Assembly (NCBI GenBank): GCA_030835305.1
Contig: JAURPJ010000052.1
Location: 1-43,910 of the forward strand
Source: Verrucomicrobiota bacterium
Lineage (GTDB): Bacteria; Verrucomicrobiota; Verrucomicrobiia; Verrucomicrobiales; Akkermansiaceae
Direction: 5' to 3'
DNA length: 43,910 nt
A program made the position numbers and the translations under genes. This document shows, in pieces, positions 1 through 43,910 of this stretch. Position 1 is the first letter of the stretch. Each line of letters opens with the position of its first letter. The notes under the pieces were generated by a model that was not told the DNA's origin, ran no database searches, and was given only the letters and a program-made list of their open reading frames with translations.

Positions 1-141
1 GCAGCTTTTGTTTCGGAGAAACTGAGTACGATTGAGGGTGTCATTTCTACCGCAACCCACTTCAGGCTGAAGTCATACAAAGAGAAGGGTTTTCTCTTTG
101 GTGAAGGTTCCGAGGTGTCTCGTTTGCCGGTTGCTCCGTAG
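1..141 (+). CDS. Lrp/AsnC-family transcriptional regulator, C-terminal fragment
   Basis: Partial gene cut by the left edge; 46 codons and a TAG stop are visible. The reading frame gives FVSEKLSTIEGVISTATHF followed by a Lys-rich stretch, which matches the last strand and helix of the AsnC-type ligand-binding (RAM) domain, where regulators end with a motif like IxGVxxTxTxxxLxxxK. The DNA-binding half lies outside the window. The aminotransferase gene starts 11 bases after the stop, so the two are probably one transcription unit. Lrp/AsnC proteins often sit beside amino-acid metabolism genes and sense amino acids, so control of the neighbour is a reasonable inference. Family assignment rests on about 40 residues. 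Confidence 0.72.
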   Translation, partial: AAFVSEKLSTIEGVISTATHFRLKSYKEKGFLFGEGSEVSRLPVAP

Positions 142-152
142 AAAAAATCGAG

Positions 153-1322
153 ATGGATATTGCTGCCAAGTTAGCTACTCATCTGCAGGCCATTCCGCGG
201 TCGGGGATTCGCGATTTCTTTGAGCTCGTGATCGGGCGTGATGACGTGATTTCGCTGGGGGTTGGCGAGCCGGACTTTGCCACGCCGTGGTCGATTCGTG
301 AGGCCGCGATTTATTCGTTGGAAAAAGGCGAGACCAGCTACACTTCGAATCTGGGACTTTTTAGTTTGCGGAAGAAGATTTCGGAGTATGTTGATGAGTT
401 TTTTCACATATCCTACGATCCTGATTCGGAAGTATTGGTCACGGTGGGGGTTTCCGAGGCAATTGATCTGGCCCTGCGCGCTCTGTTGGATCCGGGGGAT
501 GAGGTGATTTATCATGAGCCGTGCTATGTTTCCTATTCTCCGAGTATCGTGATGGCCCACGGGGTTGCGGTGCCTGTTGCGACTACAAAGGAGGATGGGT
601 TTTCTCTGAAGCCGGAGGCCCTGGCCGCGGCGATTACCTCGAAGACGAAGATCGTCATGCTGAATTTTCCGACGAATCCGACGGGGGCGGTGGCTTCCAG
701 GGAAGACCTCGAGGGAATTGCAAAGCTATGTGTGGAGCATGATCTCATTGTTCTGAGTGACGAAATTTACAGTGAGCTCCGATACGATGAGGAAGAGCAC
801 ATTAGCATCGCGACCCTTCCGGGGATGCGCGAGCGGACGATTCTTCTCCATGGATTTTCCAAGGCCTTTGCGATGACGGGGTTCCGGCTCGGTTACGCTT
901 GTGCATCTGCTCCGCTGGTTGAGGCGATGATGAAGATCCACCAATATGGGATTCTTTGTGCGCCGATCACCAGCCAGGCGGCTGCGCTGGAAGCTTTGAG
1001 CGGGGGGCGTGACTTGTATGCTCCGATGAAGAATGAGTATCACCAAAGACGTGACTTTCTGGTGAACCGATTGAACGGGATGGGTATCGATTGCCACTCG
1101 CCGGGCGGGGCCTTTTATGTCTTCCCTGATGTTCGGAAGTTCGGCTTATCGAGCAAGGACTTCGCGTTGGGGCTTCTTGAAGCGGAGCAAGTTGCCGCGG
1201 TACCGGGCGATGCCTTTGGTGAGTGCGGGGAGGGATTCCTGCGTTGTTGCTACGCGACCGGAATGGATGATTTGAGGACCGCGATGGATGCCATGGAGCG
1301 CTACATTGGAACGCTTTCGTGA
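153..1322 (+). CDS. Pyridoxal-phosphate aminotransferase, class I/II
   Basis: A 389-residue cytosolic fold-type I PLP enzyme of normal family length, expected to move an amino group between an amino acid and a 2-oxo acid. The visible motifs are NFPTNPTGA at residues 171-179, with the conserved Asn that contacts the PLP ring; SDEIY at 202-206, with the Asp that binds the pyridine nitrogen; and HGFSKAFAMTGFRLGY at 233-248, where Lys237 is the Schiff-base lysine. A C-terminal GGAFYVFPD block matches the small domain with the carboxylate-binding region nearby. It follows the Lrp/AsnC regulator by 11 bases and is followed after 3 bases by the membrane protease. The substrate (aspartate, aromatic, alanine or other) cannot be told from sequence alone. 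Confidence 0.93.
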   Translation: MDIAAKLATHLQAIPRSGIRDFFELVIGRDDVISLGVGEPDFATPWSIREAAIYSLEKGETSYTSNLGLFSLRKKISEYVDEFFHISYDPDSEVLVTVGVSEAIDLALRALLDPGDEVIYHEPCYVSYSPSIVMAHGVAVPVATTKEDGFSLKPEALAAAITSKTKIVMLNFPTNPTGAVASREDLEGIAKLCVEHDLIVLSDEIYSELRYDEEEHISIATLPGMRERTILLHGFSKAFAMTGFRLGYACASAPLVEAMMKIHQYGILCAPITSQAAALEALSGGRDLYAPMKNEYHQRRDFLVNRLNGMGIDCHSPGGAFYVFPDVRKFGLSSKDFALGLLEAEQVAAVPGDAFGECGEGFLRCCYATGMDDLRTAMDAMERYIGTLS

Positions 1323-1325
1323 AGC

Positions 1326-2090
1326 ATGAAGGATCAATTAAAGATTTGGCGGGAAGATCGGACGCTGGCTCATGTTGTGCCCTTCGCGGTCTTTATGATC
1401 TTTAATCTGATCTATCAGTTTGTGGGGGAGGCGATGTTGTGGGAGCATGACAGAGCGCCGTGGTATCGGCACTGGCCGGACCAGCTGTTTTATCCCATCC
1501 AGACTGTGGTGTGCCTCGGGGTTCTGGCGTTTTTCTGGAAGCATTACGAATTACGATGGAGCAAAAAGGTCTGGATCGGGGGTTTGGCGGGTCTGGTTGG
1601 AATCGGATTCTGGCTCCTTCCCACGACTCTTTATGATTGGCTCGGGATGACGGGGAAGCCCGATGATTTTTTTGAAAAGCTCACTGGTCTTGCTCCGCGC
1701 AGAGAGGGATTTGATCCCGGGGTTTTTGAAAATCCTGCCGCTTATTGGACTTCACTGATTCTGCGGATGACCCGGGCGGTCATTGTGGTGTCTTTGGTGG
1801 AAGAGATTTTTTGGCGGGGTTTTTTAATGCGCTTTCTTTTGGATATGGATGGCAATTATTGGAAGGTGCCATTTGGCAGGCCGTCCAAGAATTCCTTAGT
1901 GGTGGTGACTCTGGCTTTTGTGCTGGCACATGCTCCTATTGATTATGCCGGGGCGCTTGTTTACGGCTCGCTGACCTATGCAGTCGCTGTTTACACCAAG
2001 AGTTTGTTGGCATGTGTGGTGATGCATGGGGTGGCCAATGCCATGATGGGAATCTACGCGCTCCACTATGGTAAATTGGGTCTGTGGTAG
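1326..2090 (+). CDS. CAAX-protease-related membrane protease (CPBP/ABI family, PEP-CTERM-associated type)
   Basis: A 254-residue polytopic membrane protein with about six hydrophobic segments. It carries the glutamate-type CPBP protease signature: EEIFWRG at residues 159-165 (Glu159, Glu160, Arg164), AHAPIDY starting at 201 (His202) and MHGVANA at 233-239 (His234). These match the metal-binding and catalytic Glu/His motifs of the family. The overall pattern, with an AHVVPF N-terminus and a long loop before the EE motif, recalls the CAAX prenyl protease-related family that co-occurs with exosortase/PEP-CTERM sorting. That subfamily link is from memory and unverified. It begins 3 bases after the aminotransferase stop, so it is probably co-transcribed. 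The substrate is unknown. Confidence 0.85.
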   Translation: MKDQLKIWREDRTLAHVVPFAVFMIFNLIYQFVGEAMLWEHDRAPWYRHWPDQLFYPIQTVVCLGVLAFFWKHYELRWSKKVWIGGLAGLVGIGFWLLPTTLYDWLGMTGKPDDFFEKLTGLAPRREGFDPGVFENPAAYWTSLILRMTRAVIVVSLVEEIFWRGFLMRFLLDMDGNYWKVPFGRPSKNSLVVVTLAFVLAHAPIDYAGALVYGSLTYAVAVYTKSLLACVVMHGVANAMMGIYALHYGKLGLW

Positions 2091-2141
2091 ATCGGTGGTT
2101 TAGGATTGGCCAATCTGGCAAAATGAGGCAGCTTTCGCTTT

Positions 2142-4154
2142 GTGCCTGACATTTCTTCCCCCAAATTGTCTGTCGAAGCCGCTCGCAAGCAGCTTGGTTT
2201 TGAAGAGGGCGAAAGTCTCGAGGACAGTCTCTCGAAATGGAGGAAATTGGAGTCCCGTTTGGTCGGGATGGTGAAAAGTACAAGCAATCCCTTGGCGAAA
2301 GTGAGCTATGAGCGTGACCTTGCTGAATTGCGGGATTTGATGAAGGTGGCAACAGCGGAAGTGCCGGAGGAGAAGCCTGCGGAGGCCTTGCCGAAGGTTG
2401 TGTCGGTGGACCAGGAGCTTCCGGCCCGGCAGCGAATCTCGTCTCCCGAAAAGACGGGCGGAAAAGGCAAGGGGAGTTTTTTGATGTTTGCCTTGGTTCT
2501 GGGTCTGCTCGGAGGCGGCGGATATTACTTTTATCAGCAAGGCTTGCTTGAGTTTGAAGGTGGCGAGCGGGAGTTCGTGGATCTCGAAACGCTGCAAGGT
2601 AGGTTTAAGGTTGCCATTGAGAAACGTCGATGGGATGAGGCCGAGGACTTGATCGCGCTCCTCGAGCAAGGTAGCGCGGCCAAAGAGGTGGTCGATGAGG
2701 CTCTCGCGGAGATCGAGAATGGTCGGGCAGAAGAGAAAGGGCAGCAGATTGCCTTCTTAATCTCGAATGCGCAATCGGCACTTGAGGCCGGGCTTTTATC
2801 CGAGGCTGAGAACTTTTGTCAGGAGGTGGAGAAGCTCCAACCGGAGCACCCCATGGTTCCGGCAATTCGCAGTACGATCCGTGACAGTAAGCTCGAAGTC
2901 CGGAGCAGCCTGATCGTCAATTCGATCGAAAAAGCGATGGAGGCGGAGGATTGGCGGACGGCGAAAGGCCAGTTGGAGATGCTTAATCAGGCAAATCCTG
3001 AATATCCCCGAATTCCTTTTATCGCGGCGACTCTAAAGACCGCCGAGGAGGAGATGATCATACGTAAGGAAAAGGCTGCGGTATTGGTGGCCAGGGCGAG
3101 AGCGCTGGACGAAGGGACCTACTCGGCTGAGGCCATTGTCTTCCTCGAGGAAGCGGTGCGGCTCGATCCTTCCGAGGCGAATCGCGAGCTTTACAAGCGT
3201 ATGGCTTCCTACGGAAAAATGGTCAAGGTCCCCGAGGATCATGAGACGATTTCCGCCGCCCTGAAAGCAGCCAAGAAGAACGATCGCGTCTTTGTCTCGA
3301 AGGGGGTTTATCGCGAATCACTGGTGGTGCCGGATGGAGTGCAAATCGTCGGGGAAAGCCGGGTGGACACGATCATTGAATGTCCCGCCGATGTGGGGGC
3401 GGTGATTACCGTTCCAAAGGATACGAGGGATGTCCGGGTGGCGTCTCTGACGTTGCGCCACTCGGGGCTGGTGAACGATGATGAGCGATCTCCCGCGGTG
3501 GCCGTTGATGGTGGAATGATGGAAGGCGAGGATCTCTCGGTGGTGCGGGCCAGCGGCCATGGCATTGCGGTGCTTAATGGCGGTAAGGCGACTTTGTCCT
3601 TATGCAAGATCTCCGATTCTGGTTGGGATGGGATTTCGGTTACGGGTGAAGGTTCAAGTGTCGATTTGATCAAGGTAACCAGCGAAAAAAACCTGCACCA
3701 TGGAGTTGATTTTTGGGACGGAGCGAGTGGTTCGGTGAGTGGTTCGGTTTTGGCCGGTAACGGCCGGAATGGACTTTTTGCGATCAAGCCGATGACGGCG
3801 ATCAGCGTAAAAACGACGCGAAGCGAGAAGAATCGCGAGGTGGGAATTTACTTCTCGGGAGCGAATGGGGTAACTGTTGCGGACTGTCAGATTCACGAGA
3901 ATTTTCTTGGAGGAGTGCTCTTCGATCACGGAAGTAAATCCGTTTCGATCATGGGAAATAAGATCACCAAGAACGGAGAAGCCGGGCTTGTCTTTGAGAA
4001 GGGCGTCGAGGTCCTCTCCGAAGAGGAAAACCAAGTGGAGGCAAACATTGGCAAGCAGATCTGGCGTGACGCCGTTTTCCCAGCTTTAAGTGGTGAGGAT
4101 ACGGTGTCGCCACCTCCGCCACCACCTCCATTGAAAGAGGAGGAGGCGAACTAG
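2142..4154 (+). CDS. Membrane-tethered protein with helical repeats and a parallel beta-helix domain
   Basis: A 670-residue protein read from a GTG start. Residues 1-75 form a charged helical N-terminus (VEAARKQLGFEEGESLEDSL...). A Pro/Lys linker precedes a single transmembrane helix at about 112-131 (FLMFALVLGLLGGGGYYF). Residues about 145-370 are Glu/Ala-rich helices that look like TPR or tetratricopeptide-like repeats. From about 375 a pectin-lyase-like right-handed beta-helix follows (FVSKGVYRESL, IVGESR, and repeated short strands with NGG, GSGN and GNKITKNG turns). The C-terminus has a run of eight prolines and an acidic tail. With the N-terminus inside, the repeats and beta-helix would face the periplasm. 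The start is uncertain because there is no strong ribosome site; ATG at 2268 would remove the N-terminal helices. Role unknown; possibly a binding scaffold. Confidence 0.8.
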   Translation: MPDISSPKLSVEAARKQLGFEEGESLEDSLSKWRKLESRLVGMVKSTSNPLAKVSYERDLAELRDLMKVATAEVPEEKPAEALPKVVSVDQELPARQRISSPEKTGGKGKGSFLMFALVLGLLGGGGYYFYQQGLLEFEGGEREFVDLETLQGRFKVAIEKRRWDEAEDLIALLEQGSAAKEVVDEALAEIENGRAEEKGQQIAFLISNAQSALEAGLLSEAENFCQEVEKLQPEHPMVPAIRSTIRDSKLEVRSSLIVNSIEKAMEAEDWRTAKGQLEMLNQANPEYPRIPFIAATLKTAEEEMIIRKEKAAVLVARARALDEGTYSAEAIVFLEEAVRLDPSEANRELYKRMASYGKMVKVPEDHETISAALKAAKKNDRVFVSKGVYRESLVVPDGVQIVGESRVDTIIECPADVGAVITVPKDTRDVRVASLTLRHSGLVNDDERSPAVAVDGGMMEGEDLSVVRASGHGIAVLNGGKATLSLCKISDSGWDGISVTGEGSSVDLIKVTSEKNLHHGVDFWDGASGSVSGSVLAGNGRNGLFAIKPMTAISVKTTRSEKNREVGIYFSGANGVTVADCQIHENFLGGVLFDHGSKSVSIMGNKITKNGEAGLVFEKGVEVLSEEENQVEANIGKQIWRDAVFPALSGEDTVSPPPPPPPLKEEEAN

Positions 4155-4161
4155 CCCGGCC

Positions 4162-4521
4162 TCACGGACGAAGAAGGACCGAATTGGAGAAGCCAAGGTA
4201 GGCGGCAATTCCCCCAAGGATAATCGCGAGCAGATAAACCACAGCCGGAGGAAGGACCTTGCGCTTAATCAAAGCGATGGATCCTCCAAGTGCAATGAGG
4301 ATCACGAGTTTGCTGATCATCCAGACTGGAAAGCCCAGCTTTAACTTGGCCTGCAAGCCAAAACCACTGATCAATATCAGGAGGAGACCGATGCCGTGAA
4401 TCATCGCGGGGATACGAAAAGCCGACGGCTTTTTGGGATCAGCGGTAATGAGCGAGCCGATGCCGAGGAAGAGGACGATGAGTCCCACAAAGTGAATGAT
4501 TTTGTATATGCCGGGGTCCAT
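4162..4521 (-). CDS. Small four-helix membrane protein, unknown function
   Basis: A 119-residue hydrophobic protein with four clear transmembrane segments: around residues 5-26, 38-57, 67-84 and 93-110. Helix 1 carries a conserved-looking IIHFVG and the first periplasmic or cytoplasmic loop is basic (DPKKPSAFR). No catalytic motif is seen. Its size and histidine placement are a little like SirB2-type or cytochrome-b561-like small membrane proteins, but I do not recognise the family. It is convergent with the beta-helix gene, with 7 bases between the stops, and lies 20 bases downstream of the OppF-type gene on the same strand, so co-transcription with that gene is possible. Confidence 0.75.
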   Translation of the reverse strand: MDPGIYKIIHFVGLIVLFLGIGSLITADPKKPSAFRIPAMIHGIGLLLILISGFGLQAKLKLGFPVWMISKLVILIALGGSIALIKRKVLPPAVVYLLAIILGGIAAYLGFSNSVLLRP

Positions 4522-4541
4522 GATATTGTTTTTTCTGAGAG

Positions 4542-5351
4542 TTACGCTGGTGCTTGTTCCTTGAGGTGAGGAATCGCGGAGAGAAGTTTGCGGGTGTATT
4601 GATGCTTTGGATTTAAGAAGACTTCATCAGCTTCGCCGTATTCGACGATCTTTCCAGAATACATCACCGCGATATTGTCTGCAAAGTAGCGGACCACCGA
4701 GAGGTCATGGGAAATGAAGATCATGGTGATCCCGAGTTTGTCGCGAAGGTCGAGCAGGAGATTTAGGATCTGCGATTGTATGGAAACATCAAGTGCGGAA
4801 ACCGGTTCATCGGCGATGACCAACTTGGGCTCGGGTGCGAGCGCGCGGGCGATTGCGATCCGTTGTCTTTGTCCGCCGGAAAACTCGTGGGGATATTTCT
4901 TCATGAAGCGCGGATCAAGTCCAACAGTGCTCATGAGTTCAATTACCTTGTTGGTCAGATTTTTATCCTTCTTGAGTTTTGGGTGACGTTGGCAGATTGC
5001 TTCGGCGAGAGTCGAGAAAACGGTCATGCGCGGATTCAAGGACGCATAAGGATCCTGAAAAATCATTTGAAAATCGAGGCGTCGGTTCCGTACCTCGTTT
5101 TTGGGAAGCGAGGTGAGTTCCTCGCCGTCGAGCGTGACCGTGCCGCTGGTGGCAGGCTGGAGTTGCATCACGGTTCGCGAGAGAGTGGATTTTCCGCAGC
5201 CGGATTCGCCCACCAAACCAAGAATTTCGCCCTTCGCAATTTCAAAGGAAACTCCGTTAACCGCCTTGATAGTTTCAGTGGTTTTGGGAATCAAGCCGCC
5301 GCCCCGGACGGGAAAATGGGTCTTGAGATCTTGCAGCTCCAGGAAAGGCAC
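4542..5351 (-). CDS. Oligopeptide/dipeptide ABC transporter ATP-binding protein (OppF/DppF type)
   Basis: A 269-residue cytosolic ATPase that would power peptide or nickel-type import. All ABC motifs are visible: Walker A GESGCGKST (48-56), Q-loop region FQDPYASLNP (98-107, a hallmark of the Opp/Dpp group), signature FSGGQRQR (157-164), Walker B LVIADEP (177-183) and H-loop ISHDL (213-217). The end carries the oligopeptide-family C-terminal extension (NPKHQYTRKLLSAIP). It is shorter than typical OppF (about 310-330 residues). There is no partner OppD, permease or binding protein in the window, which is unusual because these normally form one operon. The partners are presumably elsewhere. It lies 37 bases after pgsA on the same strand. 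Confidence 0.92.
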   Translation of the reverse strand: MPFLELQDLKTHFPVRGGGLIPKTTETIKAVNGVSFEIAKGEILGLVGESGCGKSTLSRTVMQLQPATSGTVTLDGEELTSLPKNEVRNRRLDFQMIFQDPYASLNPRMTVFSTLAEAICQRHPKLKKDKNLTNKVIELMSTVGLDPRFMKKYPHEFSGGQRQRIAIARALAPEPKLVIADEPVSALDVSIQSQILNLLLDLRDKLGITMIFISHDLSVVRYFADNIAVMYSGKIVEYGEADEVFLNPKHQYTRKLLSAIPHLKEQAPA

Positions 5352-5388
5352 GCTGTCAATCTGGCTGCTCGGGAGAAAAATTCAAGAA

Positions 5389-5967
5389 CTAGGAACGCGA
5401 CTTCTTGGGAAGCTGGCGATATCCCATCATGTAGTATTCGTAACCAGACCAAATGGTGAAGATTGTTGCCAGGATTGTCGGGTAGATTAGGTCGATCTGA
5501 GTGAATTTCAGCATGATCCAGCCCATCGCAATCATCTGAGTGACGGTACAAACCTTTCCGGTCCAGTGGGGATCGATGGGGACTTTTTTGTTGATGCGGT
5601 AAAGAATCAGGATTCCTCCGATGATTTCGAGATCCCTGGCGATTACGAGAATGATGAACCAAATGGGTAGATGCCAATCGATTCCCCAGTTCACAAAGGT
5701 GGCAGTGACGAGGCCGGTCATGAGAAGGGCTTTGTCGGTGAGGGGGTCCAGAATGGCTCCGGTGAGCGACTTTTGGTTAAAGTGCCGGGCGATCCAGCCA
5801 TCAACTCCGTCAAGGACCGAGGCCAGAGTGTAAATTGCGACCGCGAGCCATCGCAGTGATTCGTCCGCCGATCCGGCGTCAACCGATCGTCCGTATCGCA
5901 CCGCAATCAAGGCAAAAACCGGAATGAGGGTGAGGCGAATCAGGGTAATGACGGTGGCGAGAGTCAC
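5389..5967 (-). CDS. pgsA: CDP-alcohol phosphatidyltransferase, probable phosphatidylglycerophosphate synthase
   Basis: A 192-residue inner-membrane enzyme expected to transfer the phosphatidyl group from CDP-diacylglycerol to glycerol-3-phosphate, the committed step to phosphatidylglycerol and cardiolipin. The full CDP-alcohol signature DG-x2-AR-x8-G-x3-D-x3-D is present (DGWIAR, then GAILDPLTD), with all metal-binding aspartates. Four to six hydrophobic segments surround it, and the N-terminus (NVITLIRL-like: TVITLIRLTLIP) matches PgsA. The start is GTG. It is divergent from rsmA; the two coding starts are only about 50 bases apart, so the promoters must share that gap. Other CDP-alcohol transferases are possible, but length and N-terminus favour PgsA. 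Confidence 0.88.
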   Translation of the reverse strand: MTLATVITLIRLTLIPVFALIAVRYGRSVDAGSADESLRWLAVAIYTLASVLDGVDGWIARHFNQKSLTGAILDPLTDKALLMTGLVTATFVNWGIDWHLPIWFIILVIARDLEIIGGILILYRINKKVPIDPHWTGKVCTVTQMIAMGWIMLKFTQIDLIYPTILATIFTIWSGYEYYMMGYRQLPKKSRS

Positions 5968-6019
5968 GGCTGGATCCCTTTTTAGTGGACATTCGGGGTT
6001 CCGGCAATTGAAAGGGAGC

Positions 6020-7378
6020 GTGACCGCAAGCGAACTGAAAGAGGTCCTCGATGAGGCCGGGGTGATTCCCTCGAAAAGATTGGGGCAAAATTTTCTCGTC
6101 GATCAAAATACCGCCGAGTGGATTGTGGGCCAGTTAAATCTCCAAGCGGAGGATACCATTGTTGAGGTGGGGCCCGGAACTGGAGCTCTCACGGAGCATG
6201 TTGTGGGCAAAGTGGCACGCGTCATTCTGGTGGAGTATGATCGTCGCCTTGCGGAGTATCTGACCAAAAAATTTGCAGACAGCCCCGAAGTGACGGTAAT
6301 CAATCACGATGCGGTCCGGATTGATATTCGTCCGTTTTTTGCCCACAAGAATATAAAGCTTCTGGGCAATCTTCCTTATTCCGCGGGAGGAGCGATTCTC
6401 CGAAATTTCCTAAAGGGGCCGTCTCCGTTCAAGCGGGCGGTGCTCATGCTGCAGAAGGAAATGATCGGCCGGATTTTGGCTGGCCCGCGTTGTAAGGATT
6501 ACGGAGTTCTGACTCTTCGCATGCAATGCGAGTGGCAGGGGGAACCCGTTAAGGTGGTTCCTCCTAGCAGTTTCATTCCGCGGCCCATGATCGACTCGAC
6601 CGTGATGACTTTGGAGCCCAGGCAGGCCGCGTTGCCGGTGCATGACCGGCGATTGTTTGATGAGTTGGTGCGACGAGGTTTTGCGCAGCGTCGCAAGCAG
6701 TTGCGCAAGAACCTGCCCGACAATGTCGACTGGGAGAAGGTTTGTGAGAAGCTGGAGTTTTCACCGACCGCGCGGGCCGAGGAATTGAGTCTCGATGATT
6801 GGGTTGCCTTAACCCGGGAGGTGGATCCGTTTTTCCATAAGGAAGAAGGGCAGGGCGACGGTGAAATGTTGGCGGTCGTTGACGGGGACGATCATGTCGT
6901 CGGTAGCGAACGGCGTGATGTCATTCACCGCGATGGTTTGAAGCACCGCGCGGTTCATATTTTTGCGCTTAATCAAAAGGGTGAGATCTTCCTTCAGAAG
7001 CGTTCTCGTTTGAAAGACAACTGTCCCGGGCTGTGGGATTCGAGCGCAGCCGGCCATGTCGATGCCGGCGAAGAATACGATGCTTGTGCCGCGCGTGAAT
7101 TGGAGGAGGAACTCGGTCTTGCGGGTCACGATTTGCGTGAGGTCGGCAAGCTGGGGGCGCACGCCAATACCGGATGGGAACATGTAAGACTCTATGCAAC
7201 TTTGGCAAAGGGGAGGATTCGCTTCCCGTGTGTGGAGATCGAGTATGGGGAATGGTTTGGGATGTCCCAGATCGAGGAATGGGTGAAGGCGGTGCCGGAG
7301 GATTTTGCGCCGGGTTTTCTGGCCTGTTGGGAAGTATGGAAGGAAGCGAATCCCGGGCGTTTTGAAAACGGTGAGTGA
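6020..7378 (+). CDS. rsmA: Fusion of 16S rRNA adenine dimethyltransferase RsmA (KsgA) with a C-terminal Nudix hydrolase domain
   Basis: From GTG 6020 the protein has 452 residues, against about 270 for normal RsmA. Residues 1-268 are a complete RsmA: RLGQNFLVD near the N-terminus, SAM motif EVGPGTG (49-55), catalytic NLPY (117-120), and a C-terminal helical domain with RRGFAQRRKQLRKNL. It dimethylates two adjacent adenines in the 3' loop of 16S rRNA. After a short acidic linker (KEEGQGDGE) comes a Nudix domain from about residue 280, with a perfect Nudix box (G-x5-E-x7-RE-L-x-EE-x-G-L, about 345-367) and an IDI/YfcD-like layout (LKHRAVHIF, FLQKRS, GLWD). The frame is open throughout. TTG 6008 is an alternative start; upstream ATGs would overlap pgsA. 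It overlaps the next gene by 8 bases. Confidence 0.9.
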   Translation: MTASELKEVLDEAGVIPSKRLGQNFLVDQNTAEWIVGQLNLQAEDTIVEVGPGTGALTEHVVGKVARVILVEYDRRLAEYLTKKFADSPEVTVINHDAVRIDIRPFFAHKNIKLLGNLPYSAGGAILRNFLKGPSPFKRAVLMLQKEMIGRILAGPRCKDYGVLTLRMQCEWQGEPVKVVPPSSFIPRPMIDSTVMTLEPRQAALPVHDRRLFDELVRRGFAQRRKQLRKNLPDNVDWEKVCEKLEFSPTARAEELSLDDWVALTREVDPFFHKEEGQGDGEMLAVVDGDDHVVGSERRDVIHRDGLKHRAVHIFALNQKGEIFLQKRSRLKDNCPGLWDSSAAGHVDAGEEYDACAARELEEELGLAGHDLREVGKLGAHANTGWEHVRLYATLAKGRIRFPCVEIEYGEWFGMSQIEEWVKAVPEDFAPGFLACWEVWKEANPGRFENGE

Positions 7379-8693
7379 GTTTGAAATCAAACCGGGCCGG
7401 AGCCTGGGGATTGTCGGGCGCAATGGATCCGGTAAGACGACTCTCGCCGCCAATCTGGCCGAAAAACACGGAGGATTTTTGGTTTCTTTCGAGCTCGAGA
7501 ACGAGCTTCTCGAGCGGGAGATTCGGGAGGACGACAGCGAATTTTTGGATCGGATCGATTTTGGTCGCTCGGTGCGCGAGCTGATCGAAGAGGTTTGCTC
7601 CGATGGCAGGAAGCTGGAGGAGGTTGCGGAGGCGTTGGGTTTATCCGAAATTTTTGAGCAAGGTTTTTTGACCTTGTCGACCGGTGAGCGGCGTCGGCTT
7701 ATGTTGGCGCGGGCCTTGGCTCAAAATTCGAAGCTTCTCGTGCTTGATGAGCCGTTTGATGGGCTGGATCAGGCGTTTCGGCAGCCTTTGCGGGAATTGT
7801 TGGACGGGTGTGATCTGATTTTGGTTACCAATCGTTTGAGTGATTTGGCGGGCCTGGCGGGCGATGTCTGCTGTGTCGAGGATGGACGGGTGATTCTGAG
7901 TGGGTCGCTCGAAGAGTTGGTCTGGAATGAGGCCTTTCAACAGTTGATGGGGCTTGGTGAAAGTGGATTGGTTTTACCCGATGGGGAATCGATTGCTCCG
8001 CCTCCGGGAGAGTTGGTTTCCATGGAGAAGGTCACCGTGGTGCATGGTGGACGAGAGATTATTTCAGAGTTCGATTGGACGGTTGAGAGCGGGCAGAATT
8101 GGAAGATCTCCGGGCCCAACGGTTGCGGGAAATCGACCCTTGTGAATCTGGTCACGGGCGATCATCCGCAGTGTTACTCCAACGACGTGACCGTAATGGG
8201 GATGCGCCGCGGGCTGGGCGAGTCGATTTGGGATATCAAACGCTATGTTGGAATTGTTTCGCCATCACTTCATCAACAGCATCGCGTGAGTTTTAATGCC
8301 CTGCAAATCGTGGCGTCAGGATTCTTCGATAGTGTTGGCATCTATCAGGATGTAGCGCCTGGGCATTGGGAAGTTGCAGGGATGTGGCTTGAATTGGTGG
8401 GGATGACTCCGTGGGCGGATCGACCGTTCCAATCTCTTAGCTATGGTCAGCAACGATTGCTCCTCGTTGCTAGGGCTTTGGTGAAACGTCCGCCGCTTCT
8501 GGTTCTTGATGAACCTTGTCAGGGTCTAGATCCAATCAATCGTGCCCTGGTTTTGGAGGTGATTGACCGGATTGCGTCGACGAAGCTTACCCAGATTCTT
8601 TATATCACCCATGAGCCGGAGGATCGGCTGGATTGTGTCACGCATGAGTTAAGGTATGAGGGAGAGGGCTGGTCGATTGAGAAGCTTGCTTGA
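7371..8693 (+). CDS. ATPase with two ABC domains, ModF/PhrA-like
   Basis: A 440-residue protein made of two ABC ATPase domains and no membrane segment. Domain 1 has GRNGSGKTT, LSTGERRRL and LLVLDEPFDGLD; domain 2 has GPNGCGKST, LSYGQQRLL and LLVLDEPCQGLD. This layout, with a short second-domain region containing NDVTVMG and a VSPSLHQQHR segment, is that of E. coli ModF (PhrA), a molybdate-locus ATPase of uncertain biochemical role. The GTG start at 7371 overlaps the rsmA-Nudix stop (GTGAGTGA), suggesting translational coupling; an in-frame ATG at 7305 would give a larger overlap. No molybdate transport genes are nearby, so function is inferred from architecture only. Confidence 0.85.
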   Translation: MSEFEIKPGRSLGIVGRNGSGKTTLAANLAEKHGGFLVSFELENELLEREIREDDSEFLDRIDFGRSVRELIEEVCSDGRKLEEVAEALGLSEIFEQGFLTLSTGERRRLMLARALAQNSKLLVLDEPFDGLDQAFRQPLRELLDGCDLILVTNRLSDLAGLAGDVCCVEDGRVILSGSLEELVWNEAFQQLMGLGESGLVLPDGESIAPPPGELVSMEKVTVVHGGREIISEFDWTVESGQNWKISGPNGCGKSTLVNLVTGDHPQCYSNDVTVMGMRRGLGESIWDIKRYVGIVSPSLHQQHRVSFNALQIVASGFFDSVGIYQDVAPGHWEVAGMWLELVGMTPWADRPFQSLSYGQQRLLLVARALVKRPPLLVLDEPCQGLDPINRALVLEVIDRIASTKLTQILYITHEPEDRLDCVTHELRYEGEGWSIEKLA

Positions 8694-8910
8694 CTCTCGT
8701 TGTGATCTGGTCAATGCCACGGGGCGTCATCGAATAGAGATCATTTGAGTAGGCGATCACAAGGCGGCCGGCGGCCTGGCCTTTCTCCGGGTAATGGTGT
8801 GTTCATGCCTCAGGCGTCTTTTTGATGGCAGAGGTCGGCGGGAAAGCGCTGCCGATGCTGGTTGATCGGGTTTTGTCTTGAGAAACCGCGCGGCCTGACA
8901 ACGATTTGAT
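8694..8910. other. Short intergenic spacer, nothing recognised
   Basis: A 217-base stretch between the ModF-like gene and the GHL10 hydrolase. I see no convincing open frame, RNA gene or strong hairpin. Because the two genes run in the same direction, a promoter for the hydrolase is expected here, but I could not pick out clear -35 and -10 boxes. Confidence 0.5.
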
Positions 8911-10344
8911 ATGATATTTCGGACATTCTTTTTCAGCCTTCTGTTTTCCGGATTTTCGCACGCCCAACAATACACTCCGGTCAACGAAGTTGCACCGATG
9001 GTGCCCCGCGAATTTCGCGCGGCCTGGGTGGCTTGCGTCTACAATATTGATTGGCCTTCGCAAAAGGGAATGGGAGCGGATACCCAGCAGGCCGAAATGA
9101 GAGCAATTCTTGATCGGATGGCGTCGATGAAGATGAACGCGATCATTTTTCAGGTCCGTCCCAATGCCGATGCAGTTTATCAATCACGGCTTGAGCCTTG
9201 GAGTCACTGGATCAGTGGGACGCAGGGACGTTCGCCGGGCTATGATCCTTTGGCCTATTGCATCCAGCAGGCGCACGCGCGGGGCATCGAAGTTCATGCC
9301 TGGTTTAATCCGTTTCGAGCCTTGCCAAACAGTAAGATTCCCACGGCCCAAAACCATGTCGTGAAGACCCATCCCTCGGTGATTCGGGATTTTAAGAGTT
9401 ACAAATGGATGGACCCATCCAATGCATTTACGCAGTACCGTGCACTCTCGGTGATCATGGACGTGGTCAATCGATACGATGTTGATGGGATTCACATCGA
9501 CGACTATTTTTATCCTTACCCCGATGTTGATCTGCAGGGGCGTGCTAAGCAGGAATTTCCAGACGGTAAAACGCCGACGGCCCGACGTGCGGCCTCCGAT
9601 GGGTTTGTGAAATCGATGTATTCCCAGGTGAAGGCGAAGAAGCCGTGGGTTCGCGTTGGGATCAGTCCGTTTGGAATTTGGCGTCCGGGAGTTCCTGCGG
9701 GAACCACGGCCACGATTGACGCCTACCATCATTTGGCGGCCGATTCTCGAAAATGGTTGCAGCAGGGGTGGTGTGATTATTTGTCTCCCCAGCTCTATTG
9801 GCGAATCCAAAGCCCGCAGAGCTTTAGTCGGTTGCTCGCCTGGTGGAGGTCACAGGGGACGCGTCCGGTTTGGCCGGGAATTGCCGCGGCACGGATCAAC
9901 TCCAGCGAAGATCCGGGGCGACCTGCCAGCGAGATTATGAATCAAGTTTCCCTTACGCGAACGCTTGGAAGCAACTACGTTGGGCATGTTTTTTGGAGTA
10001 TGAAGTCGCTGATGGCAAACAAGGGCGGAATCAGCAACGAGCTTGTGAAGAAATTCTATCAGGAGCCGGCTTTGGTTCCTCCCATGTCTTGGGTGAACCG
10101 CAAGCTTCCAAAAACTCCGAAGGTGTTGGCGGCCGGGTCGAAGGGGAATCTGAATGTTGTTTGGAGCCCGGTGCCGGGGTGTTCGCAATACGCGATCCAG
10201 GTCCGCGTCGGCCGGAAGTGGCGACTGAGCTCGATCACTCGAGGAACCAAGATGATCTTGAATGGGATGCCTGATGCCGTGGCCGTGAGCGCGGTGGATC
10301 GCTTTGGCAACACTAGCCATCCCCGGGTGCTAGGGAAGCGTTAG
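8911..10344 (+). CDS. Secreted glycoside-hydrolase-like protein, GHL10 (DUF187) family
   Basis: A 477-residue exported protein. Residues 1-18 are a signal peptide (FRTFFFSLLFSGFSHA, cleavage after SHA). Residues about 30-345 form the GHL10 TIM-barrel: FRAAWVACVYNIDWP, NAIIFQVRPNADA, EVHAWFNPFRA, GIHIDDYFYPYP, VGISPFGIW and DYLSPQLYWRI are typical family blocks, with the paired acidic residues of HIDDYFYP at the presumed active site. The C-terminal 100 residues resemble a fibronectin-III-like domain (NLNVVWSPVPGCSQYAIQV). The E. coli relative DigH (YddW) cleaves peptidoglycan glycan strands lacking stem peptides, so a periplasmic cell-wall role is likely, though some relatives act on other glycans. 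Confidence 0.9.
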   Translation: MIFRTFFFSLLFSGFSHAQQYTPVNEVAPMVPREFRAAWVACVYNIDWPSQKGMGADTQQAEMRAILDRMASMKMNAIIFQVRPNADAVYQSRLEPWSHWISGTQGRSPGYDPLAYCIQQAHARGIEVHAWFNPFRALPNSKIPTAQNHVVKTHPSVIRDFKSYKWMDPSNAFTQYRALSVIMDVVNRYDVDGIHIDDYFYPYPDVDLQGRAKQEFPDGKTPTARRAASDGFVKSMYSQVKAKKPWVRVGISPFGIWRPGVPAGTTATIDAYHHLAADSRKWLQQGWCDYLSPQLYWRIQSPQSFSRLLAWWRSQGTRPVWPGIAAARINSSEDPGRPASEIMNQVSLTRTLGSNYVGHVFWSMKSLMANKGGISNELVKKFYQEPALVPPMSWVNRKLPKTPKVLAAGSKGNLNVVWSPVPGCSQYAIQVRVGRKWRLSSITRGTKMILNGMPDAVAVSAVDRFGNTSHPRVLGKR

Positions 10345-10347
10345 CGG

Positions 10348-11184
10348 CTACTTGGCGGGCATGGTGTAGTCCAGAAACTGCGACAATTTACGCCGAAGAT
10401 CGCGACGTTGCACGATGGCATCGACCAAGCCGTGGTCGAGCATGAACTCGGCCGTCTGGAATCCGGGAGGGAGATCTTGGTGGGTCGTTTCCTTGACCAC
10501 GCGTGGTCCTGCAAAGCCGATCATGCACTTGGGCTCGGCGATGTTGATGTCACCAATCGTCGCAAAGGAAGCGGTCACGCCACCGGTGGTCGGGTGGGTG
10601 AAGATGGAAATGTAAGGGAGTTTGGCTTCGGAATGAAGAGCGAGTGCTCCGCAGGTTTTGGCCATCTGCATGAGGGAGAGCATCCCTTCCTGCATACGTG
10701 CGCCGGATGACGAAGAGAAGATCAGGATGGCCCGCTTTTCCGCGGTGGCTTTTTCGATAGCCCGGGTGATTTTTTCCCCCACGACCGAACCCATTGAGCC
10801 GGCAAAGAACTTGAAGTCCATGACCGCGGCCATGGCCGGATTGCCTCCGATTTCGAGCTTGCCGGTGACTACGGCGTCCTTGAGGCCAGTTTTGGCACGG
10901 AGGAGTTCGGTTTTTTCGGCGTAATTCGAAAACTCGAGGGGATTTGTTGAAATGAGTTCGCGCTCCGTCTCCTCGAAGGAGCCTTCATCTGCAATGAGTT
11001 TGAAGCGATCATAGGCGCCCATCAGGAAGTGGTGGGAGCAATTGGTGCAAACAAGGTCGTTTTGTTTGAGATCCAGGGTGTGAAGCAATTCCCCACAGTC
11101 GGGGCACTTGGTCCAGAGATCGTCGGGAAGATTGTCGCGTCCTTTCGAAGCACGCTTGAGCCGTGGTTTGTCAAAGATGCCCAT
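10348..11184 (-). CDS. accD: Acetyl-CoA carboxylase carboxyltransferase subunit beta
   Basis: A 278-residue cytosolic subunit of acetyl-CoA carboxylase, which with AccA moves the carboxyl group from biotin carboxyl carrier protein to acetyl-CoA, making malonyl-CoA for fatty-acid synthesis. The N-terminal zinc ribbon is intact (Cys27, Cys30, Cys46, Cys49 in TKCPDCGELL and LVCTNCSHHF). The carboxyltransferase core shows SSSGARMQEG and PTTGGVTASFA, which bind acetyl-CoA and biotin, and the usual IGFAGPRVV. The length is normal. It is convergent with the GHL10 gene with 3 bases between the stops. AccA, AccB and AccC are not in the window. Confidence 0.96.
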   Translation of the reverse strand: MGIFDKPRLKRASKGRDNLPDDLWTKCPDCGELLHTLDLKQNDLVCTNCSHHFLMGAYDRFKLIADEGSFEETERELISTNPLEFSNYAEKTELLRAKTGLKDAVVTGKLEIGGNPAMAAVMDFKFFAGSMGSVVGEKITRAIEKATAEKRAILIFSSSSGARMQEGMLSLMQMAKTCGALALHSEAKLPYISIFTHPTTGGVTASFATIGDINIAEPKCMIGFAGPRVVKETTHQDLPPGFQTAEFMLDHGLVDAIVQRRDLRRKLSQFLDYTMPAK

Positions 11185-11446
11185 GAGGTTGAGAGCTTAG
11201 GCCGGATTCTCCACGGGAGAAAGTGCAATTTATTAAGTGTTGTGATGAGGTTGGACGGGAAAGTCGGCCAATGAGGCCTTGCCGGGGGATGGCTGGCTGG
11301 AACAAGCCTGGTTCTCGTGTAATCCTTTCTCCTTCTGGCTCCGACTTTAGAAAGATCTTGGAGGCCGGGATCTCCTCGTTGGCCAGTCTGGCGATATCAA
11401 TAAAGCGGCAGGGGAGAGGTATCCCCCTTAGGCGATTCAGCCTCGT

Positions 11447-11604
11447 AAGTCAGTGAATCTGGGATACGACGTTTTAGGATCGACGGAAGCCAGCAACAAG
11501 GGTGCGTTCAGAAGTGGCTTTTCCGCGCAGGAGCTGCCAAGGAGGACAACAAGAAAAAGGTGGTGGAGCTTGGGGTCCGAATTGGAGCAGAGTGGCTAAA
11601 TTGA
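11447..11604 (+). pseudogene. Possible frameshifted C-terminal gene remnant
   Basis: Reading from 11447 gives SVNLGYDVLGSTEASNKGAF, which looks like real protein. Near 11505-11515 the coding-like signal moves to another frame, giving WLFRAGAAKEDNKKKVVELG then a TGA at 11602. The joined product would be about 50 residues ending in an amphipathic helix, as at the end of an alpha/beta enzyme. There is no start codon for either piece. The family was not recognised. This is a judgement from amino-acid texture, so confidence is low. Confidence 0.33.
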
Positions 11605-11628
11605 GGGTCGAAGTTGGTGGATTTGTTT

Positions 11629-11739
11629 TCACTTGGGAGAAATAAGGACGACTATGAAGATTATAGTGCCGAAGGCGATGAGACTGATGAACGAACCGTG
11701 GTGTAAGCTCTGATATTTTGGAGTAGTTTCGAGCCCCAT
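11629..11739 (-). CDS. Candidate 36-residue single-pass membrane microprotein
   Basis: An ATG at 11739 opens a 36-codon frame ending in TGA. The N-terminal half is polar with a basic-His patch (KYQSLHH). The C-terminal half is one hydrophobic helix (FISLIAFGTIIFIVVLI) ending in Ser-Pro-Lys. The frame is also open for about 36 codons upstream of the ATG without a usual start, so this could instead be the end of a decayed longer gene. No good Shine-Dalgarno is visible. Its function is unknown and expression is unproven. Confidence 0.3.
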   Translation of the reverse strand: MGLETTPKYQSLHHGSFISLIAFGTIIFIVVLISPK

Positions 11740-12059
11740 TTTCTTTGAATTTTTGATGAATGCCGAAACCTTATTTATGAAGTTTTGGGAGAAACCGTTT
11801 AAGTGGTGCGGATATCGGGGTCCTTGGTCAGAATTGCCTTCTCCTTTCTAATACGGATTGGCTAAAGTTGGCTGGGTTTTCTTGGGGGGGAAGGCTTAAG
11901 TAAGGCCTCGATTTGGGAGTCTTTTAAATCGGATTGATCTGAGGGAATGAGGTAGGGCGGAATTTGGGGTTTTAGACAAAACGGTGGTTGCTTTACGTCG
12001 GAACAGACCGGAATGGCGAAAAAAGTGGGAGGGCAAGCTCATTAGGGGGATAGAAGAGA

Positions 12060-12311
12060 CTATCTTCCCTCTGACATGACGGGGAGAAGAGTGAGGAGCA
12101 TCTGGTAGCGATTGCCATCAAACTCGCGCTCGTCGGCCATCATGGCTTCGATTTCATCGGCGAGGCAGAAGGCGAGCATCGCTTTGGCCTCATCTTCTTC
12201 GATATCGGGTTCGGTGAGAATTCGATCAAAGGCTTCGCGCACGTAAGGAGTCTCGGGCGAGTTCAATTGTTCCTCGATGGCGGGGAGGAGTTTTTCGACA
12301 GATTCGTCCAT
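12060..12311 (-). CDS. Small acidic protein, unknown function
   Basis: An 83-residue protein, strongly acidic and predicted mostly helical: MDESVEKLLPAIEEQL, then a helix through YVREAFDRIL and an EDEAKAMLAFCLADEIE stretch, ending in YQMLLTLLPV. The ATG at 12311 is chosen because the longer frame upstream runs through the terminator hairpin and the bL31 gene on the same strand. It lies just downstream of the bL31 terminator, so it may be read by leaky transcription or by its own promoter. I do not recognise the family. Confidence 0.65.
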   Translation of the reverse strand: MDESVEKLLPAIEEQLNSPETPYVREAFDRILTEPDIEEDEAKAMLAFCLADEIEAMMADEREFDGNRYQMLLTLLPVMSEGR

Positions 12312-12328
12312 GGGGTAAGGGTGTAAAC

Positions 12329-12361
12329 AAAAAAGGCGGCTCTGTGAAGAGTCGCCTTTTT
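12329..12361 (-). terminator. Intrinsic terminator after bL31 gene
   Basis: An inverted repeat with arms AAAGGCGGCTCT and AGAGTCGCCTTT, one G-T wobble and a short TGTGA loop, flanked by A and T runs on both sides. On the minus strand it sits about 25 bases after the bL31 stop and ends in a T tract, so it is a classical rho-independent terminator. It could work in both directions. It separates bL31 from the small acidic protein gene. Confidence 0.85.
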
Positions 12362-12384
12362 GAAAGTGCGGTAAACAGAAGTCT

Positions 12385-12660
12385 TTATCCTTGGGCCCGG
12401 GTGGGCTTTTTGGCACGACGTACAGTGCCGAAACGCTTCTGGAACTTGTCGATGCGACCCTCTGTATCAACAAAGGTGCTTTGACCAGTGTAGAAGGGGT
12501 GTGAATCAGCCGTGAGGCCCATCGAGATGACGAAATGCTCAACACCATCGACGTCCTCAGTCTTATCAGACTTCGCGGTGGATCGGGTGATGTAACGGTG
12601 ACCTGTGGTCATATCTTGGAAGATTACGGGATGGTAATCAGGATGGATGTCTTTTTTCAT
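12385..12660 (-). CDS. rpmE2: 50S ribosomal protein bL31, type B (zinc-free form)
   Basis: A 91-residue ribosomal protein of the large subunit. It starts MKKDIHPDYHPVIFQD and contains HPFYTGQ and RIDKFQKRF, as in bL31 type B. The paired zinc-binding cysteines of type A are absent, so this is the zinc-independent form that many bacteria use in zinc shortage. Here it has an ordinary strong promoter and no visible Zur-like operator, so it may be the only L31. It is a single-gene unit bounded by a promoter at 12712-12741 and a terminator at 12329-12361. Confidence 0.95.
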   Translation of the reverse strand: MKKDIHPDYHPVIFQDMTTGHRYITRSTAKSDKTEDVDGVEHFVISMGLTADSHPFYTGQSTFVDTEGRIDKFQKRFGTVRRAKKPTRAQG

Positions 12661-12711
12661 GGGATGCCCTTAAAGTTCGGGGTGCGACGTTACCGACGCC
12701 GCACGGGGCGG

Positions 12712-12741
12712 TCTTTATCCGGAAAAAGCGCTCGCTGTCAA
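12712..12741 (-). promoter_or_regulatory. Sigma-70-type promoter for rpmE2
   Basis: On the minus strand there is a perfect -35 TTGACA (12736-12741), an 18-base spacer and TAAAGA (12712-12717) as the -10. The predicted start site would lie about 45 bases before the bL31 ATG. This is the best-matching housekeeping promoter in the window. Confidence 0.7.
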
Positions 12742-12770
12742 CCCGATTCGAGCTTATTCACCGCCCCGGT

Positions 12771-12959
12771 ATGAATCTCAAATCCTTCGAAACGATGGAT
12801 CCTCACCTCCTCGTTGGTCTCGTGAATACCGAGTTGCGCAACAATGCAAGTTCGCTCGATGATCTTTGCAAAACCCACGGGTTGGATGAAAAATCGCTCA
12901 CCGAACGCCTTGCCAGCGCGGGTTATCATTTCTCCGAGGAGGTAGGGCAGTTTCGATAA
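12771..12959 (+). CDS. DUF4250 domain protein
   Basis: A 62-residue protein that matches the small DUF4250 family along its whole length: MNLKSFETMDPHLLVGLVNT, a helix with SSLDDLC, then ERLASAGYHFSEEVGQFR. Family members are usually 55-65 residues with the same N- and C-terminal motifs. The middle could be a small helix-turn-helix-like bundle (SSLDDLCKTHGLDEKSLTERL). Function is unknown. It is divergent from rpmE2. Confidence 0.85.
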   Translation: MNLKSFETMDPHLLVGLVNTELRNNASSLDDLCKTHGLDEKSLTERLASAGYHFSEEVGQFR

Positions 12960-13008
12960 GCGGAGGAGTCTAAGCGGTAATCTTCTTCCAGCTGCCGTTG
13001 GATTGGAT

Positions 13009-13839
13009 TTAGTAGGTGGATTTGCCTTCGTCTTCGATGGCGAAGAGGGCGGTGAAGGATCCGACCAAGGCGAGTGCGTTGAGCGAGGCTGTTGAGAAGG
13101 CAATGATGGGGCTGAAGCGAACGGCGAGGAAAATTCCCTCGTTCACAATCTGGCGTGAATCAGGGTCTAGACTGGAGTGGGGGATTCCATCGAATCGGTT
13201 AACCAGCTGTAGAAGGGAAATTATGCGGATTTGAGAAGGGCTCCAATCACGAGGAGAATGGCGGAAAGTCCGACGCAGTTGGCGTTTTCGCTCTGAGCGC
13301 GGGCGATCTCGCTGGCTGAGAAGATTTGGAGAATTTCCAGTTGCCGAAGCATTGGTAGGTCGCGGAAAGGGCTCCGATGAAGGAGGCGTCACCGAGGCGG
13401 CTGATCATGAGCTTTTTATTGGTGGAAAGTCGGGCCGCGGGCCGGTCCGAGTAGAAGCTGAGGAGTTTGTGAAGGCTCAGGCTGGTGTCGATCCAGGCCA
13501 CGGTAAACATTAAAAAGTTTCCGGAAATTGTCAGGATGAGAACCGACCCGACGGTGAGGCACATCCAGCGGGCAAAGCAGCCTTGATTGAGGACTCAGGC
13601 GAGGGAATTGCCGGAGAAGCGAATGACCACTGCTCCGAGATGGCGAGGCCGATGATGGAAACGCAGGCGAGGACAAAAGCCCCAATGGGGGCGATCGAGG
13701 CATTTCTGGCGAAACGCCGGGCAATGGAATTTGAGACGTGGTCTGGAACGAGTCAGAAGGCGAGGACGAGGAGTGGCCCGGCGATAATAAACGCGGGGTG
13801 AATGGTGGTGGCGATGTTTGCAAGCATGGGTGAATTCAT
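13009..13839 (-). pseudogene. dabB: Broken dabB (NuoL-like subunit of a DabAB inorganic-carbon transporter), N-terminal half
   Basis: Minus-strand translation in changing frames gives a recognisable proton-antiporter-like membrane protein. It starts at 13839 (HPAFIIAGPLLVLAF), meets an in-frame TGA where Trp is expected, and continues NSIARRFARNASIAPIGAF. It then shifts frame to CFARWMCLTVGSVLILTISG...FTVAWIDTSLSLHKLLSFY...DRPAARL, and later to LRQLEILQIFSASEIARAQ...VIGALLKSA, followed by TAA and FPFYSWLTDSMESPTPV. A last shift gives IVNEGIFLAVRFSPI. The RLGDA and SMESPTPV blocks fit DabB/NuoL. At least three stops and two frameshifts occur, the second half is missing and no dabA (DUF2309) is adjacent. 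In working systems DabB is the membrane partner of DabA in CO2/bicarbonate uptake. Confidence 0.85.
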
Positions 13840-14071
13840 GTGACGCGAGGAGAAGAAGTCGGAAATCATTAATCCATCCAATATATCTTCAGGGGAAAAA
13901 CGTTCTTTAAAACAGAATAAACGAAATTTGATGGAGATTTACTAAGGTCTCGGAATTTCAACTATGGGTGGAAAGTTGAGTTTTGAAATCGAGTTCGTTG
14001 TTTGCCTACGGAAGAGATCAGGTGTTTTTCTGCTGGTCCCTTCACGAGTGGCAGGGTTTGATTCCTGCATT

Positions 14072-15064
14072 ATGAAAAGACTTGTGGCCTGCACGGCAGC
14101 GCTTGGCGCATTCGCATTCTCCGGTTGTGGAGAGAAAGACGGAGGAAAAGAGAGCTATGCTCTGGTCACTACCGGGGTTGCTTCGTTTTGGGATATTTGC
14201 AAGAAAGGCGGGGAGGATGCTGGGGAAGAGCTGGGAGTGGAGGTCGAGGTGCTGATGCCATCATCGGGCGACGATCAGAGGTCCAAGCTTGAGGATCTGC
14301 TGGCAAAGGGAGTGGATGGGATTTCCGTGGCCGCTATCGATCCGGTCAACCAGGCGGGCTTGTACGATGAGGTGGCTGAAGAATCCATTTTGATCACGAT
14401 GGATACCGATGCTCCAACGAGTAAGCGTCAGGTTTACGTGGGGATGGACAATTATGATGCAGGCTGGATGTGCGGTGAGTTGGTGAAGGAGGCGATTCCC
14501 GAGGGAGGAGAGGTCGTTCTCTTTATCGGCCGACTTGAGCAGGATAATGCGAAGCGCCGTCGTCAGGGCGTGATTGATTGTCTCCTTGACCGTGGTAAGG
14601 ATCCCAGCCGTTTCGACGCTCCGGGGCAGTCGCAGATTGGTGAAAAATACACCGTGCTTGCGACTTTGACTGATCAATTTGACCGGGCGAAAGGAAAGGC
14701 CAACGTGGAAGATATGCTGACCAAACACGAAGGGGTCGCTGCCATGGTGGGACTTTTTGCCTACAATCCACCGCTCATTTTAGAGGCATTGAAGCAGGCT
14801 GGGCGGATCGGGGAAGTCAAGGTCGTTGGTTTTGATGAGGATGAGGTCACTCTGCAAGCGATCAAGGATGGCACGGTCCACGGGACCGTGGTTCAGGATC
14901 CGTATGAGTATGGAAACCGCTCCATCAGGGTCCTTCATGCCCTCGTTAATGGCGATACCTCAGTCATTCCCGAGAACAAAATTATCGATATTCCGGCACG
15001 CCAAATTCGCAAGGATAACCTAGAGACTTTTTGGACTGACCTGAATTTCAAGCTTGGAAAGTGA
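14072..15064 (+). CDS. Sugar ABC transporter substrate-binding lipoprotein (RbsB/Peripla_BP_4 type)
   Basis: From ATG 14072 the product has 330 residues. It begins with a lipoprotein signal (MKRLVACTAALGAFAFSGC, Cys19) and continues with a two-lobe periplasmic binding fold of the ribose/galactose type: SFWDICKKGGEDAGEELG, ISVAAIDPVNQ, TMDTDAP, GMDNYDAGWMCGEL, KVVGFDEDEVTLQAIKDG and GTVVQDPYEYG are typical blocks. The longer frame from 13964 adds residues that would hide the signal peptide, so 14072 is preferred. Its stop overlaps the ATPase start (TGATG), so it is the first gene of a three-gene importer. The sugar is not predictable. Confidence 0.93.
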   Translation: MKRLVACTAALGAFAFSGCGEKDGGKESYALVTTGVASFWDICKKGGEDAGEELGVEVEVLMPSSGDDQRSKLEDLLAKGVDGISVAAIDPVNQAGLYDEVAEESILITMDTDAPTSKRQVYVGMDNYDAGWMCGELVKEAIPEGGEVVLFIGRLEQDNAKRRRQGVIDCLLDRGKDPSRFDAPGQSQIGEKYTVLATLTDQFDRAKGKANVEDMLTKHEGVAAMVGLFAYNPPLILEALKQAGRIGEVKVVGFDEDEVTLQAIKDGTVHGTVVQDPYEYGNRSIRVLHALVNGDTSVIPENKIIDIPARQIRKDNLETFWTDLNFKLGK

Positions 15065-16569
15065 TGGAAGAGCCTTTTCTGGAGGTTCGAAAAATCAAGA
15101 AGCTCTTTCCGGGGGTTGTCGCTCTCTCGGGCGTGGACTTGTGGGTAAACGCTGGCGAGGTGGTGGCTCTCATTGGGGAGAACGGGGCGGGGAAAAGCAC
15201 GCTCATGAAAATTCTCGCCGGGGTTCAGCCCGCGGATGAGGGGGAGTTGTTGGTCGACGGAAAGGTGGTTCGGTTTGCGCACGTGCAGGACGCCCAGAAA
15301 GCGGGGATTGCCTTGATTCACCAGGAGCTGAATTTGGCGGATAACCTGACGGTGGCGGCCAACATGTTTTTGGGGCGTGAGCCGGGGAAATTTGGTTGGA
15401 TTGACCAAGGAGCAATTGGGCGGGAAGCGAAGAGAGTGTTGGAGGTGGTCGGTCTCGAGGTGTCGCCAGACACTCTATTGAGCGAATTGACGCTTGGCAA
15501 ACAGCAGTTGGTTGAGATTGCGAAGGCGCTCTCGACCGAGGCCAAGGTGATCATCATGGATGAGCCGACGTCGAGTTTGTCGATGAGCGAATCCGAGCGC
15601 CTCTTTGACGTGATCCGCGAGCTTCGGGAGAGTGGAGTGAGCGTGATTTATATTTCCCATCGGCTAGGAGAGGTCAAGGAGTTGGCTGACCGAGTGGTGG
15701 TGTTTCGTGATGGAGAGAACGCGGGAATGCTGGAGCGGGATGAGGTGGATCATGATGCCATGGTACGAATGATGGTGGGGCGTGATGTTTCGCAGTTTTA
15801 TCAAAGGACGGAACATGAGTTGGGAGAAGTGGCGCTTTCGGTTCGTGGGTTGCGGACGGAGGAGCACCCATCGAATGAACTCGGGTTTGAAGTGCGGGCG
15901 GGTGAAGTCGTGGGGGTGGCCGGTCTGGTGGGAGCAGGCCGGAGTGAGATGTTGTCTGCCTTATTTGGCGCACGGCCTGCGTTGTCAGGCGAAGTATCGG
16001 TGGGCGGTCGGGAAGGATTGCCGCGCTCGCCGAGGGAAGCGCTTGAGCGAGGGCTTGCCCTGGTGCCGGAGGACCGGAAGGGACAGGGAATCATCCTTGA
16101 TATGGCGGTTAAGGAGAACATGAGTCTGGCCTCGCTCCGGCACGCAGCCCGAGGGCCGTTTGTAAACGTGAGTAAGGAGGAAGAGCTGGTGGCGGAAATG
16201 ACGGCTGCTCTGAGTGTGAAGACTCCCGGTTCGTGGCAGCTGCTTCGTTTTCTTTCAGGAGGAAACCAACAGAAGATTGTTCTCGCCAAGTGGTTGGCAT
16301 TGAAGCCCAAGGTGTTGCTTCTCGATGAGCCGACTCGAGGGATCGACATCGGGGCGAAGGAGGAGATTTACCTGCTCATGGAGAGATTTGCGAGCGAGGG
16401 AATGGCGGTTCTCTTTGTTTCCAGCGAGATGGAGGAGATTATGGGAATGGCGGATCGAACGTTGGTGATGCACGAAGGGCGGATTACGGGAGAGTTGGCT
16501 CGCGAGAATTTTAGTGAAGAGTCCATCATGGAATTGGCGACAGGAGGGAACGTCAACGAAGCAGAATAA
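15064..16569 (+). CDS. Sugar ABC transporter ATP-binding protein, twin-domain (RbsA/MglA type)
   Basis: A 501-residue ATPase with two ABC domains in one chain, the normal form for ribose/galactose-type (CUT2) importers. Domain 1: GENGAGKST, Q-loop at LIHQELNLADNLTVAAN, LTLGKQQLVEIAKAL, IIMDEPTSSL and ISHRL. Domain 2 is the usual degenerate copy with GLVGAGRSEML in place of a full Walker A, then LSGGNQQKIVLAKWL and LLLDEPTRGIDIGAKEEIY. The start ATG overlaps the previous stop by one base; GTG 15061 is an alternative. The permease gene follows after one base. Confidence 0.95.
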   Translation: MEEPFLEVRKIKKLFPGVVALSGVDLWVNAGEVVALIGENGAGKSTLMKILAGVQPADEGELLVDGKVVRFAHVQDAQKAGIALIHQELNLADNLTVAANMFLGREPGKFGWIDQGAIGREAKRVLEVVGLEVSPDTLLSELTLGKQQLVEIAKALSTEAKVIIMDEPTSSLSMSESERLFDVIRELRESGVSVIYISHRLGEVKELADRVVVFRDGENAGMLERDEVDHDAMVRMMVGRDVSQFYQRTEHELGEVALSVRGLRTEEHPSNELGFEVRAGEVVGVAGLVGAGRSEMLSALFGARPALSGEVSVGGREGLPRSPREALERGLALVPEDRKGQGIILDMAVKENMSLASLRHAARGPFVNVSKEEELVAEMTAALSVKTPGSWQLLRFLSGGNQQKIVLAKWLALKPKVLLLDEPTRGIDIGAKEEIYLLMERFASEGMAVLFVSSEMEEIMGMADRTLVMHEGRITGELARENFSEESIMELATGGNVNEAE

Positions 16570-16570
16570 A

Positions 16571-17530
16571 ATGAAAAAAATCAAAGGTATCCTGATCACC
16601 CTGATTGTGATCTACGTAGCGACGGCTTTCTTGGGGGAGAATTTTCTCGGGGGGTATAATCAGGGGAAGTTGCTCGAACGGACCGGCCTATACGGGCTAT
16701 TGGGAATCGGGGTGGCGTTTGTGATTATCACGGGTGGGATCGACCTTTCGATTGGCTCGGTGGTTTGCTTGGTCGGTTGCGGGGTGCCATGGCTGGTGAT
16801 GAAGCAAGATTGGTCACCGGAAGCTGCCGTTATGATGGCGATTGTGGTTTCGATGTGCATTGGGCTTTGGCACGGGTTTCTCATCACCAAGCTCAAGCTG
16901 CAGCCTTTTGTGGTGACTCTCTGTAGTTTGCTGATTTACCGAGGGGCGACCCGGGGGCTTGCCGAGGATCAGTCCCAGGGTTTTGGCGGTGATTACGAAG
17001 CATTTCGGAGTTGGGGAACGGAAGCAATCTCGGTGACGAGCAAGTTTGGGATTCCATACCCCTTTGTGATTTTGATCGTCGTCGCGGCGATAGCCTGGGT
17101 CTTTTTGAACAAGACAATCTGGGGGCGATATCTGATTGCCCTAGGCAACAATGAGGAAGCGGCTCGATTGAGTGGCATTAATACCGACCGAATGGTGATT
17201 TTATCTTATGTTATTTGCTCAATGCTGGCGGCGCTTGGCGGGCTGCTCTTTATTTTAAATGGAAACTCCGCCCAACCGAGTGACTTTGGAAATTTCTACG
17301 AGCTCTACGCGATTGCGGCCGCGGTGTTGGGTGGGTGCAGTCTTCGTGGAGGGGAGGGAACCATCGTGGGGGTTGTGATCGGGACGGCGGTGATGCAGCT
17401 TTTGAAAAATATGATCAACCTCGTCGATTGGTTGAAGTCGCATATGGAGTTCCTGATCGTGGGGGTGGTTCTACTCGTGGCAGTGATTGCCGATGAAATA
17501 ATCAAGCAGCGGGTAAGAAGACAGAGGTGA
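16571..17530 (+). CDS. Sugar ABC transporter permease (RbsC/MglC type)
   Basis: A 319-residue inner-membrane permease with about 8-10 hydrophobic segments. The family marks are GLYGLLGIGVAFVIITGGIDLS near the N-terminus (the IDLSVG-like block of BPD_transp_2), LITKLKLQPFVVTLCSL, ALGNNEEAARLSGI, and GGCSLRGGEGTIVG near the C-terminus. ATG 16571 is used because the earlier start overlaps the ATPase and adds non-family residues. It completes the importer with the binding lipoprotein and the twin ATPase. No kinase or catabolic gene follows, so substrate clues are missing. Confidence 0.94.
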   Translation: MKKIKGILITLIVIYVATAFLGENFLGGYNQGKLLERTGLYGLLGIGVAFVIITGGIDLSIGSVVCLVGCGVPWLVMKQDWSPEAAVMMAIVVSMCIGLWHGFLITKLKLQPFVVTLCSLLIYRGATRGLAEDQSQGFGGDYEAFRSWGTEAISVTSKFGIPYPFVILIVVAAIAWVFLNKTIWGRYLIALGNNEEAARLSGINTDRMVILSYVICSMLAALGGLLFILNGNSAQPSDFGNFYELYAIAAAVLGGCSLRGGEGTIVGVVIGTAVMQLLKNMINLVDWLKSHMEFLIVGVVLLVAVIADEIIKQRVRRQR

Positions 17531-17988
17531 TGAAAAACTTGCAGTTAAAAGACAGCGACTGGCGTCATCCGGCCGGCTCTATTGTGTGTCCCTTGTCCGG
17601 ACATTGCGGGGTGGATTCTCTGGAAGAACAATCATCCCGCTTGAGGTTTGCGAGATGGGCTGAGCTACCAGGGAGAACAAGCAATAGCCAGATTGTTTTT
17701 ATCAATTCGACAGAGCGATGAAGGTTCTCGGTATGGAGGTAATCTAAGTTTTTGGAGCGGGGCTCTCTTCACTGGGCTCTCTCATTGGCCATTGGCGAAA
17801 ACATTCTGGAATAAAGATCCGGGATGTAACATGGTTGTGCAATCTGGTGTCCCTCGTCGCGGGAGTGGGGTTGGTAATGGTTCCGTGAACCAAGGATTGT
17901 GGGTCAGCCTGGGGAAATGGCGCTTGGATCCCCGGAGTGAAGTCCAAGCTCCGCAATTTTGCCAACGGAGGACCTTTTGTTTGAAAAT
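17531..17988. other. 458-base stretch without a supported gene
   Basis: A 64-codon frame starts at 17527, overlapping the permease stop (TGATG), but its translation (Cys- and Ser-rich, no hydrophobic core) does not look like a protein and no family is recognised. A minus-strand 73-codon frame at 17744-17965 is equally unconvincing. No terminator with a clear T tract was found after the permease. The stretch may be worn-out sequence. Confidence 0.45.
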
Positions 17989-18270
17989 CTAGCGCTCCAA
18001 AACCACGGTGACGGGCTTTGGGAGGTTGAAGTTTACGAGCGGGTGGGAACGGTAGCCCTCTTTAGAGACTCGCACTGAATCGATGGCGGGGACATCTTGG
18101 TGAACGAAAACACCGCCTTTCTCGTTGGTCATTTTGGCGGGCCAGTCAAAACCTCGGCTCATTGGAATTACCCGGGCATCTTCGATCGGTTGGCCAGCCT
18201 CATCGACTACGAAAACGGTGGGAGAACAGGATGTGCAGACCAGAGCGAGGAAACCGAAGAGAAATTTCAC
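17989..18270 (-). CDS. Small lipoprotein with carboxypeptidase-regulatory-like beta fold
   Basis: A 93-residue exported protein. An N-terminal signal (MKFLFGFLALVCTSC) ends in a likely lipidated Cys15, although the residue at -3 is Cys, which is unusual. The remainder, VFVVDEAGQPIEDARVIP...TNEKGGVFVHQDVPAIDSVRVSKEGYRS, is a typical CarboxypepD_reg-like/transthyretin-like beta sandwich. The GTG start follows the nuoF stop with no gap (TAAGTG), so it is translated as the last gene of the nuoDEF unit. A role in complex I is not implied by its sequence. Confidence 0.75.
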   Translation of the reverse strand: MKFLFGFLALVCTSCSPTVFVVDEAGQPIEDARVIPMSRGFDWPAKMTNEKGGVFVHQDVPAIDSVRVSKEGYRSHPLVNFNLPKPVTVVLER

Positions 18271-19671
18271 TTATTGAACGGCTGAGAGGAATTGCTCCTG
18301 AGCGACTCGCTCGGCGGAGCGGGTGTCGTTCTCGTCCGACGTTTCGCCAACGAGTTCGTCGCGGAACTTGTCAATCATGGCTTCAACCGGCCATGCGCTG
18401 GCTTCGCCAAAAGCGCAAACGGTCTTTCCATCGATTTGATAAGCGATGTCTTCGAGAACCTGAACGTCGTTTGGAGTGGCTTTGCCGTCTTCGATTCGGT
18501 CGGAAACTTTCTTCATCCAGGTCGATCCCTCGCGACATGGGGTACACTGTCCGCAGGATTCGTGGGCGTAAAAATGGGTGATGTTGTTGAGGACCCAGGA
18601 CATGCGTCGGGTATCATCCATTACAATGACTCCGCCGGAACCCGCCATGGAGCCAGCTGCAGCCAGAGTGTCGAAGTCGAGGGGGAGTTGCCAGAAGGTC
18701 ATTTCCTTGGCGTCTTCACCGCGTCCGATTTTGAAAGTTTCATTGCAGCGGAGAATCTTGGAAGATGATCCTCCGGGAATGACGGCCTTTAGTTTGCGCC
18801 CGTCCCTGGGGCCTCCACACATGTCATAGAGTAGTTCCTCGAAGGTGACCTTTCCTACTTCGATTTCGAAAAAGCCGGGGTTTTTCACATCACCGGAAAC
18901 ACAAACGATGCGGGTTCCCGAATTCCGGGGAGTCCCCAATTTTACGTATTCCTCGCCCCCCATGCGGAGAATATGGACGACGTGGCAGAGTGACTCAACA
19001 TTGTTCACGATAGTCGGGGCCATGTAGAGGCCGATTGCTGCTGGGAAGTAAGGTGGCTTAATACGTGGGTAAGGGCGCTTCCCCTCGAGCGACTCGATGA
19101 GGCCGGTTTCTTCTCCACAGATGTAGGCTGCAGCTCCGCGGTGAACGTAGATTTCGAGATCGAATCCGGACCCTTGAATGTCCTTACCCAGGAAGCCGTT
19201 TTTCTTGGCGTCGGCGATCGCTTTCTCCAAGGTGATCGCTGCTTCGGGAAATTCCTCTCGAATGTAAATGTAAGCGACGTGGGCTCCGACGGCATAGGCC
19301 GAGATTACCATGCCCTCGATGAGCTGGTGGGGATCCTGGTGAAGGATGTAGCGATCCTTAAAGGTACCTGGCTCTGACTCATCAGCGTTGCAAATGAGGT
19401 AGACAGGCTTGGTATTATTCGGTGGGATGAATCCCCATTTAATACCGGTAGGAAAACCAGCTCCTCCACGCCCGCGAAGTCCGGAAGCTTTCACCTCGTT
19501 GATGACCTCCTGGGGCTCCATCTTGAGCGCCTTTTTAGCCATCTCGTAACCACCCTCCTTGAGGTAGGTTTTGATCTTGGTATTCCAGCCCTTGCGATCA
19601 ACATTTTTGAAGATCAGACGATGCTCCTTTTCGTGAGGTTCCTTGCCGGGGAGGTAGGTAATGTCAGACAT
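18271..19671 (-). CDS. nuoF: NADH-quinone oxidoreductase subunit F (NADH-binding)
   Basis: A 466-residue peripheral subunit of complex I that binds NADH and FMN and carries one 4Fe-4S cluster. The glycine-rich NADH/FMN site GRGGAGFPTGIKW is at 67-79, followed by CNADESEPGTFKDR, the FMN-contacting block. The cluster cysteines are in ESCGQCTPCREG (Cys373, Cys376, Cys379) and in TVCAFG (Cys419). Length and order are normal; the last 20 residues are a variable tail. It follows nuoE by 30 bases and abuts the small lipoprotein gene. nuoG does not follow, so the operon is incomplete here. Confidence 0.97.
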   Translation of the reverse strand: MSDITYLPGKEPHEKEHRLIFKNVDRKGWNTKIKTYLKEGGYEMAKKALKMEPQEVINEVKASGLRGRGGAGFPTGIKWGFIPPNNTKPVYLICNADESEPGTFKDRYILHQDPHQLIEGMVISAYAVGAHVAYIYIREEFPEAAITLEKAIADAKKNGFLGKDIQGSGFDLEIYVHRGAAAYICGEETGLIESLEGKRPYPRIKPPYFPAAIGLYMAPTIVNNVESLCHVVHILRMGGEEYVKLGTPRNSGTRIVCVSGDVKNPGFFEIEVGKVTFEELLYDMCGGPRDGRKLKAVIPGGSSSKILRCNETFKIGRGEDAKEMTFWQLPLDFDTLAAAGSMAGSGGVIVMDDTRRMSWVLNNITHFYAHESCGQCTPCREGSTWMKKVSDRIEDGKATPNDVQVLEDIAYQIDGKTVCAFGEASAWPVEAMIDKFRDELVGETSDENDTRSAERVAQEQFLSAVQ

Positions 19672-19701
19672 GAGCTTGGTAAATTTTTGGGGTGGTGAAA
19701 A

Positions 19702-20412
19702 TTAGCTTTCGTATTGAGCGATGAGTCCTTCGGCCTTCTCGGGAGTGACGCCCTCGTGGAAGTCGTCGTTGACGAGGCAGACCGGGGCGGTCCCGCAGGA
19801 TGCCAGGCACTCGGCGTATTCGACCGAGTAGTTCCCGCAAGGGGAGACGGAAATCGGGTCTTTGTGAGCATCGGCCAAATCGCGATCGATTCCTGTGAGT
19901 TCGCAAAGCTTGGCCATGAGTTCGTAGGATCCACCCATGGCACAAGAGAGGGTGCGGCAGACCCGGAAGTGGAGCTTGCCGGGAGCCTTTTGGCGGAAGC
20001 CGGGATAGAAGGTGACGACTTCCACGACCTTGATCGCGGCGATGTCGAGTTTCTTGGCTACCCATTCAATGGACTCCGGGCTGATGAAACCGTGCCGGTG
20101 CTGGACTTCGTGTAGAAGGGGAAGAACAGCGGAGCGTCGTTGGTCATCGGGATACTGGGCAATGCGCTTATCCGCTGCCTTTTGCAGCGATGGAGTGACC
20201 TTAAAAAGAGGAAAGTGAACCGCGCCGGGAGTGACGGGAGAGTGAACATTCTTTTCGAGAACGCTTGGTTGCGCACTACTGTATGCCGCAGAACTCCGGT
20301 CGATCATAAGCGGCTTTGGCGCTTCGCGCACTTCAGGGGCGTGGAGACGGACGTAGCTCAGCTTGGACCGGTCGATCGAGCGAGGACGGGGGACTTCAAT
20401 TTTAGAACTCAC
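19702..20412 (-). CDS. nuoE: NADH-quinone oxidoreductase subunit E, with N-terminal extension
   Basis: A thioredoxin-fold subunit of complex I with one 2Fe-2S cluster. The ligands are Cys152 and Cys157 (CRTLSC) and Cys202 and Cys206 (CLASC). The core begins near residue 74 (PSLQKAADKRIAQYP, then LPLLHEVQHRHGFIS), as in NuoE. The preceding 70 residues are polar, Pro/Arg/Ser-rich and probably disordered; typical NuoE has about 160-170 residues, so the extension is unusual. The start is GTG at 20412; no good internal start near the core was seen. It lies between nuoD and nuoF on the same strand. Confidence 0.95.
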   Translation of the reverse strand: MSSKIEVPRPRSIDRSKLSYVRLHAPEVREAPKPLMIDRSSAAYSSAQPSVLEKNVHSPVTPGAVHFPLFKVTPSLQKAADKRIAQYPDDQRRSAVLPLLHEVQHRHGFISPESIEWVAKKLDIAAIKVVEVVTFYPGFRQKAPGKLHFRVCRTLSCAMGGSYELMAKLCELTGIDRDLADAHKDPISVSPCGNYSVEYAECLASCGTAPVCLVNDDFHEGVTPEKAEGLIAQYES

Positions 20413-20449
20413 CTTAAAAAAAAATCAGGTTGAAAAATTAGACGGAGAT

Positions 20450-21706
20450 TTAGCGGTCGCACTCGCCCATGACGAAGTCGAGTGAGCCAAGGATGGCTGG
20501 GATGTCGGAAACCATATGGCCTTTGAGGAGTTCGGCGCAGATGCCAAGGTTGACGAAGGACGGGGCGCGGATTTTCAGACGATTCGGAACACCGCCGCCT
20601 TTGGAATGAATGTAGAAGCCAAGTTCCCCTTTGGGGTTCTCAGCGGCAAAATAAACCTCGCCCGCAGGGGCCTCGATCCCTTGAGTGGCTACGATGAAGT
20701 GGTGGATGAGTTCCTCCATCGACATCAGGACGCGTTCCTTGTCAGGGAGGGTGGACTTGGTGTCGCCCACGTTGATTTCACCTCCGGGGAAATCGTCAAG
20801 GACCTGACGGATAATTTTGATGGACTGGCGCATTTCCTCCATCCGGATGAGGTAACGGTCGTAGCAATCCCCGTTTTGGCCGACGGGAATGTCGAAATCG
20901 TATTTTTCGTAGCCGAGATATGGGCTGTCTTCCCGGAGGTCGCGGGCGACTCCGGAGGCGCGGAGGTTGGGGCCGGTCATACCGTAGCTGATGGCGTCCT
21001 CGCGGCTGATCACGCCGACGCCGCACATGCGCTCGAGGTAAATCTTGTTGTTGTTCAGAAGCCCGGCGATCTCGTTAATGGAATTTTCGCACTCATCGAG
21101 GAAAGTGAGGATTTTCTTATCCAAACCCTCGGGAATATCGCGAATCTGGCCTCCAACACGGGTGTAGGATGTCGTAAAGCGGGCTCCGGTGAGTTGTTCG
21201 CAGAAGTTGTAAATCTTCTCGCGCTCGGTAAAGGTGTAAAGGAAGACAGTCATGGCTCCCACATCCATGGCACAGACGCCGACTCCAAGCATGTGGGAAG
21301 AAATCCGGGCGAGTTCGCAGCAAAGAACACGGAGTGCCTGGCCGCGCGGTGGCAATTCCCAACCCATCAGTTTCTCGACCGCGCAGGCGTAAGCGACGTT
21401 GTTGGCGAGTGGAGCGAGGTAATCGAGTCGGTCGGTGTAGGGAACGAACTGATTGTAATGCATGTTCTCGGCGATCTTTTCGTCGCCGCGATGCAGGTAG
21501 CCTATGTGAGGCTCTGCTTTTTCGATGATTTCGCCGTCCAATTCCAGCACAAGGCGTAATACTCCGTGCGTGGCGGGGTGTGACGGGCCCATATTCAGGA
21601 CCATCTTTTCGCCGAGGACATCGTCGGTCTCCGCTTGGTAATCGGTAACGGCCTTTGCTGCGACGGCAGCGGCATCCGGGGCCTCGTAAATAGTGGTCTC
21701 GCTCAT
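20450..21706 (-). CDS. nuoD: NADH-quinone oxidoreductase subunit D (49-kDa type)
   Basis: A 418-residue subunit forming, with NuoB, the quinone-reaction site of complex I. The signature blocks are NMGPSHPATHGVLRLVLELDGE, EPHIGYLHRGDEKIAE, DRLDYLAPLANN and the C-terminal DIPAILGSLDFVMGECDR. His and Asp residues of PSHPATHG and the LDY tyrosine line the quinone cavity in homologues. It is a stand-alone nuoD, not fused to nuoC. Upstream, instead of nuoC, is an unrelated lipoprotein gene, and a perfect CRP-like palindrome lies about 45-70 bases before its ATG. Confidence 0.97.
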   Translation of the reverse strand: MSETTIYEAPDAAAVAAKAVTDYQAETDDVLGEKMVLNMGPSHPATHGVLRLVLELDGEIIEKAEPHIGYLHRGDEKIAENMHYNQFVPYTDRLDYLAPLANNVAYACAVEKLMGWELPPRGQALRVLCCELARISSHMLGVGVCAMDVGAMTVFLYTFTEREKIYNFCEQLTGARFTTSYTRVGGQIRDIPEGLDKKILTFLDECENSINEIAGLLNNNKIYLERMCGVGVISREDAISYGMTGPNLRASGVARDLREDSPYLGYEKYDFDIPVGQNGDCYDRYLIRMEEMRQSIKIIRQVLDDFPGGEINVGDTKSTLPDKERVLMSMEELIHHFIVATQGIEAPAGEVYFAAENPKGELGFYIHSKGGGVPNRLKIRAPSFVNLGICAELLKGHMVSDIPAILGSLDFVMGECDR

Positions 21707-21750
21707 GTTAAGACACGGGCATGAAACTCTCGTTCTTCGGGGCTCGCAAG

Positions 21751-21776
21751 GACTTTGTGAAATATTTCACAAAGTC
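21751..21776. promoter_or_regulatory. Perfect 26-base palindrome, CRP/FNR-like operator before nuoD
   Basis: A flawless 26-base inverted repeat with core TGTGAAATATTTCACA, which is TGTGA-N6-TCACA, the exact half-sites of the CRP consensus. Its centre lies 57 bases upstream of the nuoD ATG and it ends 4 bases after the stop of the upstream lipoprotein gene. It has no T tract, so it is not a standard terminator, although an 11-bp stem with an ATAT loop could form in RNA. Binding by a Crp/Fnr-family protein controlling nuoDEF is an inference. Confidence 0.6.
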
Positions 21777-21780
21777 GGGA

Positions 21781-22278
21781 TCAGAACCTCGGAGGAAGAA
21801 GGGTGAGACGGGTGGGATAGTAACGATCTGAGGGGGAAAAGAGCCATCCTGGATTCTTTGAAACGAGTTTGTAGTCAGTGAGGAGGAATTCGGGGAGGAA
21901 TTGGTTGCTATTGGGTTCGTAGAGTTTACGTCTCGTGTATCGCCCATAAATCCGATACTCGTAATTGTTGTCAAATCCGTAGTTTTTGCTGCCCCCTGCT
22001 TCAGAGAGGCGGTCGGGGTTCAATTTCCGTGATTCGTTAAAAACGACCAATTTGGCCTTTTTCGCCGATTGGCCGGGTTCGCGAAGATATCCCCAGAAGC
22101 GTGTTTTTTTCACAAAATAGCGGCGTCCGTAGTAGAAATCGCCCCGGGGTTCGGCCTCGATTTGAGCTTTTCGGGTGCTAATCGTGGGCAGGTTTCCCAT
22201 GTTCCCGGGGCCACTGGAGACTCCCGTGCAGGATGGAAAAATTGGCAAAAGAAAAGCGAGGAGGAGAAATAGGCGCAC
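21781..22278 (-). CDS. Lipoprotein, unknown function
   Basis: A 165-residue exported protein. Residues 1-17 are a lipoprotein signal (RLFLLLAFLLPIFPSC, Cys17). The mature part is rich in Tyr, Arg and Lys with short beta-like runs: GDFYYGRRYFVKKTRFWGYL, KLVVFNE, YEYRIYGRYTRRKLYEPNSN and LLTDYKLVSKNPGWLFSP. This looks like a small outer-membrane- or periplasm-facing beta protein; I do not recognise a named family. The start is GTG. It precedes nuoD on the same strand but the CRP-like palindrome between them suggests a separate unit. Confidence 0.75.
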   Translation of the reverse strand: MRLFLLLAFLLPIFPSCTGVSSGPGNMGNLPTISTRKAQIEAEPRGDFYYGRRYFVKKTRFWGYLREPGQSAKKAKLVVFNESRKLNPDRLSEAGGSKNYGFDNNYEYRIYGRYTRRKLYEPNSNQFLPEFLLTDYKLVSKNPGWLFSPSDRYYPTRLTLLPPRF

Positions 22279-22416
22279 GTCGGAACTGTGAACTCGTTAG
22301 CCTCTTCTGGTCAAGATCAGAGGGGGGTGGTAATTTGACTTGTGTATGGTGGGGAGTCCGCCGTGCAACAGAGTGTTGCTTTATATCGTTTTTACATGTT
22401 CAAAAGGGTGCCGCAA

Positions 22417-23049
22417 ATGCTTGGCCCACCTCCTATCCCGTTACAAGCTCCGCAGTCTTCCCGGCGGCGGACCGCGCTCATTGTGATCGGGGTGACTTTG
22501 GGCTCGCTGGTCCTCCTCGTTGGGGCGGGGTTCCTTTTTGTCTTCACTGCACGTGATTTCGAGCCGGACGCGGCCCAAAAAGACTCAATCCTGACCGTCG
22601 ACCACGCTGCTGATTTCTCCTGGATTGACCCCTCAACCGGGACTGAAGAATGGGAGTGTGAAAAGTATCTCGATGGTTCCATTCAGATTTCCTACTTGTA
22701 TTCGGACAAATTGATCTCTCTGAACTGCACCGTCACGGTCGAGAGGAAGTCGAGTGACGTTCTGGCCTCGTATCTTGCCGAATGGAGCGCGTTAAAGTTA
22801 GGCAATCGTCTTAGCGGTGTCGATGTGGGTCTTGAGGAGGCCAATCATGTTTTTTCATGGGGTGACCAATCAAAATTTGCTTTTCAAGTCATCGAGAACG
22901 AACGCTCCGGGTTTGCCTTCATCACCCGCAAAGATAAGAAGATCTACTTCGTTAATGCCTGGGGACTCAATCTTGAAGATGCAGATGAGATCGCTGCGCT
23001 CCTCAAGCCCAAGCTGGAGCTTTTTGCGGCAGAGCCCTATCTCAGATAG
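22417..23049 (+). CDS. Membrane-anchored protein with Pro-rich N-terminus, unknown function
   Basis: A 210-residue protein with a short Pro-rich cytoplasmic tail (PPPIPLQAPQSSRRR), one transmembrane helix (ALIVIGVTLGSLVLLVGAGFLFVF) and an external domain of about 160 residues with alternating strands (WECEKYLDGSIQISYLYSD, LNCTVTVERK, FAFITRKDKKIYFVNAWG). The ATG at 22417 is chosen because AAAAGGG lies 8 bases before it; ATG 22396 is an alternative. It is divergent from the lipoprotein gene. Function is not recognised. Confidence 0.7.
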   Translation: MLGPPPIPLQAPQSSRRRTALIVIGVTLGSLVLLVGAGFLFVFTARDFEPDAAQKDSILTVDHAADFSWIDPSTGTEEWECEKYLDGSIQISYLYSDKLISLNCTVTVERKSSDVLASYLAEWSALKLGNRLSGVDVGLEEANHVFSWGDQSKFAFQVIENERSGFAFITRKDKKIYFVNAWGLNLEDADEIAALLKPKLELFAAEPYLR

Positions 23050-23166
23050 ATTTTTTTTCCGGTCATTGCCCCCGCCAAATTCGAATGTGCGGCTCGAGCC
23101 ATGCCTCCGCCGTTTTCAAGAAAACTCCAGCTTGCAAGATGACCGCGGCTGTCGCTTATTCACGGC

Positions 23167-24288
23167 ATGAATTTGACACGGACAGCCTACGGGACCTGGA
23201 GCGGCGGACGGTTTATGCACTTTGGCGAGGTTCTCGATGAAGATCGCTACCAGGAATGTATCCGAGTGGCTTATGATGTAGGGATCCGGACCTTTGTGAC
23301 GGCTGATGTTTATGGCCAGGGCAAAGCGGACGCGGCACTGGGTGAGGTGCTCTCTGAATACCCCCGCGACAGCTACTGCCTTGTCGGAATGCTCGGGCAT
23401 GATTTTATTGATGGCGAACGTGAGGGGAGCAAGGGATATCCAAGATTCACTAACCCGGCCTTGCGGGGTGAGTCGGGCTATCGCGACTTTTTGCGTCGGG
23501 CATGTGAGAGTTCGCTCACGAATTGTCAAACCGACCATTTCGATCTCGTCATGCTGCACAATCCGGACGAGATCGGCTACACCAGCGAGGCTGTGTGGAA
23601 GGGAATGAATGCCCTCAAGGAAGAGGGGCTCTCGGAGCGTCTTGGTATTGCGCCAGGGCCGGCCAATGGCTTCACCCTCGATCTCCTGCACGTCTTCGAG
23701 AATTTCGGTGAGGTCCTGGATTGGGCCATGATTATTCTGAATCCGCTTGAGCCTTGGCCCGGCCGGCATGTTTTGGATTCAGCGGGAGCCAACCAGGTCG
23801 AAATTTTGACCCGCGTGGTTGACTACGGCGGACTTTTCCACGGCGATATGAAGCCGGGTCACGTTTTCCGGCCGGGCGATCACCGCGCATATCGTCCGGA
23901 AGGTTGGGTCGAACGGGGAAATGATGCGATGCAACCGATGCGAGCGATTGCCGAGAAGCATGGGCTGAGCATGATTCAATTCGCCTCGCTCTGGAATCTC
24001 TCCCAAGATCCGGTGAAATGTGTTGTGCCGACTGTGATCCAGGAAGCTGGCGAGGATGCGGTGCCGATTGAAGATAAGATTCGCGACTACGCGGCCATTC
24101 CTGCTGATTTCAAATTCTCAGCCGAAGAGGTGGAAGCCATTCGTAAGATGGGGGACAACACCGGCTGCATGATGCTGAAAGGGGCCAGTCAACGTCATGA
24201 GGGGCCTTGCGAACGCCCCGATGAGTGGCCGATGCGCGAAGAGCTTCTCGATTTGGCAGGGCAATATGGTTTGACAAAAGAGTGGTGA
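23167..24288 (+). CDS. Aldo/keto reductase family protein
   Basis: A 373-residue (beta/alpha)8 protein. Family blocks include GIRTFVTADVYGQG with the catalytic-type Tyr and preceding Asp, DLVMLHNPDEIGY with the active-site His, and RLGIAPGPANG, VILNPLEPW-like and CVVPTVIQE toward the cofactor side. The strand that usually supplies the catalytic Lys (TK in standard members) reads CLVGMLGHDF, so Lys appears replaced. Relatives with the same LNPLEPWPG and VVDYGGLFH blocks seem to form a distinct clade, so this may be normal for them. Substrate and redox activity are uncertain. Confidence 0.85.
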   Translation: MNLTRTAYGTWSGGRFMHFGEVLDEDRYQECIRVAYDVGIRTFVTADVYGQGKADAALGEVLSEYPRDSYCLVGMLGHDFIDGEREGSKGYPRFTNPALRGESGYRDFLRRACESSLTNCQTDHFDLVMLHNPDEIGYTSEAVWKGMNALKEEGLSERLGIAPGPANGFTLDLLHVFENFGEVLDWAMIILNPLEPWPGRHVLDSAGANQVEILTRVVDYGGLFHGDMKPGHVFRPGDHRAYRPEGWVERGNDAMQPMRAIAEKHGLSMIQFASLWNLSQDPVKCVVPTVIQEAGEDAVPIEDKIRDYAAIPADFKFSAEEVEAIRKMGDNTGCMMLKGASQRHEGPCERPDEWPMREELLDLAGQYGLTKEW

Positions 24289-24309
24289 CAGCGATTCACC
24301 TAATCCACA

Positions 24310-25316
24310 ACTTTTTAAGAGCTTTTCCTGTTGGTCGCCGGTTTTCGTGAAGTAGCTGTTGAACAGGTCTTCAAGGGTGCCTTCGCCGGGGTGGGTATGG
24401 CGATGAATTTAAAGGCTGACTCCAAATCTTGCCCTGTGCCTCGACAAATACCGAGGAGGTAAGCGGTGGGGTGCCTTCGGGCGGCTGCCATTTCCTCTGC
24501 TTTCAATCAGCCACCCTTCCTCAGTTGCAGGCGAAATTTGGGTGAGGGTTGTCAGAGCGTAAGCAATTGCCCGTTGGGCATCCAAATCATTGGGGGTGAT
24601 TTTTATGAAGTACCTGGAGGGACAAGGATCAAGAAAGCCGATGAGTCTTTAAACCAATTTTTCCTCTCGAACCCAGTGGATGGGTGAGATCGCTTCTTCG
24701 GGGTGGGGCACTCCCGTGAGAATATCTGAGAAGGCGTGGGATTTTAAGTTGCCAGTTTCAGTGCGCGGGTGCTCAGCGACTTGCTTAAAGTAGATTCGGG
24801 CCTTTTCCGGGTGATGGTTTTGGAGGGCCTCGAAGAAGGGCAGACCTGCTCTGTGTGTAAACCCAGCGTTTCCTGCTCCATAGTCAGCGAGGCAATAAGC
24901 GTTCATGATTTTCCAACCTCTTTCCGGATCGATTTTGGCAAGGTGTTTCAGGGACATATTGTTGAATCGATCGTCATTGCTCTATCCGCTGAGAATCACG
25001 TGAAATTAAAAGAGCTTTGCTTCACAATTCCAAATCTCCCTTGCGAGAGTGGTGACTGATGCCGTCGCCTCGGTGCTTTCTGGGAATGAATGATGAATTA
25101 CTTCGACAAGCACGATAAGTTCATCAAACGAGAGGTTTTGAAAGGGGATTGTAAGCGCTTGAGGGTCGTTTCGTCGAGTTGCCGGCCTATTTCACTGATG
25201 ATGTAATTCTGGATGAATGTATTTGGCCCGGTTGGGCCGGGTTTCCAGTCACAAGACATGAGGCTAAAGAGTGAGAGTTGAACGAAATATGAGAGGAGAT
25301 TGAGAATGTGCTCCAA
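24310..25316 (-). pseudogene. Decayed gene for a large helical protein, unknown family
   Basis: About 1 kb of minus-strand sequence with strong coding texture broken by stops and frameshifts. The upstream part reads IPFQNLSFDELIVLVEVIHHSFPESTEATASVTTLAREIW and ends in TAA. After two more stops the frame continues SLKHLAKIDPERGWKIMNAY...GAGNAGFTHRAGLPFFEALQ...HHPEKARIYFKQVAEHPRTETGN...HAFSDILTGVPHPEEA and stops at 24649. Beyond it, PMIWMPNGQLLTL and AEEMAAARRHPTAYLLGI appear between further stops. The last intact piece is 102 codons. It looks like an alpha-helical repeat protein; the family was not recognised. No single piece is likely to be functional. Confidence 0.7.
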
Positions 25317-25393
25317 ATCCGGTAATTACAAATTGATCGATGGTTTCCGGTAAGGATCGCTCAGGCGGTCTCGAGACAATCTCTCCGTGGACA

Positions 25394-25420
25394 CAAAAAA
25401 AGCCCGGAGAGATCCGGGCC
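25394..25420 (-). terminator. Intrinsic terminator
   Basis: On the minus strand a GC stem (GCCCGGA paired with TCCGGGC, four-base loop) is followed by seven T residues. It lies about 30 bases after the stop of the coiled-coil membrane protein gene, so it is a classical rho-independent terminator for that gene. Confidence 0.9.
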
Positions 25421-25450
25421 TGTAATTGCTTTGGGTAAAGGGAAAGAGGG

Positions 25451-26146
25451 CTAGCCGTTTGGATCGACGATGACGGTATCTCCGGGTTGGATGTCCGGGT
25501 AACCATCGGGTGAGTAGCCGTGAGGTCTCATGGTGGCGATATACTGTCCGCTGGCATCGAGTCGTTCGATTACAATCGTTCCAATGATCCCGGTGTTGCG
25601 TCGGATCGCGAGAACGCGACCAGGCTGGAAGCTTGGAGCGCTGGCGGATGGTTCGTAAATAACGATGGCTTGTTCCTTGTTTGCCGATTTGACGGTCCCC
25701 ATGTCCATGGCCATTTGGACTTTTTTGGCCTTCATGTTTTGCTCGATCGTGATTTGTCTTCGCTCTTCGTTGGCGCGGTCGTTTTCCTCTTCGAGAGCCA
25801 GGGCTTTTTCCTCGAGCTTGCGGTTTTTGTCCTCGAGTTCTTTGATTTTATCGAGCGCTTCCGGGTCGGGAGTGGAAGTTACAGCTGGTCCGGGTGCAAT
25901 GGGGAGGGGCGTCGGAGTGTTGACCGGAGCGGCAGTGCTTTGATAGTTCGAGCGGGTGGCCCGCAGGTGGCTTAGTTCAAGAGCTCGGTTTTCAGCGGCC
26001 AGTTTTTCGATCTCGGTTTTTAAGTCAGCAAGTTCGGTCTTACTGGATTTACTGTTGCGGCCATCGTTAAAGCCCCCAAAGGAGAGGGCAAAGGCAACGA
26101 CGATCAAGATGGATGTCGTTCCGAGAAGGATGTTTGTGGTGTTCAT
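25451..26146 (-). CDS. Membrane-anchored coiled-coil protein with C-terminal beta domain
   Basis: A 231-residue protein with an N-terminal transmembrane helix (ILLGTTSILIVVAFALSF), a first coiled coil (about 38-60), a Pro/Thr linker (PVNTPTPLPIAPGP), a second coiled coil (about 95-140, IKELEDKNRKLEEKALALEEEN) and a C-terminal beta-rich domain (QAIVIYEPS, VLAIRRNTGIIGTIVIERL, YPDIQPGDTVIVDPNG). The final domain resembles the small barrel seen in periplasmic proteins that read flow or wall state, but no family is confirmed. It is flanked by two terminators, so it is a single-gene unit. Confidence 0.75.
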   Translation of the reverse strand: MNTTNILLGTTSILIVVAFALSFGGFNDGRNSKSSKTELADLKTEIEKLAAENRALELSHLRATRSNYQSTAAPVNTPTPLPIAPGPAVTSTPDPEALDKIKELEDKNRKLEEKALALEEENDRANEERRQITIEQNMKAKKVQMAMDMGTVKSANKEQAIVIYEPSASAPSFQPGRVLAIRRNTGIIGTIVIERLDASGQYIATMRPHGYSPDGYPDIQPGDTVIVDPNG

Positions 26147-26204
26147 AGGTGTGCCAGAGTTTAGAGGTAAAAGGGATAAGTTGTCAAAAACGGATCTCAG
26201 AGAG

Positions 26205-26242
26205 ACAAAAGAACCCGGATCACGAGCCGTGTCCGGGTTCTT
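26205..26242 (-). terminator. Intrinsic terminator after Bax inhibitor-1 family gene
   Basis: A stem of 11 paired bases (AAGAACCCGGA with TCCGGGTTCTT) and a 12-base loop. It lies about 20 bases beyond the stop of the BI-1 family gene on the minus strand and ends in TTCTTTTGT, a moderate T tract. Confidence 0.75.
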
Positions 26243-26263
26243 GGAGGTAAAACAAAATACCGC

Positions 26264-27007
26264 TTAATCGCTGGAGGAAAACGCCATGAGGATGCGCAGG
26301 ACATACCAAAACAGGAGGGCGACGCTGGCGAAGAGGCCAAGCGAAGCCGCAACGTGCTGGTCAGGGCGATAGTGGTGAATGATACTGCTGGTCTGATGAA
26401 GAATCGAGCCGCCTGCTATGAGAACCATGGCCCCGGAGAACCAGATGCCCAAATTGAAGCCAATCAAAAGGGAGGCTACGATCAGACCAAGTGCAACGAA
26501 GCCGGCGACTTTGAGCATTCCGCCGAGGAATGAGAAATCCTTTTTGGTAGTGAATGCTAGGAAGGTGAGGCCTGTGAAGAGTCCCAGGGTGATGATCCCG
26601 GCCTGCCCGACTAATTGAGGTTGCCCACTGTAACGAACGGCCATCAGGAGGATGGGGAGGAAGATGATTGCCTCGGCGACCACGTAAAGTACGAGCCCCG
26701 CATATTGCATCCCACGGCTGGTATCGGAAGTGGCCCATTTGGTTGCAAGCCAGGAAGCCCCCATGAAAAGTCCCAGAACAACCAGCCAGGACATTCCGCT
26801 GCCGATCATCTTCAATGCAAAGTCATCGATACCCGGAATGGCGAAAAGCATGGCCTCGATGACGATAAAGGCTCCGACGGCCCCTGCGAGGTGGAGGTAG
26901 GTTTTTTGATAAAATTCGGTCCGAATGGCTTCAGGAGCTTGGGCGACCGAATATGGACTGGCGTAAGGATTGTGACTTTCCATGTTTTTATTGGCTTCTG
27001 TTTGCAT
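26264..27007 (-). CDS. Bax inhibitor-1 (TMBIM/YccA-like) family membrane protein
   Basis: A 247-residue protein with seven transmembrane segments after a polar N-terminus of about 30 residues (HNPYASPYSVAQA). FYQKTYLHLAGAVGAF matches the start of helix 1 in the family, and LGLFTGLTFLAF, LGIWFSGAMVLIAGGSILHQTS and IIHHYRPDQHVAASLGLFAS resemble the later helices with the acidic/His pore region. E. coli YccA modulates the FtsH protease and B. subtilis YetJ carries calcium; either role is possible. Three in-frame ATGs (27049, 27007, 26983) compete; 27049 would overlap the divergent DUF3820 gene start, so 27007 was taken. Confidence 0.88.
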   Translation of the reverse strand: MQTEANKNMESHNPYASPYSVAQAPEAIRTEFYQKTYLHLAGAVGAFIVIEAMLFAIPGIDDFALKMIGSGMSWLVVLGLFMGASWLATKWATSDTSRGMQYAGLVLYVVAEAIIFLPILLMAVRYSGQPQLVGQAGIITLGLFTGLTFLAFTTKKDFSFLGGMLKVAGFVALGLIVASLLIGFNLGIWFSGAMVLIAGGSILHQTSSIIHHYRPDQHVAASLGLFASVALLFWYVLRILMAFSSSD

Positions 27008-27047
27008 TTTAGGAATGTTCTGGCCGGATGCAAGCCAGATAGAAGCC

Positions 27048-27356
27048 ATGAATTTTACCGAGATCGACCGCGAAGACTTTCGGAATCTTCTTCATGAGAT
27101 ATCCGAAGCCTTCATGCCATTTGGCAAATACGGTCCGGACAACTATCCGCCCCGTGGTGTTCCGCTGACGGACCTGCCCCCGGAGTACTATTCGTGGTTT
27201 GCCGAGCGGGGATGGCCCAAGGGAAGGTTGGGGGAATTAATGGCAATGATTTCGGAGATTAAATCAACGGGCGCGGATCACGTTTTCGAGCCCATGCGCC
27301 GCGCGCGGGGAGGGCGTGTCCCGGTGCGGAAACGCCGCCCGGACACTGATTTTTAA
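27048..27356 (+). CDS. DUF3820 family protein
   Basis: A 102-residue protein from ATG 27048. It carries the family hallmark MPFGKYGPDNYPPRGVPL then DLPPEYYSWFAERGWPKGRLGELM, matching the MPFGKYKG...DLPxxYLxWF pattern. The C-terminus is basic (RRARGGRVPVRKRRPD). Relatives are small and uncharacterised; some resemble nuclease-associated exodeoxyribonuclease X-like C-terminal regions. It is divergent from the BI-1 gene and convergent with the EEP gene, with 4 bases between the two stops. Confidence 0.82.
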   Translation: MNFTEIDREDFRNLLHEISEAFMPFGKYGPDNYPPRGVPLTDLPPEYYSWFAERGWPKGRLGELMAMISEIKSTGADHVFEPMRRARGGRVPVRKRRPDTDF

Positions 27357-27360
27357 AACT

Positions 27361-28383
27361 CTAGCGATAGACTAAATCAGCAACGACCATGCGGTGATCG
27401 GTTTTCGGGCGTGTGAAGGTTCTCGAGCGAACAGGGATAAACTTGTCGGAGCAGTAAATGTAGTCGATCCGGAGAAGAGGCAGGGAACGATTGAAGGGAG
27501 TTTTCCAATGAAAGGTATTACCCCAACCAGTTCCGGCGGTGGCAAAAGTGTCGGTGAATTCCTTCCGCATGATGCGATGCACGGAATCGTTGGGCGGCGC
27601 GTTAAAGTCTCCCGCGACGACGGTGGGAAAGCGAGGGTGTGCGCCGTATTGTCTCAATCCGGCGAGAGAATAGGAGAGTTCGATTTTGCGAAGAGTGTGG
27701 TTCTCGACATGCTCGCGCCAACAATCAAGCTCGTGAAGTTTCATGTTGGTGGCTGCGGAGAGAAGATGAAGGTTAAGGAGGTTGACTTTGCGCCCGTCGA
27801 ACATTTCTGCGGTCACAAGCTGCGTACGGTAGGTAGAAAATCGAAATTCCCGTTCGATGGTGCCCCGGACGATGATTCCGAATCGCATGCTACGGTTGTA
27901 GCGGTAGTCGCCTTGTCCCTTGAACAGCTCGTCGGTGAGCTTTTTGATGCGATAGCCGGGAGGAATTTCCTGCAGAAAGATGATATCGGGTTGAAATTCG
28001 CGCACGGCCTCCAGAGGGTCGGATTGGCCGGCACAATTCAAAGTAATGGCCCGAAGAACCTTGCTTCCGGCATGTTCGGGGGGGGGACCTTCTTCCATGG
28101 GTGCGGTTCCCAATCTTGAGATTGGCCGGGCTTCGTCGGCGAATAGGAGAATGGTGAAAGTCCACAGAAGAATGAGGGTCATGGAGCCCCTGACCTTGAA
28201 AAACAGGTAGCAAAAAGCGGCCAGCGCCAGTCCGATGATTCCCCAGAACCAGATTGGGTAAATCGTGATTGCCGCGAGCTTCAGTGGAAGACGGACGTAA
28301 AGGAGGATGGTGAAAAAGTGCAGTCCCAGCGAGAACAAAAGGAGCGCCGGAGGAATGAGTCGCCAAAGTCCGCGAATACTCAT
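27361..28383 (-). CDS. Membrane-anchored endonuclease/exonuclease/phosphatase (EEP) family protein
   Basis: A 340-residue protein with about three transmembrane helices in residues 8-85 and an EEP-fold hydrolase domain from about 105. Visible catalytic blocks are LNCAG near the start of the fold, FLQE (metal-binding Glu), VAGDFNAPP (Asp/Asn pair), RIDYIY and KTDHRMV (catalytic His with its Asp). The domain probably faces the periplasm, as in other multi-pass EEP proteins. Substrate (nucleic acid, lipid or phosphoester) is unknown. It starts 13 bases downstream of the dnaX stop on the same strand. Confidence 0.88.
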   Translation of the reverse strand: MSIRGLWRLIPPALLLFSLGLHFFTILLYVRLPLKLAAITIYPIWFWGIIGLALAAFCYLFFKVRGSMTLILLWTFTILLFADEARPISRLGTAPMEEGPPPEHAGSKVLRAITLNCAGQSDPLEAVREFQPDIIFLQEIPPGYRIKKLTDELFKGQGDYRYNRSMRFGIIVRGTIEREFRFSTYRTQLVTAEMFDGRKVNLLNLHLLSAATNMKLHELDCWREHVENHTLRKIELSYSLAGLRQYGAHPRFPTVVAGDFNAPPNDSVHRIMRKEFTDTFATAGTGWGNTFHWKTPFNRSLPLLRIDYIYCSDKFIPVRSRTFTRPKTDHRMVVADLVYR

Positions 28384-28396
28384 GGCTGCGGGATCT

Positions 28397-29857
28397 TCAG
28401 GAGATCAGGCGTCCTTTGAAAACCTTGAGCGCTTCAACGATGAGGGGATCGTTGTGAAATTCGTCTGCTTTGGCGGTATTGTCTTTCTTCTCCTTATGTT
28501 CTTCGACCGGCTTTTGCGGGGCCGGTTCGGGGGCCGGATTTAGTTTTACCGATTCCGGTTCGACGGCGTGTTCGGGAGCATCTGCGATGAGCCGGTCGAT
28601 GGGATCGAGAGAGCTATCGTCAGCCGGGGGCTTCTTTTCCGGAGCAACGACAGCGACGGGATCGGTGGCAGGAGCGGGCGCCGGAGCAGAGGAGGTGCCC
28701 GAAAGTGAGTCTGCGATTTCTTCCGGATCGGCCTTTCCGATCGCTGAAATCACGTCAGTGAGGCGGATTTCCTTCAGTTTCTGGATCGCTTTGAGTGAGG
28801 CAATCTCGAGGTGGAGTCGCTTGTTGGAAGCCCATTTCATCCGGCTTTCCGCTTCAGAAAAGGTATCAATGACGGCGAGGAGGCGCTCGGGCTTGTGGGA
28901 CTCGGCCGCGGTTGAAAGGTCGGTCCAGAGGGCCTCGGGAAATCCTTCATGTCCGGCGTTGGGATCGATCTTGGCCACAACGAGAGCTCGGATGGCCCCG
29001 ACGACTTCGGCGAGAAGCTGGCTGAGGTCTTTTCCCTTTTCGAATTGTTCGTAAATGACGGCGAGAATACGAGCAGGTTCTTTCTGCAAGATGCCGAGGA
29101 GAAGGGCTGCAACTGTCTCGCGCGAGGTGAAGCCAAATATGTCAAGCACGTTGGTCTCGATGATTTCGTTTCCACAGAACGCGACAAGCTGGTCGAGCAT
29201 GGACTGGGCGTCGCGCATACCACCATCGGCTCCTTTGGCAATGGCCCACGCGGCCGCGTCATCGAGTTTGACTCCCTCCTCAGTGGCGATGTGCTGGAGA
29301 TGCCCTGCGATGATATCGGTCGGAATTGGGCGGAGGTCAAAGCGCTGGCAGCGCGAGATGATGGTGGGGAGGATTTTGTTTGGTTCGGTGGTCGCGAAAA
29401 TGAATTTCACGTGTTCTGGTGGTTCCTCAAGTGTCTTAAGAAGAGCGTTGAAAGCGCCGGTGGTGAGCATGTGAACCTCATCGATATAGATGATGCGGAA
29501 CCGGCTGGAGGCGGGCGCAAATCCGACCGTTTCAAGGAGTGAGCGGACTTCATCAACCTTGTTGTTTGAAGCTCCGTCGATTTCGAGGACATCGAGCGAG
29601 CGGCCTTCGGAGATTTCGATGCAGAGGGGATCATCGGGGTCGAAGTCGATCGAGGGTCCGTTGGGACAATTGAGGGCTTTTGAGAAAATTCGGGAGGTCG
29701 AGGTTTTGCCGGTGCCGCGGGGGCCGACGAAGAGATAAGCATGGGCGAGTCGATCCTGTTCGATGGCATTGCGGAGGGTTCGGACCACATGATCCTGTCC
29801 AAGAACGTCTGCAAAAGTGCGGGGGCGGTATTTTCGGGCAAAAACCTGGTAGCTCAC
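28397..29857 (-). CDS. dnaX: DNA polymerase III subunit gamma/tau
   Basis: The clamp-loader ATPase of the replisome, 486 residues from GTG 29857 (VSYQVFARKYRPRTFADVLGQ). It has Walker A GPRGTGKTS, DEVHMLT (Walker B), the LLKTLEEPPEHVKFIFATTEP block, and the SRCQRFDLR sensor region. A Pro/Ala/Glu-rich tail of about 100 residues follows the three AAA domains and is shorter than the E. coli tau tail. The small zinc module between the motifs is altered: NCPNGPSIDFDPDDPLC keeps two cysteines where four are usual. The recR/ybaB genes that often follow dnaX are absent. Confidence 0.94.
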   Translation of the reverse strand: MSYQVFARKYRPRTFADVLGQDHVVRTLRNAIEQDRLAHAYLFVGPRGTGKTSTSRIFSKALNCPNGPSIDFDPDDPLCIEISEGRSLDVLEIDGASNNKVDEVRSLLETVGFAPASSRFRIIYIDEVHMLTTGAFNALLKTLEEPPEHVKFIFATTEPNKILPTIISRCQRFDLRPIPTDIIAGHLQHIATEEGVKLDDAAAWAIAKGADGGMRDAQSMLDQLVAFCGNEIIETNVLDIFGFTSRETVAALLLGILQKEPARILAVIYEQFEKGKDLSQLLAEVVGAIRALVVAKIDPNAGHEGFPEALWTDLSTAAESHKPERLLAVIDTFSEAESRMKWASNKRLHLEIASLKAIQKLKEIRLTDVISAIGKADPEEIADSLSGTSSAPAPAPATDPVAVVAPEKKPPADDSSLDPIDRLIADAPEHAVEPESVKLNPAPEPAPQKPVEEHKEKKDNTAKADEFHNDPLIVEALKVFKGRLIS

Positions 29858-29922
29858 GGGATTGATTGTAGTGAGGAATGAAGGTTTGTCAGTGCCGAGT
29901 TTGGGAAATACCATCAGAAACG

Positions 29923-30396
29923 ATGAATTCAGCCAAAGAGGAGATTTATCAACGGTGTCAGACTCAAATTCAGGCTCTTTGCGAGGGGGAGGACGATGGG
30001 ATTGCCAAAATGGCGTCTGTCGCTGGTGTTTTGCACAATGAGATTGCGGATTTTTTCTGGACGGGGTTTTACCGGGTTGTTGATGGAAAGCTGGTGATCG
30101 GGCCCTACCAAGGGTCGGTGGGGTGCTTGCGGATTGAGTTCGGAAAGGGGGTTTGCGGTACGGCGGCGGCGACAGGTGAAACGCAGGTGGTGGAGGATGT
30201 TCACGTATTTCCGGGGCATATCGCCTGCGATGAGCGTTCGAAGAGCGAAATCGTGGTGCCGGTTAGAAACGAAAACGGACATCTGATCGCAGTTTTGGAT
30301 GTTGATGCGACAAAAAAGGGGACTTTTGACGAGCTGGATCGAGTGTGTCTCGAGAGGATCTTGGAAGATGTCTTCGCTGGGCCGGTGACTCCTTAG
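29923..30396 (+). CDS. msrC: Free methionine-(R)-sulfoxide reductase, GAF domain
   Basis: A 157-residue GAF-fold enzyme that reduces free methionine-R-sulfoxide, protecting against oxidative damage. The family blocks are present: FFWTGFYRVVDGKLVIGPYQG, then VGCLRIEFGKGVCGTAAATG and HIACDERSKSEIVVPV. The three cysteines of those blocks (in GCLRI, GVCGTA and ACDER) match the catalytic and resolving cysteines of YebR. ATG 29923 is preferred to 29878 because conserved homology starts just after it. It is divergent from dnaX. Confidence 0.93.
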   Translation: MNSAKEEIYQRCQTQIQALCEGEDDGIAKMASVAGVLHNEIADFFWTGFYRVVDGKLVIGPYQGSVGCLRIEFGKGVCGTAAATGETQVVEDVHVFPGHIACDERSKSEIVVPVRNENGHLIAVLDVDATKKGTFDELDRVCLERILEDVFAGPVTP

Positions 30397-30481
30397 GTTT
30401 CCGTGATTATCTCAAAATGGTTATTTTCCCGAAAGTGAGTAAAGACATTGCCCTGATTATGGGTTACCAACTCCCTTAACG

Positions 30482-31171
30482 ATGGCCCGCGAAAAGAAAG
30501 ACGATTCTGCGAAGAAGACAAAAGGAGATGGCAAGGAGGTCGATCTCACAAAGGGATATGCCAAGACGAGGAAGAGTTTGATCGCCAGGTTGGAGAATTG
30601 GGATGATCAGCGGACCTGGGATGAATTTTACCAAACCTACTGGAAGCTGATTTATTCGGTGGGAATCAAGGCCGGACTGCGACACGACGAGGCCTTCGAT
30701 ACGGTGCAGGAGACGATCCTTTCGATCGCGAAGCAAAGTAAGAAGAATCTCTACGATCCGAAACAGGGGTCGTTCAAGACGTGGCTCATGAATATGACCC
30801 GCTGGCGGATCAATGATCAGTTTCGGAAACGCAAGAAGGACACCGCCATGCCGGGGGGAGGCTGGGAGGATGATCGCAAAACCGCGATTATCGATCGGTT
30901 TGAGGACCCCAAAGGAGATCTTTTGGAGCGGATGTGGGACGTCGAGTGGAAAAAAAACGTTGCCGACATGGCTCTGACCCGGGTGAAGGCCCAGGTTTCT
31001 CCGAAGCAGTATCAGATTTTCGATTATTACGTGGTGAAACAGTGGGAAGCCAAAAAGGTGCAGGATCACCTTGGGGTCAGTATGGCTCAGGTCTATCTAG
31101 CCAAGCATCGCGTAGGTTCCGTTCTGAAGAAGGAATTGGCGAAGCTCGAGAAAGATGCAAAAAAAGATTAG
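30482..31171 (+). CDS. ECF-type RNA polymerase sigma factor
   Basis: A 229-residue sigma-70-family factor of the extracytoplasmic-function kind. Region 2 is SLIARLENWDDQRTWDEFYQTYWKLIY through AFDTVQETILSIA and FKTWLMNMTRWRINDQFRKR. Region 4 is a C-terminal helix-turn-helix (KVQDHLGVSMAQVYLAKHRV). A Lys-rich N-terminal tail of 25 residues and a Lys-rich C-terminus are unusual. Its stop overlaps the kinase gene by 17 bases, which implies coupling. ECF factors paired with Ser/Thr kinases rather than membrane anti-sigma factors are known in several bacterial groups. Confidence 0.93.
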   Translation: MAREKKDDSAKKTKGDGKEVDLTKGYAKTRKSLIARLENWDDQRTWDEFYQTYWKLIYSVGIKAGLRHDEAFDTVQETILSIAKQSKKNLYDPKQGSFKTWLMNMTRWRINDQFRKRKKDTAMPGGGWEDDRKTAIIDRFEDPKGDLLERMWDVEWKKNVADMALTRVKAQVSPKQYQIFDYYVVKQWEAKKVQDHLGVSMAQVYLAKHRVGSVLKKELAKLEKDAKKD

Positions 31172-33764
31172 GCCAGACCCTTTGATCCCGGATCACGAAG
31201 TCCTCCGTAAAATCGGGGGAGGGGCCTATGGTGAAGTCTGGCTTGCTCGTGGAGTCACCGGTGCGATGAGAGCGGTGAAAATCGTCTATCGCGAGGACTT
31301 CTCCGATGAGCGGACTTTCGAGCGTGAGTTCGAGGGGATCTTGAGATTTGAGCCGATCTCGCGGGACCACCGGGGCTTCGTGAATATTCTTCACGTCGGA
31401 CGTAGTGATGATCACAGCGAATTTTATTATTACGTGATGGAGTTGGGTGATGACGCCCACAGTGATGATGAGATCAATCCGGTGGAATACGAGCCGCGGA
31501 CGCTGCGCACCGACATGATGCGGGCGAACGGGAAACCGCTGTCGACGAACTTCTGTATCGAAACCGGGAAGCGTCTCGCCGACGCCCTGGCAGCGTTACA
31601 TGAACGGGCTCTGACCCACCGCGATGTCAAACCGTCGAACGTCATCTTTGTCGATGGCAAGGCGAAGTTAGCAGACATCGGATTGGTTGCGGCCAAGGAC
31701 CAGCGGACTTTTGTGGGGACGGAGGGTTTTGTGCCTCCAGAGGGCCCGGGTTCGGAGCAGGCGGATATTTATAGCCTTGGGAAAGTTCTTTACGAGATGG
31801 CGACCGGGATGGATCGCTTGCAGTTTCCCGAGTTGCCGGATGAGACGCCGGCCGATGATTATCGCAAGAAATGGATCCGGCTGAATCGCATGATCTGCGA
31901 TATCTGCGATCCGCGAATGGCCAAGCGCAAGATTCAGACCGGACGCGACCTGGCTCATGCACTGAGTCACCTTCAGCGCGGCAAGAATGCTCCCAAGAAA
32001 GTGCCGGTCTACGCCAAGGTGGCTCTGGGTGTGCTCTTCGTAATTGGCTTGTTTACGAGTCAGATCTGGCTCGAAAAGACGTGGGGGACGCACGTGATTG
32101 AAGGACAGTTGGAGCCTCTGCCGGAACGATACGTGATGGTGAAGGTTCTCACAACTCCGGCAGGTGCCGAGGTTTTTAATAATGAAGGGAAGCGATTGGG
32201 CTACACGCCGGCAACTTTAACCGGGGTTGAAGTGGATTCGATCTTGGAGTTGCAGATCAAAGCGCCCAATCGCCGTGATCTGATTATCGATCAAAAAGTG
32301 GTCGACGAGGGGAATCAGGTCATGATTCTTGATAGGGTAATGTATCTCTTTTCACCACCCAAGTTTGAAGAAATATGGACTGATGCCCTGGGGAATGATT
32401 ACAAGCCCTATTTGGATCTGCACAAGGCGGTAGACCATGTTAGTGAGGCGGATTGGGAACTTTATTTGAAGGAGACGAACCAAAAGCAAAAACTCAGGGC
32501 ACTCCCCTTCGACTACAGTGGTCGCAAGGTCGTTGCGGTCCCCGAGGCGTGGGCAGTGGGCTACGCAAAGTGGCTGGAGGAGAAATGCATTGATCAGGGA
32601 TATTTTGACGAGTATTCGGACGAAAATCCGGAGAGGAATCGTCAGATCATTCCACACTATGATCTGTCTTTTGATGCCACAAGACTTCCTGCAGAAGCAA
32701 AGAAGGGGGGCAAGCTCCTGCGACCCTTCTATTGTTGGGTCAGACCAATCCCTTATGGCTCGTTGACAATCGATTCGGACCCCAGTGGAGCGAGCCTCTA
32801 CTTGAATAAGGTTTTGGTTGGGGTCACGCCCTTTAATGGTCCCAATATTGCTCCGGGTGACATTGAGATCACTCTTGCGATGGGTGGCAAAAAGACGAGG
32901 ATCGACAATGTCTATCTCCCGGACAGGGGCGAGTTTAGCAAGGTCTATAATTTGGTTCCTGACGAGAGTTTTGAGCCCGGGAAAGCCTGGACGAATAGCA
33001 TTGAGATGGAGTTGGTGGCGATGCCCGATGATGAGCTGAGTGTTTCAAAGTGGGAGACTCGCACCGTTGACTATCGCCGCTATCTCAAGGCGACCAGAAA
33101 AAAGGTCGGGGATGAGGTTTTGAGCGAGGATCCCCTGGTCCCTGTCGTGGGTCTGACCCGCGCGGAGTGCGAAGCGTTTTGCGAATGGTTGACCAGGAGC
33201 GAGCGGGATAACCCCAACGCAGATCTCAACCGTATTACGAAGGACTACCGGTACCGCTTACCGACCGATTCGGAATGGAGCAGGATGGCGGGCTTGATTG
33301 AAGTTGGTGAAACACCGGCCGAGCGGGAGTCTGACGTCGTCAATGCAGGGCGGTTTCCCTGGGGGCAGACTTTCCCTCCGGATCTACTGGTCGGGAACTA
33401 TGCCGATCTCTCGGCGATTGTGTTTATCGACAGTGACCGAATCATCGCGGACTACAATGATGGTTTTAAAAAGCTGGCTCCGGTGGGGCAATTCGAATCA
33501 AACTCTCGGGGCTTGTACGATATTGGAGGGAATGTGCACGAATGGGTCTCTGATTCTTATGGGAATGCCAGCCGGGGAATCTTGCGCGGCGGAGGTTGGG
33601 ATACTTTTAGTGAGGAGCATCTGGAAACACGATTCCGCTTTCCTATTGATGTGGAGCACCGGAGTGATAGCTTCGGGTTTCGGGTTGTTTTGGCCCGGGA
33701 TGTCGAACAGGAAATCACTGAAGAAAACGTAGAGAACGAAGAAAATGGTGGAGATCCAAATTGA
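31155..33764 (+). CDS. Ser/Thr protein kinase with PEGA and formylglycine-generating-enzyme-type domains
   Basis: An 869-residue transmembrane protein. Residues about 13-275 form a Hanks-type kinase: Gly loop GGGAYGEVW (21-29), Lys42, HRDVKPSN (155-162) and DIG (174-176) in place of DFG. A transmembrane helix lies at about 286-304. Outside are two PEGA-like repeats (near 326-395 and 535-600, each with a TTPAGAEVF or SDPSGASLYLN motif). The C-terminal 260 residues are an FGE/SUMF1-type fold (YRLPTDSEWSRMAG, FPWGQTF, GLYDIGGNVHEWVSD, GILRGGGWDT, FGFRVVLARD). It overlaps the sigma factor upstream and the OsmC gene downstream. The likely role is sensing outside and phosphorylating the sigma factor or its partner. 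Confidence 0.92.
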   Translation: MQKKIRPDPLIPDHEVLRKIGGGAYGEVWLARGVTGAMRAVKIVYREDFSDERTFEREFEGILRFEPISRDHRGFVNILHVGRSDDHSEFYYYVMELGDDAHSDDEINPVEYEPRTLRTDMMRANGKPLSTNFCIETGKRLADALAALHERALTHRDVKPSNVIFVDGKAKLADIGLVAAKDQRTFVGTEGFVPPEGPGSEQADIYSLGKVLYEMATGMDRLQFPELPDETPADDYRKKWIRLNRMICDICDPRMAKRKIQTGRDLAHALSHLQRGKNAPKKVPVYAKVALGVLFVIGLFTSQIWLEKTWGTHVIEGQLEPLPERYVMVKVLTTPAGAEVFNNEGKRLGYTPATLTGVEVDSILELQIKAPNRRDLIIDQKVVDEGNQVMILDRVMYLFSPPKFEEIWTDALGNDYKPYLDLHKAVDHVSEADWELYLKETNQKQKLRALPFDYSGRKVVAVPEAWAVGYAKWLEEKCIDQGYFDEYSDENPERNRQIIPHYDLSFDATRLPAEAKKGGKLLRPFYCWVRPIPYGSLTIDSDPSGASLYLNKVLVGVTPFNGPNIAPGDIEITLAMGGKKTRIDNVYLPDRGEFSKVYNLVPDESFEPGKAWTNSIEMELVAMPDDELSVSKWETRTVDYRRYLKATRKKVGDEVLSEDPLVPVVGLTRAECEAFCEWLTRSERDNPNADLNRITKDYRYRLPTDSEWSRMAGLIEVGETPAERESDVVNAGRFPWGQTFPPDLLVGNYADLSAIVFIDSDRIIADYNDGFKKLAPVGQFESNSRGLYDIGGNVHEWVSDSYGNASRGILRGGGWDTFSEEHLETRFRFPIDVEHRSDSFGFRVVLARDVEQEITEENVENEENGGDPN

Positions 33765-34176
33765 TTATGAAGGCCAGTTGCGTTGCTCGGCTGAGCACAA
33801 GCCTTCCGGGAACAAGGTGACGACCGACGCCCCAGTTGATAACAAGGGACGGGGTGAAAGTTTTTCCCCGACAGATATGGTGGCAACCGCGTTGGGAACC
33901 TGTATGGCCACCATCATGGGAATCGTGGCGAGACAGCGAGAGATTGATCTCAATGGTCTTCGCTTGATTGTGCTGAAGGAAATGTCCGCTGACCTTCCTC
34001 GCCGGATCGCCCGCCTGGATGTCGAGATTCACGTGCCGGTTGCCGGAGATCACCCTGATCGTAAAGTCCTTGAAAATGCCGCTCTGACCTGCCCGGTGCA
34101 ACACAGTATTCACTCCGAAATCGAGGTGAATATCGATTGGCGCTGGCAGGATTTAGGTGCAAAAAGATCAGGATGA
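33745..34176 (+). CDS. OsmC/Ohr family protein (peroxide-reducing type)
   Basis: A 143-residue protein of the OsmC fold, which reduces organic hydroperoxides with two cysteines. FSPTDMVATALGTCMATIMG carries the first cysteine and ALTCPVQHSIH the second, spaced as in the YhfA/OsmC group. The Arg/Glu-rich middle (ARQREIDLNGLRL) fits the long helix. It overlaps the kinase gene by 20 bases in another frame, so it is translated from the same mRNA. Placement with a sigma-kinase pair suggests it belongs to the stress response they control, an inference. Confidence 0.9.
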   Translation: MVEIQIDYEGQLRCSAEHKPSGNKVTTDAPVDNKGRGESFSPTDMVATALGTCMATIMGIVARQREIDLNGLRLIVLKEMSADLPRRIARLDVEIHVPVAGDHPDRKVLENAALTCPVQHSIHSEIEVNIDWRWQDLGAKRSG

Positions 34177-34192
34177 TCCATGCATCATCCTG
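34160..34192 (-). terminator. Intrinsic terminator of hpf, overlapping the OsmC stop codon
   Basis: A perfect 9-bp inverted repeat (CAGGATGAT and ATCATCCTG, six-base loop) followed on the minus strand by ATCTTTTTG. It ends the leftward hpf transcript. The OsmC stop codon (34174-34176) sits inside the left arm, so the two convergent genes share these bases. Confidence 0.75.
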
Positions 34193-34219
34193 TGGAGGAT
34201 CGTTGAAGGTTAGGACCGT

Positions 34220-34819
34220 CTAGTCGGCAATGTCAAACATGCCGTAGTCGCCATCGGGCTTGCGCCAAACGATGGAAGTCACGTCCCGTCGCGCGTTTTT
34301 GAAGACGACAAATGGACGCTCGGTGAGGTCCAGTTCCATGACCGCTTCTTCCTTGTAGAGCTTTCTGAGGCTGAAGGATTCCTTGTGAACGAAGAAGGGC
34401 TCCGGTTCCTCCATTTCGTTCACTTCATCCGGCAGGTTGTCGAGGAAGTCGGCTCGGTAGTTTCTTTCGTCGAGGTATCGGATGCTCTCGTCCTGACGGG
34501 GAGTTCGGCGCTTTAGCAGTCGGGTCTTGTGCTTGCGCATGCGTCGCGCGATTTTGTCGATGGTAAAGTCGATACTCTTATACATGTCATCGGTCTCGGA
34601 CGAGGCATCGATGACGATATGGTTGGCGCAAAAAAAGATGATTTCGGCTTTATGTCGACGGCTTCCTTCGACATCGAGTATGGCCTTGGCCTCGATGATG
34701 CGCGGATAATCCAGATGAATGCCACTGATCTTGTCCTTGGCATACTGCCGCAGTGAATCAGTGACGTCTTCGTGACGAACGGTCACGGTTATATTTGGGT
34801 CTACGTTTCTTGTTTGCAT
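34220..34819 (-). CDS. hpf: Ribosome hibernation-promoting factor, long form
   Basis: A 199-residue long-form HPF (RaiA family), which binds the 30S subunit in slow growth and drives 100S dimer formation. The N-terminal domain has VTVRHEDVTDSLRQYAKDKI, HKAEIIFFCANHIVIDASSETDDMYKSIDFTIDKIARRMRKHK. After a charged linker, the C-terminal dimerisation domain contains KLYKEEAVMELDLTERPFVVFKN and a final VWRKPDGDYGMFD, like the conserved YRRxDGxYGLI segment. The ATG at 34819 starts MQTRN. It has its own terminator. Confidence 0.94.
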   Translation of the reverse strand: MQTRNVDPNITVTVRHEDVTDSLRQYAKDKISGIHLDYPRIIEAKAILDVEGSRRHKAEIIFFCANHIVIDASSETDDMYKSIDFTIDKIARRMRKHKTRLLKRRTPRQDESIRYLDERNYRADFLDNLPDEVNEMEEPEPFFVHKESFSLRKLYKEEAVMELDLTERPFVVFKNARRDVTSIVWRKPDGDYGMFDIAD

Positions 34820-34903
34820 AATGAATCTCGGTAAAAGTAAAAATTGCGTTACCTAATTCATAGCAGGGGCGTGTGTGGATCGCCACATCTTTCGGCGGAG
34901 AAT

Positions 34904-36232
34904 CTACCCTTTGATCTCAAGCAGCATCTGGGCGTTGCTCGGGAATTTTTTCATGAAGAAAAGAAGCCTTTCCATAGCTTCAACCGGTTTGTGTCCGGCC
35001 AATCCACGACGCACCATGTAGATCTTTTTCAGACTCATTTCGGGAAGAATTAATTCTTCCCGACGAGTGCCGGATTTGAAGATGTCGGCAGCGGGATAGA
35101 CGTAGTGTTCGGCGATGCGTCGATCGAGAACGAGTTCCATATTCCCGGTTCCCTTAAATTCCTGGAAAATTGCTTCGTCAGCCTTTGAGTTCGTCTGAAT
35201 GAGTGCGGTGGCAACGATGGTTAGCGAGCCGGCTTCGCGGGTGTTTCGAGCAGCAGCGAAAAGGCGGCGGGGCATCTCCAGCGCCCCGGCGACGATTCCA
35301 CCGGACTGGTAGCCCCGGCCCCGGCTTTGCTTGCTCCCTCCCATGTTGTTATTATAGGCGCGGGCAAGCCGAGTGATGGAATCCATCAGGATAAATACGT
35401 GTTGACCGGCTTCCACCAGGCGCTTGGCCCTCTCGATACAGAGTTCAGCGAGCCGGCAGTGGTTTCGTGGTGATTCGTCATTGGAGCTGGCGTAGATTTC
35501 GGCGTCGGGGAGTTGGCGTCGAAATTCCGTGACTTCTTCCGGGCGTTCGTCGACGAGCAGGATGATGAGGTGAAGATGTTCCTCGTGCCTTTCCTGAACT
35601 GCTTGGGCCATATGGAGGAGAAGGGTCGTTTTTCCGGACCGGGGAGGGGAGACAATGAGCCCTCGCTGGCCTCTGCCGACGGGTGCCATGAGGTCCACGA
35701 GACGGGTGGTGTAGCGATCAGGAGTCGTCTCAAATCCGATCTGTTTGCAGGGATTGAAGGCCTTGAGTTCTTCAAAGGCCGGAAGTTTGCGCGCCTCGTC
35801 AGGTTTTTGGCCATTAACGAGGGTCACCTCAATCATTTGTGGGCCACGGGTGCTTTCGCGGGCGATCCCCTTGATCCAGACGCCTGGACGGATTCCGTGC
35901 TTCCTGACCAAATCTGGCGGGACAAACACATCCTCTTTCCGTTGTTCAAAGTCCTGTTCCTGCTTTCGCAGAAATCCAAATCCTTTGGGAGCAATCTCAA
36001 AGAGTCCATCGACCGTGGTCGGTTCTCCGGTGAATTCGAAGGGTTTGCGTTCCCGTGGTTCGCGGTTGTCATCACGCGGTCCGAATCCGCGGACCCGTCC
36101 TTGTCGCTGGCCGCGATTGCGGTTTCGATTGCGGTTCCGGTTTCTGTTCCGGTTTCGATTGTTGTTGCCGTTGCCGGAGTCGGAGGTCTGCTGGCCTCCG
36201 GAGTTCGCTGAATCAGAGTCGGGTGGAATCAT
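34904..36232 (-). CDS. rho: Transcription termination factor Rho
   Basis: A 442-residue hexameric RNA helicase. After an Asn/Gly-rich start, residues 25-40 are an Arg-Asn alternating run, then GQRQGR. The cold-shock-like RNA domain holds GLFEIAPKGFGFLR (77-89) and the VPPDLVRKHGIRPGVWI block. The ATPase domain has P-loop SPPRSGKTT (195-203), LLVDERPEEVTEFRR, NNMGGSKQSRGRGYQSGGI and the C-terminal RRIAEHYVYPAADIFKSGTRREELI. The catalytic core is complete. An N-terminal extension rich in Arg and Asn is common in Rho of several phyla and may add RNA binding or phase behaviour. Confidence 0.96.
   Translation of the reverse strand: MIPPDSDSANSGGQQTSDSGNGNNNRNRNRNRNRNRNRNRGQRQGRVRGFGPRDDNREPRERKPFEFTGEPTTVDGLFEIAPKGFGFLRKQEQDFEQRKEDVFVPPDLVRKHGIRPGVWIKGIARESTRGPQMIEVTLVNGQKPDEARKLPAFEELKAFNPCKQIGFETTPDRYTTRLVDLMAPVGRGQRGLIVSPPRSGKTTLLLHMAQAVQERHEEHLHLIILLVDERPEEVTEFRRQLPDAEIYASSNDESPRNHCRLAELCIERAKRLVEAGQHVFILMDSITRLARAYNNNMGGSKQSRGRGYQSGGIVAGALEMPRRLFAAARNTREAGSLTIVATALIQTNSKADEAIFQEFKGTGNMELVLDRRIAEHYVYPAADIFKSGTRREELILPEMSLKKIYMVRRGLAGHKPVEAMERLLFFMKKFPSNAQMLLEIKG
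36113..36160 (-). repeat. rho: Degenerate hexamer repeat coding for the Arg-Asn tract of Rho
   Basis: Eight tandem six-base units encode eight Asn-Arg pairs. Codons vary between units (CGC, CGA, CGG, CGT; AAC, AAT), so the peptide repeat is kept while the DNA has drifted. Confidence 0.75.
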
Positions 36233-36598
36233 GAGGATAAAGGAAATCTAGAAAGTTCGAGCCTTGTCATGGGTTGGATCGATCAGTTGAGTGACCGGAA
36301 AACCCACCGGAAGGGCTCGAGGACATGTGGGGAATCCTGTAAATTCATCTGCCTGAGCGGCCGGGGTTGTTGATGCCGGACGGGCCGTGGTCAGAGATAG
36401 AGGATCCCTCAAAGAAGAAAGAGGAAATGGGTCTGAAAAGCGCCAGTCACCTTCAACTGGTAAGAGACTGGGCCGGAACCCCTGCGAAATCAACGATTTT
36501 TTCAGATGGTCAAAGTTTCTGAACTTTCCTCGGTTTTCCCTTGACGATAGAGCGGGGTTTCATAGCTTCCGCGTCCCGAATTCTGACTTTCTTAGATT
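36233..36598. other. 366-base intergenic region between rho and rpmG
   Basis: The two genes diverge, so promoters for both belong here. No coding sequence is convincing: the longer frames on each strand are not conserved-looking. A TTGACG box at 36541-36546 followed by a TAGCTT-like -10 lies about 30-58 bases before the rpmG ATG. A rho leader that is autoregulated, as in other bacteria, may occupy part of the rest, but nothing specific was recognised. Confidence 0.5.
36541..36568 (+). promoter_or_regulatory. Candidate promoter for rpmG-rpsR
   Basis: TTGACG (36541-36546) matches five of six -35 bases; a 16-base spacer leads to TAGCTT (36563-36568), a weak -10 keeping TA at the start and T at the end. 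The expected start lies some 25 bases before the bL33 ATG. The -10 match is poor, so this is tentative. Confidence 0.45.
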
Positions 36599-36772
36599 AT
36601 GCCACGCGATATTATCATTCTGGAGTGTACCGAGGCCAAGGCCGAGGGCAAACCAACCTCCCGTTACACCAGCACTCGTAACAAGAAGAGCCTCAATACC
36701 CCAGGTCGTCTTGAAAAGAAGAAATACAATCCTTTCCTGAAGCGCCGCACTCTCCATCGCGAGCTTCGATAG
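36599..36772 (+). CDS. rpmG: 50S ribosomal protein bL33
   Basis: A 57-residue ribosomal protein of the large subunit, too short for common length filters. The translation [40 protein letters not shown] and [16 protein letters not shown] matches bL33 along its length. Only one cysteine is present, so it is the zinc-free form, in keeping with the zinc-free bL31 in this window. It is 24 bases upstream of rpsR and probably co-transcribed with it. Confidence 0.95.
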
Positions 36773-36796
36773 TTCCTGACCCAACTACCTTTAATT

Positions 36797-37039
36797 ATGT
36801 CTGAGCCCAAGACCATCCAGCGCCGGATCAACTTCCGAAAGCACAACAAGTCGATGACCAACAAGCGTCTCGACCTTCCTTTTGAGAAGATTAGCTACCA
36901 GAATCCCGAGGTGCTTTCTAAGTTCACCACCGGGACCGGTCGCATCCTTCCTCGCAAGGTCACCGGAGTTTCCGCCAAAATGCACCGTGCCATTACCCGC
37001 GAGATCAAGCGCGCCCGCGCAGTGAACCTTCTTCCATAA
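36797..37039 (+). CDS. rpsR: 30S ribosomal protein bS18
   Basis: An 80-residue ribosomal protein of the small-subunit platform. FEKISYQNPEVLSKFTTGTGRILPRKVTGVSAKMHRAITREIKRARAVNLLP is the full bS18 core, with a basic N-terminal tail. It is last in the rpmG-rpsR unit and is followed by a clear terminator. In many bacteria rpsR sits with rpsF and rplI; those are not next to it here. Confidence 0.97.
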   Translation: MSEPKTIQRRINFRKHNKSMTNKRLDLPFEKISYQNPEVLSKFTTGTGRILPRKVTGVSAKMHRAITREIKRARAVNLLP

Positions 37040-37066
37040 ACGGAGGTTCTCTCAGAATTATATTTT

Positions 37067-37099
37067 AAAACCGTCCGGAGTGATCCGGGCGGTTTTTTT
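37067..37099 (+). terminator. Intrinsic terminator after rpsR
   Basis: A stem AAACCGTCCGGA / TCCGGGCGGTTT with one T-G wobble and a GTGA tetraloop, followed by a run of seven T. It lies about 30 bases after the bS18 stop. Confidence 0.9.
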
Positions 37100-37164
37100 G
37101 TTTTGGAGTAAAGCGGGGATTCTCACTTGTCGCCTTCGTCACTTTCCCGCAGAGTGCGCACGCC

Positions 37165-38721
37165 ATGCAAAAATTGCTTACGATCCTCGTTTTTCTTTCC
37201 ACGCTTGCGATGGGCTCCCTCCGTGCAGATGAGTCAACGGCTTCAGCGGCTGAAGCTGAAGAAATTGTTTTTAGTGAAGCTCCGGACAAGTGGATTGATC
37301 AGAACGTCGGCCCCTACCTGGATAAGGTGACCGGTAAAGTCTTTTACGGGGTTGAGATAGCCAAGGATGCCAAGGGCGAGCCCGTGAAACTTCCATTGGT
37401 GGTCGTTTGGTTGGCGTTGGCGGCTGTTATCATCACGGTCTACTTCAAGTTCTTGAACTTGCGATCATGGCGCCTCGCCGCCCGTACGATCAGTGGCAAA
37501 TACAGCTCGGACACCGATCCTGGTGAGATTACTCACTTCCAGGCCCTTTGCGCTGCTCTTTCTGGCACGGTGGGTCTCGGTAATATCGCAGGGGTCGCTA
37601 TTGCGATTAGTGTCGGCGGCCCCGGTGCGACTTTCTGGATGGTCCTGATCGGCTTGTTTGGAATGACCTCGAAGTTTTGTGAATGCACCCTTGGTGTGAA
37701 ATATCGCACGATCGAAAATGGCAGAGTTTATGGTGGACCGATGCAGTATCTAAAAAAGGGCTTTGCTGAAAAGGGAATGGGAATGTTTGGTTTGATTTTG
37801 GCTGGAATGTTTGCCTTCCTATGTATCGGAGGATCTTTTGGAGGAGGGAACATGGTTCAGGCGAACCAGGCTTGCGAGCAATTGGTCGGGGTTGTTGGAG
37901 AGGACTCTTATCTTGATGAGAACCGCTGGGTCTTTGGTCTCATCATGGCCGTTGCGGTTGGGCTCGTCATCATTGGAGGAATCAAGAGTATCGCTTCGGT
38001 GACCGCGACTTTGGTGCCGTTCATGTGCGGAATTTATATGCTGGCCGGATTGTTCGTGATCTTTGTGAACTTTGGTCAGATTGGAACCGCAATCGGTGTG
38101 ATTTTCACGGGGGCCTTTGCTCCGACCGCAATTGGTGGTGGAATCATTGGTGTCATGATTCAGGGCATGAAGCGGGCGACTTTTTCCAACGAGGCCGGAA
38201 TCGGTTCTGCTCCTATTGCTCACTCGGCTGCGAAGACAAAGTATGCTGCAAGTGAGGGAATCGTGGCGCTTCTTGAGCCATTTATCGACACGGTGGTGGT
38301 CTGCACCACAACGGCACTGGTGATTATCATGGCTGGAACATACGATACACCCGGACTCGAAGGGGTTGCCATCACTTCCGCTGCTTTCGAGTCCGTGATT
38401 GGCTGGTTCCCCATCATCCTGACGGTTGCGGTGATTTTGTTCGCATTCTCAACCATGATTTCGTGGTCCTACTACGGTGTGCAGGCTTGGAGCCACTTGT
38501 TTGGTCGCAGTAAGGGCGCTGAGTTGGTTTACAAAATTCTCTTCTGCTTCTTTGTGGTCCTGGGGTCATCGCTGAGCATGAGTAAGGTCTTCGATTTTTC
38601 GGACGCGATGATTTTTGCAATGTCAGTGCCAAACGTGATTGCGATGTATATTCTCATGCCCAGAGTGAAGGATGAATATGCCCGCTATATCGACTACACT
38701 GATAGCAGCGATGCTTCTTAA
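37165..38721 (+). CDS. Sodium:alanine/glycine symporter (AGCS family)
   Basis: A 518-residue inner-membrane transporter importing a small amino acid with sodium. The family block ALSGTVGLGNIAGVAIAISVGGPGATFWM is at the start of the core, with TSKFCECTLGVKYR, GGPMQYLKKGF, MIQGMKRATFSNEAGIGSAPIAHSAAKT and the C-terminal ISWSYYGVQAW. About ten to eleven helices are visible. An extra N-terminal piece begins with a signal-peptide-like stretch (LLTILVFLSTLAMGSLRA) and a polar region of about 55 residues before helix 1, which is longer than in typical members. The helicase gene starts 2 bases after the stop. Confidence 0.93.
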   Translation: MQKLLTILVFLSTLAMGSLRADESTASAAEAEEIVFSEAPDKWIDQNVGPYLDKVTGKVFYGVEIAKDAKGEPVKLPLVVVWLALAAVIITVYFKFLNLRSWRLAARTISGKYSSDTDPGEITHFQALCAALSGTVGLGNIAGVAIAISVGGPGATFWMVLIGLFGMTSKFCECTLGVKYRTIENGRVYGGPMQYLKKGFAEKGMGMFGLILAGMFAFLCIGGSFGGGNMVQANQACEQLVGVVGEDSYLDENRWVFGLIMAVAVGLVIIGGIKSIASVTATLVPFMCGIYMLAGLFVIFVNFGQIGTAIGVIFTGAFAPTAIGGGIIGVMIQGMKRATFSNEAGIGSAPIAHSAAKTKYAASEGIVALLEPFIDTVVVCTTTALVIIMAGTYDTPGLEGVAITSAAFESVIGWFPIILTVAVILFAFSTMISWSYYGVQAWSHLFGRSKGAELVYKILFCFFVVLGSSLSMSKVFDFSDAMIFAMSVPNVIAMYILMPRVKDEYARYIDYTDSSDAS

Positions 38722-38723
38722 GA

Positions 38724-40742
38724 ATGGCCCGGCAATACCAGCTTAAGAAGGGAGCCCGAAAGGGCGTTTCCGGAATTGATTATCAGGCGGAACTGAACGA
38801 GCAGCAGTACGCTGCGGTGAGTTCGCGGCCGGGTCCCGCCCTCGTGATTGCGGGTGCTGGCTCCGGTAAAACTCGCACTTTGACTTATCGGGTGGCTTAT
38901 CTGCTCGACCAGGGAGTGGATCCCAAGAGTCTTCTTTTGCTTACTTTTACGAACAAGGCGGCGCGTGAAATGATGGAGCGTGTTCGGGAGTTGATTCCGC
39001 TGGATCTCAGCGAACTCTGGAGTGGAACCTTCCACGCCATTGGGAATCGAATCCTGCGGCGTCATGCCGATGAGGTCGGCCTGACCCGTTCGTTTTCGAT
39101 CATGGATCGTGATGATCAGAAGTCGCTCATGAACACCGTAGTTGCGGAATGCGACATTGACACAAAGTCACGGCGGTTCCCCAAAGCCGATGTTCTCATT
39201 TCAATCTTTTCCCTGGTCGAAAATACTGGGGTCAATCTCGAGGACTTGCTGGAGGCCCGCTATCCCTACTTTGAGGAATGGGGTGAGGAGATCGCGAAAG
39301 TAGGAAAGGCCTACACGGCCAAGAAGCTGGATACAAATTCGGTGGATTTTGACGATCTCCTGATTCTCCCGTTGAAGTTGCTCAAGGAAAATGAGGATCT
39401 TCGTAGCCTTTACCAAAAGCGTTTCCAATACCTTCTGGTTGATGAGTATCAGGATACCAATGCGGTTCAAAGTGAGTTGATTCACTTACTGGCCCAGCCC
39501 CAGAATTCGGTGATGGTGGTGGGGGATGATGCCCAGTCGATTTACTCGTGGCGGGGTGCTGATATGGAAAATATCCTTTCGTTTCCCGATCATTATCCGG
39601 ACGCAACAGTTTACAAGATTGAGACTAATTATCGCAGCGTTCCCGAAGTAATTGATCTCTCCAATGCTGCGATTTCGGCGAACAAGAAACAATTTAAGAA
39701 GGCGCTTCGAGCGGCGCGTAAAGGTGGGTCGATGACCCCGGCTTTGGTTCCCGTGGAGGATCCAAGGGCGCAGGCGGATTTTGTAGCGCAACGTGTTTTG
39801 GAGCTTCGGGACGAGGGGATCGAGCTCGATGAGATGGCGATCCTTTATCGCGCCCATCACCAGAGTTTGGAGATCCAGATGGAGCTCACGGCGCGAGGAA
39901 TTCCTTTTGAAATCACCAGCGGCTTGCGCTTTTTCGAGCAAGCTCACATTAAGGATGTTGCGGCCTTTTTGCGCTTCGCCACGAATCGTCGGGACGAGGT
40001 CAGCTTTAAGCGTTTTTGCCTGCTGTTGCCCGGGATCGGCGCGGCGACCGCGACAAAGCTTTGGCGGGCCTGGCTAAAGGGTGGGCTTGCTAAGGAGGAG
40101 AAACCGCCGCAGAGTTTTTCCGACCACATGCTGAAATTTCCGGTCCCGGCGAAAGCCAAAAAAGACTGGGAGCAGCTTTGTTACACTCTGGACGAATTGG
40201 TTTTGGGTGACGGCTATGCGCGACCTTCCGAAATGCTCACAAGCATTTTGGAGGGAGTCTATGACGACTACATGAAGGTCAGCTTCGAGAACTACGACAA
40301 CCGTCGTCAGGACATCGAGCAGTTGATTTTATATTCGGAGAGTTTTGACGATGTTTTGGAGCTGCTTGGCCAGTTGTCCCTAATGAGTTCGGTCGATGGT
40401 GAACCAACCGGTAGTCAAGCTGAACCTGATGATGAAAAAGTGGTCCTTTCATCAATCCACCAGGCCAAGGGACTGGAATGGAAGGTGGTCTTTCTGATCT
40501 GGTTGGCTGATGGGATGTTCCCGAATGGACGGGTTTTGGAGGCGGATGACCAGGACATGTTTGAGGAAGAACGGCGATTGTTTTATGTGGCGCTGACTCG
40601 TTCGAAGGATGAACTTTATTTGACCTATCCGCAGATTAATCCCAAGAGTTACACCGGCGATATTATCACGAGGCCCTCACGGTTCCTTGAGGACTGTCCT
40701 GAGGAAATGCTTGAGTCTTGGGAGGTCGGATCGGCATGGTAG
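38724..40742 (+). CDS. UvrD/PcrA/Rep-type superfamily 1 DNA helicase
   Basis: A 672-residue 3'-5' DNA helicase. Motifs in order are the Q motif (LNEQQYAAV), I AGAGSGKT (43-50), Ia LLTFTNKAAREM, II VDEYQDTN, III GDDAQSIYSWRGAD, IV YRSVPEVI, V HQAKGLEWKVVFL and VI EERRLFYVALTRSKDELYL. The length is close to PcrA/Rep. It lacks the C-terminal Tudor-like extension of PcrA, so Rep-like is also possible. It follows the AGCS gene directly and lies 59 bases before the aspartic-protease lipoprotein gene, so all three could be one unit. Confidence 0.94.
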   Translation: MARQYQLKKGARKGVSGIDYQAELNEQQYAAVSSRPGPALVIAGAGSGKTRTLTYRVAYLLDQGVDPKSLLLLTFTNKAAREMMERVRELIPLDLSELWSGTFHAIGNRILRRHADEVGLTRSFSIMDRDDQKSLMNTVVAECDIDTKSRRFPKADVLISIFSLVENTGVNLEDLLEARYPYFEEWGEEIAKVGKAYTAKKLDTNSVDFDDLLILPLKLLKENEDLRSLYQKRFQYLLVDEYQDTNAVQSELIHLLAQPQNSVMVVGDDAQSIYSWRGADMENILSFPDHYPDATVYKIETNYRSVPEVIDLSNAAISANKKQFKKALRAARKGGSMTPALVPVEDPRAQADFVAQRVLELRDEGIELDEMAILYRAHHQSLEIQMELTARGIPFEITSGLRFFEQAHIKDVAAFLRFATNRRDEVSFKRFCLLLPGIGAATATKLWRAWLKGGLAKEEKPPQSFSDHMLKFPVPAKAKKDWEQLCYTLDELVLGDGYARPSEMLTSILEGVYDDYMKVSFENYDNRRQDIEQLILYSESFDDVLELLGQLSLMSSVDGEPTGSQAEPDDEKVVLSSIHQAKGLEWKVVFLIWLADGMFPNGRVLEADDQDMFEEERRLFYVALTRSKDELYLTYPQINPKSYTGDIITRPSRFLEDCPEEMLESWEVGSAW

Positions 40743-40801
40743 ATAAAAAAGACTGTTTGCGGCCCGCATTGAGGGCCGTAAGTTTCCGCTTCCAGCAACG
40801 T

Positions 40802-41782
40802 ATGAGCAAAATCGCCACCAACTTTATCGCATCCTTCTTGGCTTGCTTGTTCCTGACCCAGTGTTCGGGCGTTTCTGGATTCGGGCGGTCCAGGGCGGGA
40901 ACACTTTCCAAGTTGGGTTATCAGGCGGTTCCTCTTCAGAAGCTTCGCGGTGATGCCCGCTTTTCCGGCGTCTTTAATGTCAACGGCAGGCCGATGCGTT
41001 TTTTGATCGACTCGGGAGCGAACAGTACTGATGTCGACAAGGGCCTCGCAACATCAGCCGGATTGATCGAAGATCGATCGGTCCGGGTCATTACCCGGGG
41101 TGCGCTGGGCCGCGAAGTTTCAAGCGGCAGGGGATACGGCACTCTCCAAATCGGTCCAATGAGAGCGGATCGGTTTTCCTTTACGATTGCTCCAAGTCCT
41201 GATCGCAAGACGTCGACAAGCAGTTATGCAGGCCAGATTGGTCTGGACGCCTTGTCGGCAACGGGGGCGTTAGTCGATATCCCAGCAGAGAAGATGTGGG
41301 TTCCGGGACCGCGCTCGCACAAGGCACGAACCGACGGGTCCCTGCCTCTTGGAGCAAGGACAGGTTTGGGCAGGCAAATTTTAAGAATGGGAACGGCTGG
41401 GCGGTTGCCTCACTTGATTCTCAGCGGCGCCTTGCAGGGAGTTCCGGTTTCCTGGGTTGTGGATACCGGGGCAGAAGTCTCTGTGATGGCAGCGGAGAGT
41501 TTTGATCGCTTTAATTTGCCAAGTCGTGCCACCAATTCACGGATGATTGATGCTTCAGGCGATCGAATTCCGCTGCGACACGCCAGGCTGAAGAACCTGC
41601 TTTTTGGTCAGGTCAACGTTGCTGTTTTTGATGTCTCGGTGGCTCCCCTGGGAACCGTGCGCCAATACTTTCGGGATTCGACCGGCCGACCCGTGGACGG
41701 GATTCTGGGAATGGATTTTCTGATGAATGGGGCGGCCTTGTTGGACTCGGGCTCGGGGCTGCTCTACCTTGGTCAACCTTAG
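40802..41782 (+). CDS. Lipoprotein with two retropepsin-like aspartic protease modules
   Basis: A 326-residue exported protein from ATG 40802. The N-terminus is a signal sequence ending LFLTQC, with Cys21 as the probable lipid site (Gln at -1 is atypical). Module 1 (about 50-170) has FLIDSGANST with Asp70-Ser-Gly and a GQIGLDAL flap-end motif (144-151). Module 2 (about 200-326) has WVVDTGAEVS with Asp221-Thr-Gly and DGILGMDFL (299-307). Each is a retropepsin-like half, so two halves sit in one chain, as in bilobed pepsin. Catalysis across the pair is inferred, not shown. The longer frame from 40718 overlaps the helicase and would mask the signal. Confidence 0.85.
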   Translation: MSKIATNFIASFLACLFLTQCSGVSGFGRSRAGTLSKLGYQAVPLQKLRGDARFSGVFNVNGRPMRFLIDSGANSTDVDKGLATSAGLIEDRSVRVITRGALGREVSSGRGYGTLQIGPMRADRFSFTIAPSPDRKTSTSSYAGQIGLDALSATGALVDIPAEKMWVPGPRSHKARTDGSLPLGARTGLGRQILRMGTAGRLPHLILSGALQGVPVSWVVDTGAEVSVMAAESFDRFNLPSRATNSRMIDASGDRIPLRHARLKNLLFGQVNVAVFDVSVAPLGTVRQYFRDSTGRPVDGILGMDFLMNGAALLDSGSGLLYLGQP

Positions 41783-41810
41783 CTTTTTGAATTGGAGATC
41801 ACCCCGATTG

Positions 41811-42200
41811 TCATCGCTCTTTTGCATTGTCATTCAGTCTCAGTTTTGACTGATGTTTCTTTTTCTTATCCGATCCAACTTTGAAGACGTCGCCATCGCG
41901 GAGAAAGCGTGCCTTGGAGGCTTCCTTCACCCATTCGAACTGACAATCGGAACCACCTTCCGCTGAGGGGTAACTGGTGACAACGTGGTGCTCCATTAAC
42001 TCGGAGACTCCGCTCGCGTAGTCGGCATGGATGTGGGTGACCGCGGCAGCCGTGATCTTTAAGTCATTGTTGTCGGCGATCTTGAGATAGCGATCCACTT
42101 CGCGCTCGGGGTCGACGATGATCGCCTCGCTGGTGCGTTGGCAGCGGATGAGCTAAGCGTTTTGCGCCAGTGATGGATCGGTGATTTGGCTGAGGGACAC
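41811..42200 (-). pseudogene. Truncated MBL-fold hydrolase (persulfide dioxygenase/Blh-like)
   Basis: Starting at GTG 42200, just after the rhodanese stop, translation gives SLSQITDPSLAQNA, a TAG in place of the usual Tyr, then LIRCQRTSEAIIVDPEREVDRYLKI. Next comes THIHADYASGVSEL, the metal-binding HxHxDH-like motif (third His replaced by Tyr as in this subfamily), and FLRDGDVFKVG. After that the homology ends and an unrelated Lys-rich tail runs to the stop. Complete enzymes have about 230-460 residues, so the gene has a nonsense codon and lacks most of its body. In related bacteria this enzyme oxidises glutathione or protein persulfides. Confidence 0.85.
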
Positions 42201-42209
42201 GAGATTGGT

Positions 42210-42776
42210 TCAGTTGGAGGTTGAACAGTTTCCTGAGGTGCAGGATGATTTTCCGGCGACTTGGTTCCATGGTGTTTTGGACATTAGAATGGCCAGTCCA
42301 CACCAACCGGTAATACCTGCAAAGACGAGGCCGGCTCCGAAGAAGGCACTCAGGTAGACAAACCTTGGATCGACCGTTTGCGAGAGGACGACGCCAGCCA
42401 GCACGCCGAGTCCAATAGTGATTTGAACCTGTTGCATGAGTGGAAAGACTTTTTGATCATGCTTGACGACCGGGTGGCCCGCGGCCTTCCAGGCGAGGAT
42501 GCCGCCTTCCAGATTACGCACCTTTTCGATGCCCAGCGATTCGAGCTTATTCAGTGCCTTTATGCCGCGTTTACCGCTGCGACACATCACAACAACCGGA
42601 GCATCGCGATCGATTTCTTCGATGTGTTTTTCAAGTTGGCCCAGCGGGATGAGTTTTGCTCCCTTGATGTGACTTTCCGCATGTTCAACGGGCTCGCGCA
42701 CATCAACCAGACAACAGCCGGATGGCAAAAGGGCTTTGAGCTCGTCGGAATGGATGGATGGATTGTGGGTCTTCAC
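42210..42776 (-). CDS. Rhodanese with C-terminal membrane segments (DUF2892-type)
   Basis: A 188-residue protein. Residues 1-105 are a rhodanese domain: CLVDVREPVEHAESHIKGA, then the active-site loop MCRSGKRG with the catalytic cysteine that carries persulfide sulfur. From about 120 two transmembrane helices follow (ITIGLGVLAGVVL and LSAFFGAGLVFAGITGWCGLAILM), which resemble DUF2892. The last residues are Cys- and Ser-rich. The start is GTG (42776). This is the only intact gene of the local sulfur module; the MBL hydrolase downstream and the divergent ArsR regulator are both damaged. Confidence 0.9.
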   Translation of the reverse strand: MKTHNPSIHSDELKALLPSGCCLVDVREPVEHAESHIKGAKLIPLGQLEKHIEEIDRDAPVVVMCRSGKRGIKALNKLESLGIEKVRNLEGGILAWKAAGHPVVKHDQKVFPLMQQVQITIGLGVLAGVVLSQTVDPRFVYLSAFFGAGLVFAGITGWCGLAILMSKTPWNQVAGKSSCTSGNCSTSN

Positions 42777-42883
42777 GTCAAAATAGATACTTCCGTTTGA
42801 TTTAAATTAATCTTTCTTTGCGCAAAAAAAACAACGAAATGGATTTAAAGAATGAACCAAAGCAAAAAAAAATTCCCTAGGGA

Positions 42884-43197
42884 GTGATCCCCCTTGCTCT
42901 GAAGCTTATTGCCCCTCGTTTAAGAGCGTTCTTCGAGCTGGTGGTCAGGTTGCGCTTGCTCAATTTCCTGATGCAGGGCGACTACACCGACGGGCAGCTG
43001 GCGGAGGCGTCTGGTTTTGGGCAGGCGAACGTCTCCAAGCATCTGGCGGTATTGCGTGACGTGGATTCTGCGCCCGTTTCTCCGAGGATGGACTGAAGTT
43101 TCCGATAGGCTTCTTGCTCGATTTTTTTTTCTCGAGCTCCATCTTGCCCATGATACGGGCCTGCCTTAGGAAGAGAATCGCTCGCCAACCTACTTGA
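42884..43197 (+). pseudogene. Broken ArsR-family regulator (BigR/SoxR-like sulfide sensor)
   Basis: The first frame (GTG 42884) reads RLRAFFELVVRLRLLNFLMQ, then GQLAEASGFGQANVSKHLAVLRD, the clear winged-helix recognition region of ArsR proteins. It then leaves the family and stops at 43096. In another frame the family continues: GFCARFSEDGLKFPIG, then SSILPMIRACLRKRIARQPT and a stop at 43195-43197. So there is one frameshift near 43070 and probably a second within the last third. The divergent position next to a rhodanese/MBL pair is that of BigR-type repressors, which sense persulfides with two cysteines. Confidence 0.82.
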
Positions 43198-43487
43198 ATG
43201 GATTAAAAATCGAGGTTCGACTCTGTTTGTCGATTTGTCCGGTCGGATGGGTGGTCCTTGTTCGAGTGCTCAACCTCGATCAAATCACTTCTCGCCACAG
43301 GATTTCGAGTCACGGAGCACACACAATATTATCGAGGCCAGAATAGCTCCAAGGGGTTAGAGAGTTGTAGTTGCGCGTTTTTTTGAAAAAAATTATCCAA
43401 TCAATAGATTGAAGTTGTCGGACAAGTTTAAAAAAAAAGGAATTTGGTGGTTGATTGGTTGAGTACGAGTAGATTCAATGGGTGGGT
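43198..43487. other. Intergenic region, AT-rich, with possible promoter
   Basis: A 290-base AT-rich gap between the broken regulator and the secreted protein gene. It holds the promoter candidate at 43383-43410 and short A and T runs. No open frame or RNA gene was recognised. Confidence 0.5.
43383..43410 (+). promoter_or_regulatory. Candidate promoter for the secreted protein gene
   Basis: TTGAAA (43383-43388), 16-base spacer, TAGATT (43405-43410). The start site would fall about 70 bases before the ATG. Both boxes are partial matches in AT-rich DNA, so this is tentative. Confidence 0.35.
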
Positions 43488-43910
43488 ATGAAAAAGAAAT
43501 ACTTTGGATTAGCCGCGCTGCTTACGTGCTCGGCAAGCGCAGCACTCCTTGCTGACTTCGACGGTAATGGATCGTTTACGGAAGCTGCTTTCAAGAGTGC
43601 TCCAGTCGGGTCGGTTGTCGAGGGTGGCCCTACTGGGAGTTATTACAATCTTCTCAATAATGTCGGGGACGCAGGCAACCATCTCGCATTTCCTGCGACC
43701 GGGACTTCCGGATGGCAATCCGCCACATTAACGATGGACATTCGCGCAGCCAATGTTCAGGCCGATGGTTTCGGTATCGCATTCGTTGATGTCGCAACTC
43801 ACGGAGCTGATCTCGTTCGCTCTGGTGCGGGGGGATTGGGTGATGCTGAGGAGAGAGCTCTTTACGCGAACTCTGTTGGTGTGGGTTTCAGAACTTTCAA
43901 CGGGACTAAC
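43488..43910 (+). CDS. Secreted protein, probably with an L-type lectin-like domain (partial)
   Basis: Runs off the right edge after 141 codons. MKKKYFGLAALLTCSASA is a signal peptide. The mature region begins LLADFDGNGSFTEAAFKS, then SYYNLLNNVGDAGNHLAFPATG, SGWQSATLTMDIRAANVQADGFGIAFVDVATHG and VGVGFRTFNGTN. The DGFGIAFVD strand and GVGFRTFNG strand are the kind seen in concanavalin-A/legume-lectin-like sandwiches of secreted proteins. A PEP-CTERM anchor is possible but lies outside the window. Nothing downstream is visible. Confidence 0.75.
   Translation, partial: MKKKYFGLAALLTCSASAALLADFDGNGSFTEAAFKSAPVGSVVEGGPTGSYYNLLNNVGDAGNHLAFPATGTSGWQSATLTMDIRAANVQADGFGIAFVDVATHGADLVRSGAGGLGDAEERALYANSVGVGFRTFNGTN

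Follow-up and report, generated by a model that had tools for sequence, protein, structure and literature searches.

The fused rsmA-nudix gene and its surroundings

The window analysed here, a stretch of 43,910 nucleotides from an Akkermansiaceae genome, carries on its forward strand a stop-free frame (5924-7378) that spans both an RsmA (KsgA) domain and a Nudix domain. The GTG codon at 6020 was taken as the start of this gene, called rsmA-nudix hereafter, because its close relatives L113, L114 and L116 begin alike (N-termini VTASEL, VTATEL and VTATEL). With this homologue-backed start, a product of 452 residues is obtained and the frame closes on a TGA stop (Table 1). We take NLPY to be the catalytic motif of the RsmA family, and the roles of the SAM-site residues are assumed likewise. 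The Nudix box pattern is written in the style of the excerpt of PMC5389931.

Table 1. Features of the rsmA-nudix locus (positions in the window).
Feature	Position	Strand	Remarks
Fused gene rsmA-nudix	6020..7378	+	452 residues, GTG start, TGA stop
RsmA (KsgA) domain, residues 17-267	6068..6820	+	TIGR00755 and KsgA 6ift fold
Motif NLPY, residues 117-120	6368..6379	+	kept in 84/84 fused proteins
Linker, approximately residues 268-280	6821..6859	+	low pLDDT block 271-280
YfcD-type Nudix domain, residues 280-444	6857..7351	+	PF00293 and 2fkb fold
Nudix box GX5EX7REUXEEXGU, intact, residues 345-367	7052..7120	+	conservation in 84 fused proteins
Two-ATPase ABC gene, outside the fusion	7371..8693	+	ORF 7305-8693, in-frame GTG at 7371

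We infer that the ABC gene starts at its in-frame GTG, so that its first 8 bases would still lie within the 3' end of the fused gene; co-translation of the two is therefore probable. Elsewhere in the window (30482-33764, forward strand), a sigma-factor-like frame is followed by an overlapping long frame that, read by eye as the former was, combines protein kinase-like, PEGA-like and formylglycine-enzyme-like parts.

Family assignment and comparison with known proteins

RsmA, which adds two methyl groups to each of two adenines (A1518/A1519) close to the 16S rRNA 3' end, is nearly universal and usually consists of a lone domain. In the fused protein, the Pfam family RrnaAD is matched at residues 19-266 with 182.9 bits (cut-off 24) and the NUDIX family PF00293 at residues 308-418 with 65.6 bits (cut-off 21.1). 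The NCBIfam equivalog model of RsmA, TIGR00755, is passed with 229.6 bits against a cut-off of 171, and NLPY and the SAM-site residues are present. The broad model of the Erm 23S rRNA methyltransferases (NF000499) gave 159.6 bits, below its cut-off of 212, and this assignment was rejected. In the source genome, the fused protein is the sole RsmA above the family cut-off and one of four Nudix matches above the Pfam cut-off. The family models thus agree with the reading of the first-pass annotation: a complete RsmA and, in the same open frame, a complete Nudix domain whose box is intact.

The fused protein was modelled with AlphaFold2 from an alignment of 32 sequences (mean pLDDT 92.2, pTM 0.89). 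The weak regions of the model are only the linker (block 271-280, mean pLDDT 58) and the C-terminal end. Among solved structures, the RsmA half is matched to KsgA 6ift (Z 31.3, rmsd 2.4, 273 residues aligned). The fused protein is therefore alike to RsmA/KsgA in equivalog score, motifs and fold, but differs from it in having an additional enzyme domain of some 170 residues; the matched KsgA chains count 215-298 residues, versus 452 for the fused protein. KsgA matches filled the fold search with the full model, and the Nudix half was also modelled and searched alone.

The nearest match of the Nudix half, both in sequence and in fold, is E. coli YfcD (profile search, E 3.2e-26; structure 2fkb, Z 24.0, rmsd 1.6, about 160 residues aligned over model residues 280-444). 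E. coli yfcD is, however, a free-standing gene located away from rsmA, and the YfcD equivalog model NF011922 is not reached by the fused half (80.8 and 83.3 bits versus a cut-off of 152). In the excerpt of PMC5389931, the function of 2FKB is given as undetermined. DR_0079 of Deinococcus radiodurans (2o5f, 1q27), a free-standing chain unlike the fused half, comes second in sequence (E 2.1e-21) and in fold (2o5f, Z 22.0); it prefers cytosine di- and triphosphates according to the title of a reference in the same excerpt. Layout and fold are also shared with isopentenyl-diphosphate isomerase type 1, the E. coli enzyme (1hx3) coming next with Z 21.1, other chains of this family descending to about 17 and MutT-like chains from 15.7. 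The IDI/YfcD-like layout noted from the sequence is consistent with this ranking.

An isomerase identity of the Nudix half was nevertheless rejected. The type 1 model TIGR02150 is not reached (54.5 and 57.7 bits versus a cut-off of 105.8). Moreover, the position of the cysteine of the SVCGH stretch, presumably the catalytic cysteine of this isomerase, was located by alignment to E. coli Idi and is occupied in the fused proteins by alanine (77/84) or serine (7/84).

A loose parallel is offered by the E. coli rsmA-apaG-apaH genes, where the RsmA gene likewise lies beside a gene for an enzyme cleaving phosphate bonds in nucleotides. ApaH, a diadenosine tetraphosphatase, nevertheless belongs to a family unrelated to the Nudix half and is unfused. 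Among 113 genomes of the class, none had an ApaH match above cut-off and 28 had a weaker one; but just 1 of 14 controls was above it too, which makes this absence a poor sign that the Nudix half stands in for ApaH. In the open-access literature searched, no description of an RsmA-Nudix fusion was found.

Conservation of the two active sites

Active-site conservation was studied in an alignment of 84 fused proteins without stops. All 15 RsmA positions examined are invariant. On the Nudix side, R359, E360, E363, E364, E387 and E406 are found in 84/84 proteins, G366 in 82/84 and E351 in 79/84. Among 18 domain comparisons, dN/dS could be computed in 15 and lies between 0.015 and 0.185 for both domains, the synonymous distance being saturated in the other 3 and very large in 1 of these 15. 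Purifying selection on both domains also holds in the pair G036/G057, two fused, single-contig genomes of 0.9 Mb. With active sites kept and dN/dS low, both halves therefore appear to be in use.

Distribution of the fusion

A sample of 387 Verrucomicrobiota genomes was searched for a single match spanning both halves, which was found in at least 55 of them. All 45 genomes of the order of the window are fused (39/39 of the family, the source genome included, and 6/6 others), several of them as single-contig assemblies. The first-pass annotation had named a missed stop or a frameshift between the domains as the finding that would undo the fusion; since the same unbroken frame occurs in 45/45 genomes of the order, such an artefact was rejected for the clade of the window. 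In one case (G243) a stop lies inside the matched span, yet a frame of 448 residues that holds both halves is open. In the rest of the class, the fusion was found in at least 10 of 81 genomes.

Outside the class, no match to both halves was found in 261 genomes of other classes, among the matches listed; 63 of these genomes were inspected place by place, and the rsmA and Nudix matches were adjacent in none. For Acidobacteriota, the phylum of locus L141, no match among those listed for 199 genomes extends past query residue 287. In a plasmid collection, none of 1725 matching records reaches 80% of the query.

A locus scan retained 80 of 581 confirmed stretches, of which 15 (L113-L127) read through both halves without a stop; among the taxa named in their records are Akkermansia muciniphila, Akkermansiaceae, Verrucomicrobiaceae, Chthoniobacterales and Terrimicrobiaceae. 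At locus L128, from a Terrimicrobiaceae bin, an RsmA resembling that of the main fused clade ends without a Nudix half near 8800, and the G+C content falls sharply from about 0.55 to about 0.26 where RsmA ends. This break has the look of a contig chimera or of an inserted segment, and may also be a real loss of the Nudix half.

The Nudix half in unfused relatives

When the Nudix half alone was used as the query, a match was found in 221 of 236 genomes of the class. In the order of the window there is a single such match per genome, always the fused one (42/42 genomes). Many unfused genomes of the class have, among the matches listed, a standalone Nudix frame of about 170-220 residues. Judging from sequence, the C-terminal half of the fused protein is the resident member of a YfcD-type Nudix family found class-wide, whose members in relatives are separate proteins. 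A second Nudix match occurs in 3 of 5 genomes of the fused group f81, and is weak at least in G400. Four near-complete genomes of the class (G116, G158, G175 and G207) have an RsmA match and no match to the Nudix half.

The arrangement of the two genes was followed in 128 genomes of the class re-searched with the whole protein, in two sets of 64, the first of which had been chosen as unfused; the tallies are our reading of the match tables. The genes are adjacent, on one strand and within about 600 bases, in 29 genomes (13/64 and 16/64), and fused in 16, all in the second set. No match at all was obtained in 4 genomes, also of the second set, and in the remainder the genes are apart or incomplete. 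In two of the adjacent pairs, those of G388 and G496, both genes lie in a shared frame, with no more than a stop codon and a short run of codons between them.

Junctions and linkers

In 8 of the 32 adjacent rows of the trees (L154, L193, L198, L199, L241, L243, L251 and L252), the ATG of the Nudix gene overlaps the rsmA stop within an ATGA. The other adjacent rows show short gaps or other overlaps, the gap reaching about 2.5 kb in L250. An origin of the fusion by merger of neighbouring genes, already considered in the first-pass annotation, is supported because adjacent, ATGA-overlapping and fused forms all occur in the class.

The linker of the main fused clade has a median length of 14 residues (10-21, n=76 proteins). 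It is shorter in f81 (L233, which is G387, and L234-L237), where 5/5 sampled genomes are fused with linkers of 5-14 residues (5 proteins), and it measures 12 residues in G461. In G516 (L238), the linker counts 5 residues, and both the stop and the former start codon are gone from the junction. In G446 (L239), it counts 17 residues and an in-frame ATG still stands at the junction.

Number of fusion events

Fused homologues, which the first-pass annotation had proposed to seek across Verrucomicrobiota and to map on a tree, were placed in an RsmA tree (126 rows, among them L257 with 148 residues only), a Nudix tree (102 rows, L219 being left out) and a joint tree of both domains (91 rows). They gave one large clade and a further fusion or fusions. 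All trees are quick, unbootstrapped searches on hand-picked rows, and L128 is in none of them. The Nudix tree could not be rooted with E. coli YfcD and Idi, whose branches were too long for outgroups.

A main fused clade is recovered with SH-aLRT 98 in both the RsmA tree (42 rows) and the joint tree (43 rows). The Nudix tree has a large fused group too, but the standalone L111 lies inside it on a very long branch. As far as these trees tell, the main fused clade is one, large and old. The changes needed between the fused and unfused states number 5 for RsmA, 5 for Nudix and 4 for the joint tree, 4 being forced by starred branches in each case. A single fusion for all 50 fused tree rows was rejected (AU p 9.5e-06).

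In the Nudix and joint trees, G516 clusters with L252 and L241, both of them ATGA pairs; in the joint tree, G446 clusters with L243, an ATGA pair, and with L257, an adjacent one. A clade uniting the main group and G446 is rejected more weakly (p 0.011), for a hypothesis that was picked after viewing the tree; in the genus of G446, G468 has no match and G506 has RsmA alone. For G516 as for G446, the fusion is known from a single draft genome. A clade uniting the main group and f81 is not rejected (AU p 0.271 for RsmA and 0.405 for both domains), and the RsmA tree excludes G461 (f109) from the main clade, whereas the Nudix and joint trees place it within or next to that clade. Given the data, two fusions are firm, that of the main clade and that of G516, and a further separate one in G446 is likely.

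Gene neighbourhood

In 66 loci, with gene identities judged by eye, no neighbour gene was found to be common to the main clade and none points to ribosomes; the neighbourhoods gave no clue to function. Clusters of queE-like and of aminotransferase genes, identified by eye, occur in 20 and 22 of the 66 loci. At the Pedosphaera-type loci L154, L193 and L252, queE-like radical-SAM and class-III-like aminotransferase genes stand just upstream of the pair. In L236 (f81), the upstream frame resembles, by eye, that of N-acetylglutamate synthase.

Possible origin and role of the fused protein

It can be proposed that rsmA-nudix encodes a bifunctional housekeeping protein, the N-terminal half being the cell's RsmA and the C-terminal half its YfcD-type Nudix hydrolase. 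The proposal builds on the single frame, the orthology of both halves, the intermediate arrangements in relatives, the conserved active sites and the purifying selection. The ancestral genes would have lain side by side, the stop of one overlapping the start of the other, which makes translational coupling probable; once stop and start had been lost in frame, the two would have become one gene. One such event would fall in the common ancestor of the window's order and the Chthoniobacterales lineages, and one or more others elsewhere. Both halves, held by a short and loose linker, would be active. The Nudix half would cleave a soluble nucleotide or diphosphate, and the chief effect of the fusion would be an equal dosage of both enzymes. 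Taken as a whole, we consider this proposal about evenly balanced between right and wrong. As to why the fusion was kept, we infer joint dosage as the most likely motive.

A selectively neutral merger accounts for the data nearly as well as dosage. The overlap would simply have eased the fusion with no selection either way, leaving two independent halves and no benefit. An ATGA overlap is indeed one small indel away from a fusion, linker lengths vary between the fused groups (14 residues in the main clade, 5 in G516, 17 in G446, 5-14 in f81), and the two genes are unlinked in other classes (0/63 adjacent). However, the fusion arose more than once, and no clear reversal is seen in the large clade, where 42/42 rows are fused and L128 is a doubtful exception. 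On balance, we hold a purely neutral origin to be possible but rather unlikely.

The repeated joining of the same pair can also be read as a link to ribosome maturation. On the 30S subunit under maturation, a Nudix domain delivered by RsmA would strip off a 5' cap from RNA, a bound nucleotide or a signal; it could also act as a nucleotide sensor that gates RsmA. The first-pass annotation had suggested a cleaning of damaged or modified nucleotides, for or against which the data do not speak. The confident joint model is in keeping with a role at the ribosome; its pTM of 0.89 could reflect a fixed arrangement of both domains and hence more than dosage. The E. coli neighbourhood of rsmA with apaG and apaH is a suggestive, if unrelated, parallel. 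It should, however, be noted that the pair is unlinked outside the class, with none of the 63 inspected genomes having the genes adjacent, that no Nudix match accompanies RsmA in some genomes of the class, and that the main clade has no common neighbour gene pointing to ribosomes. This role at the ribosome is, to our judgement, doubtful. Equally tentative is its corollary, in which a Nudix domain on the 30S subunit would couple the assembly of ribosomes to the cell's nucleotide status and the repeated joining would have been selected.

Alternatively, the Nudix part may be made as a protein of its own, through an internal start or by proteolysis, in addition to the fusion or in its place. At least one of the codons ATG, GTG and TTG stands in frame near the junction in 57 of 76 main-clade genes, an in-frame start codon is accompanied there by a Shine-Dalgarno-like 4-mer in 13 of the 76, and the junction of G446 retains its ATG. 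Yet the combination of start and 4-mer is lacking in the other 63, among which, by list order (12 of the 13 being listed), is the gene of the window, and the old start is gone in G516. The production of two proteins is accordingly judged very improbable. That the fusion is an artefact of an overlooked stop or an erroneous indel between neighbouring genes has a negligible probability in view of the unbroken frame throughout the order (45/45), even though overlapping genes do occur in relatives and the G516 and G446 fusions come from one draft genome each.

Returning to the proposed bifunctional protein, a large bacterial group that includes the much-studied gut organism Akkermansia makes its RsmA as one half of a two-enzyme protein. 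Within one class, separate, adjacent, overlapping and fused stages are found, which makes a clear case of operon genes becoming fusion proteins. Annotating the whole protein as RsmA would hide the second enzyme. The fixed partner, together with the conservation of both active sites, also provides a lead to the role of the YfcD-type Nudix enzymes.
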